IMG/VR virus record: IMGVR_UViG_3300038701_001196
Location: 1-38,477 of that record
Origin: a virus
Strand: one strand, 5' to 3'
Length of the DNA: 38,477 nt
Numbering within the stretch: position 1 is the first letter of the stretch; each line of letters opens with the position of its first letter. The notes below the pieces were generated by a model. It did no database searches. It saw nothing but the letters and a program-made list of their open reading frames with translations, and was not told where the DNA came from. The position numbers were made by a program, and so were the translations under genes. Shown here piece after piece: positions 1-38,477 of the stretch.

Positions 1-324
1 AGGTCGGACAAAGAGCAGGTAACCCTGGGTGAGATCAAACGATCTGCCCGGCGCCAGCTTGCAGGCATGACAGTATGGCAACAGGATCAAGCGGTCTACT
101 CCGCCATGGCGCTACTGGAGAAGGCTAACTGGGTGGCCAGGGTGGACGATGGGTCGGATGAGCATCGTCATAAAGCACTGTGGTATATAAACCCAGACCT
201 GAAGGTCTTGTTCAAGGAGTACCGGGACAAAGTGATCCGTGCGAAACAGGCTCAGCTGAACGACATTTACAAGGAATCCCGATCAGAAAAACCCAAAGTG
301 TATGGTCATGAGTCACTGGGTTAA
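1..324 (+). CDS. Primase-polymerase/DUF3987 replication protein, C-terminal part (continues from 36185-38477)
   Basis: This is the 3' end of the gene that begins at 36185 and crosses the circular junction. Bases 4-128 are identical to 38351-38475 and the frame is the same on both sides: the residues HHSDKEQVTLGE at the right end continue here through MTVWQQDQAVYSAMALLEKANW. Joined once, the protein is about 828 residues. This part is the charged tail after the DUF3987 ATPase-like domain and ends KVYGHESLG. The ATG at 67 is internal, not a start. The first three bases of the window do not match the other end and look like assembly edge noise. An early promoter for the small genes begins just after the stop. 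Confidence 0.88.
   Translation, partial: RSDKEQVTLGEIKRSARRQLAGMTVWQQDQAVYSAMALLEKANWVARVDDGSDEHRHKALWYINPDLKVLFKEYRDKVIRAKQAQLNDIYKESRSEKPKVYGHESLG
4..128. repeat. Left copy of 125-bp terminal direct repeat
   Basis: Identical base for base to 38351-38475. It lies inside the primase coding sequence and preserves the frame, so it most simply reflects an overlap left by assembling a circular or circularly permuted molecule. A true short terminal repeat at the physical ends, as in T7, cannot be excluded from sequence alone. Confidence 0.9.
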
Positions 325-332
325 AATAATTA

Positions 333-360
333 TTGACCTTTTTGTGCAATGTGATACATT
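333..360 (+). promoter_or_regulatory. Candidate sigma70-type promoter with operator-like palindrome, upstream of the small-gene block
   Basis: TTGACC at 333-338 is followed, after 16 bases, by TACATT at 355-360. A perfect inverted repeat CAATGT-GAT-ACATTG (347-361) overlaps the -10 box, as expected for an operator bound by a dimeric repressor. Transcription would start near 367 and enter the gene at 408. Confidence 0.5.
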
Positions 361-407
361 GTGTATACAGTAATCGCAAGCCACACCACCAACGAGAGGA
401 CAACACA

Positions 408-758
408 ATGGACAACACACCTTGCCGCTTATCGCTGGATTTAGCTGCGCACCAGCGGAAAGTTGACGATGTGATGCGGCTTCCACGCGCACGAGACCAA
501 GAGGCCGTAGACCGCAAAATTAAAGCCCTGCTGCACGATCCAGATTTTATCTGGGAGGCCATAGGGCCGGACGGTGTTGTAGGCTCAATGACTCCGGCAC
601 AGCGTAAAGATTATTTAACAACAAGAGATTCGGCCTTCCGCTACAGCGCCACGATGATCGGTCGGGCTGTCTATACAAAGGACTTCGCGGCCCTTGGCCG
701 GATGGTTTACGACCAGATCAGGGGCTACGCCGAATACTGTGCTGAGGACGAATCATGA
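408..758 (+). CDS. Hypothetical protein, 116 aa, first gene of the early small-gene block
   Basis: The ATG at 408 is preferred over the longer frame opening at 333 because GAGAGGA lies 8 bases upstream and the candidate promoter occupies 333-360. The protein (MDNTPCRLSLDLAAHQRK...) looks soluble, mixed in charge and mostly helical, with no recognised domain, signal or membrane segment. Its stop overlaps the next start (ATGA at 755), which indicates translational coupling. Its position just behind the replication protein and a candidate early promoter suggests an early accessory role, but nothing specific can be assigned. Confidence 0.72.
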   Translation: MDNTPCRLSLDLAAHQRKVDDVMRLPRARDQEAVDRKIKALLHDPDFIWEAIGPDGVVGSMTPAQRKDYLTTRDSAFRYSATMIGRAVYTKDFAALGRMVYDQIRGYAEYCAEDES

Positions 759-1009
759 AACCTGAATACATCCTCGCCGCCCTGATCCTGCTCGCCTTCG
801 GCATCGTCGGCGAGATGGATTTCCGCGAGGCCACTGCGGAGAGTTGCCGCATACCACTCGGCCCGGCACGGGCTATCCCGCTGGGCGCTGAGGTCGAGAT
901 TGTCGGCTCCAGCGGGTGCAAGGTGGATGTGCTGCTACGTGATGGCACATTGGTTAAGGGCGCTAATGCGCGGGACTACACCAAACAGCGCACAGCGCGG
1001 GAGGGATAA
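755..1009 (+). CDS. Small exported or membrane-anchored protein, 84 aa
   Basis: Residues 5-18 (YILAALILLAFGIVG) form one hydrophobic segment right after the N-terminus, consistent with a membrane anchor or uncleaved signal. The rest (about 20-84) is a small soluble domain that would lie in the periplasm, with Cys at about 31 and 55. It overlaps the preceding stop by ATGA. The C-terminus QRTAREG is encoded by a 19-bp sequence (987-1005) that is repeated at the end of the next gene. No family is recognised. A role at the host envelope, such as exclusion of other phages, is only a guess from topology. Confidence 0.68.
   Translation: MKPEYILAALILLAFGIVGEMDFREATAESCRIPLGPARAIPLGAEVEIVGSSGCKVDVLLRDGTLVKGANARDYTKQRTAREG
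987..1005 (+). repeat. 19-bp gene-boundary repeat, copy 1
   Basis: AGCGCACAGCGCGGGAGGG is found here and again at 1203-1221, both times in the same frame (encoding RTAREG). It carries the GGGAGGG that acts as ribosome-binding site for the following GTG start at 1010. Confidence 0.85.
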
Positions 1010-1234
1010 GTGAATAATCTACCAAAATGGAAACAAAAAATAATTTGCTGGCTGGCAAAAGATGAGCCGGTGATTATCAATTTCACACTACTGCCTGGTA
1101 CGGATAAAAAGGCCATTATTTATATTCCGCCTTATGACGATAGGGAAACGGCACAGTTTTACAGTGAAGTGGCGCGGCTAGTCCCCACAAGAAACATTAT
1201 CGAGCGCACAGCGCGGGAGGGGTTGTTGTTGTGA
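1010..1234 (+). CDS. Hypothetical protein, 74 aa
   Basis: The GTG start directly follows the previous stop codon, with GGGAGGG a few bases upstream. The sequence (MNNLPKWKQKIICWLAKDEP...) has an amphipathic N-terminal helix and a beta-rich middle, with no recognised domain. It ends ERTAREGLLL, encoded by the second copy of the 19-bp boundary repeat. The stop overlaps the next start (GTGA at 1231). Base composition is more AT-rich than in its neighbours, consistent with a separately acquired cassette. Confidence 0.65.
   Translation: MNNLPKWKQKIICWLAKDEPVIINFTLLPGTDKKAIIYIPPYDDRETAQFYSEVARLVPTRNIIERTAREGLLL
1203..1221 (+). repeat. 19-bp gene-boundary repeat, copy 2
   Basis: Exact second copy of 987-1005, in the same frame at the 3' end of the next gene and just before that gene's successor (GTG at 1231). 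Confidence 0.85.
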
Positions 1235-1566
1235 GTGAACTACGAAAACAAATTATAGACGCAATACTATCAACACAGGGACAAAGCGAGGGCGTGACGG
1301 CAGATGCGATTATGTATCTACTACAGCAGTCACAATGGCACAGCGCCGCCGAGCGGTTGCCTGATGAGCAATGCGCTTGGTGGTGGTGGAACGGCGACCC
1401 TGACGGCCAGCCAATCCTAGTGTCGATTTTATACAGCGGCACGTCCTGTAAATATTTCGCTGCTATTGGTCAGTATGGCTGGAATGTGGCGCAGTACGTT
1501 GAAGATATGGGCGGCTATTGGATGAAAGCAGTGATACCACAACCACCGGTGGAGAGCGGACTATGA
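1231..1566 (+). CDS. DUF551-like small phage protein, 111 aa
   Basis: The C-terminal half follows the DUF551 pattern (PF04448): a W-x-x-x-ERLP opening (QWHSAAERLPDEQ, about 36-48), a central beta region, and a final GGYWMKAVIPQPP that matches the family's THWMPLP-PP ending. DUF551 proteins are common in phage and prophage early regions and have no known function. The N-terminal 35 residues (ELRKQIIDAILSTQG...) form a helix resembling the small N-terminal domain often seen on such proteins. GTG start; the stop overlaps the next ATG (ATGA at 1563). The QPPVESGL ending belongs to the boundary-repeat family described at 1540. Confidence 0.7.
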   Translation: MSELRKQIIDAILSTQGQSEGVTADAIMYLLQQSQWHSAAERLPDEQCAWWWWNGDPDGQPILVSILYSGTSCKYFAAIGQYGWNVAQYVEDMGGYWMKAVIPQPPVESGL

Positions 1567-1567
1567 A
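1540..1567 (+). repeat. CCACCAGCGGAG-type gene-boundary repeat, copy 1 (divergent)
   Basis: CAACCACCGGTGGAGAGCGG followed by a short spacer and ATGAAT. It encodes the end of the DUF551-like protein (QPPVES) and supplies the GGAG for the start at 1563. It is the most divergent of five related copies. Confidence 0.7.
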
Positions 1568-1799
1568 TAAAAAATTAATGGTGGCTACAAGCCCGTTAAC
1601 TAATACGATTTTTGCAGGCACACTGCTAAAAGATGGCCGGACATGGGCGGCGGGGAAGCAAGATGTAACGCTGCCAGCTTTGATCGCCGTTGCACAGCAC
1701 TGCGTCAATTTTGGGAAACCCGTAGAAATCAGCAGAACGGACGGGTCGATTGAATACCGCATAACGGTAGAGCGTAACCCCCCAGCGGAGTCGGAGTGA
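1563..1799 (+). CDS. DUF7446-like small protein, 78 aa
   Basis: MNKKLMVATSPLTNTIFAG followed by a DVT-x-x-AL-x-AV-x-QH segment and a final beta strand resembles the small phage family DUF7446 (SPLT-x-x-I-x-AG near the N-terminus, DVT in the middle). Function is unknown. The ATG at 1563 overlaps the previous stop and has GGAG upstream within the boundary repeat. The C-terminal NPPAESE is encoded by the next copy of the repeat and is probably a by-product of the cassette junction rather than part of the fold. Confidence 0.68.
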   Translation: MNKKLMVATSPLTNTIFAGTLLKDGRTWAAGKQDVTLPALIAVAQHCVNFGKPVEISRTDGSIEYRITVERNPPAESE

Positions 1800-1801
1800 T
1801 G
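1777..1801 (+). repeat. CCACCAGCGGAG-type gene-boundary repeat, copy 2
   Basis: CCCCAGCGGAGTCGGAGTGATG. The first GGAG (1787-1790) lies 8 bases before the ATG at 1799, the preferred start of the next gene. It encodes PPAESE at the end of the upstream protein. Confidence 0.85.
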
Positions 1802-2053
1802 AATTTACCATCAGCAACAGCAAAAACTACAAGACTTGAGCAGCTGACACTTGACCAGGTATGGCGAGAGGCAGAAACGCTGGGCGTGGTTGAGATTGAT
1901 CACGCTATCGGCGACAGCTCATATAGGGCTGAGATTATGTTCACCAGGAAGTCAGGAACAAGGATAATAGCAATAGGCTTTGACCAAGATGTTTTATTTG
2001 CACTGGGCAAAGCGATAAACGAAGCTCGCGAGCTTGGTGCAGGCGACTCCTAA
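1799..2053 (+). CDS. Hypothetical protein, 84 aa
   Basis: MNLPSATAKTTRLEQLTLDQVWREAETLGVVEIDH... looks like a compact alpha/beta protein: an N-terminal helix, two strands (EIDHAIGDSSYRAEIMFTR, TRIIAIGFD) and a C-terminal helix (ALGKAINEARELG). No family is recognised. The ATG at 1799 is chosen over the GTG at 1796 because it sits 8 bases from the boundary-repeat GGAG; it overlaps the upstream stop as TGATG. Unlike its neighbours this protein does not end in the PPAE peptide. The following repeat copy lies in the untranslated gap instead. Confidence 0.65.
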   Translation: MNLPSATAKTTRLEQLTLDQVWREAETLGVVEIDHAIGDSSYRAEIMFTRKSGTRIIAIGFDQDVLFALGKAINEARELGAGDS

Positions 2054-2070
2054 AAGTTTGCCAGCCACGA

Positions 2071-2097
2071 CAACCACCAGCGGAGCCGGAATAAATG
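2071..2097 (+). repeat. CCACCAGCGGAG-type gene-boundary repeat, copy 3 (untranslated)
   Basis: CAACCACCAGCGGAGCCGGA then ATAAATG. This copy lies after the stop at 2053, in a 41-base gap, so it acts only as leader and ribosome-binding site for the start at 2095. Confidence 0.8.
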
Positions 2098-2244
2098 ACA
2101 GACCTTGAGAAGCTGCAAAAAGGAATCATACGAAGGGTGTCAGCAAGAAGAAAGCGCAAGCTCTGGCAGAACCGTCGGGTTATTTGCTGGTGGTCATTAG
2201 AGCTTGGTAGTTATGTTTGGCAACCACCAGCGGAGACGGAGTGA
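2095..2244 (+). CDS. Very small basic protein, 49 aa
   Basis: This frame reads MTDLEKLQKGIIRRVSARRK, then a basic and Trp-rich stretch, and ends in QPPAETE. It is supported by a ribosome-binding site in the upstream boundary repeat, by a stop that overlaps the next start (TGATG-type junction at 2242-2246), and by the shared PPAE-type C-terminal peptide. Residues 13-23 are strongly basic (RRVSARRKRKLW), followed by NRRVICWWSLEL, which could bind nucleic acid or lie against a membrane. No family is recognised. It fills an otherwise unexplained gap between two real genes. Confidence 0.62.
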   Translation: MTDLEKLQKGIIRRVSARRKRKLWQNRRVICWWSLELGSYVWQPPAETE

Positions 2245-2246
2245 TG
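2221..2246 (+). repeat. CCACCAGCGGAG-type gene-boundary repeat, copy 4
   Basis: CAACCACCAGCGGAGACGGA then GTGATG. It encodes QPPAETE at the end of the 49-residue protein and the ribosome-binding site of the Cys-rich protein at 2244. Confidence 0.9.
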
Positions 2247-2468
2247 TTCAGCGACGAAGATGACAGCCAGTACGACAATGACGCGCCCCAGCTTTGTGAG
2301 TTTTGCGGCAGCGCAGAATGCCGTTGCGAAAATGATAATTGCTGCCAGTTTGTGCATGACGGTTTTATCTACTGCTCTGCTATCGGTAGCGAGGACTGTG
2401 ATTGGTGCCCACATCATGACGAGATAGGCACCAGGATCGACAACCAACCACCAGCGGAGGCGGAGTGA
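2244..2468 (+). CDS. Cys-rich, probably zinc-binding mini-protein, 74 aa
   Basis: Nearly the whole protein is a Cys/His array: LCEFCGSAECRCENDNCC (about residues 17-34), then YC, then EDCDWCPHHDE (about 50-60). The CxxC, CxC and CxxCPHH spacing can provide two metal sites, so a zinc-ribbon or treble-clef-like fold is likely. The acidic N-terminus (FSDEDDSQYDND) and small size would suit a protein-binding adaptor such as a host-takeover factor, but that is inference. The ATG at 2244 has the boundary-repeat GGAG upstream. The C-terminus DNQPPAEAE is encoded by the next repeat copy. Confidence 0.7.
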   Translation: MFSDEDDSQYDNDAPQLCEFCGSAECRCENDNCCQFVHDGFIYCSAIGSEDCDWCPHHDEIGTRIDNQPPAEAE

Positions 2469-2470
2469 TG
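2445..2470 (+). repeat. CCACCAGCGGAG-type gene-boundary repeat, copy 5
   Basis: CAACCACCAGCGGAGGCGGA then GTGATG. It differs from copy 4 at one position over 26 bases. It encodes QPPAEAE and precedes the start at 2468. Confidence 0.9.
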
Positions 2471-2686
2471 ACAATACCTAAATACTGCTTAAACAATATG
2501 GGCCTTGAAACCGCCCGTCAATTTAAAAGTTTAAAACGCAAAGAGGTTAGGCGCGCACTAAGAGCGGTTGATGATCTCAGGACAGGCTGTTCATTTTTAC
2601 CTTCTGGTGATACTCGTGTTCAACGGATACAAAAAGAGCTAGATCAGTTAAAACAAGAGCTTGCTGTCAAAAATTGGGGCAACTAA
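2468..2686 (+). CDS. Hypothetical helical protein, 72 aa
   Basis: MTIPKYCLNNMGLETARQFKSLKRKEVRRALRAVDDLRTG... is basic, with two predicted long helices (about 14-38 and 52-70, the latter RVQRIQKELDQLKQELAVK with a heptad pattern), so it may form a coiled-coil dimer. No family is recognised. The ATG at 2468 is chosen over the GTG at 2465 for its spacing from the repeat's GGAG, and overlaps the upstream stop. It is the last gene in the repeat-linked series. Confidence 0.65.
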   Translation: MTIPKYCLNNMGLETARQFKSLKRKEVRRALRAVDDLRTGCSFLPSGDTRVQRIQKELDQLKQELAVKNWGN

Positions 2687-2741
2687 ACAAAGGCAGGCCC
2701 GTAGCTGATACGGCCACCCGCCGCCTAATGGAGCGCAACCC

Positions 2742-2984
2742 ATGAAACACCACCGCCCAACAAAAGCACAAATAGCGTGGACTATCGAAATGCTCGACCA
2801 GGGGTTCAGTATTTACGCGCTGGCGAAAGAGCTGGGGTGCTCCCAGAGAACACTGAATACATGGGTCGATAATGCGCGCCGGTACGGATTCGCGGCATGG
2901 GATCGGGCGAGGTGTTGCCGGCCGCTGCCCAGCCGGGCGCACACCGCAATGATCGCGCCGTACTCGCGGGCTGGTATGCTTTGA
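2742..2984 (+). CDS. Helix-turn-helix protein, 80 aa
   Basis: Residues 6-50 form a clear helix-turn-helix: TKAQIAWTIEMLDQGFSIYALAKELGCSQRTLNTWVDNARRYG, with the usual LAKELGCS turn and a recognition helix at about 37-47. It resembles the homeodomain-like HTH of transposase subunits and small phage activators. The C-terminal 25 residues (CCRPLPSRAHTAMIAPYSRAGML) are low in structure and may be a frame-shifted or degenerate tail. GGAG lies 8 bases before the ATG. As the last gene before the convergent junction it could regulate either small-gene block. A strong promoter-like sequence overlaps its stop codon. Confidence 0.65.
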   Translation: MKHHRPTKAQIAWTIEMLDQGFSIYALAKELGCSQRTLNTWVDNARRYGFAAWDRARCCRPLPSRAHTAMIAPYSRAGML

Positions 2985-3009
2985 CACTCTGGCAGATGGT
3001 GACCATAAT
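2981..3009 (+). promoter_or_regulatory. Strong sigma70-like promoter reading into an apparently non-coding stretch
   Basis: TTGACA (2981-2986), a 17-base spacer, then CATAAT (3004-3009): a perfect -35, ideal spacing and 5 of 6 at -10, the best match to the consensus seen in the window. Transcription would start near 3016. No convincing plus-strand gene follows; the RNA would be non-coding and, if it continues past 3188, antisense to the XRE regulator gene. Confidence 0.55.
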
Positions 3010-3015
3010 CTGCAA

Positions 3016-3187
3016 GCCGTTTATATGGTGTGTGACTCCACATCGTTTAGAGGCTGGTAGCCCCGCCAGTGGCGACAGAGGGGCACTTTAATCAACATGG
3101 GGGTGGTTGACTACCCCGGGCAAATCCTGCAGCAAATTCACCCTTCGCCCTGGAACCGGGGTAATCAACACCACGAGCCCATAGGGC
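3016..3187 (+). other. Convergent gap with structured potential; possible small RNA
   Basis: About 200 bases separate the convergent HTH genes. From the predicted start at 3016 the sequence can form a stem GCCCC (3060-3064) with GGGGC (3080-3084) enclosing a smaller GCC-AGT-GGC hairpin and followed by ACTTTA, a weak terminator-like element. Further on, GTTGACTACCCCGG (about 3111) and its near-inverse CCGGGGTAATCAAC (about 3157) form an imperfect inverted repeat, and GAGCCC-ATA-GGGCTC overlaps the XRE stop. A small open frame (2897-3091) has no supporting features. Confidence 0.35.
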
Positions 3188-3442
3188 TCACTTGTCCACA
3201 GAAACGGATTTCTGAATCGCGCTTTGTCGCCACAGGTCCGCCAAGTCTGGCGCCATGGCGTCCAGGGTCTGCAGTAGATCAAGCAATCGATCGACGGGTC
3301 CTGGTGCTGGCCGGTCGCCGCGCTCATAGTTCCGATATGTCTGGATATTCAGGCCCAGCATATCGGCCATCTGAGTACGGGACAGGTTCAAGGTCTGACG
3401 ATAGACGGCTAGGTTTGTCAATGGTTCGCTGTTCTTGGTCAT
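3188..3442 (-). CDS. XRE-family HTH transcriptional regulator, 84 aa
   Basis: Residues 11-66 are a standard XRE/Cro-type HTH: LAVYRQTLNLSRTQMADMLGLNIQTYRNYERGDRPAPGPVDRLLDLL, with the second and third helices at about 22-40 and a YRNYERG recognition segment. TAGGA lies 9 bases before the ATG. It has no effector or protease-like domain, so it is closer to Cro-sized regulators than to CI repressors. It lies downstream of the minus-strand small-gene block but is separated from it by a strong terminator, so its level may depend on readthrough. A plus-strand promoter at 2981 could produce antisense RNA against it. Confidence 0.85.
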   Translation of the reverse strand: MTKNSEPLTNLAVYRQTLNLSRTQMADMLGLNIQTYRNYERGDRPAPGPVDRLLDLLQTLDAMAPDLADLWRQSAIQKSVSVDK

Positions 3443-3462
3443 GGTGGTGATTCCTACAGGGT

Positions 3463-3498
3463 AAAAAAGAGGCGCTTATATCGCAAAATATAGCGCCT
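3463..3498 (-). terminator. Rho-independent terminator for the minus-strand small-gene block
   Basis: Read on the minus strand, AGGCGCTATA pairs with TATAAGCGCCT (one bulged base) across an 8-base loop, followed by CTTTTTTA. The stem ends just after the 51-residue gene stop (3506) and before the XRE gene start (3442). Confidence 0.85.
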
Positions 3499-3505
3499 GG
3501 TGGGG

Positions 3506-3661
3506 TTATGGTTTAGTTGGTTTCGGTGGCGGTTTGACCCGGCGCAGTGACTCAAGCGCCAGCTTATACCGCGCCGCGAGTTCCCGCGACAGTGGACTGT
3601 GAGACAGTGAGCCGGTGGTTATCAGTTCGTCATCCGTGGCCTTTCTGTACAGCGTAATCAT
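3506..3661 (-). CDS. Very small basic protein, 51 aa
   Basis: Reads MITLYRKATDDELITTGSLS and ends in a basic, proline-rich tail RRVKPPPKPTKP. It is supported by a TAATG overlap with the stop of the preceding gene (3661-3663) and by the terminator that starts right after it. No family is recognised. The final PPPKPTKP tail would be unstructured and could serve as a binding motif. It is the last gene of the minus-strand block before the terminator. Confidence 0.65.
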   Translation of the reverse strand: MITLYRKATDDELITTGSLSHSPLSRELAARYKLALESLRRVKPPPKPTKP

Positions 3662-3951
3662 TAGTCACGCTCCCAGCGAACAAACGAATTAACAGCGGCA
3701 AGTGCATGGTCGACTGTATCGAAATCCTCGTTTTCGCAAATATTGGCTATTTCGTCCATTGCGCTATTGAGACGAGCAACGGCGTTCTCCAGCTCGCCGT
3801 TACTGTCCATATGCTCTGCTATATCGTCCAGCTGAGTCAGTTCATGGTCGTGACATATTTTATCAATGAGCGCCAATGCCTGCGCGTTATCGTCGCGGTG
3901 AATCTGATTAATCAGTTCGTCTAGTGTCAAGTTATGCGGTGCTATTGTCAT
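3661..3951 (-). CDS. Hypothetical acidic helical protein, 96 aa
   Basis: MTIAPHNLTLDELINQIHRDDNAQALALIDKICHDHELTQLDDIAEHMDSNGELENAVARL... is strongly acidic and almost entirely helical by composition, with no membrane segment or known domain. GGAGA lies about 9 bases upstream of the ATG. It overlaps the upstream gene by 20 bases and the downstream gene by TAATG. Small acidic helical phage proteins often mimic DNA or bind host enzymes; that is possible here but unproven. Confidence 0.7.
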   Translation of the reverse strand: MTIAPHNLTLDELINQIHRDDNAQALALIDKICHDHELTQLDDIAEHMDSNGELENAVARLNSAMDEIANICENEDFDTVDHALAAVNSFVRWERD

Positions 3952-4120
3952 GGCCTATTGTCTCCATTGGTGCTAGTTGATATTGACGGAACCCGTCGGC
4001 AATGTAACGACGGGCAATGATGACGGCATCGACGATGCCCTGTTGCGTCAATACAGGGACAATCTGACCGACGTTGAACTGTCGCCGGGTTGTCGCCTGA
4101 AACCTGGTGCAGTGTGTCAT
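3932..4120 (-). CDS. Hypothetical protein, 62 aa
   Basis: MTHCTRFQATTRRQFNVGQIVPVLTQQGIVDAVIIARRYIADGFRQY... looks like a small beta-barrel-type domain (FNVGQIVPVLTQQGIVDAVIIARRYI), with no recognised family. AGAGGG lies 8 bases upstream of the ATG. The 20-base overlap with the next gene is long for this block, so the call is less certain than for its neighbours, but without it a 180-base hole would remain in an otherwise close-packed operon. Confidence 0.55.
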   Translation of the reverse strand: MTHCTRFQATTRRQFNVGQIVPVLTQQGIVDAVIIARRYIADGFRQYQLAPMETIGHDNSTA

Positions 4121-4139
4121 GGGTTTTGCCCTCTGTTGG

Positions 4140-4499
4140 TTATTTGATTTTCACCCAATCTTTTTTGGGTATCCGATAATAGTTGCCGCCCACTCTGTAC
4201 CGGTGCGGGATTCCCTCACTACCAAGGTGCATATCGCGCGGCTTGTGTCCGAGCTGGCGGAAAAGATACTCAAGCGCTGAGGATTTTTTACAGTAGCCAT
4301 AACCGTCTGTTTTATAAAAATGACCAGCGCTATCACTAGATACGTCGGGGCAATTATCAATGTCAATAGCAAAACCGTATACTTGATAACCATAGTTTCC
4401 CTGTCTTTTCGACCGCCACAATCGGACATTGCCCGTCGGTGTTTCGCAAACAACAAAGGGTGTTGACTCACAGCGTTGGTCTATCGTGTTCCAATTCAT
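4140..4499 (-). CDS. Hypothetical protein, 119 aa
   Basis: The ATG at 4499 is chosen over the GTG at 4508 because AGGTG lies 8 bases before it. The protein (MNWNTIDQRCESTPFVVCETPTG...) is rich in Tyr, Gly and aromatic residues and ends in basic segments (HRYRVGGNYYRIPKKDWVKIK), suggesting a beta-rich fold, possibly nucleic-acid binding. No domain is recognised. Its leader (4500-4550) is nearly identical to that of the next gene upstream (4836-4886). AT-rich compared with the structural genes. Confidence 0.68.
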   Translation of the reverse strand: MNWNTIDQRCESTPFVVCETPTGNVRLWRSKRQGNYGYQVYGFAIDIDNCPDVSSDSAGHFYKTDGYGYCKKSSALEYLFRQLGHKPRDMHLGSEGIPHRYRVGGNYYRIPKKDWVKIK

Positions 4500-4550
4500 A
4501 ATAATCACCTGTTTAGAGAGTAGTTAGTAGTTAAACGATAAAAATGATCA
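4497..4550 (-). repeat. 54-bp leader duplication, copy 1
   Basis: Matches 4833-4886 at 49 of 54 positions. It includes the ATG and ribosome-binding site (AGGTG) of the 119-residue gene plus upstream bases. In copy 2 the far end encodes LIIFIV-stop of a membrane protein; here the same bases follow the stop of the 95-residue gene and are untranslated. Confidence 0.85.
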
Positions 4551-4835
4551 ACTAATTAAGAACAATTGCTCAAACTGTTCAGCGTACTCACCAGGCAAAC
4601 CTAATTGTTCGATAATAAATTCTAAATCATTGTCTGGCATACCATCGTCATAACCGGGGCAATATTTATATTGTAAATCGGTCAATTGTCCATCTTTACA
4701 AAGCGAATCAGTGTAATTATTCCACGACTCATTAATTGCCGGTTCATCATCTTCGCTGTATTGCTCAATGACTAGCGGTTTTATTTCCGATTCCCAGCTG
4801 TCAAATGCTTCCTGTAATGTCATTAAATTGCTCAT
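4548..4835 (-). CDS. Hypothetical acidic protein, 95 aa
   Basis: The ATG at 4835 is used rather than the GTG at 4844 because AGGTG lies 8 bases before it. The protein (MSNLMTLQEAFDSWESEIKP...) is strongly acidic (many Glu/Asp, e.g. QYSEDDEPAINESW and DDGMPDNDLEFIIEQLG) with Trp and Tyr interspersed. No membrane segment or domain is recognised. Such composition is common among phage proteins that imitate nucleic acid or bind host enzymes, which is only suggestive. The gene sits between the two copies of the leader duplication, as if inserted or duplicated together with it. Confidence 0.68.
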   Translation of the reverse strand: MSNLMTLQEAFDSWESEIKPLVIEQYSEDDEPAINESWNNYTDSLCKDGQLTDLQYKYCPGYDDGMPDNDLEFIIEQLGLPGEYAEQFEQLFLIS

Positions 4836-4886
4836 AATATTCACCTATTTAGGGAGTAGTTAATAATTAAACGATAAAAATGATCA
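4833..4886 (-). repeat. 54-bp leader duplication, copy 2
   Basis: Partner of 4497-4550 (49 of 54 identical). Here it spans the 3' end of the 50-residue membrane protein gene and the ribosome-binding site and start of the 95-residue gene, so it is a gene-boundary sequence. Confidence 0.85.
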
Positions 4887-5019
4887 GCGCAACGATGGCG
4901 CATAGTGTCACTACTGCGCCGGCAATGTGCAGCCGGTCCAGCCGTTGCTGTTCGCGCTCAATGATCTTATCCAGTTCAGCAATGCGCCGCTGTCTATCTG
5001 GATTAGTTAAAAATTCCAC
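4867..5019 (-). CDS. Small C-tail-anchored membrane protein, 50 aa
   Basis: Reads from a GTG start: MEFLTNPDRQRRIAELDKII, then a charged helix to about residue 30, then a single hydrophobic segment at about 32-50 (HIAGAVVTLCAIVALIIFIV) that ends at the stop codon. This gives a cytoplasmic amphipathic helix with a C-terminal membrane anchor. It overlaps the 60-residue gene upstream by 13 bases and fills an otherwise empty 130-base gap. The start is the least certain part, with only a weak GGGGG ribosome-binding site. An envelope-associated function such as superinfection control fits the topology but is not shown. Confidence 0.6.
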   Translation of the reverse strand: MEFLTNPDRQRRIAELDKIIEREQQRLDRLHIAGAVVTLCAIVALIIFIV

Positions 5020-5189
5020 GGTTTCGCCCCCAGGTCCCGGGCCAGCTGTCGGGCGGATCGCTCATTGTCGACAGTGTGCTTCTCTATCATGTCTCGCGGA
5101 CTGAATGATTTACTGATGATCAGTTCGCGGGTCACCTGATTGTTCTGCCGATATTCGAAATAATGTGCTGTTCTTGGTTTGTCTGCCAT
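5007..5189 (-). CDS. Hypothetical basic protein, 60 aa
   Basis: MADKPRTAHYFEYRQNNQVTRELIISKSFSPRDMIEKHTVDNERSARQLARDLGAKPWNF is basic, with a beta strand followed by two helices, and no recognised domain. GAGGG lies 7 bases before the ATG. A very stable hairpin (5216-5231) precedes it within the operon. Confidence 0.62.
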   Translation of the reverse strand: MADKPRTAHYFEYRQNNQVTRELIISKSFSPRDMIEKHTVDNERSARQLARDLGAKPWNF

Positions 5190-5215
5190 TGTCTTGCCCT
5201 CGTTGTGTGTGTGAT

Positions 5216-5231
5216 CCGCCCCGTAGGGCGG
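5216..5231 (-). other. Stable CCGCCC-TACG-GGGCGG hairpin between operon genes
   Basis: On the minus-strand RNA this forms a 6-bp GC-only stem closed by a C(UACG)G loop, an unusually stable tetraloop class. There is no U-tract, so it is not an ordinary terminator. It could protect mRNA ends, direct processing or attenuate the downstream genes. Confidence 0.55.
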
Positions 5232-5239
5232 CGGGTTGG

Positions 5240-5509
5240 TTATGCTGTCAGCGCCGCGTGCATTTCTTCGACGATACCTTGCAGATCATCATTGGTGATG
5301 GATAGCTCAGCGGCTATGTGTCCCAGCAGCTCGCCATCCTCCAGCGCGTCGGCGATTCCAGTGGTCGCGATACTGGCAACACAGCCAAGGATCATAGAGT
5401 CTACGAAGTCCGCCACGTCTGAGCTAACACCATAAGCCGCACTATCATCTATCCAGATGGAGCGTCCGTTCTGCATCTCGCCGGGGTGAAAATTAAGGTA
5501 GTTAGTCAT
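5240..5509 (-). CDS. Hypothetical protein, 89 aa
   Basis: MTNYLNFHPGEMQNGRSIWIDDSAAYGVSSDVADFVDSMILGCVASIATTGIADALEDGELLGHIAAELSITNDDLQGIVEEMHAALTA. The middle (about 38-52) is moderately hydrophobic but broken by charged neighbours, so it is probably a buried helix rather than a membrane span. Acidic overall, mainly helical, with no known family. GAGGA lies 7 bases before the ATG. Second gene of the minus-strand block. Confidence 0.68.
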   Translation of the reverse strand: MTNYLNFHPGEMQNGRSIWIDDSAAYGVSSDVADFVDSMILGCVASIATTGIADALEDGELLGHIAAELSITNDDLQGIVEEMHAALTA

Positions 5510-5546
5510 GATATGGTCCTCATTCGTGTTTGTTGTGTAGTGGTGC

Positions 5547-5690
5547 TCAGGCGCTCTGTGCTGCCGTCTGAGGGCTTGTTTGTTTACCCGCTACCTTGGC
5601 ACTGGGCCAGTGTTTAGCGGGGCGCTGGCGCTGTTTCTGGCCCAGTATGAGCGATAAGTACTGGCGATAAGTGATTTTGCGAGTTTTCAT
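5547..5690 (-). CDS. Very small basic protein, 47 aa, first gene of the minus-strand block
   Basis: Reads MKTRKITYRQYLSLILGQKQ followed by a basic, low-complexity tail (RQRPAKHWPSAKVAGKQTSP...). AGGT lies 9 bases upstream. It is the first frame after the control region, close to candidate leftward promoters, and is similar in size and composition to the other mini-proteins. The N-terminal part could form one helix; the rest looks disordered. A nucleic-acid or acidic-protein target is plausible, but no family is recognised. Confidence 0.55.
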   Translation of the reverse strand: MKTRKITYRQYLSLILGQKQRQRPAKHWPSAKVAGKQTSPQTAAQSA

Positions 5691-5731
5691 AGTGTGATTA
5701 CCTGTTTTAGTGGGTTACTGTTACAGTTGTC

Positions 5732-5760
5732 ACATTAGTTGTGTTCTGGGATGGTGTCAA
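5732..5760 (-). promoter_or_regulatory. Candidate leftward promoter, proximal
   Basis: On the minus strand, TTGACA (5760-5755) is followed after 17 bases by TAATGT (5737-5732). The -35 is perfect and the -10 weak. It would start transcription about 35 bases before the 47-residue gene. Confidence 0.42.
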
Positions 5761-5788
5761 GTGTTTTTATATGTCATGGGATTAAATG

Positions 5789-5813
5789 GTTATGGGATGG
5801 CGATAGTGTACCA
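5789..5813 (-). repeat. Left arm of perfect 25-bp inverted repeat
   Basis: Perfectly complementary in reverse to 5937-5961, 123 bases apart. Read outward, each arm begins TGGTACACTATCGCCATCCC. The arms point away from each other, toward the minus-strand block and the late block respectively. Confidence 0.92.
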
Positions 5814-5832
5814 ATGTGGTACAGTGCGACAA
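5805..5832 (-). promoter_or_regulatory. Candidate leftward promoter/operator, distal
   Basis: On the minus strand TTGTCG (5832-5827), 16 bases, then TACACT (5810-5805). The -10 lies inside the inverted-repeat arm. A palindrome AGTGTACCA-ATG-TGGTACAGT (5805-5825, one mismatch) covers the core promoter, an operator-like arrangement. Confidence 0.45.
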
Positions 5833-5917
5833 GATTGACTGAAACAGGGATTTTGAGGGTAAAAATCAGCGTTTTTAGAAAATCGTAAATTCTAGGGGGT
5901 CGCCGGCGAAGGGGAAA

Positions 5918-5945
5918 TTGTGACACCGTGCAACACTGGTACACT
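5918..5945 (+). promoter_or_regulatory. Candidate rightward promoter, mirror of the distal leftward one
   Basis: TTGTGA (5918-5923), 16 bases, then TACACT (5940-5945), with the -10 at the same place in the right inverted-repeat arm as its counterpart in the left arm. It would give a leader of more than 550 bases before the terminase gene. Confidence 0.42.
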
Positions 5946-5975
5946 ATCGCCATCCCATAACATAGTAATGCATTG
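5937..5975 (+). repeat. Right arm of the 25-bp inverted repeat and first copy of a 39-bp direct repeat
   Basis: Bases 5937-5961 form the right arm. Extended to 5975, the sequence also matches 6065-6103 at 32 of 39 positions (TGGTACACT..CGCCATCCCAT.AC..AGTAAT.CA.TG), spaced 128 bases apart. Confidence 0.85.
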
Positions 5976-6022
5976 TGTCTATATTGCATCACGTCCCAGA
6001 TCATCACTGCCTTGTAATACAT

Positions 6023-6037
6023 TGGTACACTTGCGAC
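6023..6037 (+). repeat. Short copy of the TGGTACACT motif
   Basis: TGGTACACTTGCGAC shares the first nine bases with the inverted-repeat arms and twelve with the copy at 6065. A related sequence (TTACACTTGCGC) occurs at the lysis promoter near 25837. Confidence 0.7.
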
Positions 6038-6064
6038 AAACGGCACAATTTGACATTTATCAAG

Positions 6065-6118
6065 TGGTACACTTGCGCCATCCCATGACGCAGTAATTCA
6101 CTGCATCCCAGATCATCA
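6065..6118 (+). repeat. Second copy of the 39-bp direct repeat plus TCCCAGATCATCA repeat
   Basis: TGGTACACTTGCGCCATCCC begins the copy. It runs into TCCCAGATCATCA (6106-6118), which is also present exactly at 5994-6006. The bases CATCCCAGATCA (6105-6116) are inverted at 6145-6156, giving a further 12-bp inverted repeat. Confidence 0.8.
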
Positions 6119-6163
6119 TTTACTGTTATGGGATCATTAATCATTGATCTGGGATGTGGTGGG

Positions 6164-6219
6164 CCTGGTGGCCTGGTGACCCGCTGACCTGGTGGCCTGG
6201 TGGCACGGTGACCCGGCGC
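6164..6219 (+). repeat. Tandem octamer array (CCTGGTGG-type), seven units
   Basis: Seven consecutive 8-base units: CCTGGTGG, CCTGGTGA, CCCGCTGA, CCTGGTGG, CCTGGTGG, CACGGTGA, CCCGGCGC. The 8-base period is exact and the last units degenerate. No other array of this kind was seen. Its place between the iteron-like repeats and the terminase gene suggests a protein-binding array. Confidence 0.8.
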
Positions 6220-6337
6220 CGCCGTGATTCCTGCAGGGCTGACCGAGGCCGGGCGGCCTTGACCCGCTGAATTTGCGCGGCAGGGGGGCGGGGCCCCAAG
6301 GCGGCTGCGGTGCGCTGTACAGGGTGGTCACCCCCGC

Positions 6338-6420
6338 ACCCCTGAAAAATTTTATAAATAAAAATCCCAAAAGCGACCCCGTGACCCAGTAACCCCTTGA
6401 AAAATATAAAAATTAAAATT
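6338..6420. repeat. Two related AT-rich tracts after ACCCC(T)TGAAAAAT
   Basis: ACCCCTGAAAAATTTTATAA (from 6338) and ACCCCTTGAAAAATATAAAA (from 6391) begin two similar tracts, each about 25-30 bases and nearly free of G/C after the first bases, 54 bases apart. They could be DNA-unwinding elements or promoter UP-like sequences. Confidence 0.6.
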
Positions 6421-6514
6421 TCACCCAACGACCACCCCTGCACCACTTACTCCAATGCACCCCTGTCATCCCTGAACCCTTGACAGCACCCCCTCACTAA
6501 TCCAAAATCGTACA
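6421..6514 (+). promoter_or_regulatory. C-rich, G-poor leader before the terminase gene (possible Rho-loading site)
   Basis: In 6421-6510 there are 42 C and only 8 G. A long C-over-G stretch of little secondary structure is the usual composition of Rho utilisation sites. It would attenuate transcription arriving from the upstream rightward promoter. Confidence 0.4.
6480..6508 (+). promoter_or_regulatory. Promoter-like sequence immediately before terS; predicts leaderless mRNA
   Basis: TTGACA (6480-6485), a 17-base spacer, CAAAAT (6503-6508). The expected transcription start falls at about 6515, the A of the terS ATG, and no ribosome-binding site precedes that ATG. Confidence 0.45.
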
Positions 6515-7060
6515 ATGAGCGCAACATCGAGCATCCCTGACTGGTTGGTGCCTGTCCCTGCAGGCCACCCCCCGGCACCACAATCCCCGCCTGTCCCGGC
6601 ACCGTCAGCCCCTGCACCATCGGGCAGCGATGTCAGGGCGCTGCTCTATTTGACCTATGAGTACAAATTCGAAGATATCCTCGAGGAACTGGCCAATGGT
6701 CGACCGCTGAAGCAGATTCTCGACGATGACGTTCGTCCGATTGACTACCAGCACCTGCTTCGGTGGATACACGCCGACACAGACCGGGAGAGCCGGTACC
6801 AGGAAGCCCAGCGTATCGGCACTGAGATGCTGGCAGCGGAGTGTATTGAAATCGCTGACGCCGAGGACTCATTGGAGGACGTGCAGCGCTCCAAGCTGCG
6901 GATAGAAACCCGTCAATTCGTTATGGGTGCGTGGAACAGGAAGCGCTACGGGAAAGTCAACCAGATCGAAAATAACTTGAATATCAATATCATCGAGGCG
7001 ATGGAGGCGGCGGAGAATCGACTAAATGCCCGCACCATCGAGGGCGAAGTCGTTGAGTAA
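6515..7060 (+). CDS. Terminase small subunit, 181 aa
   Basis: This is the DNA-recognition subunit of the packaging motor, which binds the pac/cos site and hands DNA to the large subunit. After a Pro/Ala-rich N-terminal stretch (about 8-37) comes the typical phage small-terminase pattern: helical DNA-binding region with RPIDYQHLLRWIHADTDRESRYQEAQRIGTEMLAAECIEIAD (about 72-113) and then KLRIETRQFVMGAWNRKRYG, the conserved R-IETR...KYG segment of the oligomerisation region. It is directly followed, with a 35-base overlap, by the large subunit. No Shine-Dalgarno is visible before the ATG; see the promoter at 6480. A start slightly downstream cannot be ruled out. Confidence 0.87.
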   Translation: MSATSSIPDWLVPVPAGHPPAPQSPPVPAPSAPAPSGSDVRALLYLTYEYKFEDILEELANGRPLKQILDDDVRPIDYQHLLRWIHADTDRESRYQEAQRIGTEMLAAECIEIADAEDSLEDVQRSKLRIETRQFVMGAWNRKRYGKVNQIENNLNINIIEAMEAAENRLNARTIEGEVVE

Positions 7061-8588
7061 GTCTGAGCCAACGCCCAAAGAACAGGAACTGATTGCCAGG
7101 GTGTTCTCGTTCAAGTACGACCCCGAGGGGTATGTGCGATATGCGTTCCCGTGGGGCGTGAAGGGAACACCTCTGGAGAAGTTCAACGGGCCACGGCAGT
7201 GGCAGGTCGATGAGTTCCGGCGGATACGGGACAAGCTCTTGGTGAACAAGCAGAAACTGTCGATCGGGCTGCCATGTGAGGTTATCTATCTGGCGATCAG
7301 TAGCGGCCGGGGGCCGGGGAAATCGGCATTCCTGTCCATGCTGGATATGTGGTTCATGTCGTGCTGGCCGGGCGGTACGGGGATCGTGACAGCGAATACC
7401 GAACCCCAGTTGCGTTCACGGACCATGGCCGAGCTGGGTAAGTGGAAAACGATGGCGATCAATGCCCACTGGTTCGACAAGTCCGGTATGTCCATGCGCC
7501 CGACCGACTGGTTCAGCCGGCTGCTGAAAGAGCAGCTGAAAATGGACACCCAGTATTTCTATATCGAAGGGCAGTCATGGTCTGAGGAGAACCCGGACGC
7601 CTTCGCCGGCGCCCACAGTCAAGTGGCCATGATGGTCCAATTCGACGAGGCGTCGGGTATCGCGGACCCGATATGGCAGGTAACGGAGGGGTTCTTCACC
7701 GACCAGGCTGAACTACGACTATGGGTCGTCATATCGAACCCGCGACGGAACACGGGGAAATTTTTTGATTGTTTTCATAAAGATATGGGTTTTTGGGAAA
7801 CCCGGTACATTGACAGCCGAACCGTAGAGGGGGTGGACAAGGCCGTCTACCAGCGGATCGCGGACAAGTACGGCGAAGACCACGATGTCACCCGCATCGA
7901 GGTCAAGGGGGAGTTCCCCCGCACCGGGTCAAACCAGTTCATCAGTCGTGAAGTTATTCAGGACGCCGCGCTTCGGGAGCTGACCGAGGACAGCGGTGCC
8001 CCACTGATCATGGCGATCGACGTAGCACGGTTCGGGGACGACAAGAGCGTGTTCCGGTTCCGGCGAGGCCGGGACGCACGGTCAATGCCGAAGAAGACCT
8101 TTCGCAAGCTGAGCACAATGGCGCTGGCCACCGAGGCTGCCCTGGTGATCGACCAGTATAACCCCGATGCTGTTTTCATAGATGGTGGGGGTGTCGGTGG
8201 CGGTGTAGTGGACCGATTGAAGCAGTTGGGCTATCGTGTAACAGAGATTCAAAGTGGTGAGCGAGCCACAGACCGGGAGAAATACCTGAACCGGCGGGCT
8301 GAGATGTGGGGGGAGATGCGGGACTGGTTGCCCTATGGGTGCATTGACAACGACGATGAACTTATTGATGATTTGGCTGGACCCGAGTATGCTATCCACG
8401 GTGGAGGGCAATTGAAGCTCGAATCGAAGGACCAAATGAAGAAGCGCGGGCTGATGTCTCCTGATGACGGAGATGCTCTGGCGCTGACCTTCGCCGAACC
8501 TGTAGCACGGGTTGACGCCAACCTGATGCGCCGGCGCAATGCGTTCATGAATCGCGTTGCTGATTCAGAATACGATGTATTTGCATGA
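7026..8588 (+). CDS. Terminase large subunit, 520 aa
   Basis: This ATPase-nuclease drives DNA into the prohead at the portal vertex. Visible motifs: Walker A SGRGPGKS at 93-100, Walker B MMVQFDE at 202-208, and an RNase H-type nuclease domain with Asp332 in AIDVARFGDD, Asp386 in FIDGGGVGGG, and PDDGDALAL near 480. Length is normal for the family. Start ATG at 7026 has GGAG about 10 bases upstream, inside the 3' end of the small subunit gene. The 90-residue head gene and portal follow, the usual packaging-to-portal order. The nuclease motifs are intact, so the protein should both cut and package DNA. Confidence 0.96.
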   Translation: MPAPSRAKSLSKSEPTPKEQELIARVFSFKYDPEGYVRYAFPWGVKGTPLEKFNGPRQWQVDEFRRIRDKLLVNKQKLSIGLPCEVIYLAISSGRGPGKSAFLSMLDMWFMSCWPGGTGIVTANTEPQLRSRTMAELGKWKTMAINAHWFDKSGMSMRPTDWFSRLLKEQLKMDTQYFYIEGQSWSEENPDAFAGAHSQVAMMVQFDEASGIADPIWQVTEGFFTDQAELRLWVVISNPRRNTGKFFDCFHKDMGFWETRYIDSRTVEGVDKAVYQRIADKYGEDHDVTRIEVKGEFPRTGSNQFISREVIQDAALRELTEDSGAPLIMAIDVARFGDDKSVFRFRRGRDARSMPKKTFRKLSTMALATEAALVIDQYNPDAVFIDGGGVGGGVVDRLKQLGYRVTEIQSGERATDREKYLNRRAEMWGEMRDWLPYGCIDNDDELIDDLAGPEYAIHGGGQLKLESKDQMKKRGLMSPDDGDALALTFAEPVARVDANLMRRRNAFMNRVADSEYDVFA

Positions 8589-8598
8589 GGGTGTGATA

Positions 8599-8871
8599 AT
8601 GGGATCAACGGTAAAGAAAGTGGCACGCAAGACGCTGAAATCAACGTTTTTTGGTCTCGATAAAGTCAAGGGCGCTATCTCGCCGGAACTTCCTGATATA
8701 AAAATGCCCGAGCAAGTAACTGCAGATGCCGCCAAGGTGGTTGATGACTCAGCTGCTGCCGCTGTCGACCGTGAGCGACGTAAACGAGGAAGGGCGTCCA
8801 CGGTATTAACCGCATTCGGATCAGCATCGATGCCGAGAACCGCCACGAATGTATTACTGGGCGGCGGTTAA
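8599..8871 (+). CDS. Small conserved head-region protein between terminase and portal, 90 aa
   Basis: The ATG at 8599 is preferred (GAGG 9 bases upstream) to the longer frame opening at 8557, which overlaps the terminase. MGSTVKKVARKTLKSTFFGLDKVKGA... is basic at the N-terminus with an Ala-rich middle, and ends RKRGRASTVLTAFGSASMPRTATNVLLGGG. A C-terminal KGR-STILT...LLG pattern is common in small proteins found between terminase and portal in podoviruses; their role is unknown. It overlaps the portal start as TAATG, indicating coupling. Confidence 0.75.
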   Translation: MGSTVKKVARKTLKSTFFGLDKVKGAISPELPDIKMPEQVTADAAKVVDDSAAAAVDRERRKRGRASTVLTAFGSASMPRTATNVLLGGG

Positions 8872-10508
8872 TGAAGGACGCCGCTGATGAAGTAAGGCAC
8901 CTGGAGCAGCTGCGGTCCCGCCGCGGCGTATGGGAAAATCACTGGGAAGAAATTGCCGAACGGGTTCTCCCGCGCCACAGGGGTTTTGTAGGTGACCGCA
9001 CGGCAGGGGAGAAGCGCACCGAGAAGGTGTTTGACTCCAAACCGATGACGGCGCTTGACCGATTCGCGGCGGTGATGGACTCAACGCTCACCCCCATGCA
9101 GCAGAAATGGCACAACCTCAAAACGAACAATGAAGAACTGAATCGGGATTTCGAGGTTCAGGACTGGTTCTATCGCGTCAACAATATTCTCTACTCCGCT
9201 CGTTACGCACCGAAGGCGAACTTTTCCGGTCAGAACTATGAGCGCTGGGTGTCCGTGGGCGCTTTCGGTACCGGGGCGCTGTTCATCGATTACATGGCCG
9301 GTAGCGGGCTGCGGTATCGAACGATCAACCTGAAAAACTTGTATATTGAAACTAATCACCAGGGTGTCATTGATACCGTGTATCGGGTATTCAAATACAA
9401 TGCTCGTCAGGCCCAGCAGGCGTTCGGGAGCGATCTTCCTGAAAAAATATTGACCTGTCTGGAGAATCCGAACAAAGCGAATGAAGAATTCGAGTTTGTC
9501 CACTGTGTCCGTCCGAACAGTGACTACGATGAAGGGCGGGTCGATGCCCGGGGGAAACTATACTCATCGAAGTATGTCATGGTGTCTGAGAAGGTCCAAG
9601 TGGGCGAGGAAAGCGGGTACAACAGCTTCCCGTTCTCCATCAGTCGCTATGTGACAGCCCCCGACGAAGTGTACGGACGGTCACCCGCCATGTCGGTGCT
9701 ACCGGACATTAAAATGCTCAATGAAATGAGCAAGACTGACATTCGAGCAGCCCACAAGCTCATTGACCCCCCGATATTGCTACACGATGACGGGGTTCTG
9801 GGTGGGGGTGCTCGCAGCGTGAACATGCGCCCCGGGGGACTGAACGTCGGTGGTGTGGATCGTAATGGTAGAGCACTGATTCAGCCGTTCAACACCGGTG
9901 CCCGGGTCGATATCAATGAAGTCAAGATGGAACAGCGGCGAGCGGCCATCGACGATGCGTTTCTGACCACACTGTTTCAGATTCTGGTGGACACTCCACG
10001 CATGACGGCCACGGAGGCACTGATCCGTGCCCAGGAAAAGGGGATGTTATTGGCCCCCACTGTCGGTCGGCAGCAGTCCGAGTCACTGGGACCCCTGATT
10101 GAGCGGGAAATGGACCTGCTCATGTTCCACCGTGTCCTACCGCCAATGCCTGATGTACTTCGTGAGGCCGGTGGCGAATACGAGATCATCTATGATTCCC
10201 CGATGTCTCGTATGATGCGGGCTGAGGAACTGGTGGGCGTACAGCGGTCCATGGAACTATTGACACCATTCGCTCAGCTTGATTCGCGTATACTGGACAT
10301 TTTCAACAAGGAAGAATTGGCCAGGTTGACCACAGAGGTGTCTGGCGTACCGACCCGAGTGATCAATAGTCCTGATCAGATGCGCCAAATTCGCGAAGCA
10401 CAGCGTCAACAGGACGAGCAACAAGCCATGGTTGAGTCTGCCCAACCCATCGCGGGGGCCATGAAGGACGTGGCCCAGGCGAATCAGTTACTGACGGGTG
10501 TTGCGTGA
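8871..10508 (+). CDS. Portal protein (T7-type head-to-tail connector), 545 aa
   Basis: It forms the dodecameric ring through which DNA enters and leaves the head. The sequence matches the podovirus head-to-tail connector family (PF12236): N-terminal LRSRRGVWENHWEEIAERVLPR, then DSKPMTALDRFAAVMDSTLTP (about 46-68), NPP-type body with GRSPAMSVLPDIKMLNEM (about 269-286) and a helical C-terminal region ending in a Gln/Ala-rich tail. Length is typical. It overlaps the upstream gene (TAATG) and the next GTG start (10505). Confidence 0.95.
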   Translation: MKDAADEVRHLEQLRSRRGVWENHWEEIAERVLPRHRGFVGDRTAGEKRTEKVFDSKPMTALDRFAAVMDSTLTPMQQKWHNLKTNNEELNRDFEVQDWFYRVNNILYSARYAPKANFSGQNYERWVSVGAFGTGALFIDYMAGSGLRYRTINLKNLYIETNHQGVIDTVYRVFKYNARQAQQAFGSDLPEKILTCLENPNKANEEFEFVHCVRPNSDYDEGRVDARGKLYSSKYVMVSEKVQVGEESGYNSFPFSISRYVTAPDEVYGRSPAMSVLPDIKMLNEMSKTDIRAAHKLIDPPILLHDDGVLGGGARSVNMRPGGLNVGGVDRNGRALIQPFNTGARVDINEVKMEQRRAAIDDAFLTTLFQILVDTPRMTATEALIRAQEKGMLLAPTVGRQQSESLGPLIEREMDLLMFHRVLPPMPDVLREAGGEYEIIYDSPMSRMMRAEELVGVQRSMELLTPFAQLDSRILDIFNKEELARLTTEVSGVPTRVINSPDQMRQIREAQRQQDEQQAMVESAQPIAGAMKDVAQANQLLTGVA

Positions 10509-10753
10509 GGCTCCCCTTCATAAACAAGCGCCGTCGGGCATATCAGGACACATTTAATGGTCCCGCGGGCAAACAGGTGCTGGCTGACCTTCGTCGGTTC
10601 TGCCGGGCCACTTTGCCCACGGCCGACGTGGACAATGTAAATTCAACTTTTCTTCTGGAGGGTCGGCGCGAAGTATGGCTCAGAATCATGAGTCACCTGA
10701 ACCTGACCGATGAAGACGTACACCAACTGATCGAGGAATATGACAATGAGTGA
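10505..10753 (+). CDS. Bbp19-like head protein, 82 aa
   Basis: RRRAYQDTFNGPAGKQVLADLRRFCRAT, then EGRREVWLRIMSHLNLTDEDVHQLIEEYDNE, is the pattern of the small Bbp19 family, named for the Bordetella phage BPP-1 protein. It lies between portal and scaffold as in related phages. The function is not settled; its place suggests head assembly. GTG start overlapping the portal stop. The scaffold gene starts within its last codons. Confidence 0.85.
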   Translation: MRLPFINKRRRAYQDTFNGPAGKQVLADLRRFCRATLPTADVDNVNSTFLLEGRREVWLRIMSHLNLTDEDVHQLIEEYDNE

Positions 10754-11594
10754 AGCTGCTGCCGCCCTGACAGGCGATAACGGTGGCGCCGATGCGGGCG
10801 CTGCAGGACAATCAGGTAACGCTGGCACCGCGGTCCCTGCGAGCCAAGAGTCGTGGGTATCGGGTCTTGATGAAGATACTCAAGCGTTTGTGAAGAACAA
10901 GGGGTGGGATAGCCCCGCAAAAGTGGTGGAAAGCTATCACCAGCTGGAAAAGTTTGCCGGCGGTAGCCGGAACCTGCTGGAGATGCCTGGCGAAGATGCT
11001 GACGAAGAGGCGCTGGGTCAATTCTACAACAGGCTTGGTCGGCCAGAATCTCCAGATAATTATGAGCTGGATTTACCAGACGATGTTGACCAGGGTTTGA
11101 CCGATTGGTTCAAAGATGCCGCATTCCGTCACGGTCTGACCAACAATGCCGCGAAAAACCTGTACTCGGAATTCAATGAAAAAATGATCGCTGATGCGGA
11201 AGCGTATCAGGAAGAGATGAGTATGAATTCTGAGCATGAGATGGCGGAGCTCAAGAAAGAGTGGGGTCGTGCCTATGACGCCAATATTGACGCCGGCAAG
11301 CGTGCCGTGGCTGCCTTGGGGTATGACGCCGATAAACTCAGCGCACTTGAGGCCAAGCTAGGCACCGGTGAAATGATGACGTTGTTCGCGACCCTGGGTT
11401 CCAAGATGGGCGAGGCGTCCTTTGAGGGGGGTGAGCGGTCAGGATCATCTTCTTTCTCAATTACCCCAGGTGAAGCGAAGCAGCAAATCACTGACCTGAA
11501 AACCAACAAGGATTTCATGGATAAGTATTTGTCGGGTGACAAAGATGCCGTTGCAAAAATGGCACGTTTGAGTGAGGCAGCGTATGCCTCTTAA
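10746..11594 (+). CDS. Capsid scaffolding protein, 282 aa
   Basis: It guides assembly of the capsid and is removed from the mature head. The protein is acidic and helical with an Ala/Gly-rich N-terminal tail, a segment WVSGLDEDTQAFVKNKGWDSPAKVVESYHQLEKF common in podovirus scaffolds, a central PDNYELDLPD motif and a helical C-terminus (KTNKDFMDKYLSGDKDAVAKMARLSEAAY) that would contact the capsid protein. The ATG at 10746 is preferred over 10740 because GAGG lies 9 rather than 3 bases upstream. Position between portal and capsid supports the call. Confidence 0.88.
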   Translation: MSEAAAALTGDNGGADAGAAGQSGNAGTAVPASQESWVSGLDEDTQAFVKNKGWDSPAKVVESYHQLEKFAGGSRNLLEMPGEDADEEALGQFYNRLGRPESPDNYELDLPDDVDQGLTDWFKDAAFRHGLTNNAAKNLYSEFNEKMIADAEAYQEEMSMNSEHEMAELKKEWGRAYDANIDAGKRAVAALGYDADKLSALEAKLGTGEMMTLFATLGSKMGEASFEGGERSGSSSFSITPGEAKQQITDLKTNKDFMDKYLSGDKDAVAKMARLSEAAYAS

Positions 11595-11778
11595 CCCAGA
11601 TGAGATTCGGTTAGAGCTGGTGCGAGTAGTCGCACCGCTCGCAACCCGGGCAGGTTTGGAAAAACCTGATCAGATTGTGCAAATTTGTTCACTTCTCGAA
11701 GAATATGTGCTAGATTCTAAACAAAGTACGGGAGTATCACCGAAACCCCGTGAAACACTGAGTCGTAAAAAGTCCTGA
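11584..11778 (+). CDS. Small helical protein after scaffold, 64 aa
   Basis: MPLNPDEIRLELVRVVAPLATRAGLEKPDQIVQICSLLEEYVLDSKQ... has two predicted helices and a basic tail (KPRETLSRKKS). The ATG at 11584 has GAGG 6 bases upstream within the scaffold 3' end, and overlaps the scaffold stop by 11 bases. No family is recognised. The position between scaffold and capsid suggests a minor assembly factor. Confidence 0.6.
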   Translation: MPLNPDEIRLELVRVVAPLATRAGLEKPDQIVQICSLLEEYVLDSKQSTGVSPKPRETLSRKKS

Positions 11779-11884
11779 CGCCAGGGTAACTTAGTGAAAA
11801 CTCAGCGTTAATTTTGACCCCGCTTTGTGGCGGACAAGTCAGCCTAAGTCGGTTTATATTGATTTTTGACTGATGGAGTTTGCC

Positions 11885-12757
11885 ATGAGCAATCAAATTA
11901 CTGTTGCCACAGTGCAACAATACACAACCAACGTACAGCTGTTACTTCAACAGCGGGGTTCCAAGCTCCGCGATGCCGTGACCATGGGTTCTTATGTGGG
12001 CAAGGCAGCCAAGGCCGTTGAGCAGATTGGGCAGGTCACCGCTCAAAAGCGCACCAGTCGTCACGCAGACACCCCCCTGATCGAAACCCCGCATGATGCC
12101 CGATGGGTATTCCCGCAGGATTACGAGTGGGCGGACCTGATTGACGATCAGGATAAGTTGCGGATGCTGATTGATCCCACCAGTCCTTACGCAATCAATG
12201 GTGCATACGCCATCGGTCGCGGTATTGATGACGAGATCATTTCCGCGTTCTTTGGTACGTCCAAGACCGGGGAAAACGGGTCTACCGACACTGCGTTCGA
12301 CACCTCGAATCAGCAAGTGGGCGCTGACTCTTCTGGCCTGACCGTCGCCAAGCTGCGCGAGGCAAAGAAAATCCTGGCTTCGAATGAAGTCGATCTGGAT
12401 ATGGACCCGCTGTATATCGCCGTCACCGCCACTCAGCTGGATAACCTGTTAGCGACAACCCAGGTGACCAGTTCTGATTACAACAGCGTCAAAACGCTGG
12501 TTGAGGGACGAGTCGACACCTTCATGGGGTTCAAATTTATCCACTGTGAACGCTTGGGTGTAGATGGTTCCAGCAACCGCCGTGTTCCGGCATGGGCGCG
12601 TTCTGGTATGCACTTGGGTATGTGGAATGATATCAACTCACGAATTACTGAACGAGACGACAAGTCTTACTCGACTCAGGTATACGTCAAAGGAACTTTT
12701 GGCGCTACCCGTACCGAGGAAGGCAAAATTGTTGAAATTCTGTGTTCCGAATCGTAA
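11885..12757 (+). CDS. Major capsid protein, 290 aa
   Basis: The shell subunit of the head. MSNQITVATVQQYTTNVQLLLQQRGSKLRDAV opens a sequence typical of the BPP-1-type podovirus capsid family, with HADTPLIETPHDARWVFPQDYEWADLID (about 62-89), a variable central loop (GTSKTGENGSTDTAFDTSN) and a closing YVKGTFGATRTEEGKIVEILC. An HK97-like fold is expected. GGAG lies 7 bases before the ATG at 11885, so the longer frame from 11873 is not used. A leader of about 100 bases precedes the gene and a terminator follows the next gene, marking this pair as a high-expression unit. Confidence 0.92.
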   Translation: MSNQITVATVQQYTTNVQLLLQQRGSKLRDAVTMGSYVGKAAKAVEQIGQVTAQKRTSRHADTPLIETPHDARWVFPQDYEWADLIDDQDKLRMLIDPTSPYAINGAYAIGRGIDDEIISAFFGTSKTGENGSTDTAFDTSNQQVGADSSGLTVAKLREAKKILASNEVDLDMDPLYIAVTATQLDNLLATTQVTSSDYNSVKTLVEGRVDTFMGFKFIHCERLGVDGSSNRRVPAWARSGMHLGMWNDINSRITERDDKSYSTQVYVKGTFGATRTEEGKIVEILCSES

Positions 12758-12767
12758 GGGGTGACCA

Positions 12768-13271
12768 ATGAGCACTAAGAACAGCGATATTATCGCTAAT
12801 TATGAAGCAGTACCTTCTGTGGTCAATCGGACACAGGAGTTTCATGGTCGCCTTCGGGTAGCTCAGGGTTCCCTTGAGTTGGCCACAGGTGATCTCGCGC
12901 TGAACGACCTGGTGATGCTTGTACCACTGCCCGCCAATGCTTCCGTGGCTTCTATCAGACTGGCAGCAGACGATCTGGATAGTGGTAGTGTGGCGCTTCT
13001 GTGGGATGTGGGCCTGTACACTAAAGACGGTGTAGTGGTTTCTGCTGACTGTTACGCCAGCGACATCACGCTCGGTCAGGCGGCCACCGCATTCACTGAA
13101 TACGCCTTTGAAGCGCGCAACATCAGTGCATGTGGTCAGATGGTGTGGGAAGACGCCGGTGCCACTTCCGATCCGGGCGGTATTTACTACGTCGGGATGC
13201 TCGTAGCCACAGCGCCCGCCACCGCGGCTGCCGGCACATTGTCATTCATCATCGAGTACGTCATCGACTAA
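12768..13271 (+). CDS. Capsid cement/decoration-like protein, 167 aa
   Basis: Directly follows the capsid gene and precedes a terminator, the position of the BPP-1 cement protein Bbp16. The sequence is beta-rich (GRLRVAQGSLELATGDLALNDLVMLVPLPANASVASIRLAADDL..., ending FIIEYVID), consistent with a jelly-roll that stabilises the head. Sequence identity to Bbp16 cannot be judged here, so the assignment rests on position and fold-like composition. Confidence 0.72.
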   Translation: MSTKNSDIIANYEAVPSVVNRTQEFHGRLRVAQGSLELATGDLALNDLVMLVPLPANASVASIRLAADDLDSGSVALLWDVGLYTKDGVVVSADCYASDITLGQAATAFTEYAFEARNISACGQMVWEDAGATSDPGGIYYVGMLVATAPATAAAGTLSFIIEYVID

Positions 13272-13281
13272 CGCCACTTCG

Positions 13282-13305
13282 GGGGCCTCCGGGCCCCTGC
13301 TTTTT
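13282..13305 (+). terminator. Rho-independent terminator after the capsid and cement genes
   Basis: GGGGCC (13282-13287), loop TCCG, GGCCCC (13292-13297), then TGCTTTTT. It lies inside the late operon, so it probably reduces transcription of the tail genes relative to capsid and cement. Confidence 0.88.
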
Positions 13306-13321
13306 ATCAACGGAGTAACCC

Positions 13322-13504
13322 ATGGCGAAACAATTTATTGATGCCGATATTACTACGGAAATGGACAACATGGCCATCAGTAGCGGGGCTGCCCTGACGC
13401 TGACCAACGATGTCCGTATTCTGTACGACGATGCCCTTGACACATCGGTTCTTTACGCAACCATCACGCGTATCCGCGATAAAATTTTGGAAAATGAGCA
13501 GTAA
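13322..13504 (+). CDS. Small late protein, 60 aa
   Basis: MAKQFIDADITTEMDNMAISSGAALTLTNDVRILYDDALDTSVLYATITRIRDKILENEQ. GGAG lies 6 bases before the ATG and the stop overlaps the next start (TAATG). No domain is recognised. The position between cement and tail-tube genes suggests a head-completion or assembly factor. Confidence 0.75.
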   Translation: MAKQFIDADITTEMDNMAISSGAALTLTNDVRILYDDALDTSVLYATITRIRDKILENEQ

Positions 13505-14064
13505 TGCCGTCAGTCGTCGACATTGCCAACAAGGCTCTGGACAAGCTCGGGGCTTCCAAAATTATCAATATCGACGACGGTACGAAAAACGCCGATCTTT
13601 GTAAAAGGGCGTGGCCGCTCATCCGCGACGAGCTTCTTCGCCGGCACCCTTGGAACTTTGCGACCGTGCGGACAAGCCTTGCGCCGTCTGCCAGTCCTCC
13701 TGACTGGGGGTTCTCCCGATCGTTTGACTTCCCGACAGACCTGCTTCGATTAATCGAGATTCGGGATGCTGACGCCATCGACTACCAAGTCGAAGGGCGA
13801 GCAATACTGACCAATGAGTCAGTACTGTATATTCGATACATCGCCAGGGTAGATGACCCCAACCAATATGATACGGCCTTCATTGAACTGGCCGCTGCCC
13901 GACTGGCTTATGAGTTGTGCGAGGCGCTGACTCAGAGCAACACCAAGAAGAAATCACTGGAGGGTGATATGGTGGCCGCCATGACAGAAGCGACTCTTGC
14001 TGACGGAATGGAGAACCCGCCCGCAGAATACGCAGAGGATGATTGGCTAAAGGCGAGGTACTGA
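13504..14064 (+). CDS. Tail tubular protein A-like adaptor (T7 gp11-type), 186 aa
   Basis: Forms the ring between portal and tail nozzle. The N-terminal IANKALDKLGASKIINIDDGTKNADLCKRAWPLIRDELLRRHPWNFA (about 6-52) is the characteristic start of this family (ALDKLG..., then RDELLR-HPWNFA). The helical C-terminal part (AFIELAAARLAYELCEALTQS) matches the family's bundle. It is followed by the nozzle protein, as in T7-like phages. Confidence 0.9.
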   Translation: MPSVVDIANKALDKLGASKIINIDDGTKNADLCKRAWPLIRDELLRRHPWNFATVRTSLAPSASPPDWGFSRSFDFPTDLLRLIEIRDADAIDYQVEGRAILTNESVLYIRYIARVDDPNQYDTAFIELAAARLAYELCEALTQSNTKKKSLEGDMVAAMTEATLADGMENPPAEYAEDDWLKARY

Positions 14065-14067
14065 TCC

Positions 14068-16242
14068 GTGCCAAAAGCATCACCTATTCAGAATTCATTT
14101 AATGCTGGCGAATTGTCCCCGCAACTCAAAGGGCGAGAAGACCTGCAGAAATATGCCTACGGGTGTGAGATTCTTGAAAATCTAATACCTAAAGTCCATG
14201 GTCCCGCACAGAAGCGCCCCGGCACACGATTCGTCAGGGAGGTCAAGGATTCCGGATCAGCAGTGCGACTGATTCCTTTCCGTCGCAGCAATGACGAAGC
14301 ATATATTCTCGAATTCGGTGATGAGTATATCCGATTCTACCGGAATGGGGGGATCATCCTGGATGGCGGGTCTCCTTATGAGATAACCACCCCTTATACG
14401 GTATCTGATTTAGTTGATCTGGACTACGCTCAGTCAGTTGATGTCATGTATATCACCCATCCTGACCGACCGCCGAGAAAGCTGCTGCGAATGGGCGATA
14501 CTGACTGGTCTATTGAGACTGTTCAATTCGCGTGGCCGCCGTTCAACGATGATAATATCGATGAGTCATTGACCGTAACTGCGTCCGCGGTTACCGGAAC
14601 AGGGATCACACTCACCGCGTCTGATGATATTTTTGTGGCTAGTGACGTAGGTCGTTCTTTTCGCATGTCGGAGCTGATCCGTTCGAAGTATGATCCATGG
14701 CAGAGCGGAGATTCGGTTACATCCGGCGAGCTATTATACGCCAGCACCAACGTGTATGAATCCACCGGGAGCGGCACTACCGGTATTCGCGTCCCTGTCC
14801 ATGATGAGGGTACTGAAAGCGATGGTTCCGTTGACTGGATATACCGACACAGTGGTTCCGGGTACGCCGTGATAACAGCGTTCACCAGTGCCGCTGAGGT
14901 TACTGCAACCGTGGTATCTCGACTCCCTAACAGCGCCACCAGCGGCACACGTCGATGGTCGTTAGGGGCATGGTCGCAGACTACCGGATACCCAGGGTCC
15001 GTAACCTTTTATGAAGACAGGTTATGGTTTGCCGGGAACAGGGAAAACCCTCAGACACTGTGGGCCTCGGTCACAGGTGACTATGAGAACCATAAATACG
15101 GTACTACTGACGATGCTGCGTTGAACTACACGATTAACTCTCAGGATAGTAGCAAAATTGAATGGCTTGACCCCAGCAGGGTGCTGGTCATCGGTACAGA
15201 CTCCAGTGAGTACACGCTTAGTGCGTCGGCAACATCGGAGCCAGTCACCCCCACGAATGTGAGGATTATCCCGCAGACCAGCTATGGAACATCGAACAAT
15301 ATTCGACCGCTGCGAGTGGGGCTGGTGACATTATTTGTTCAGCGGTCGTCTCGGAAACTCAGGGAGTATATCTACAGCTTTGATTCCGATTCCTACGTTG
15401 CCGCTGATATGACGGTGCTTGCTGAACATATCAGTGGTGATGGGTTTATCGCAATGGCATACCAGCAGGAACCCGACCAGGTGGTATGGTTGCTGCGTGA
15501 CGACGGTGTTTTAATCGGCCTCACTTACGAACGTCAGGAAAATGTCATAGGGTGGCACCGTCACCCGATGGTCAATGGTGAAGTGGAGTCTATTGCCACC
15601 ATACCCCATTGGGACGGCGATCAGGATGTGCTCTGGATGGTGGTGAAGCGCACAATCGATGGGTCAGTGGTTCGGTACGTAGAGTACGTTGAGAAATATC
15701 GAACAGACGACACCGCGTTGTTCCTAGATTGTGGGGCAAGCTATGATGGATCACCGACCACGACGATCACTGGTGCTGATCATCTCGAAGGGGAAACCGT
15801 ATCGGTCATGGTGGACGGCTCCGTTCATCCAAACAGGACCGTATCGTCAGGAACGATCAGCCTACAGCGGGAAGGGTCGAAGGTCCAGTTGGGACTCCCG
15901 CTTACTGCCCGCTTGAGAACAATGCCGCTGTCGGCAGGAAGCGCTGACGGTACTGCCCAGGGCAAGATATCCAGAATCAATACGCTGTCTCTCCGATTGC
16001 AGGATACGGGTCCGGGGTTGTATTATGGTTCTCAGCTCGCCCCGTCGTTGGATGAGCTCCACATGAGAAATGCAGCAGATGATATGGATTCCCCCATACC
16101 CTTATATTCAGGAGATTTCGTCAATTTGTCATGGCCTGACGGATACCGGGAGGGAATGAACCAGATTCAGATTGAGCACCGGTTACCGACGCCATTCACA
16201 TTAATATCCCTGATGCCCCAGGTGAATGTCAGTGATCGTTAG
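14068..16242 (+). CDS. Tail tubular protein B-like nozzle (T7 gp12-type), 724 aa
   Basis: Forms the tip of the short tail and carries the tailspikes. The N-terminal SPIQNSFNAGELSPQLKGREDLQKYAYGCEILENLIPKVHGPAQKRPGTRFV is the hallmark of the podovirus tail nozzle family (FNAGE-SP-L-GR-D...N-P---GP--RRPGT). The middle is a beta-propeller-like region with WFAGNRENPQTLWAS (about 324-338). GTG start; its stop overlaps the start of the next gene. Length is typical. Confidence 0.93.
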   Translation: MPKASPIQNSFNAGELSPQLKGREDLQKYAYGCEILENLIPKVHGPAQKRPGTRFVREVKDSGSAVRLIPFRRSNDEAYILEFGDEYIRFYRNGGIILDGGSPYEITTPYTVSDLVDLDYAQSVDVMYITHPDRPPRKLLRMGDTDWSIETVQFAWPPFNDDNIDESLTVTASAVTGTGITLTASDDIFVASDVGRSFRMSELIRSKYDPWQSGDSVTSGELLYASTNVYESTGSGTTGIRVPVHDEGTESDGSVDWIYRHSGSGYAVITAFTSAAEVTATVVSRLPNSATSGTRRWSLGAWSQTTGYPGSVTFYEDRLWFAGNRENPQTLWASVTGDYENHKYGTTDDAALNYTINSQDSSKIEWLDPSRVLVIGTDSSEYTLSASATSEPVTPTNVRIIPQTSYGTSNNIRPLRVGLVTLFVQRSSRKLREYIYSFDSDSYVAADMTVLAEHISGDGFIAMAYQQEPDQVVWLLRDDGVLIGLTYERQENVIGWHRHPMVNGEVESIATIPHWDGDQDVLWMVVKRTIDGSVVRYVEYVEKYRTDDTALFLDCGASYDGSPTTTITGADHLEGETVSVMVDGSVHPNRTVSSGTISLQREGSKVQLGLPLTARLRTMPLSAGSADGTAQGKISRINTLSLRLQDTGPGLYYGSQLAPSLDELHMRNAADDMDSPIPLYSGDFVNLSWPDGYREGMNQIQIEHRLPTPFTLISLMPQVNVSDR

Positions 16243-16651
16243 AGAATGGCGACAAGGAGACATGGACAGCATCGAGATTCGTCCAGAACAAGACTATGTT
16301 ACCGAATGGTTGATGCAGGATGACCCAGTGCTCCATGATCTCTCTGAGGTGGGACTTTTGAAGACCATTGAGGATAACGGCAGAGTCGTAGCCATTCTTG
16401 GTGCTTGTCCTGAATGGGACGGCAGGGCGACACTATGGGCACTGATCTCCAAACAGGCAACGTACGGTATTACGCCTATCGCGAAAGAGTTACTTGACGG
16501 ATTGCCGTTCTTCCGCGTCGAGGCCACCGTGGACGTGGGGTTCAAACAGGGAATAAAATGGCTCACACACATGGGATTTGAAATCGAAGGATATCTTCGT
16601 AAATACCGACCGGACGGGAAAGATATGATCATGATGGCCAAGGTAGACTGA
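16226..16651 (+). CDS. GNAT-like internal virion protein, 141 aa
   Basis: The sequence fits the small acetyltransferase-fold proteins found after the nozzle gene in T7-like phages (T7 gp13 position): SIEIRPEQDYVTEWLMQDDP, then GRVVAILGACPEWDGRATLWALISKQA, and RVEATVDVGFKQGIKWLTHMGFEIEGYLRKYRPDGKDMIMMAKVD at the C-terminus, where GFKQGIKWLTHMGFEIEGYLRKY is the usual last helix and strand of a GNAT domain. The acetyl-CoA P-loop (Q/R-x-x-G-x-G/A) is not evident, so it may be structural rather than an active enzyme. The start could be the ATG at 16226 or the GTG at 16232, which is better spaced from AGGTG. Confidence 0.75.
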   Translation: MSVIVREWRQGDMDSIEIRPEQDYVTEWLMQDDPVLHDLSEVGLLKTIEDNGRVVAILGACPEWDGRATLWALISKQATYGITPIAKELLDGLPFFRVEATVDVGFKQGIKWLTHMGFEIEGYLRKYRPDGKDMIMMAKVD

Positions 16652-16653
16652 AC

Positions 16654-17040
16654 ATGGCATGGGCTAACTGGTTAGGGGCCGGACTACAAGCTGTTGGCGC
16701 GTTGAACCAAGGTAAGATGGCGCAACAGTCCGCCGAGTACAATGCGCAACTGAATGATATATCGACGGGAGTGCGTGAACGGGCTATCCTTCGTGCGTAT
16801 GATCAAACGCGAGGGACTACCCGGACAAATATCGCGAAAAGCGGTGTAACAACATCAGGCACACCTATGGCGGTGATCGCCGAATCGGCGGCTAACGCAG
16901 AGCTGGACTTGTTGAATAATCGGGTATTTGGTCAACTTGAATCAGGACGATTACGTCGCGGGGGCGAATACGCTCGCAGCGCGTCTAAATTACAAGCAGG
17001 CGCTGCATTATTAACGGAAGTGGGAAGAACTTATGCCTAA
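16654..17040 (+). CDS. Internal virion protein B-like (T7 gp14-type), 128 aa
   Basis: In T7-like phages this type of protein is ejected first and forms the pore in the outer membrane. The N-terminus WANWLGAGLQAVGALNQGK is a moderately hydrophobic glycine-rich segment. It is followed by helices and the family pattern SGVTTSGTPMAVIAESAANAELDLLNNRVFGQLESGRLRRGGEYARSASKLQAGAALL. It overlaps the next gene by 8 bases. Order nozzle, GNAT-like, gp14-like, gp15-like, gp16-like matches T7. Confidence 0.82.
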   Translation: MAWANWLGAGLQAVGALNQGKMAQQSAEYNAQLNDISTGVRERAILRAYDQTRGTTRTNIAKSGVTTSGTPMAVIAESAANAELDLLNNRVFGQLESGRLRRGGEYARSASKLQAGAALLTEVGRTYA

Positions 17041-18808
17041 GCTCAATATTTACGATCAGCAGGTGTCTCCGAGGGCGAATCCGTCAAGCCCTGCTGATTT
17101 TGGTGCGGGTGTTAGTGAGGCAACAAAGCAGATTGGTTCCCAGCTTAGTGATATCGCTCAGCGCTCTCGTCAGCGATCCGAAACCATTGACCGGGTGCGC
17201 CTGCAAAACCAGTTTGATCAGCAAGCCATTGCCCTCCGTGAAGAATTTATCACCGGGGAAGATATATCTGATCCACAGGCTATCGACCGGTACCGCCAGC
17301 AAATAAACCAGCTGCGGGAAAATGTGACCGGTGATCATTCAGGTAGTGCCTCCAGCCGCGGCCTGCTGAAAACGACGTTGCTGAACCAAGAAGGTCAGTA
17401 CGTCAAAATGCTCATGGGTGACCAGATCAAGGCTCAACAGGCGATGATACTGGGCACTGTTGAGCAGACAGTCAATTCACTGACATCTGTCGCCATGACA
17501 TCACCCGACACCATGGATGACGCCCTGGTGGAGTTTGAAGCACAGATCAATGAACTAGCGCCGGCACTAACGGAGGAACAGGAGCAGAAGTACCGACAGG
17601 CGGGTCGTGAGCAGATCATGTCGTCCACAGTCATGGCATATTTGCAGAAGGGCGATTACCAGACCGCCAAGATGCTCATGGCCGATGATCGGTTTAAGCA
17701 GACACTGAGTCCAGATACGTCGCGAAAATTGAGAATTGACACCGCGGTGCAGGAATCGAAGGTGTTGGAGAAAGAACAGGCGGTCAAGGACCGTATCGCC
17801 AGCTACACCATGACGATTGGTCGGAACTTGACCCCCGAAGAAGTCGAGCGGGTAAAACTGCTACCCGACAAGCCGGGCGATATGACACCGGCGGACAAGA
17901 TTGCCGAATACGAGGTAATTACTGGCAAACCCGCGTCCCAGCAGATTGTGGACAAGTTCATGGGTACTGAGGAAAGTGGGTATGGCACCAGCCTGAGAGG
18001 CAGGGCGCTCAAAACGATTAATAACAACACGATGGCCTACAGTAAAGGGTTGTTGTCAGAGCAGGACGCAATGGAGTACCAGAGCGCTATTTACGAAGCA
18101 TACGGGCCTAAAAGCTACACTGACCCCGTTAATGGAATGAGTCGCACTGTCCAGCCGTCCATGCCGCCAGCAGTCAAAGAGGCACTGGATCAGGGTTCTG
18201 GTGTTTATGGGCCAATATCAATGGGTGGAGAGTCCGGGGGAACCAGTGTTGATCCCGACAGCGCTGCCGGGGGCGCCGAGGTTCCTGAAGGTGAGTCATT
18301 ATGGGAGTTGGGGTCGTTCTTGACTGGCCCGGGAGCCGCTGTATCCAGGGTGTTAATGAAAGCACCGTTCACTGAAGGGCTTGACGTGGACCCTCGTTTT
18401 CAGCGTGCGGCGATGACTGCGCTGCAGATGCAGAACGATATCGTGGACGGTATTCGCCCGGAAGGACGGATCGCAGAACAATATCGCCAGGATTTGAAAG
18501 ACACGGTTCAGATCGAACCGGCCCTGTGGGATAACGAAGTAGCGTTGCGTCAGCGGTTAATCACGATCGATGACAATCTCAAAGGTAAGTACAGCAAACT
18601 GATGAACGTGATCGAAAACCCCCAGAATTCAAGCGTCGCCGAGAGACAAGACGCCCTTCAGTTAATGAAAAATATTGAATACGCCCGTAACAGGCTCAAT
18701 GTCCCCCCGCGAGTGAAGTCCGCGAAAGAGGCACTGGACAGCTACCCCCCGGGAACTGTCGTCATCATGCCTGACGGAACCGCTCGTAAAGTACCGGAGC
18801 AGCGCTGA
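17033..18808 (+). CDS. Internal virion protein C-like (T7 gp15-type), 591 aa
   Basis: A long, helical, Gln/Arg/Glu-rich protein (MPKLNIYDQQVSPRANPSSPADFGAG, then VSEATKQIGSQLSDIAQRSRQRSETIDRVRLQNQFDQQAIALREEF), as expected for the ejected conduit protein. The middle (about 365-410) has a Gly/Ser/Asp-rich linker (GVYGPISMGGESGGTSVDPDSAAGGAEVPEGESL). No catalytic motif is seen. The last base of the stop is the first base of the next start (18808). Confidence 0.82.
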   Translation: MPKLNIYDQQVSPRANPSSPADFGAGVSEATKQIGSQLSDIAQRSRQRSETIDRVRLQNQFDQQAIALREEFITGEDISDPQAIDRYRQQINQLRENVTGDHSGSASSRGLLKTTLLNQEGQYVKMLMGDQIKAQQAMILGTVEQTVNSLTSVAMTSPDTMDDALVEFEAQINELAPALTEEQEQKYRQAGREQIMSSTVMAYLQKGDYQTAKMLMADDRFKQTLSPDTSRKLRIDTAVQESKVLEKEQAVKDRIASYTMTIGRNLTPEEVERVKLLPDKPGDMTPADKIAEYEVITGKPASQQIVDKFMGTEESGYGTSLRGRALKTINNNTMAYSKGLLSEQDAMEYQSAIYEAYGPKSYTDPVNGMSRTVQPSMPPAVKEALDQGSGVYGPISMGGESGGTSVDPDSAAGGAEVPEGESLWELGSFLTGPGAAVSRVLMKAPFTEGLDVDPRFQRAAMTALQMQNDIVDGIRPEGRIAEQYRQDLKDTVQIEPALWDNEVALRQRLITIDDNLKGKYSKLMNVIENPQNSSVAERQDALQLMKNIEYARNRLNVPPRVKSAKEALDSYPPGTVVIMPDGTARKVPEQR

Positions 18809-21609
18809 TGGCGGAACCTGTAAACAATGCTGCCCAAGAAACCGATGACTACTCGGACTGGGAGGTAGTAACACCATCGTCTCCTGATGCGGATACTGAT
18901 TACTCGGCATGGGAGATGGCCGAGATGACCGGTGGGGGTATGCCGTCATCTGAGGTCATGATGCAGCAGGGCATGGCTGGCGCGGTAGAGGGGTCTACTG
19001 GCCTGACTGGTATGATTGCCGGCGCTAAGTTTGGCGCTCAGGTGCCGGGCGGTCCTGCGGTAAAAGCTGTCACTACATTCACCGGTGGTGTGGCTGGGCT
19101 GATGTTTGGTGGCATGACAGGCAATAAGTTCCTTGAGCTGCTGGGTGTCCCTCAACCAGAACAACTCCCTGAATCTCAGCGCCCTGCTGCGTATGGCGCT
19201 CGTAGTCTCGGAGGGGCAGCTCCTTTTATCTTGGCACCGTATGCCGCAGGCGCAATGAACCTGAAGGTTGCTGACCAAGGTGTCGGTAAACTGGTCAATC
19301 GAATCATCAACACCGCCAAAACGCGACCTGTGTCTACTGGATTGGCTGAAGGTACGGCAGCAGTAAGCGCGGCAGGAATGTCTGCTGTCGCCGAATCCAT
19401 CTGGCCGGGCGAGACAGGCGTTCGCATTGGCGCGGAAGTCGTCGGCGGCATCGTTAATCCCGCTGCTCCCACAATGAGAGCATTTGGTGCGCTGTATAAT
19501 CAGGGTCGGAAATGGGTAACGACTGCAAAGGCGACAGAAACCCGTGCGGCCCAGTCCCTTCAGGAAATGTTCGAGGTCAGCAATGAGGACCCGTCGCTGT
19601 TAATTCGTGTCCTGCAGGAACAGGGGGTCATGGACGAGAATCGTGCCATTATCGACGAAGGGTTGACCCTTGCTCAACAGACGGGCTCGGAAACACTCGC
19701 CGCACTGCAGAACTACCTGATTAAATCAGACCCCGCGTTCTCTGAGAGCGTGAAAAAGAACACCATGGATTCGCTGGACGCTATGCGCGGCATTATTGCC
19801 CAACTGAGCAAGACCGGCGACCCTGAAGCGCTGACCGTGGCCGCCAAGGCGAAGTCGGTCTATGTGCGATCCCTTCTTCAAAGCATGGTTGACGGGGCCA
19901 CCGAGAACGCCGTGAGCACTGCTGCGCGGATCAGTGATGATACGCCTGACGCCAGGGCTGTTCTGAGCGCTAACGCTCGTGAGTCACTAGGGAACGTCAT
20001 CGGCGAGGTGCGTAAGGCAGAGAATCAACTATGGGGAGCAGTCCCTAACGACACCCCCGCCAACGTGATCAATCTTCGAGTGAAGAATGAACAAATTCGT
20101 GGCGAGATCACCCCGGTTCTCCGTGACAAGGAGATGCCCAAAATAGTCAGCGATTTTATCGAGTGGTCAGAAAAAGGACTTCCTGGAGAATCACTACTCG
20201 TAATTCCCGATCACCTTCGTCCTGAATTCACAGCACCGAAGGTCAATACCACTGTGGGTGATCTGAAGCAGATGCGGTCAAAACTGCTGGACATGGCCCG
20301 AGAGGCCAGTAATTCAGGCAACTATAGTCAGGCCCGCACATACAATGATCTGGCTGAGGCCGCGCTGGATGACATTGACGCCGCCTTCACGAACATTAAC
20401 GACGAAGCATATCAAAACGCCCGTCGGTTCTCGAAAGAAATGAATGATGTGTTCACCCGGTCATTTGTAGGCAAGGCCACCGCCACTGGGAAGTATGGTG
20501 ACAGGGTGGCACCAGAGCTATTACTCCGTAAAGCGCTGGCCACTGGCAAGGAAGCAGCTGACCTGAATTTTCAGCAGCTGGAAGAAGCCACTCGATTCCT
20601 TGAGGTGCGCGGCATGGGCAACGAGATCACCCAGGAAGCAACTAAGGTGATGATGGACGGCCAGGAGCGATTCGTGAGGCTCATGTTCGCAGAGGCCATT
20701 AATCCCACCACTATGCAGGTGAACACCAGTAAATTGGCTGAAAAGATGCGTCAGAACAAAGCGCTTCTGAACCGGTTCCCCGAGGTAGCGGAGGTGTTGA
20801 AGTCGGCAATGGTTTCAGAAACCAAACGCAAGACCGTCGAAGATTACGTTAAGGGAACTACGGCATTTATTCGCCAAAGCAAGGCGTTCGAGAAGCTGGC
20901 GAAAGGTGATCCTGTGGTTATCGCCGGACAGATGCTGGAGTCACCGAACATGGACCGCCAGATGCAGGATATGATCAACGTAATCAAGGGGTCGAAGTTG
21001 ACCGGTGCCAACGCCCAAGAGGCAAAGGCGGGACTGTCTGCTGCAATACATTCTGCAGCGCTGCGTAAGGCGAGAGACAGTCGCGGGAACATGGACCTGA
21101 CCAAATATCGAAACCTGATGACCAATCCGTCAGTACCGGGTGGCGATAACGCATTGGATTTAATGCTCAAGAAAAAGGTTATCGATAAAGACCATCATGA
21201 CGCGATTACTCGGATATTCGATATCATGGACAATATCGAAACCGCTTCTATTCCCGGGGTGATCGTGGAGCCCGTTAAGGGGTTATCTGACACAGTGATG
21301 AAGTTTTTTGCCCGTGTTGCTGGTTCCACTGCAGTCAGATCGGCATCCAAGGTAATGGGGAGCGGTGGTGCCACTATCCAAGCAACGGGTGCTGGTGCCA
21401 ATATGGCAGAATACCTATCCACCAAGATGAGTAAGGTGAACATGGACGACGTGTTCATTCGAGCGCTCAACGATAAGGATTTTCTGATAGAATTGCTGCA
21501 GAAGATTGATACGCCACAGCAGGCGGAGACACAAGCGCTGCGGATTAACGCATGGTTGCACCAGGCAACTATTGATATGGTCACCCCGGGTGAGGAAGAA
21601 CAGCAATGA
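18808..21609 (+). CDS. Large internal virion/DNA-ejection protein (T7 gp16 position), 933 aa
   Basis: The largest late protein. An acidic N-terminal tail with repeated DYSDWE/DYSAWE motifs (about 14-38) is followed by a long Gly/Ala-rich hydrophobic region (about 55-230; MAGAVEGSTGLTGMIAGAKFGAQ, GGVAGLMFGGMTG, GGAAPFILAPYAAGAM) that could insert into a membrane. The rest is helical. I see no lytic transglycosylase motif, unlike T7 gp16, so peptidoglycan digestion during entry may lie elsewhere or be absent. The assignment to ejection protein rests on order, size and hydrophobic region. Confidence 0.76.
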   Translation: MAEPVNNAAQETDDYSDWEVVTPSSPDADTDYSAWEMAEMTGGGMPSSEVMMQQGMAGAVEGSTGLTGMIAGAKFGAQVPGGPAVKAVTTFTGGVAGLMFGGMTGNKFLELLGVPQPEQLPESQRPAAYGARSLGGAAPFILAPYAAGAMNLKVADQGVGKLVNRIINTAKTRPVSTGLAEGTAAVSAAGMSAVAESIWPGETGVRIGAEVVGGIVNPAAPTMRAFGALYNQGRKWVTTAKATETRAAQSLQEMFEVSNEDPSLLIRVLQEQGVMDENRAIIDEGLTLAQQTGSETLAALQNYLIKSDPAFSESVKKNTMDSLDAMRGIIAQLSKTGDPEALTVAAKAKSVYVRSLLQSMVDGATENAVSTAARISDDTPDARAVLSANARESLGNVIGEVRKAENQLWGAVPNDTPANVINLRVKNEQIRGEITPVLRDKEMPKIVSDFIEWSEKGLPGESLLVIPDHLRPEFTAPKVNTTVGDLKQMRSKLLDMAREASNSGNYSQARTYNDLAEAALDDIDAAFTNINDEAYQNARRFSKEMNDVFTRSFVGKATATGKYGDRVAPELLLRKALATGKEAADLNFQQLEEATRFLEVRGMGNEITQEATKVMMDGQERFVRLMFAEAINPTTMQVNTSKLAEKMRQNKALLNRFPEVAEVLKSAMVSETKRKTVEDYVKGTTAFIRQSKAFEKLAKGDPVVIAGQMLESPNMDRQMQDMINVIKGSKLTGANAQEAKAGLSAAIHSAALRKARDSRGNMDLTKYRNLMTNPSVPGGDNALDLMLKKKVIDKDHHDAITRIFDIMDNIETASIPGVIVEPVKGLSDTVMKFFARVAGSTAVRSASKVMGSGGATIQATGAGANMAEYLSTKMSKVNMDDVFIRALNDKDFLIELLQKIDTPQQAETQALRINAWLHQATIDMVTPGEEEQQ

Positions 21610-24281
21610 CGGTAAGTAGCGTATTCCAAAGGAAATTATATGATGGAAACGGAGTCACCCAGACCTTCAGTTTCCCTTATAAGTTCATCAGTAATTCTGA
21701 CTTAGTGGTCAAGAAGATCGTGATCGCCACCGGCGTTCAGGCACTTATGGTGCTGAATACAGATTACACAGTGTCTGGTGCGGGGGACGACGAGGGGGGC
21801 GATGTGACCATGACTGTTGTGCCCACGTCAGCGGAGCGCATCTTGATCGATCGAGACACCCCGTTGACACAGGCCACTGATTACATCTCAGGTGACCCCT
21901 TTCCCGCAGAATCACATGAGCGGGCGCTGGACAAGCTGACGAATATCGCCCAGGAGCACGACGAGCGGATCGCCCGGTCAATCAAGGGTCCGTCCAGTGA
22001 TCCCGTCGGGTTGGACATGGAGCTACCTTCTGTGTCCACACGAGCTAACGGGGTTCTGTTATTCGACGCATCAGGTCGCCCTTACACCACCAGCTTATCT
22101 GCTATTGCTCAGGGTGCCGTGGCCACTACATACGAGGTACAAACGGCAACAGCGGGACAAACATCGTTCATTCTCACAAGCGTCAACTATACAGTCGGTG
22201 TTAATAATATTTCGGTTTACGTGAATGGGGCATTAATTGATCCTGACTTAATCACAGAGACTAGCAGTACTGTGGTTACTTTAGATGAAGGGTTGAATGC
22301 GGGAGACCGTGTTGTATTTATCGTTAATCAACGATCCGTTGGTTCGGATATTGTACTATCGTCTAGTGTTCAGCACACTGCTGGATTTTCCGGTGCTGTT
22401 CCCAGGGCGCTAAACCTGCGTCTTGATGATATTGTTTCAGTAAAGGATTTCGGCGCTGTTGGCGACGGGGTTACGGATGATACTACTGCTATTCAGACTG
22501 CTATTGATACAGGGCTAAGTATATTTTTGCCTGAAGGAGAGTACCTTTACACCACGCTTTCAGCAACGTGTAACACAGTGTTTGTCGGTGATGGGATGTC
22601 TAAGACGATTCTTGCCAGCTCATCCTCTGATGTATCTATTACGTTTAACCAACCAGCCTCAGCGGGGGATCGCTTTTTCTGTCGGTTCGGGCTCGTAGAT
22701 ATAACCGTGTCGGCAAAAAACGCAGTTGAGTGCAATCCTGTTACAACCACGATGAATGATTTGACCCCGGTGAGCCGTCCGTTATTCCACGGCGCACGGA
22801 TTATAGGCACCTATGATATAACCGCTGACGCAAATGCAGGTGATGAAGTCAATGAGCCTGATTACACGACAGACCTTGAGCCTCTCGGTGTTGGTCTGCG
22901 CACCAATAAATGCTACGCGCTGGACATGTCAGGGCTATACATTTACAACTGCGGTGTCGGCTGGGCATCGTTTGGCGATGTGATTGGACAATTTAAAAAT
23001 TCACGAGTGTCCGCCTGTGCGCGCAACATTCACCGTGAAAAGGTAGACCACGCCGGTACTGTAGCTGGTATGGGCACAGATATGACATTAGGGCCGTCAT
23101 TAGATATTTTAGGCTCTGGCCGCATGGGGTCACTGTGTATAAAAGATACCCGAGATGATAAATTGTTAGGAAACTTTTTTGAAAACAAAGATGACGACAA
23201 CCCGTCTATGGTTTGGATTTTTGAAGGGTTGCAGGGATTTAAATGCAACAACAATCACCTCAATCCTTTTGGTAAAACCGGCTCTAACCATGTGTTTGCA
23301 AAATTTGATTTGGATTACTCAAATGATATTTCAGATAACAGAATACAAGACCCAGGCTCTGGCTTCTCTCCCGCGTACTCTATTGACTTTGTAGAAGGTT
23401 TTGCAATTAATTACCCGGACAAGGGCCGTTATTACAATAATGATTTTTTCCCATTATTGAAGAAGCCGCACATTCGCGAAGTTGCGGATCGCATACCTAA
23501 TCTTTTTAACTACCAGAATCTACCTACCTTGGGATATAGACCTATTGGCGGCAATATCACAGACAACGATAATATTTGGGAATTGGATGAAGTTAGTAGT
23601 GTCATCGGCACCCATAGTGGATCGGGAAATGCCTCAACACTGACCGACTCAGCGGCGTCGTGGACAACTGACGAACTTGTCGGCTATACGATATATAACA
23701 CGACTGACGGCTCTAGTGGCTCTATCACAGCTAATACTGCTACAACGGTCACAGCTACGTTGTCAGGTGGGTCAGATGATGATTGGGATACGAATGATGT
23801 ATATCGTATTGATGCGGCTCAAACGTGGATATTAAAGCAATCCAACGGCGCGGCTTCTGCGACCATATCAGCCGTGGTTAATATGACCCTGCCCAATCCT
23901 CACGGCCTCGAAACAGTTTGCCTTGAGGTAACAGGGGGGTTTGGTAATGGGTTCATGTCGATTGAGCGCACTGATACTTCTACAAGCGTGCATTCTGGGA
24001 ATGTGCTGCAAGGCTTTGGTTCATCTTGGGGCACTAAAAAATTCTTCATTGATGTCGGATCAATCGAGGATGAATTGGAACTTGAGTTTACAATCAGTAC
24101 GCATAACACAAAAATCAGTCAATTGAAGGCTTATTTCGCACCGAGGTCCTATGGCACCACTGTGCAGCGACCAAATGCGCTAACCGTTGGAGCTGGGTTT
24201 ATGTACTGGGACACTGATGATAGTCAACCAATCTGGTCTAACGGAACATCGTGGGAATATGAAGACGGCACCGCGGCTTAA
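21606..24281 (+). CDS. Tailspike with T7-fibre-like anchor and pectate-lyase-type beta-helix, 891 aa
   Basis: Residues about 1-125 (VFQRKLYDGNGVTQTFSFPYKFISNSDLVV... ERALDKLTNIAQEHDERIARSIK) form the usual podovirus tail-attachment domain. A small beta domain (about 180-245) follows, then VKDFGAVGDGVTDDTTAIQTAID at about 279-301, the start of a Pectate_lyase_3 right-handed beta-helix, the fold of capsule and O-antigen depolymerases. The C-terminal SYGTTVQRP...GAGFMYWDTDDSQPIWSNGTSWEY is a common fibre-tip ending. From about 22440 to 24100 the DNA is markedly AT-richer than the rest (20 G/C of 60 at 23161-23220), consistent with exchange of the receptor-binding part. Substrate unknown. Confidence 0.88.
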   Translation: MTVSSVFQRKLYDGNGVTQTFSFPYKFISNSDLVVKKIVIATGVQALMVLNTDYTVSGAGDDEGGDVTMTVVPTSAERILIDRDTPLTQATDYISGDPFPAESHERALDKLTNIAQEHDERIARSIKGPSSDPVGLDMELPSVSTRANGVLLFDASGRPYTTSLSAIAQGAVATTYEVQTATAGQTSFILTSVNYTVGVNNISVYVNGALIDPDLITETSSTVVTLDEGLNAGDRVVFIVNQRSVGSDIVLSSSVQHTAGFSGAVPRALNLRLDDIVSVKDFGAVGDGVTDDTTAIQTAIDTGLSIFLPEGEYLYTTLSATCNTVFVGDGMSKTILASSSSDVSITFNQPASAGDRFFCRFGLVDITVSAKNAVECNPVTTTMNDLTPVSRPLFHGARIIGTYDITADANAGDEVNEPDYTTDLEPLGVGLRTNKCYALDMSGLYIYNCGVGWASFGDVIGQFKNSRVSACARNIHREKVDHAGTVAGMGTDMTLGPSLDILGSGRMGSLCIKDTRDDKLLGNFFENKDDDNPSMVWIFEGLQGFKCNNNHLNPFGKTGSNHVFAKFDLDYSNDISDNRIQDPGSGFSPAYSIDFVEGFAINYPDKGRYYNNDFFPLLKKPHIREVADRIPNLFNYQNLPTLGYRPIGGNITDNDNIWELDEVSSVIGTHSGSGNASTLTDSAASWTTDELVGYTIYNTTDGSSGSITANTATTVTATLSGGSDDDWDTNDVYRIDAAQTWILKQSNGAASATISAVVNMTLPNPHGLETVCLEVTGGFGNGFMSIERTDTSTSVHSGNVLQGFGSSWGTKKFFIDVGSIEDELELEFTISTHNTKISQLKAYFAPRSYGTTVQRPNALTVGAGFMYWDTDDSQPIWSNGTSWEYEDGTAA

Positions 24282-24294
24282 CGGAGCATAGAAC

Positions 24295-25776
24295 ATGGCA
24301 GAAATAGCGAAACCTTTTCAATTAGCTAATTTTTCATCTAATGTTATTAGTTACGATAGTTACGATACATTCCAAGAGGCTGTCACTGCTGCCGCTGGTA
24401 AAATGTTGCTCATCCCAGCAGGGATTGAGGTAGAAGTAGCTACGTTGACGTTGCCAACAGAGATAACTTTCATCGGCGGCGGCACGATTACGGGACCTGC
24501 TCCCACAGGTGGTAAGCCTACGGAAACAGAGCTGATCTCAGCTGGCAGTGATTCAGCACGGGGAATATTGCTTGATTCCTATTACAACGCCGAAATAGAA
24601 ACTTCAGCAACGTGCATGGTTTACGGCGATGTGGTGCTCAAGAACTGTTTATTATCGGGCCCAGCCGACAGTTTTATAGTGGAGGGGAATGTCAAGCTGG
24701 AAAACGTCGCATTCAAGGGCATTGGTCTCTTAGCACGGTCAGGAGGCTACATTGATTCAACTGACGGCTTGATAATAGTAGATTCAGACTCTGATGGGAT
24801 CATGTGCCAGTACGGGGGCACGGTCAGGGCCCCTAGCCCTGTGGTGCTGTACTCTGCAGGACGTGGCGCACATATACAGTTCGGAGGAACGATATTCGCC
24901 AACGCGGGCTCGTTCCGTTACAGCACACAAGAAGGTGCCTTTATCAACTCAGGGGGTACGTTCTCTTGCGCTTTGGGGAAAGTGTCCAACAATAGCGCTG
25001 CTGGGTCCTTGATTAACTACGGCGGTAGCATGAATCTATACCAGGCTGAAGTTAAAGACAACGGTCAGGCCGGTATAGTAGGGGAGTCCAACGGGGCTAT
25101 CTATGCCGTTGAAGCTGTAATTACCGGCAACACTACGACTGGTATCGACGCATCCTATGATGGAGTAGTGCAGGCCACAGGCGCGACCATCACTGGTAAT
25201 GGTGGACAGGCGGTGCGTGTTCGCACAGGTGGTGTCGTGAACATTCTCGAAGCCACTATTGACAGAACCAACAACAGCGGCGCAGCGCCGCTTATTTGGG
25301 TTCAGGGGCGAGGCGTTGTTTATTCGGAGGATAACACAGGCACTGGTAAGACGGCTCTAAACGAGGATGACTACTCCCCATTGCATGATGAACAATCGGG
25401 TATCGCATGGATAGGGGATTGGACAACAAAAGAAAAAACCGGGTCGCGAAAACACTATTATGCTTATAACACCCGTGCAGAAGATGCAGTGGTTATCTCT
25501 TCAGGGGAGATAACTATTGTAGGCGGCTACGTATCCGTGGACACAGAGTCATCCGCCTCTTCAGACGATCTCGATACTATCAACGGCGGTCAGAATCTAC
25601 AGCGAGTTATTCTGACCGCCGTTGACTCTGCTCGGACCGTGGTAGTAAAGCACGGAACCGGTAATATTTATCTTGATGGTGGGGCTGATTTCTCACTAGA
25701 CCATATTCGGGACAAAGTAGAACTCATAAAGGAGTTTGGTGTGTGGGTAGAACTATCTCGCTCAACTAATTCTTAA
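24295..25776 (+). CDS. Second beta-helix tailspike-like protein, 493 aa
   Basis: After a short N-terminal segment (FQLANFSSNVISYDSYDTFQEAVTAAAGKMLLIPAGIEVEVATLTLP) the protein has a regular glycine-rich repeat of short strands (FIGGGTITGP, KLENVAFKG, AEVKDNGQAGIVGESNGAIYAVEAVITGN, ATGATITGNGGQAVRVRTGG, VVNILEATID), the pattern of a right-handed parallel beta-helix. There is no large anchor domain, so it may attach to the first tailspike or to the nozzle by its N-terminus. The C-terminal part (about 390-490) is a separate beta domain. No catalytic residues can be assigned. Confidence 0.78.
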   Translation: MAEIAKPFQLANFSSNVISYDSYDTFQEAVTAAAGKMLLIPAGIEVEVATLTLPTEITFIGGGTITGPAPTGGKPTETELISAGSDSARGILLDSYYNAEIETSATCMVYGDVVLKNCLLSGPADSFIVEGNVKLENVAFKGIGLLARSGGYIDSTDGLIIVDSDSDGIMCQYGGTVRAPSPVVLYSAGRGAHIQFGGTIFANAGSFRYSTQEGAFINSGGTFSCALGKVSNNSAAGSLINYGGSMNLYQAEVKDNGQAGIVGESNGAIYAVEAVITGNTTTGIDASYDGVVQATGATITGNGGQAVRVRTGGVVNILEATIDRTNNSGAAPLIWVQGRGVVYSEDNTGTGKTALNEDDYSPLHDEQSGIAWIGDWTTKEKTGSRKHYYAYNTRAEDAVVISSGEITIVGGYVSVDTESSASSDDLDTINGGQNLQRVILTAVDSARTVVVKHGTGNIYLDGGADFSLDHIRDKVELIKEFGVWVELSRSTNS

Positions 25777-25815
25777 TAGGATTAATTAAGGCGTGCGGTA
25801 CCGGGCGGGCGAATA

Positions 25816-25843
25816 TTGCACATATCGGAATATCTGTTACACT
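25816..25843 (+). promoter_or_regulatory. Candidate promoter for the lysis genes
   Basis: TTGCAC (25816-25821), 16 bases, TACACT (25838-25843), within a 110-base gap. The downstream TTACACTTGCGC resembles the motif repeated in the 5.7-6.1 kb control region, and TTGCGCAA (25843-25850) is palindromic. Confidence 0.5.
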
Positions 25844-25886
25844 TGCGCAAACTAACTTGCCGTATCGCTTGGAGTAAGGGGCGCGA

Positions 25887-26186
25887 GTGGACGAAATGAC
25901 AGATCGCCGTGAGTGGCACTTAGACAAATCGCTGAGTGTCGGGCATATACTAACCACCCTTTTAATTCTCGGCGCGCTGTCTGTGCAGTACGCGCAATTC
26001 ACGGCCCGACTGGCTGTGCTGGAAACCAACTACCAGGTGGTCGGTCAGCAGATCGGTCAAGTCCTTGACAACCAGCGCCGGGTCGATATTCGCCAGGATC
26101 AAGAGATCAGGGTGGTCAAAGAGGAAATCAATAAAAACCTGGAGCGGCTTGCTGATCGACTTGACGAATTGGCGCGGCAGCGATGA
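25887..26186 (+). CDS. Single-span membrane protein with periplasmic coiled coil (i-spanin-like or holin-related), 99 aa
   Basis: N-terminal WHLDKSLSVGHILTTLLILGALSVQYAQF provides one membrane span at about 20-38. The remainder is a charged coiled coil (LAVLETNYQVVGQQIGQVLDNQRRVDIRQDQEIRVVKEEINKNLERLADRLDELARQR). An N-in, helix-out layout matches inner-membrane spanins, and a lipoprotein occurs four genes later. Many phages carry similar proteins annotated only as hypothetical, so holin regulator is an alternative. GTG at 25887 has AGGG 6 bases upstream; ATG at 25896 is possible. The stop overlaps the endolysin start (ATGA). Confidence 0.7.
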   Translation: MDEMTDRREWHLDKSLSVGHILTTLLILGALSVQYAQFTARLAVLETNYQVVGQQIGQVLDNQRRVDIRQDQEIRVVKEEINKNLERLADRLDELARQR

Positions 26187-26569
26187 CACCAAACTTTTCC
26201 AAAGGCGAGCTATCATGCCGTCACTGCGGGATGGCAAAGTTCGCCCCCGGCTTCATCCAGGCGCTCCAAGGGCTGAGGGACGCATTTAACAAACCCATGG
26301 TTATCAACTCTGCCTGCCGCTGCAAGGCCCACAACGGGGCGATTGGCGGTCATCCGCGGTCGTTGCATGTTGGTGATGATCCGTACCATAATACCGGGGG
26401 TTGCTGTGCTGTAGATATTGGCATCCCTGACACAAGGCCGATGGATCGCGAGATATTAGCTATACTGGCCTATGAGCGGGGCTGGTCTATCGGCCACCAT
26501 CCGCAGTTTTTGCACCTGGACTTACGGACTGCGTACACAGACCTGCCGGCTGCCATTTTTAACTACTGA
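26183..26569 (+). CDS. Endolysin: M15-type D-Ala-D-Ala / L-Ala-D-Glu peptidase, 128 aa
   Basis: A zinc peptidase that cuts peptide bridges of the cell wall to release progeny. The N-terminus carries a CRHCG pair (12-16), then INSACRC (41-47), and the Peptidase_M15_3 motifs: SLHVG...GGCCAVDIG, giving His62 and Asp78 as zinc ligands, and LHLDLR with His111. No signal peptide or anchor is present, so it needs a holin, which follows. All catalytic positions of the family appear intact. Confidence 0.93.
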   Translation: MTPNFSKGELSCRHCGMAKFAPGFIQALQGLRDAFNKPMVINSACRCKAHNGAIGGHPRSLHVGDDPYHNTGGCCAVDIGIPDTRPMDREILAILAYERGWSIGHHPQFLHLDLRTAYTDLPAAIFNY

Positions 26570-26579
26570 GGGCCAGACA

Positions 26580-26768
26580 ATGACCGAACCCGTCACCTAC
26601 ACACCACCAAAGCCGACCACGCAAGCCGGTGTCGCGGGGGTGGCTACCGCTGCTGCCGTGATTTTGGCGTGGGGGCTTAAAGAGTTTGCTGGCGTCGCTA
26701 TGCCGGCAGAGATCACCGCCGCGATGTCCGTCTTAATCGGCTGGTTTGCCGGCAAGTGGGGCACCTGA
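26580..26768 (+). CDS. Holin-like protein, 62 aa
   Basis: GAGGG lies 7 bases upstream of the ATG at 26580, which is preferred over the longer frame that overlaps the endolysin. Two hydrophobic stretches (about 16-34, AGVAGVATAAAVILAWGLK, and 43-58, EITAAMSVLIGWFAGKW) joined by a short turn fit a class II holin. It directly follows the endolysin. The stop overlaps the next start (TGATG). Confidence 0.8.
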   Translation: MTEPVTYTPPKPTTQAGVAGVATAAAVILAWGLKEFAGVAMPAEITAAMSVLIGWFAGKWGT

Positions 26769-27148
26769 TGAATCCTAAAGTAGCGGTACCTTATAGCGCG
26801 TTATTTTCAGTGCTGATTAACGCTATCACTTTGTCATTGATTCTGTCATTGAATGGTTGCGTCACAAATCCCCGCATTGAGTCTGTCCAAGACGGCATCG
26901 CAGTGTCTGCTGTGACTATCAAACGCGTTGCACTGACTGCCCGTGACCTCAACGCCGCCGGCACACTGAGTGACGAGCAGGCGCTGGACGTTGCCGACAA
27001 GCTCGACAGTGCGACGGATCGAATCGACCAGGCCCGACAGTTGGTGGCTATCGGCAACCCGGCTGAGGCAAAAGACAAGCTGGAGCTGGCCGAAAGCATC
27101 CTGCTGATCATCGAGCAGATCCTACTGGAGGCGCAGACCGATGAGTGA
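26768..27148 (+). CDS. Lipoprotein, 126 aa (possible outer-membrane spanin)
   Basis: The N-terminal hydrophobic stretch ends in LSLNGC with Cys31, an approximate lipobox, so the mature protein would be lipid-anchored. The mature part is a charged two- or three-helix domain (ALTARDLNAAGTLSDEQALDVADKLDSATDRIDQARQLV). Together with the one-span protein at 25887 it could form a two-component spanin, although such pairs are usually adjacent or nested. The Asn at -2 is unusual. ATG at 26768 is coupled to the holin stop. Confidence 0.65.
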   Translation: MNPKVAVPYSALFSVLINAITLSLILSLNGCVTNPRIESVQDGIAVSAVTIKRVALTARDLNAAGTLSDEQALDVADKLDSATDRIDQARQLVAIGNPAEAKDKLELAESILLIIEQILLEAQTDE

Positions 27149-27359
27149 GTCCGCCGCGGCACTGGCCGCTGTCCAGACACTGCTGTCAGCTATCCGGCTG
27201 GCAAGCGCGATCTCGGTCGACATCCAGCAACTGATTGCGATGCAAAAGCAGGCCGACCTTGAGGGCCGGGAGATCAGCGACGCCGAGCTACAGGCGCTGA
27301 TCACCGATGCACGGTCAGCCATCGACGAACTCAGACGAGGCGCTACCGATGAGCAATAA
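27141..27359 (+). CDS. Small helical protein in the lysis region, 72 aa
   Basis: MSESAAALAAVQTLLSAIRLASAISVDIQQLIAMQKQADLEGREISDAELQALITDARSAIDELRRGATDEQ is alanine-rich and helical. The segment at about 8-30 is amphipathic but not clearly a membrane span. Overlaps both neighbours (8 and 11 bases). No family is recognised; its place between lipoprotein and secreted protein suggests a lysis or virion accessory function. Confidence 0.62.
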   Translation: MSESAAALAAVQTLLSAIRLASAISVDIQQLIAMQKQADLEGREISDAELQALITDARSAIDELRRGATDEQ

Positions 27360-27741
27360 TTTTGTTATTTCGCTGTTTATTCTATTTTTTGGTGTGATCC
27401 TGATCGCAGGCGTTGCAGGCGCAGACACCCTGAGCTGGGAGTTGCCGACCGAGCGGGAGAACGGTACAGCTATCACCCCCGCAGAGATTCAGGCTGTTGA
27501 GATCTACCGCGACGGTGTGCTGGTGCAGACGTTAATCGGATCGGCCACAAGCTACGACATTGGCGACACATGCACAGAGCGCAGTTGGTCGGCTGCGGTT
27601 ATTGACACGGGTGATCTGCGATCGGATCGCAGCGCCTCTCTTGTGCAGCAGATTGACACTGACGGCTGCCGGCCTAAGCCGCCTACGCTTATCGAAATTA
27701 TCATTGCAGCGGTGCGCGACTTCTTCCGCTGGTTTGTGTGA
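27349..27741 (+). CDS. Secreted/anchored protein with FnIII-like domain, 130 aa
   Basis: Starts at the ATG at 27349. A signal-type segment (NNFVISLFILFFGVILIAGVAGA, about 3-25) is followed by LSWELPTERENGTAITPAEIQAVEIYRDGVLVQTLIGSATSYDIGDTC, the strand pattern of a fibronectin type III domain, and a C-terminal hydrophobic helix (TLIEIIIAAVRDFFRWFV) that could be a second anchor. Such domains in phage often bind surfaces. The two hydrophobic ends make an envelope protein as likely as a virion part. Confidence 0.66.
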   Translation: MSNNFVISLFILFFGVILIAGVAGADTLSWELPTERENGTAITPAEIQAVEIYRDGVLVQTLIGSATSYDIGDTCTERSWSAAVIDTGDLRSDRSASLVQQIDTDGCRPKPPTLIEIIIAAVRDFFRWFV

Positions 27742-27770
27742 TCAACTGGATAATGGGGTGGTTTGAGTAG

Positions 27771-29366
27771 ATGGCAACTGTTTACGTAGCTACAACAGGT
27801 AACGATAGCAACTCGTATGCAGAGGCGCAGGACGATTCGACGCCATGGGCTACGCCCCAAAAGGTCAATCTGTCTGCGCAGGACGATGATATTGCTATTA
27901 TCGCTGACGGCACTTATAGCGCGGATGGTACGGGCAGTTATATAGACGGTCGTCATCGGTTTCAGAATCCGCGCAGTTATCGCGCTGCAAATCCAAAGCA
28001 GGTGATCTTGACCGGCACTGACTCTGACACGGTGGGCGAAACGCTTAGCAATTCGTTCGGAGCTGGTGAAATACTTGATGTATCTGGTATAGTTTTCCAG
28101 GCAGATTCGGGCGTCAACGCTAACGCTTTCGAGACATCGCCGAACACCGACTCGTTTACCGCGATCTTTCGCAATTGTAGTTTTCTTAATGGTGCTGAGC
28201 GGGCATTCAAGCACAATTGTCAGATAGGCATTTTGCAGTTAATTGGCTGCTATGCGGAGAATGACGGGCTTCATACTTTCGGCACTACAGCGTTAATGAG
28301 TGATGACGGCGATCAGGTTATCGACATAATCGGCGGTGAGTATGTAGGACATGACGATTGTCGGGCGATAAATATCGAAAAAGACGACAGCCTGACTTAC
28401 ACGTTGGCAGTTAATCTAACTGGTTTTAAAGCACGTCTTGATGCTGGTGCCGACACCGGGACGGGCGTAGCTGTCAATGTCCAGGCAGTTGATCCTGTTA
28501 TTTCAAATTTTGACATTACTGTTACTGCTGATAGTGATAACACCAGCGGAAAATACGGTCTTCTGGTTCGCGGTGTGTCAGCGTCAACTCCGGCGACAAC
28601 CCCCGGCGTTTCTGGCGGTGTTATCCGCTTTCTTGCTCGCGGGGGGTATGGGTTAGCTTTTGGCCTGTCTGGCTCTGACGCGAACATTACAGGGGGTAAG
28701 GCATCAGGCACGCTAGTAATCGGACTCCGCGATGTGCAGGGGTCTACGCCTCACAACATACTGTTTGGTGAGGGGTCCGACATCGAAGCCGAGGGATTGA
28801 AGTCGTGGCTTGGCGGAGTAGGGTTTCTTGCGTCTATTTGCGACGACCATTACTCGCGTGGTCATTTGGCGCTAGATAACAACACGATTCATTTTTACGC
28901 AAAAGGCACTACGGCTGGCAGTTACAATCAATGTACCGCCGTAGTTGATCAGGTCGATCAAGCTGGTGCCGCAATATTCGCGTGCGCCCCCCAAGACGCC
29001 ACAGATACAACAGCATTTACGTTCAGCGGGGGCGTATCAATCGTTACTGATGTAACAAAGATTAACGCACTTGAAGCAAACTACGATGCCAACCAAGGCG
29101 TTACTTTTGAAAACATGGTGCATTTACTCCCTGAAGAAGATGACATCGACATTAGCAATGATGATCTGTTTGCGTATAACGCCACTGGCGGAGCGGCCAA
29201 TGCGACTTTATCCGAGTGGAATACAGGGATGAGTACTAATAGCGAGATAAGGCTGCTACCGAGGGCGACGCTCAAAGCACTGGCGCAGACGTACCGAAAC
29301 GCTTTAGCATCCACCACAGGCGGCGGGGGTGGGGTAGGACCAATACGTCGCGGACCAATCAGATAG
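27771..29366 (+). CDS. Third beta-helix, tailspike-like protein, 531 aa
   Basis: MATVYVATTGNDSNSYAEAQDDSTPWATPQKVN... IIADGTYSADGTGSYIDGR opens like phage proteins with a right-handed beta-helix (a ground strand, then TxGxD). The body (about 100-330) has repeated short strands with Gly/Asn/Asp turns. The C-terminus has an arginine/glycine-rich ending after TGGGGGVGPIRRGPIR. No T7-fibre anchor and no lyase motif are present, so it is structural or a second receptor-binding protein. It lies downstream of the lysis genes, an unusual place for a spike. Confidence 0.7.
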   Translation: MATVYVATTGNDSNSYAEAQDDSTPWATPQKVNLSAQDDDIAIIADGTYSADGTGSYIDGRHRFQNPRSYRAANPKQVILTGTDSDTVGETLSNSFGAGEILDVSGIVFQADSGVNANAFETSPNTDSFTAIFRNCSFLNGAERAFKHNCQIGILQLIGCYAENDGLHTFGTTALMSDDGDQVIDIIGGEYVGHDDCRAINIEKDDSLTYTLAVNLTGFKARLDAGADTGTGVAVNVQAVDPVISNFDITVTADSDNTSGKYGLLVRGVSASTPATTPGVSGGVIRFLARGGYGLAFGLSGSDANITGGKASGTLVIGLRDVQGSTPHNILFGEGSDIEAEGLKSWLGGVGFLASICDDHYSRGHLALDNNTIHFYAKGTTAGSYNQCTAVVDQVDQAGAAIFACAPQDATDTTAFTFSGGVSIVTDVTKINALEANYDANQGVTFENMVHLLPEEDDIDISNDDLFAYNATGGAANATLSEWNTGMSTNSEIRLLPRATLKALAQTYRNALASTTGGGGGVGPIRRGPIR

Positions 29367-29375
29367 GAGGACACC

Positions 29376-29414
29376 ATGGGGTGCAAAAAGAAAGGCAAGG
29401 GTCGAGGTAAATAA
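29376..29414 (+). CDS. Putative 12-residue basic peptide MGCKKKGKGRGK
   Basis: The ATG at 29376 has a near-perfect AGGAGG 5 bases upstream, and the frame ends TAA at 29412-29414. Seven of twelve residues are Lys or Arg. It may be a real small peptide, or its translation may serve to open the ribosome-binding site (GAGG, 29404-29407) of the next gene, which lies inside its coding sequence. Confidence 0.5.
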   Translation: MGCKKKGKGRGK

Positions 29415-29417
29415 CCG

Positions 29418-29690
29418 ATGAGCAAATTCGTTATTTCAGCAACTGGTGTGTCCCAGGCCATTAAGCCTGGTGTCGGCAACTTCATGCTGTCTGTGACAGG
29501 TGGTACGACCATCGCAGCCACACTGCAGAAGGATTATGGGGGCACCATCAGAGATATCCCTGACCCTGACGGGTACGAGGTTATCGATGCAGCATGGGAG
29601 CATCAGATAATCTCAGGCCAAGATGACGTGTATTATATCAATACCACGGCAGTCAGCGGCTCATGGGACGTGGTGATCACTGCACTGTGA
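29418..29690 (+). CDS. Small beta-rich late protein, 90 aa
   Basis: MSKFVISATGVSQAIKPGVGNFMLSVTGGTTIAATLQKDYGGTIRDIP... SGQDDVYYINTTAVSGSWDVVITAL has the alternating pattern of a small beta-sandwich, similar in composition to phage fibre-tip or decoration domains. No family is recognised. It is the last rightward gene, and its stop codon abuts the stop codon of the leftward helicase gene with no gap. Confidence 0.72.
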   Translation: MSKFVISATGVSQAIKPGVGNFMLSVTGGTTIAATLQKDYGGTIRDIPDPDGYEVIDAAWEHQIISGQDDVYYINTTAVSGSWDVVITAL

Positions 29691-29694
29691 TCAC
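29673..29694. other. Inverted repeat across the convergent stop codons
   Basis: GTGATCAC-TGCACT-GTGATCAC: each half is itself palindromic, so the pair is both a direct and an inverted repeat. It can form an 8-bp stem in RNA from either strand and covers both stop codons. There is no U-tract. Confidence 0.6.
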
Positions 29695-31097
29695 ATTCCC
29701 CTGTGATGTCTGTAGTCCTTCACGGCCTTTCTCAGTGCTGTCTGAGTCGATGCCTTACTGTCCAAGGCGTCAGCTTGAGCACGGTCCAGTGTGTCCGTCA
29801 TCAGTATTCTATGGCAGATGACAGGAACACCTTGGCCCTGGCGGCGTAGACGGGCATTAAACTGCTCATACAGGTCCAGTGACCAGTTAAGCCCGTACCA
29901 TACCAGCGTGTGCCCGTTCTTCTGGAGCCCGTCAATCCCGTGACCCATGCTGGCGGGATGACCGATCATCAGGGGGCAATCACCCTCTTTCCATCGACGC
30001 ATCGCCGTTTCTAAGGCGCTTTCTGATTTACATTCCGTCAGGTTGATGGGTCGCAGTGACTTGAACTTCTCCATGATCCTGGCAGCATCGGATCGGTAAG
30101 CATAGGCACACAGGATAGGGTTACCGTTACTCTCGTCAATGATTTCTTCCAAGGCATCCAGTTTCTGATCATGGATCGGTTCCCATAAAGGCATACCTGC
30201 AATCGGATAGACTGCCCCATTGGAAAACTGGAGACAGGCGTTCATCAGCGCCGCCTGGTTGAACATTTCCTTATTTTGCCCACTATCGAGCTGCAGAAAC
30301 ATTTCTCGCTCCATGTCGTCATATCGTTGTCTGAGCGCCGGTGGCATAGTGATCTCAACATCATTGACGATTAAGTCGGGAAGCGGATTGTAATCCTCAG
30401 CGCTCATTTCCAAGGTGATGTCGCCGATGATCTCTTTTATTCGGTCCTCTGTATCGGGATAGGGGATTTCCTTATATGGGCCGGCCTTATGGTAAAACCG
30501 GGTGCGAAATGCTGTCTTACTGGTCCCCAGGCGCTCGCCCTTGTCAACCACTAGAAACTGCCCGTGCAGGTCTTTATAGCCATTGGAGGCCGGCGTACCG
30601 GTCAATCCCGTCGTCCAGTCAAAGTAATCCAGTATTTTACGAACAGCCTTCACCCGATTCGTGTTGCTGTTCTTACACTTCGATATTTCATCCCACACCA
30701 GACCATTGAACGGCAGTTGCTTATTCTTCTTGATGAAGTAGGTGTGCAGGGTTTCCGACAACCATTTCATATTTTCGTAATTGATCATGTAAACATCGGC
30801 ATCACGCAACAATGCCCTGGTTCGCTGATCCTTGGAACCGGTAACCATCGAGAATCGCAGATGCTTGGTGTGTTCCCACTTCACAGCCTCTTGTCGCCAT
30901 ACCAGTCGGATAACACGAATGGGGGCCACTATCAGCACCCCCCGCAGATAGCCTGTACTGGTCAGGTGAGAGAGGCTGGTGAGCGTTATCGCCGTCTTCC
31001 CCAGGCCCATATCAAGCCACAACATCGACTGCTGCCGGGTACATTGGAAATTGACCGCCTTCTTTTGGTACCCGTGTAGTAATTCCGGCGTTAGCAT
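29691..31097 (-). CDS. SNF2/DEAD-box-type helicase, 468 aa
   Basis: An ATP-driven DNA translocase of the SNF2 group, typical of phage replication modules. Motifs: Walker A LDMGLGKT at 28-35; motif Ia VLIVAPIRVI; motif II WDEISK (Asp136-Glu137; DEIS instead of DEAH); motif III TGTPASN at about 167-172; and C-terminal motifs V and VI in PASMGHGIDGLQ and QFNARLRRQGQ. Length matches the family. It overlaps the VRR-NUC gene by 7 bases, the partner it usually has in prophage modules with DUF2815 and DUF2800. Confidence 0.92.
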   Translation of the reverse strand: MLTPELLHGYQKKAVNFQCTRQQSMLWLDMGLGKTAITLTSLSHLTSTGYLRGVLIVAPIRVIRLVWRQEAVKWEHTKHLRFSMVTGSKDQRTRALLRDADVYMINYENMKWLSETLHTYFIKKNKQLPFNGLVWDEISKCKNSNTNRVKAVRKILDYFDWTTGLTGTPASNGYKDLHGQFLVVDKGERLGTSKTAFRTRFYHKAGPYKEIPYPDTEDRIKEIIGDITLEMSAEDYNPLPDLIVNDVEITMPPALRQRYDDMEREMFLQLDSGQNKEMFNQAALMNACLQFSNGAVYPIAGMPLWEPIHDQKLDALEEIIDESNGNPILCAYAYRSDAARIMEKFKSLRPINLTECKSESALETAMRRWKEGDCPLMIGHPASMGHGIDGLQKNGHTLVWYGLNWSLDLYEQFNARLRRQGQGVPVICHRILMTDTLDRAQADALDSKASTQTALRKAVKDYRHHRGM

Positions 31098-31381
31098 CCT
31101 GTAAGTTCCATTATCTGATCCACCATTAATTTACCATCCTCGACGTTATCGATGACCAGCACCAATACGTTATTTTTCTCCAGTGTTCTGTGTTCTCGCT
31201 TCTGTGCTGGCGTGGTGTCCTGTCCAGTGCGCTTAAACTCAACAAACCAGACGAACCCTGACGGTGTGATGAACAACCTATCGGGTACAGCGGCCCTCGC
31301 CGGAGAAGTAAACTTGTAGGCAAGGCACCCTTTCGATCTGGCGTATTTACACACCTTGTCCTCAATCTGTTTTTCTAGCAT
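31091..31381 (-). CDS. VRR-NUC domain nuclease, 96 aa
   Basis: A small stand-alone VRR-NUC (PD-(D/E)XK) nuclease, likely to cut structured or branched DNA. LEKQIEDKVCKYARSKGCLAYKFTSPARAAVPDRLFITPSGFVWFVEFKRTGQDTTPAQKREHRTLE contains the acid in VPDRLF (Asp33), the catalytic EFK (Glu48, Lys50), and Gln60 in AQKREH. Stand-alone copies in phages are of similar length. Overlaps both neighbours, consistent with one operon with the helicase. Confidence 0.9.
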   Translation of the reverse strand: MLEKQIEDKVCKYARSKGCLAYKFTSPARAAVPDRLFITPSGFVWFVEFKRTGQDTTPAQKREHRTLEKNNVLVLVIDNVEDGKLMVDQIMELTGC

Positions 31382-31592
31382 GTTGATTTTCCAGTTCGAT
31401 CAATAGCTCAATAAAATGCTTCGCTTTCTCCAAATCACCGATACCACCCTTGCTGCGCCAGCGGGTGACGTACTTAATCACATTGCCCTCAATGAACGGG
31501 ATATTGTTGGCATGGATATACTGTACGGGCTGAATCTTGAGTTTCTTATAATGATCACCCCCTTGCTGCTTGCTCATGCTAGACCCAGGCAT
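31362..31592 (-). CDS. DUF3310 protein, 76 aa
   Basis: GGDHYKKLKIQPVQYIHANNIPFIEGNVIKYVTRWRSKGGIGDLEKAKHFIELLIEL is the DUF3310 signature (HYK...IQP-E-I..N.L.F.EGNVIKYV.R...K.G..DL.KA..Y...LI). The family is common in phage replication regions; some members have been linked to nucleotide metabolism but its function here is unknown. ATG at 31592 has GGAGG 10 bases upstream and overlaps the polymerase end. The ATG at 31577, forming an ATGA overlap with the polymerase stop, is an alternative. Confidence 0.88.
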   Translation of the reverse strand: MPGSSMSKQQGGDHYKKLKIQPVQYIHANNIPFIEGNVIKYVTRWRSKGGIGDLEKAKHFIELLIELENQHARKTD

Positions 31593-33427
31593 AATTTTTC
31601 AACCTCCGCGATGTAGTAATCATAATCAATATCGTAATCCCATTCTTTATCGGGTATCCGGTTATGCGGCGTCACGTTCCATCCGCTGCATATGCCAATC
31701 TTTCGCCACTCATTCTTACCTTTGAGCGGCGGCATCCATTTGAATAAACGACCCCCGCTGCGTGTGACCAAGTATCGAGTGAGGTTCGGCAGCTGTTGTA
31801 TCTGACCATCTTTCTCGATGCTAAGATAACTGCTGCGGGGGACTTTTGCTCGCAGCATGAAGTCCATGACATCAGGCCATCCCTCTACAGTTTCCCGTAT
31901 GGGTGCCCCTTCTAGCAGCACCTTTTCGGCGACCTTTTGTACAACCAGGGCGCTGGCGTTCTGGTGCCATTCGACGTTGTACTCATAGGCGCCCTTGCGC
32001 TTCACTGAACCATTGGTGTACTGGGCAATGTAATTATTAACATCGCGAATCGCCATCGTGGAGTAGTCGGCTGACTCCAGTTCAAGACCCGTCATGGACT
32101 CCCATTCGGCAGATACCCGGTTCACCTCGCCAATATCTGACCAATGGCATCTGATTGTCAGGCCGTCAGTGTTTACTTGGATCATTTCAATATCCGCCAC
32201 ACTCATTAGCATTTCGGCCAGTTTGCACAACAATAACTGACCGTTGAGTGTGATCTTCATTGTGAACAAGGGGTCATAGAATACGCTGTACACATCGTTC
32301 GATGCACCATAGACACCATTGAGTGCCAGCTTGAGCATAGCATTAATCGCTGACCCCTTGGCATGCTGACTCCGCTGCTCATATAGGGTTCGATAAACCT
32401 CACAAAACCGATCAGTCAGATGCTGGGGATAGAATCCATTAACAACGGCAAGGTTCGGATAATAGCTCTTAACGTCCAAGTCGATTATCTGATAGTGCTC
32501 GTCGCTTTCGATGATTCGGGAGTCCACTGATCCGTGAACACCACCGAGACCGAAGTCAAAACTGAACCCGTTGACGGTCGCTGACAGGTCCTTGAACACG
32601 CTGCGCGTTTCAGTAATTTTCTGTGTCTTTAACCAATCAAGGACACGGGTGAAATGAACATTGTCAAATGAGATACTGGGCAAAATGGCGTCGTTCAGGT
32701 CAATCACTGGTCTGAGGGTCTGCCGGGGCTGCCGGCCATTACTCCCATATTCGTGCAGTTCGACACCATGCTGCTCTAACACCATGGCGAAGTATTCCTT
32801 CCCTATCTTGGTGTCATTAAAATTTACCCAATCCCGACCAGAGTGTTTCTGAACCAATGTCTCACGGAACTCAATCATCTCTATCGTATGATGATAGAAC
32901 TTCTTGGTTTCCCTTACGTCATGGCGGTTATACGCCTTCAGCACGATCACTTGATCCTGGGAAAGATCGGTGCCTACGGGAAACGGCAAGTCTTCCACGC
33001 TCTCGGAACGCATGTTGAATTCCAGCGCCTTGAGACTGGTTGACCGCGCCCTATTATCAAAGTGGTGAATTTTGAACAGGTCGACCTGCTCAATGATTCT
33101 GTCTGACGGGAATACCTGATGCGCCCAGCGGGCATCACCGTCCTGTGAGCCAATAATCGCCATTGCTTTGTCGTACAGTGTGCGAGCATCCGACCGCCCC
33201 TGTCTCATCAAAGTGTGAATCACCGGGTAGTCGAATGACAGGTTATTGAACCCCACCATACGGGCACCTGATTCGCGCAGCAAATTCAAAAAATGGACAA
33301 TCTCGATGGACTGGTTCAGCCATGGTGATATTTCAAACGCCGCTGACAGCTCCGAATAAGCGTGTTCAATGTAGATCGTGAACACATTAGGGTACGTCTC
33401 AATGTCGTAAACCCAGTCATTCTTCAT
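31574..33427 (-). CDS. Family B-like DNA polymerase with 3'-5' exonuclease, 617 aa
   Basis: The replicative polymerase. Exonuclease motifs: YDIETYP (Asp8, Glu10), GFNNLSFD (Asp66) and YNRHD (Tyr166, Asp170). Polymerase motifs: A, IIDLDVKSYYPN (Asp316/Asp318, SYYP 321-324); B, MLKLALNGVYG (Lys366, Asn370, Tyr373); C, QVNTDGL, with Asn-Thr-Asp at 419-421 where most family B enzymes have Asp-Thr-Asp; then VKRKGAYEY, the KKxY-like motif. The metal-binding second Asp is kept, so activity is expected. GGAG lies 6 bases before the ATG. Short for the family. No terminal protein-priming insertion can be judged from sequence. Confidence 0.92.
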   Translation of the reverse strand: MKNDWVYDIETYPNVFTIYIEHAYSELSAAFEISPWLNQSIEIVHFLNLLRESGARMVGFNNLSFDYPVIHTLMRQGRSDARTLYDKAMAIIGSQDGDARWAHQVFPSDRIIEQVDLFKIHHFDNRARSTSLKALEFNMRSESVEDLPFPVGTDLSQDQVIVLKAYNRHDVRETKKFYHHTIEMIEFRETLVQKHSGRDWVNFNDTKIGKEYFAMVLEQHGVELHEYGSNGRQPRQTLRPVIDLNDAILPSISFDNVHFTRVLDWLKTQKITETRSVFKDLSATVNGFSFDFGLGGVHGSVDSRIIESDEHYQIIDLDVKSYYPNLAVVNGFYPQHLTDRFCEVYRTLYEQRSQHAKGSAINAMLKLALNGVYGASNDVYSVFYDPLFTMKITLNGQLLLCKLAEMLMSVADIEMIQVNTDGLTIRCHWSDIGEVNRVSAEWESMTGLELESADYSTMAIRDVNNYIAQYTNGSVKRKGAYEYNVEWHQNASALVVQKVAEKVLLEGAPIRETVEGWPDVMDFMLRAKVPRSSYLSIEKDGQIQQLPNLTRYLVTRSGGRLFKWMPPLKGKNEWRKIGICSGWNVTPHNRIPDKEWDYDIDYDYYIAEVEKLCLGLA

Positions 33428-33493
33428 TTATTTCTCCGACAGGAAGCCCCTGTTTCTTGACTCAGGTAGGGGCAACACCTGGTGCGAGCGGCG

Positions 33494-33511
33494 GGCGGGA
33501 GGCTTCCCGCC
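33494..33511. other. GC-rich hairpin between the SSB and polymerase genes
   Basis: GGCGGGA (33494-33500), loop GGCT, TCCCGCC (33505-33511) in a 92-base gap. No U-tract follows on the minus strand. A second stem GCCCCT/AGGGGC lies closer to the polymerase start. Probably mRNA processing or attenuation between the abundant SSB and the polymerase. Confidence 0.5.
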
Positions 33512-33519
33512 GGGTCAAT

Positions 33520-34194
33520 CTAGGACATGAACGGCGGAAGGCCGGGGATAGATGCAGCAGGAACCTGTGCGTCCGCCGGAGATGATGTGGGTTGACCCGT
33601 CGGCTGGGCCTGACTTGCTCCAAACATTCCGGTTACGTCGACCGCGCCCTCTCCGAATGCGGCACCTTCTGCGTGAAACTGAACCGCGATAAGATCGCAT
33701 CGGACACCCCTCCCGTGCTTGTTCTCCTGCAACCAAGGCTTCACTGCGGCATTGACATAGCAACCACCATAGAGCTTGCGAGCTACTGCCTGACAGGCCA
33801 TGGTGTTTGCTGGATCAATGGGGTTGCCTGTAGCGTCAATCATCTGAGGCTGGGTGTCACGGCCTGTTGAGATGTAGACCTTACCTTCGTAACCATCATA
33901 GACTTGGAAGGTTTTCTGGTTTACTTTCTCACTGCCACTGCCGTAACACCGCAGCTTCCGATCCTGCTGAATGATCTGCATGACCTGATTGGCGTGTTCT
34001 TTCCACTTCTCCAGCGCCAGCTCACCATACTTCTTCATGAACTGGACGAACCCCGGATGGTCCTGGTCCATCAGAAACTCGGCATTGTAACTGACCCGCT
34101 CTTTGCCTTCGGGAGATACACGACGTTGAGGTTCAACCAGATTGGGAAAAGACAGTCGAACATTGCTTAAAAAAATTACATTATCATTACTCAT
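33520..34194 (-). CDS. DUF2815 single-stranded DNA-binding protein, 224 aa
   Basis: MSNDNVIFLSNVRLSFPNLVEPQRRVSPEGKERVSYNAEFLMDQDHP is the DUF2815 opening (VRLSFP-L-EP...F-A-FL---D), a family thought to be a phage-type SSB with an OB-like fold. Further conserved parts are DGYEGKVYISTGRDTQPQMID and KLYGGCYVNAAVKPWLQENKHGRGVRCDLIAVQF. The C-terminal tail is Gln/Pro/Ala-rich and ends PGLPPFMS, less acidic than in cellular SSBs. It sits between DUF2800 and the polymerase, the standard module. Confidence 0.9.
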   Translation of the reverse strand: MSNDNVIFLSNVRLSFPNLVEPQRRVSPEGKERVSYNAEFLMDQDHPGFVQFMKKYGELALEKWKEHANQVMQIIQQDRKLRCYGSGSEKVNQKTFQVYDGYEGKVYISTGRDTQPQMIDATGNPIDPANTMACQAVARKLYGGCYVNAAVKPWLQENKHGRGVRCDLIAVQFHAEGAAFGEGAVDVTGMFGASQAQPTGQPTSSPADAQVPAASIPGLPPFMS

Positions 34195-34206
34195 TGTGAA
34201 TTACCT

Positions 34207-35496
34207 TTACATTAACCAAGCAGGAATTTCTTCACCCGTGGCGTCCTGATTCTCCACGTTTTTAAACATCGGTGAGGCATCGAAAACCACGGCTTCGCGG
34301 TCATCCGATTCTGTCACAACGGTCAACTTACCTTTCTTCTTCTCGATATAGTTCTTATCGATTGTGGCAAGTTGTTTCGCGCTGAGTTGTTTCTGTTGAC
34401 CTTTGGTTGACCAGACCAGCTTCTCCACCTGGGCGGGACTGACCAATGTCTGTTCGTACACGCTGCCCTTGGGGATACCAAGCCGTCGAAGTTTTTGCTC
34501 CATTTCTTCATCGGGTAGTTTCCAAGCGCGAGAACCGCGACCAGTGACAACCTTGAGTCCGTCGATAGAATGACCTTTCTTCATTCGCTTGAGTGCTTCT
34601 TCCTCCGCAGCGATCAACAGCTGACGGAGCAGGGGCGCGGCCTCAATAATCTCACGAAGTTTTCCATCGCTCATTTCATTGGGGTCTTTATCGGCGACCT
34701 GTTGGGCCACCTCCAGTGCTTCAAACATGACGCCAATATCCTCCATCGTTTTATTCGCAAGTGCGCTGCAATTACCCTTTGCCCGACAAAACCAACACTG
34801 TTCTTCACCAGGGTTCAATGGGGCATCGGGGTCATCGACAGCATGTTCCACTGCGAGGTGTTTATAAATGTCGCCCAGTAACTCCTTCACCGGCACATCG
34901 ACGCTGCTGACGAGCTCCTGACCACGTAACGCCATTTTGGGCTGAATAATAGTCATCTTGACGGTACTGAACCGAGTAAACACATTGGCCGGTGTTTTAA
35001 ACTCGGCCAGAGCGCCAATGGCGTACCGCTGCAGTTGGTCATTTCCTTCTGCCTTCACCGGGATCATGCCGTCTTTGTAATCAATGACCTCGATGATATC
35101 GTCACCATGGATCTGAATGTCTGCTGTGCCCGCCATGTCTTCCCGATGAACGAAGAACGCCGGATCGACACGGGTTTCGGATAATATCGTAACATCCGGT
35201 CCAATTGACAGTGCCCGATTGGCCACGTAGTCCAATGCTACGTTTACCCGGGTGGCCCGTTCACGATCGACTGTGAATTCGCCCTCGTGATCACTGAGCG
35301 TCTGGTCGACCATGCACAAAGCGTCCCATAGATCATTTTTTATACAATGATCCAACAGCGTGTGGGTATGGGTGCCGTCAATCGCAGAGGGTCCCGATGA
35401 ATCAGGATACTTCTGTTCCTCCCGGTGCGACCCCGGGCACAGCCTGCGACGGAACGCAGAGCTGGGTGACCGGGCCGCATGGACTGGTTGATTCAT
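34207..35496 (-). CDS. DUF2800 Cas4/RecB-like nuclease, 429 aa
   Basis: A PD-(D/E)XK nuclease with a probable iron-sulfur cluster. Cys20 (RRRLCPGSH) and Cys234, Cys237 and Cys243 (EEQCWFCRAKGNCSAL) form the four-cysteine set. The nuclease centre is His43-H (GTHTHTLLD), Glu107, Asp126 (GTADIQI), Asp139-Tyr-Lys141 (VIDYKDGMIPV) and Gln154-Tyr158 (QLQRY). The C-terminal part is an additional helical region. Length fits DUF2800. The start overlaps the stop of the gene upstream (TGATG). With SSB and helicase it probably processes ends for recombination. Confidence 0.88.
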   Translation of the reverse strand: MNQPVHAARSPSSAFRRRLCPGSHREEQKYPDSSGPSAIDGTHTHTLLDHCIKNDLWDALCMVDQTLSDHEGEFTVDRERATRVNVALDYVANRALSIGPDVTILSETRVDPAFFVHREDMAGTADIQIHGDDIIEVIDYKDGMIPVKAEGNDQLQRYAIGALAEFKTPANVFTRFSTVKMTIIQPKMALRGQELVSSVDVPVKELLGDIYKHLAVEHAVDDPDAPLNPGEEQCWFCRAKGNCSALANKTMEDIGVMFEALEVAQQVADKDPNEMSDGKLREIIEAAPLLRQLLIAAEEEALKRMKKGHSIDGLKVVTGRGSRAWKLPDEEMEQKLRRLGIPKGSVYEQTLVSPAQVEKLVWSTKGQQKQLSAKQLATIDKNYIEKKKGKLTVVTESDDREAVVFDASPMFKNVENQDATGEEIPAWLM

Positions 35497-35897
35497 CAGG
35501 CCACCTTCAGCTGTTCAATTTTTGAGTAGAGTTGGCCATAATGGTCCGGCTTCACGTCGTTAATGTTCGAGTAACCCAATTCCTTGAGGACACCCTGGAT
35601 ATGAGCACCTTTTTCTGCACCCAGTGCCTTGTAGCTTTCCATCACATAGGCGACCATTCCTTGAGAATCGGTAAACGGTGCTGACGCAGCAGCGGCAGCA
35701 GGCGGCTGACTGATGAAATCAGGAGTGGTCAGGGCAGGGGCTTGGGGTTCTGCGGCAGGTGGCGCTGGAGCAGCCGAGACAGAAGGAACAGGGTTCGCCG
35801 GCGCAGACACACCAGACTTTCCCGCATCGCTCTCCAGCGCAGCAGCAATGCGTTCCAAAGCAGTAGCCACACGTTCAATGTTTTTTTCGATACTCAT
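35496..35897 (-). CDS. Ala/Pro-rich accessory protein of the replication block, 133 aa
   Basis: N-terminal helix (MSIEKNIERVATALERIAAALE, about 1-22) with a heptad pattern, an Ala/Pro-rich linker (about 25-75; SAPANPVPSVSAAPAPPAAEPQAPA), then a small globular C-terminal domain (FTDSQGMVAYVMESYKALGAEKGAHIQGVLKELGYSNINDVKPDHYGQLYSKIEQLKVA). The C-terminal domain looks like small phage replication/recombination accessory domains seen near DUF2800 genes. AGGA lies 8 bases before the ATG. Function unknown; the coiled coil suggests oligomers. Confidence 0.75.
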   Translation of the reverse strand: MSIEKNIERVATALERIAAALESDAGKSGVSAPANPVPSVSAAPAPPAAEPQAPALTTPDFISQPPAAAAASAPFTDSQGMVAYVMESYKALGAEKGAHIQGVLKELGYSNINDVKPDHYGQLYSKIEQLKVA

Positions 35898-35899
35898 GA

Positions 35900-36094
35900 T
35901 TAATTTCCTTTGTAGATGGATGGTTTTGTGGGGTCTGGCTCAACAGTGAGCCGGTCATCATTGAAGGCCTCAATGAATTCTCGGAGCAGGTCGGAACCAC
36001 TGGCACCATACTTCAGCGCCTTTTTGATGAACTTGGTCTTGGTGGGTCCCGGCAACCTGAAATTGATACTGGATTGCTTTTTTGGTTGTGACAT
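35900..36094 (-). CDS. Small ribbon-helix-helix-like regulator, 64 aa
   Basis: The ATG at 36094 is used rather than the longer upstream frame, which would run through the divergent promoter region. QSSINFRLPGPTKTKFIKKALKYGASGSDLLREFIEAF has a strand followed by two helices as in Arc/MetJ-type repressors (INFRLP, then about 18-30 and 33-45). First gene of the replication block, and it lies next to the shared promoter region, so autoregulation is plausible. Only 2 bases separate it from the next gene. Confidence 0.7.
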   Translation of the reverse strand: MSQPKKQSSINFRLPGPTKTKFIKKALKYGASGSDLLREFIEAFNDDRLTVEPDPTKPSIYKGN

Positions 36095-36184
36095 AACTTG
36101 TGTTCCTCGGTAGTATGTCGTACAGTGTATGGACAGTGTTTCACAAATGCAAGTATATATGAAAAATTTTTCTGAGGCGAGTCT
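36095..36184. promoter_or_regulatory. Divergent control region between replication block and primase
   Basis: Minus strand: TTGCAT (36152-36147), 17 bases, TACACT (36129-36124), a good sigma70-type promoter for the replication block. Plus strand: TGGACA (36130-36135), 18 bases, TATATA (36154-36159), for the primase. Two direct copies of ACAGTGT start 11 bases apart (36122, 36133), one helical turn, and could bind a regulator such as the adjacent ribbon-helix-helix-like protein. Confidence 0.55.
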
Positions 36185-38477
36185 ATGAATAAATCGGTAG
36201 AGCAGCACCCCGCATCGGTGGACGCTTACATAAGACACGGATGGTGCTTGGTGCCAATCCCTCGGGGGACAAAGGCTCCCGTTAATGATGGATGGAATCT
36301 GAAAAAGAACACATTGACATCTCAACAACAGCTTCCTGTGGGGTACGGGATAGGATTAGCCCATGCGTATAGCGGCACTATGGCGCTGGACATTGATGAC
36401 TGGGAACAGGCGAAGAAGAAACTGACTGAGTGCGGCATCGACCTTGACGAACTGTATCAGGCACCTGATGCCGTCATCATTGACTCAGGCCGCCCGGGTC
36501 ACGGGAAGTTACTATATGCCATGCCGATGGGGGTGGCCCTCCCGTCGAAAAAGCTCATTGAGACAACCCCGGATGGGGTCAGATACAATTATCTGGATTT
36601 CCGGTGCGCCACCAGCACTGGCCTGACGACTCAGGACGTGCTGCCGCCGTCCATACATCCGATCACTCAATCCCCTTACCGCTGGGCGGGCCTGGGTCAC
36701 TGGTCCAGACTCCCCGTCATCCCCGATAAACTGCTGGCGTTCTGGCATTCGCTGATCAGTCAGGATCAGGTAAAGATCGAGAATGTCAATGAGGCCATGG
36801 ACACTACATGGGAAGAAATACTTGCGATGCTGGAACACGTCCCTGCGGAAGTATCGCGGGAAGAATGGATCGCGATCGGTATGGTGCTGCACTGGGCAGG
36901 TCATCGAACAGACCAAGTTGACTACGCCCTGCACCACTGGGACCAATGGAGCGCACTATCGTCGATTAAGTACCCCGGGTGGAAGGGTATCTTGACACAA
37001 TGGAACAGTTTCCGCACAGACAAGCCCAATTCAGTCAAGCTGGGCACCCTGCGAACAATCGCCAAGCGTTACGGCTGGGAACCTCCCTTGCCTGATGTAT
37101 CCAGTCTGTTCAGTAGCACCAAGATCGCAGACCAGCCGATCAATGTGATCGATGCGCTCAGACCCCCGGCCCCTGACATCGACCTGTCGTTGTTCCCGGG
37201 CATCCTCAGAGAGCGTTCTGAAGAAATCAGTAATCAGGTGGGGTGTGACGTACTGGTTCCATTGTTCGCTGGCCTGGCGGCCATATCAGGCGTCGTGGAT
37301 GCCCGTATGCGACTGGAGCTGGTACCTGGGTTCAAAGTACCTCCAGTCGTTTGGCTGATGACCCTGGGCAATCCTGCTGATAAGAAGTCGCCGGGGTCAC
37401 GCCCAATGATCAGCCCGATCAGGAACATTGAAGCTGAGGATCGTCCGCGATTCCAGAAAGACCTGCTGGTCTGGGAGGGTCAGGAAGCGGCTCACGCATC
37501 GGCGAAAAAAGCATTCTTGGAATTCAGTGCTTCCACGGAATCAATGCTCAGTGGCGACATAGCACCCGAAGTGCCAGAAATGCCACCACAGCCCGTTCCG
37601 TTGAAGGTGACCGTCAGTGACATCACGTCGCAAAAGCTCGTCAGACAGTGCTCAGATCGCCCTCGCGGTCTACTGTGCCACTTGGATGAAATGAATTCGT
37701 GGGTTCGTAAGCTGACGGACAAGACGGGAGGGGAGGATCGGTCGACATGGGTGGTGGCCTACGAGTCACAGCCCTATGAGATGGACCGAGTGGGGGCGGG
37801 TAACATTCACTGCGATAACTTCGCTGTGTCGATATACGGGAATATTCAGCCATCGGTGTTCAGGGAGGCGCTGCATCAATTGGGCACAGACGGCCTGATC
37901 CAACGATTCATTCCGGCTATTCTTCGCCCGAACCAGACCCGATTGGGTGAACCAGCCCCTGAGTTCATGGGTAAAGCTGATCAGTGGGAGCAGACATTGA
38001 GGATCGCCTACGCACTGCCGGCGCAGACGTACCGATTATCCAGCGAAGCATACACCAAGTTCCGCGAGTTTCAGCGATGGTATGAGGATGCCAAGCAGAC
38101 CGAACGGCTGGTGGGCAGCGCTGATCTGTTCATGACCGCCTTCGGTAAACTGGAAGGGACGGTCGGTAGACTAATGCTGCTGTTCCATCTGGTTGACAAT
38201 CCGTTTTCCTCAGAAGTTCATCCCGATGTAGTAGATCGCGTAGTCAGCTTGGTGCGCGGGTACGTGATTCCAGCGTTCCGTTATATGCTCGGTGAGGTCG
38301 GCGGCATGGACACATTCGATGTGTGGATGGGGACCCATGTTATTCACCATTCGGACAAAGAGCAGGTAACCCTGGGTGAGATCAAACGATCTGCCCGGCG
38401 CCAGCTTGCAGGCATGACAGTATGGCAACAGGATCAAGCGGTCTACTCCGCCATGGCGCTACTGGAGAAGGCTAATT
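36185..38477 (+). CDS. Primase-polymerase/DUF3987 replication protein, N-terminal and central parts
   Basis: Continues at 4-324; about 828 residues in total. N-terminal bifunctional primase-polymerase domain (PF09250-type): MALDIDD with Asp69/Asp71, the SGRPGHGKL loop at 101-109, and Asp138 in YLDFRCATSTGLTTQDVLPPSIHP. Residues about 203-300 resemble PriCT-2 (TTWEEILAMLEHVP...SREEWIAIGMVLHW...WDQWS). From about 325 a DUF3987 ATPase-like domain follows, with Walker B LLCHLDE at 496-502, but the P-loop is GNPADKKS (395-402), lacking the expected Gly before Lys. GAGG lies 7 bases before the ATG. It likely synthesises primers and loads or acts at the fork; helicase activity is doubtful given the P-loop. 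Confidence 0.9.
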   Translation, partial: MNKSVEQHPASVDAYIRHGWCLVPIPRGTKAPVNDGWNLKKNTLTSQQQLPVGYGIGLAHAYSGTMALDIDDWEQAKKKLTECGIDLDELYQAPDAVIIDSGRPGHGKLLYAMPMGVALPSKKLIETTPDGVRYNYLDFRCATSTGLTTQDVLPPSIHPITQSPYRWAGLGHWSRLPVIPDKLLAFWHSLISQDQVKIENVNEAMDTTWEEILAMLEHVPAEVSREEWIAIGMVLHWAGHRTDQVDYALHHWDQWSALSSIKYPGWKGILTQWNSFRTDKPNSVKLGTLRTIAKRYGWEPPLPDVSSLFSSTKIADQPINVIDALRPPAPDIDLSLFPGILRERSEEISNQVGCDVLVPLFAGLAAISGVVDARMRLELVPGFKVPPVVWLMTLGNPADKKSPGSRPMISPIRNIEAEDRPRFQKDLLVWEGQEAAHASAKKAFLEFSASTESMLSGDIAPEVPEMPPQPVPLKVTVSDITSQKLVRQCSDRPRGLLCHLDEMNSWVRKLTDKTGGEDRSTWVVAYESQPYEMDRVGAGNIHCDNFAVSIYGNIQPSVFREALHQLGTDGLIQRFIPAILRPNQTRLGEPAPEFMGKADQWEQTLRIAYALPAQTYRLSSEAYTKFREFQRWYEDAKQTERLVGSADLFMTAFGKLEGTVGRLMLLFHLVDNPFSSEVHPDVVDRVVSLVRGYVIPAFRYMLGEVGGMDTFDVWMGTHVIHHSDKEQVTLGEIKRSARRQLAGMTVWQQDQAVYSAMALLEKAN
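38351..38475. repeat. Right copy of 125-bp terminal direct repeat
   Basis: Identical to 4-128. The two bases after it (38476-38477) read TT against CT at 129-130, so the match ends here. Confidence 0.9.

Follow-up and report, generated by a model that had tools for sequence, protein, structure and literature searches.

We found that five gene junctions between positions 1540 and 2470 of the window (the whole 38,477-base stretch of viral DNA analysed) carry a short repeat, CAACCACCAGCGGAGNCGGA or a variant of it, that closes one small gene and leads into the next. The repeat is probably a copied 3′-end adaptor, supplying a stop codon, a Shine–Dalgarno sequence and the next start, that was left by the shuffling of accessory genes and possibly reused for it (estimated probability of about 0.62). 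In related phages, the corresponding locus varies in gene content and its genes are exchanged at start codons.

The two ends of the virus record overlap by about 125 bases, so the record is probably a complete circularised genome. Its gene content is podovirus-like and includes, among others, a helicase, a primase and a head–tail connector (PF12236) with 36–47% identity to BcepC6B and other phages among the best matches listed. No DNA similarity to the window was found in phage records; for the primase, the nearest named record was phage DSL-LC05 (65%). Through the primase we gathered 80 relatives, with 58–66% identity to the primase of the window. The small genes of the window lie between the primase gene and a Cro/C1-type HTH gene, in the following order:

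36185 to 38476, continuing across the contig ends into 1 to 324, plus strand: primase gene, conserved as the anchor at the near end of the variable locus
755 to 1009, plus strand: small gene, 84 amino acids, weak match to phrog_6168
1010 to 1234, plus strand: small gene, 74 amino acids, no family
1231 to 1566, plus strand: gene A, 111 amino acids, weak resemblance to Tunturiibacter phage gp68, undetected as DUF551
1563 to 1799, plus strand: gene B, 78 amino acids, DUF7446 (PF24233)
1799 to 2053, plus strand: gene C, 84 amino acids, no convincing family
2095 to 2244, plus strand: gene D, 49 amino acids, no family
2244 to 2468, plus strand: gene E, 74 amino acids, cysteine-rich, homologue search negative
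2468 to 2686, plus strand: gene F, 72 amino acids, homologue search negative
3188 to 3442, minus strand: Cro/C1-type HTH gene, conserved in about 50 relatives as the anchor at the far end of the variable locus

Gene B belongs to DUF7446, scoring 72.4 bits against PF24233 (cut-off 24.1). No convincing homologues of A, C, D, E or F were found.

Exact copies of the repeat start at 2071, 2221 and 2445, and a copy with three mismatches starts at 1776. The first copy, at 1540 (CAACCACCGGTGGAG-AGCGGA), is a more diverged member that matches at 13 of 15 positions over the first half. A preliminary description of this DNA had claimed five consensus cassettes; the five junctions are real, but only three of them match the consensus it quoted exactly. 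When the plus strand of the whole window was searched with the core, CAACCACCAGCGGAG, only these five junctions matched at 12 or more of 15 positions, and 100 dinucleotide shuffles yielded zero matches to CAACCACCAGCGGAGNCGGA. The copies directly precede the starts at 1563, 1799, 2095, 2244 and 2468, with GGAG 8–9 nt from each ATG, in agreement with the earlier proposal that the element encodes both the upstream C terminus and the next ribosome-binding site. Also as described earlier, four copies are translated as the end of the upstream protein, and the copy at 2071 is untranslated, lying in a 41-nt gap 3′ of the gene at 1799–2053:

1540 to 1565, plus strand: J1, diverged copy, tail QPPVESGL before the stop, GGAG at 1551–1554, ATGA overlap with the next gene
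1776 to 1801, plus strand: J2, tail NPPAESE before the stop, GGAG at 1787–1790, TGATG overlap
2071 to 2097, plus strand: J3, untranslated by the upstream gene, GGAG at 2082–2085, TAA and then ATG
2221 to 2246, plus strand: J4, tail QPPAETE before the stop, GGAG at 2232–2235, TGATG overlap
2445 to 2470, plus strand: J5, tail QPPAEAE before the stop, GGAG at 2456–2459, TGATG overlap

A second repeat family of 19 bp, AGCGCACAGCGCGGGAGGG, occupies two junctions of the same operon just upstream of J (at 987 and 1203) and encodes the tail RTAREG. Together, J and K place two repeat families at seven consecutive junctions:

987 to 1005, plus strand: K1, tail QRTAREG before the stop, Shine–Dalgarno sequence for the GTG start at 1010
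1203 to 1221, plus strand: K2, tail ERTAREGLLL before the stop, Shine–Dalgarno sequence for the GTG start at 1231

Elsewhere in the window, a 55-bp repeat with 91% identity between its copies (4496–4550 and 4832–4886) lies at the boundaries of small minus-strand genes (4140–4508, 4548–4844 and 4867–5019).

The position of the J copies could also reflect a regulatory site at translation starts, of the kind put forward for start-associated sequences: a phage or host factor would bind it as DNA or RNA and so coordinate the small genes, with copies spreading since the site was needed. All copies lie at a fixed distance from starts within one operon, conservation reaches about 11 bases upstream of GGAG, beyond the needs of a Shine–Dalgarno sequence, and a different start-associated leader, GTAACCCGTAAC, recurs in a nearby operon of the relatives. 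However, the upstream half of the repeat varies in J1 and J2, the operon's other junctions use another repeat or none, and the copies are confined to this one operon. RNA folding at all five junctions also revealed nothing unusual. We consider a regulatory site unlikely, although it is the strongest of the alternatives.

In the relatives, the interval between primase and HTH gene ranges from less than 500 bases to about 3 kb and contains small genes reading opposite to the primase. Homologues of the HTH gene occur in about 50 relatives at variable distances from the primase; the corresponding place in DSL-LC05 is taken by an annotated repressor. Gene orders at this locus vary by one or a few genes: one relative (L034) has the families F7-F8 and another (L038) F7-F6-F8, and F0-F1-F5-F4-F3 in L055 corresponds to F0-F64-F1-F5-F4-F3 in L020. 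When L034 and L038 were aligned at the start codon, the upstream side was alike through the ATG and the downstream side was alike from the ATG on. More generally, where the upstream genes of a junction pair were homologous and the downstream genes differed, homology extended through +3 to +8 in 25 of 27 pairs; in the converse arrangement, with the downstream genes homologous and the upstream ones different, it began at −4 to 0 in 14 of 21 pairs. These pairs share genomes and are not independent events, and the gene calls in the relatives come from a simple script. ATGA overlaps account for 73 of the junctions in relatives, and of 90 junctions that overlap, 80 contain a Shine–Dalgarno-like motif within the coding sequence of the upstream gene. 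What is exchanged in the relatives is a unit bounded by two start codons, whose last codons contain the ribosome-binding site of the gene that follows. How phages add single accessory genes without breaking operons is an old question. For one phage group, this locus answers it in concrete terms that can be counted: start-to-start units, each bearing the ribosome-binding site of the next gene.

Most of these exchanges involve about 4 shared bases, the length of ATGA, with the break at the ATG itself, and therefore do not require long repeats or a homology-based system; so little common sequence at the break would also be consistent with illegitimate joining and subsequent selection. The preliminary description had proposed homology-based exchange of accessory genes. 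The exchange itself holds up: at this hotspot, relatives are distinguished by single small genes, and tails recur on unrelated genes (in L053 and L046). A homology-based system, however, is not needed to explain it. Its interpretation is thus partly supported, and the underlying observation confirmed. Short homology and illegitimate joining become testable against each other in close relatives.

As an adaptor, the repeat would be a unit of 20–26 bp that combines the upstream gene's last codons and stop, GGAG and the overlapping next start. The primase and the Cro/C1-type gene enclose the accessory-gene hotspot that holds it, in which small genes are gained and lost one at a time. A gene landing there would keep its neighbour working only if its own last codons supplied the next ribosome-binding site, so an incoming gene could be joined to an existing 3′ end and inherit its C-terminal peptide. 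Selection for a working next gene would retain junctions with a Shine–Dalgarno sequence, and translation may be coupled across them. The tail may have been copied from an A-like gene, and the J copies may have been reused as homology for later gain or loss. Recombination could proceed by annealing, through a pair of proteins that the phage itself encodes:

33520 to 34194, minus strand: Enc34-type single-strand DNA-binding protein (PF10991), which may act as the annealing protein
34207 to 35496, minus strand: DUF2800 protein (PF10926), which may act as the partner nuclease

In a more elaborate form, the adaptor would be a dedicated joint: the annealing protein of the phage would recombine the copies, and the single genes that they flank would be acquired, deleted or rearranged with reading frame and translational coupling preserved, as in an integron-like array without an integrase. 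Unlike integron gene cassettes, the J junctions lack an attC-type palindrome between single genes; no such local palindrome was found at them among the 25 longest inverted repeats of the window. We regard a dedicated joint as improbable.

Reuse of a gene end was also observed in the relatives, and the window illustrates a possible outcome of such reuse. In L053, CTCAAGGAGAAGAACAC-ATGA follows three genes and gives the tail LKEKNT; apart from that tail, no similarity links one of these genes to the other two. Single copies of this junction are present in L011, L046, L062 and L082. L046 also contains a hybrid junction, CAGGAGAAGA-ACACATGA, at a gene whose homologues in kin have CAGGAGAAGA-TGCA and then the start. 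This gene carries CAGGAGAAGAACAC where kin end in CAGGAGAAGATGCA before the start, and the switch lies inside or just after the Shine–Dalgarno sequence. Junctions of unrelated genes matched at 18 or more of 21 positions in 2.8% of within-genome pairs versus 0.08% of between-genome pairs. All within-genome pairs matching at 16 or more of 21 came from the window and L053, and tail sharing by unrelated genes of one genome is thus rare in kin, which speaks against the adaptor reading.

Local tandem duplication, in which one gene was multiplied and its bodies diverged or were replaced while gene conversion helped to keep the 3′ ends alike, would account for copies that cluster within 1 kb on a single strand and for the near identity of J3 to J5. 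The sequences around the copies argue against it. Only 3–10 of 30 bases are identical on the 5′ side, similarity ends abruptly at the repeat edges, and blastp among the linked proteins found little beyond the C-terminal tails (last 7–10 residues) and no significant similarity outside them, which bears out the earlier statement that these proteins are otherwise unrelated. Furthermore, gene B is a DUF7446 gene with homologues in unrelated phages. Tandem duplication is therefore distinctly implausible.

We also asked what is conserved in the repeat. The three exact copies read CAA CCA CCA GCG GAG NCG GA, in which the synonymous sites are fixed and the variable base N is a nonsynonymous first codon position. 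The fixed synonymous sites, a residue that varies (S, T or A) and the one untranslated copy indicate that DNA or RNA is conserved, and not the peptide. Selection on the shared peptide itself, perhaps as a tag for degradation or localisation, would explain why four proteins end in a similar proline–acidic tail, but it is highly unlikely given this pattern, the untranslated copy and the different ending of the tail of A. The chance of coincidence, with Shine–Dalgarno and codon constraints making junctions look alike, is negligible: GGAG and an overlapping start are expected at coupled genes, but the common 15-mer includes bases outside the Shine–Dalgarno sequence, and the shuffles and the 0.08% of between-genome pairs led us to reject convergence on the Shine–Dalgarno sequence alone.

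Gene B and its homologues show where the tail begins. The closest homologues align only to residue 70–71 of 78, just before the NPPAESE tail, and those whose ends were read continue for 3–4 residues of other sequence before ending. Some more distant homologues align further: PhiXhv-7 over residues 1–78 at 39% identity, and several to residue 74. Gene A, which ends in GGYWMKAVIPQPPVESGL at its stop, weakly resembles (E = 0.7) Tunturiibacter phage proteins that end in GGKWLKIETPEVPK at theirs, which suggests that an A-like gene may naturally end in the PQPP tail. Against this, J1, on the proposed source-type gene, is the most diverged copy. The tail had previously been likened to the PLP-PP ending of DUF551 proteins; membership of that family was unsupported, as the PF04448 profile had no match to gene A or the window at E values up to 10, and DUF551 sequences sought in 185 genomes for a profile–profile test were not found.

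A search for the consensus in other genomes, as had been suggested, found the exact J repeat in none of the viral contigs. The shorter 3′ half, CCAGCGGAGNCGGAGTGATG, occurred in nine stretches of viral and genome contigs, in a single copy each and five of them with the same sequence; none resembles the operon, and we treated them as chance. Among the viral and genome contigs, none was found to combine the J repeat with another set of genes. Because the J repeat was found in no other genome, gain or loss at the repeat is not directly demonstrable.

Start-codon swapping at this locus is a new case of a known way in which phages shuffle accessory genes. The mobile regulatory cassettes of T4-type phages, reportedly described by Arbiol et al. 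in 2010, are said to be repeated gene-boundary elements that are thought to mediate modular shuffling and that carry an early promoter and a stem-loop. The J repeat is likewise a repeated gene-boundary element, but the five junctions have no stem-loop or other unusual fold.

The closest precedent is found in Cluster I mycobacteriophages, where comparison of Island3 gp67 and gp68 with Brujita revealed adjacent, otherwise unrelated genes with a common C-terminal peptide (18 residues, 60 bp), which the authors explained by recombination between the common ends (PMC3029335). As in these phages, genes of the window that are otherwise unrelated have DNA in common at their ends. Island3 and Brujita have two copies, whereas the window has five plus a second family of two, which are shorter and include the next Shine–Dalgarno sequence and start; moreover, a close relative shows the recombinant there, whereas here analogous junctions are seen in kin only. 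As summarised in the same paper, short conserved boundary sequences of lambdoid phages were proposed as homologous recombination sites for mosaicism (PMC3029335). These resemble J as short sequences at module boundaries, but the window copies separate single small genes of the same genome, and exchanges in kin use few common bases.

Closest in position are the start-associated sequences (SAS) of Cluster K mycobacteriophages. These short repeats span the ribosome-binding sites of numerous non-structural genes within one genome, and the upstream stop can lie inside them; their 13-bp consensus, GGGATAGGAGCCC, lies a few bp before starts, is common to Cluster K and occurs in 11–19 copies per genome (PMC3203893). 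The window repeat similarly includes the ribosome-binding site at five starts, but CAACCACCAGCGGAGNCGGA is unrelated in sequence to GGGATAGGAGCCC. The account of SAS consulted mentions no common protein tail, whereas the five window copies lie in one operon and are mostly translated. New relative to these precedents are copies that are shorter and more numerous than in Island3, the inclusion of the Shine–Dalgarno sequence, two families in one operon and exchange points at start codons counted in kin.

Several other repeats were observed. The leader with the core GTAACCCGTAAC precedes several small genes per genome in L007, L010, L032, L038, L048, L049, L052 and others, in the operon beyond the HTH gene; its Shine–Dalgarno half is often alike within a genome (three identical copies in L052) and differs between genomes. 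L079 has three tandem copies of a 51-base sequence beginning GTGAATCGGTTGACCTTTTCAATCCGG near the HTH gene, from about 200 bases past the end of the primase match (12268). In L085 and L086, contigs classed as viral, a DUF7446 gene is flanked by GCCGTATAAC...GTTATACGGC palindromes that resemble integron attC sites. The window itself has several inverted and direct repeats, TGGTACACT..GCGCCATCCCAT, at 5789–6103, which may be operators or an origin, and tandem 8-base units of the CCTGGTGG type at 6164–6219.
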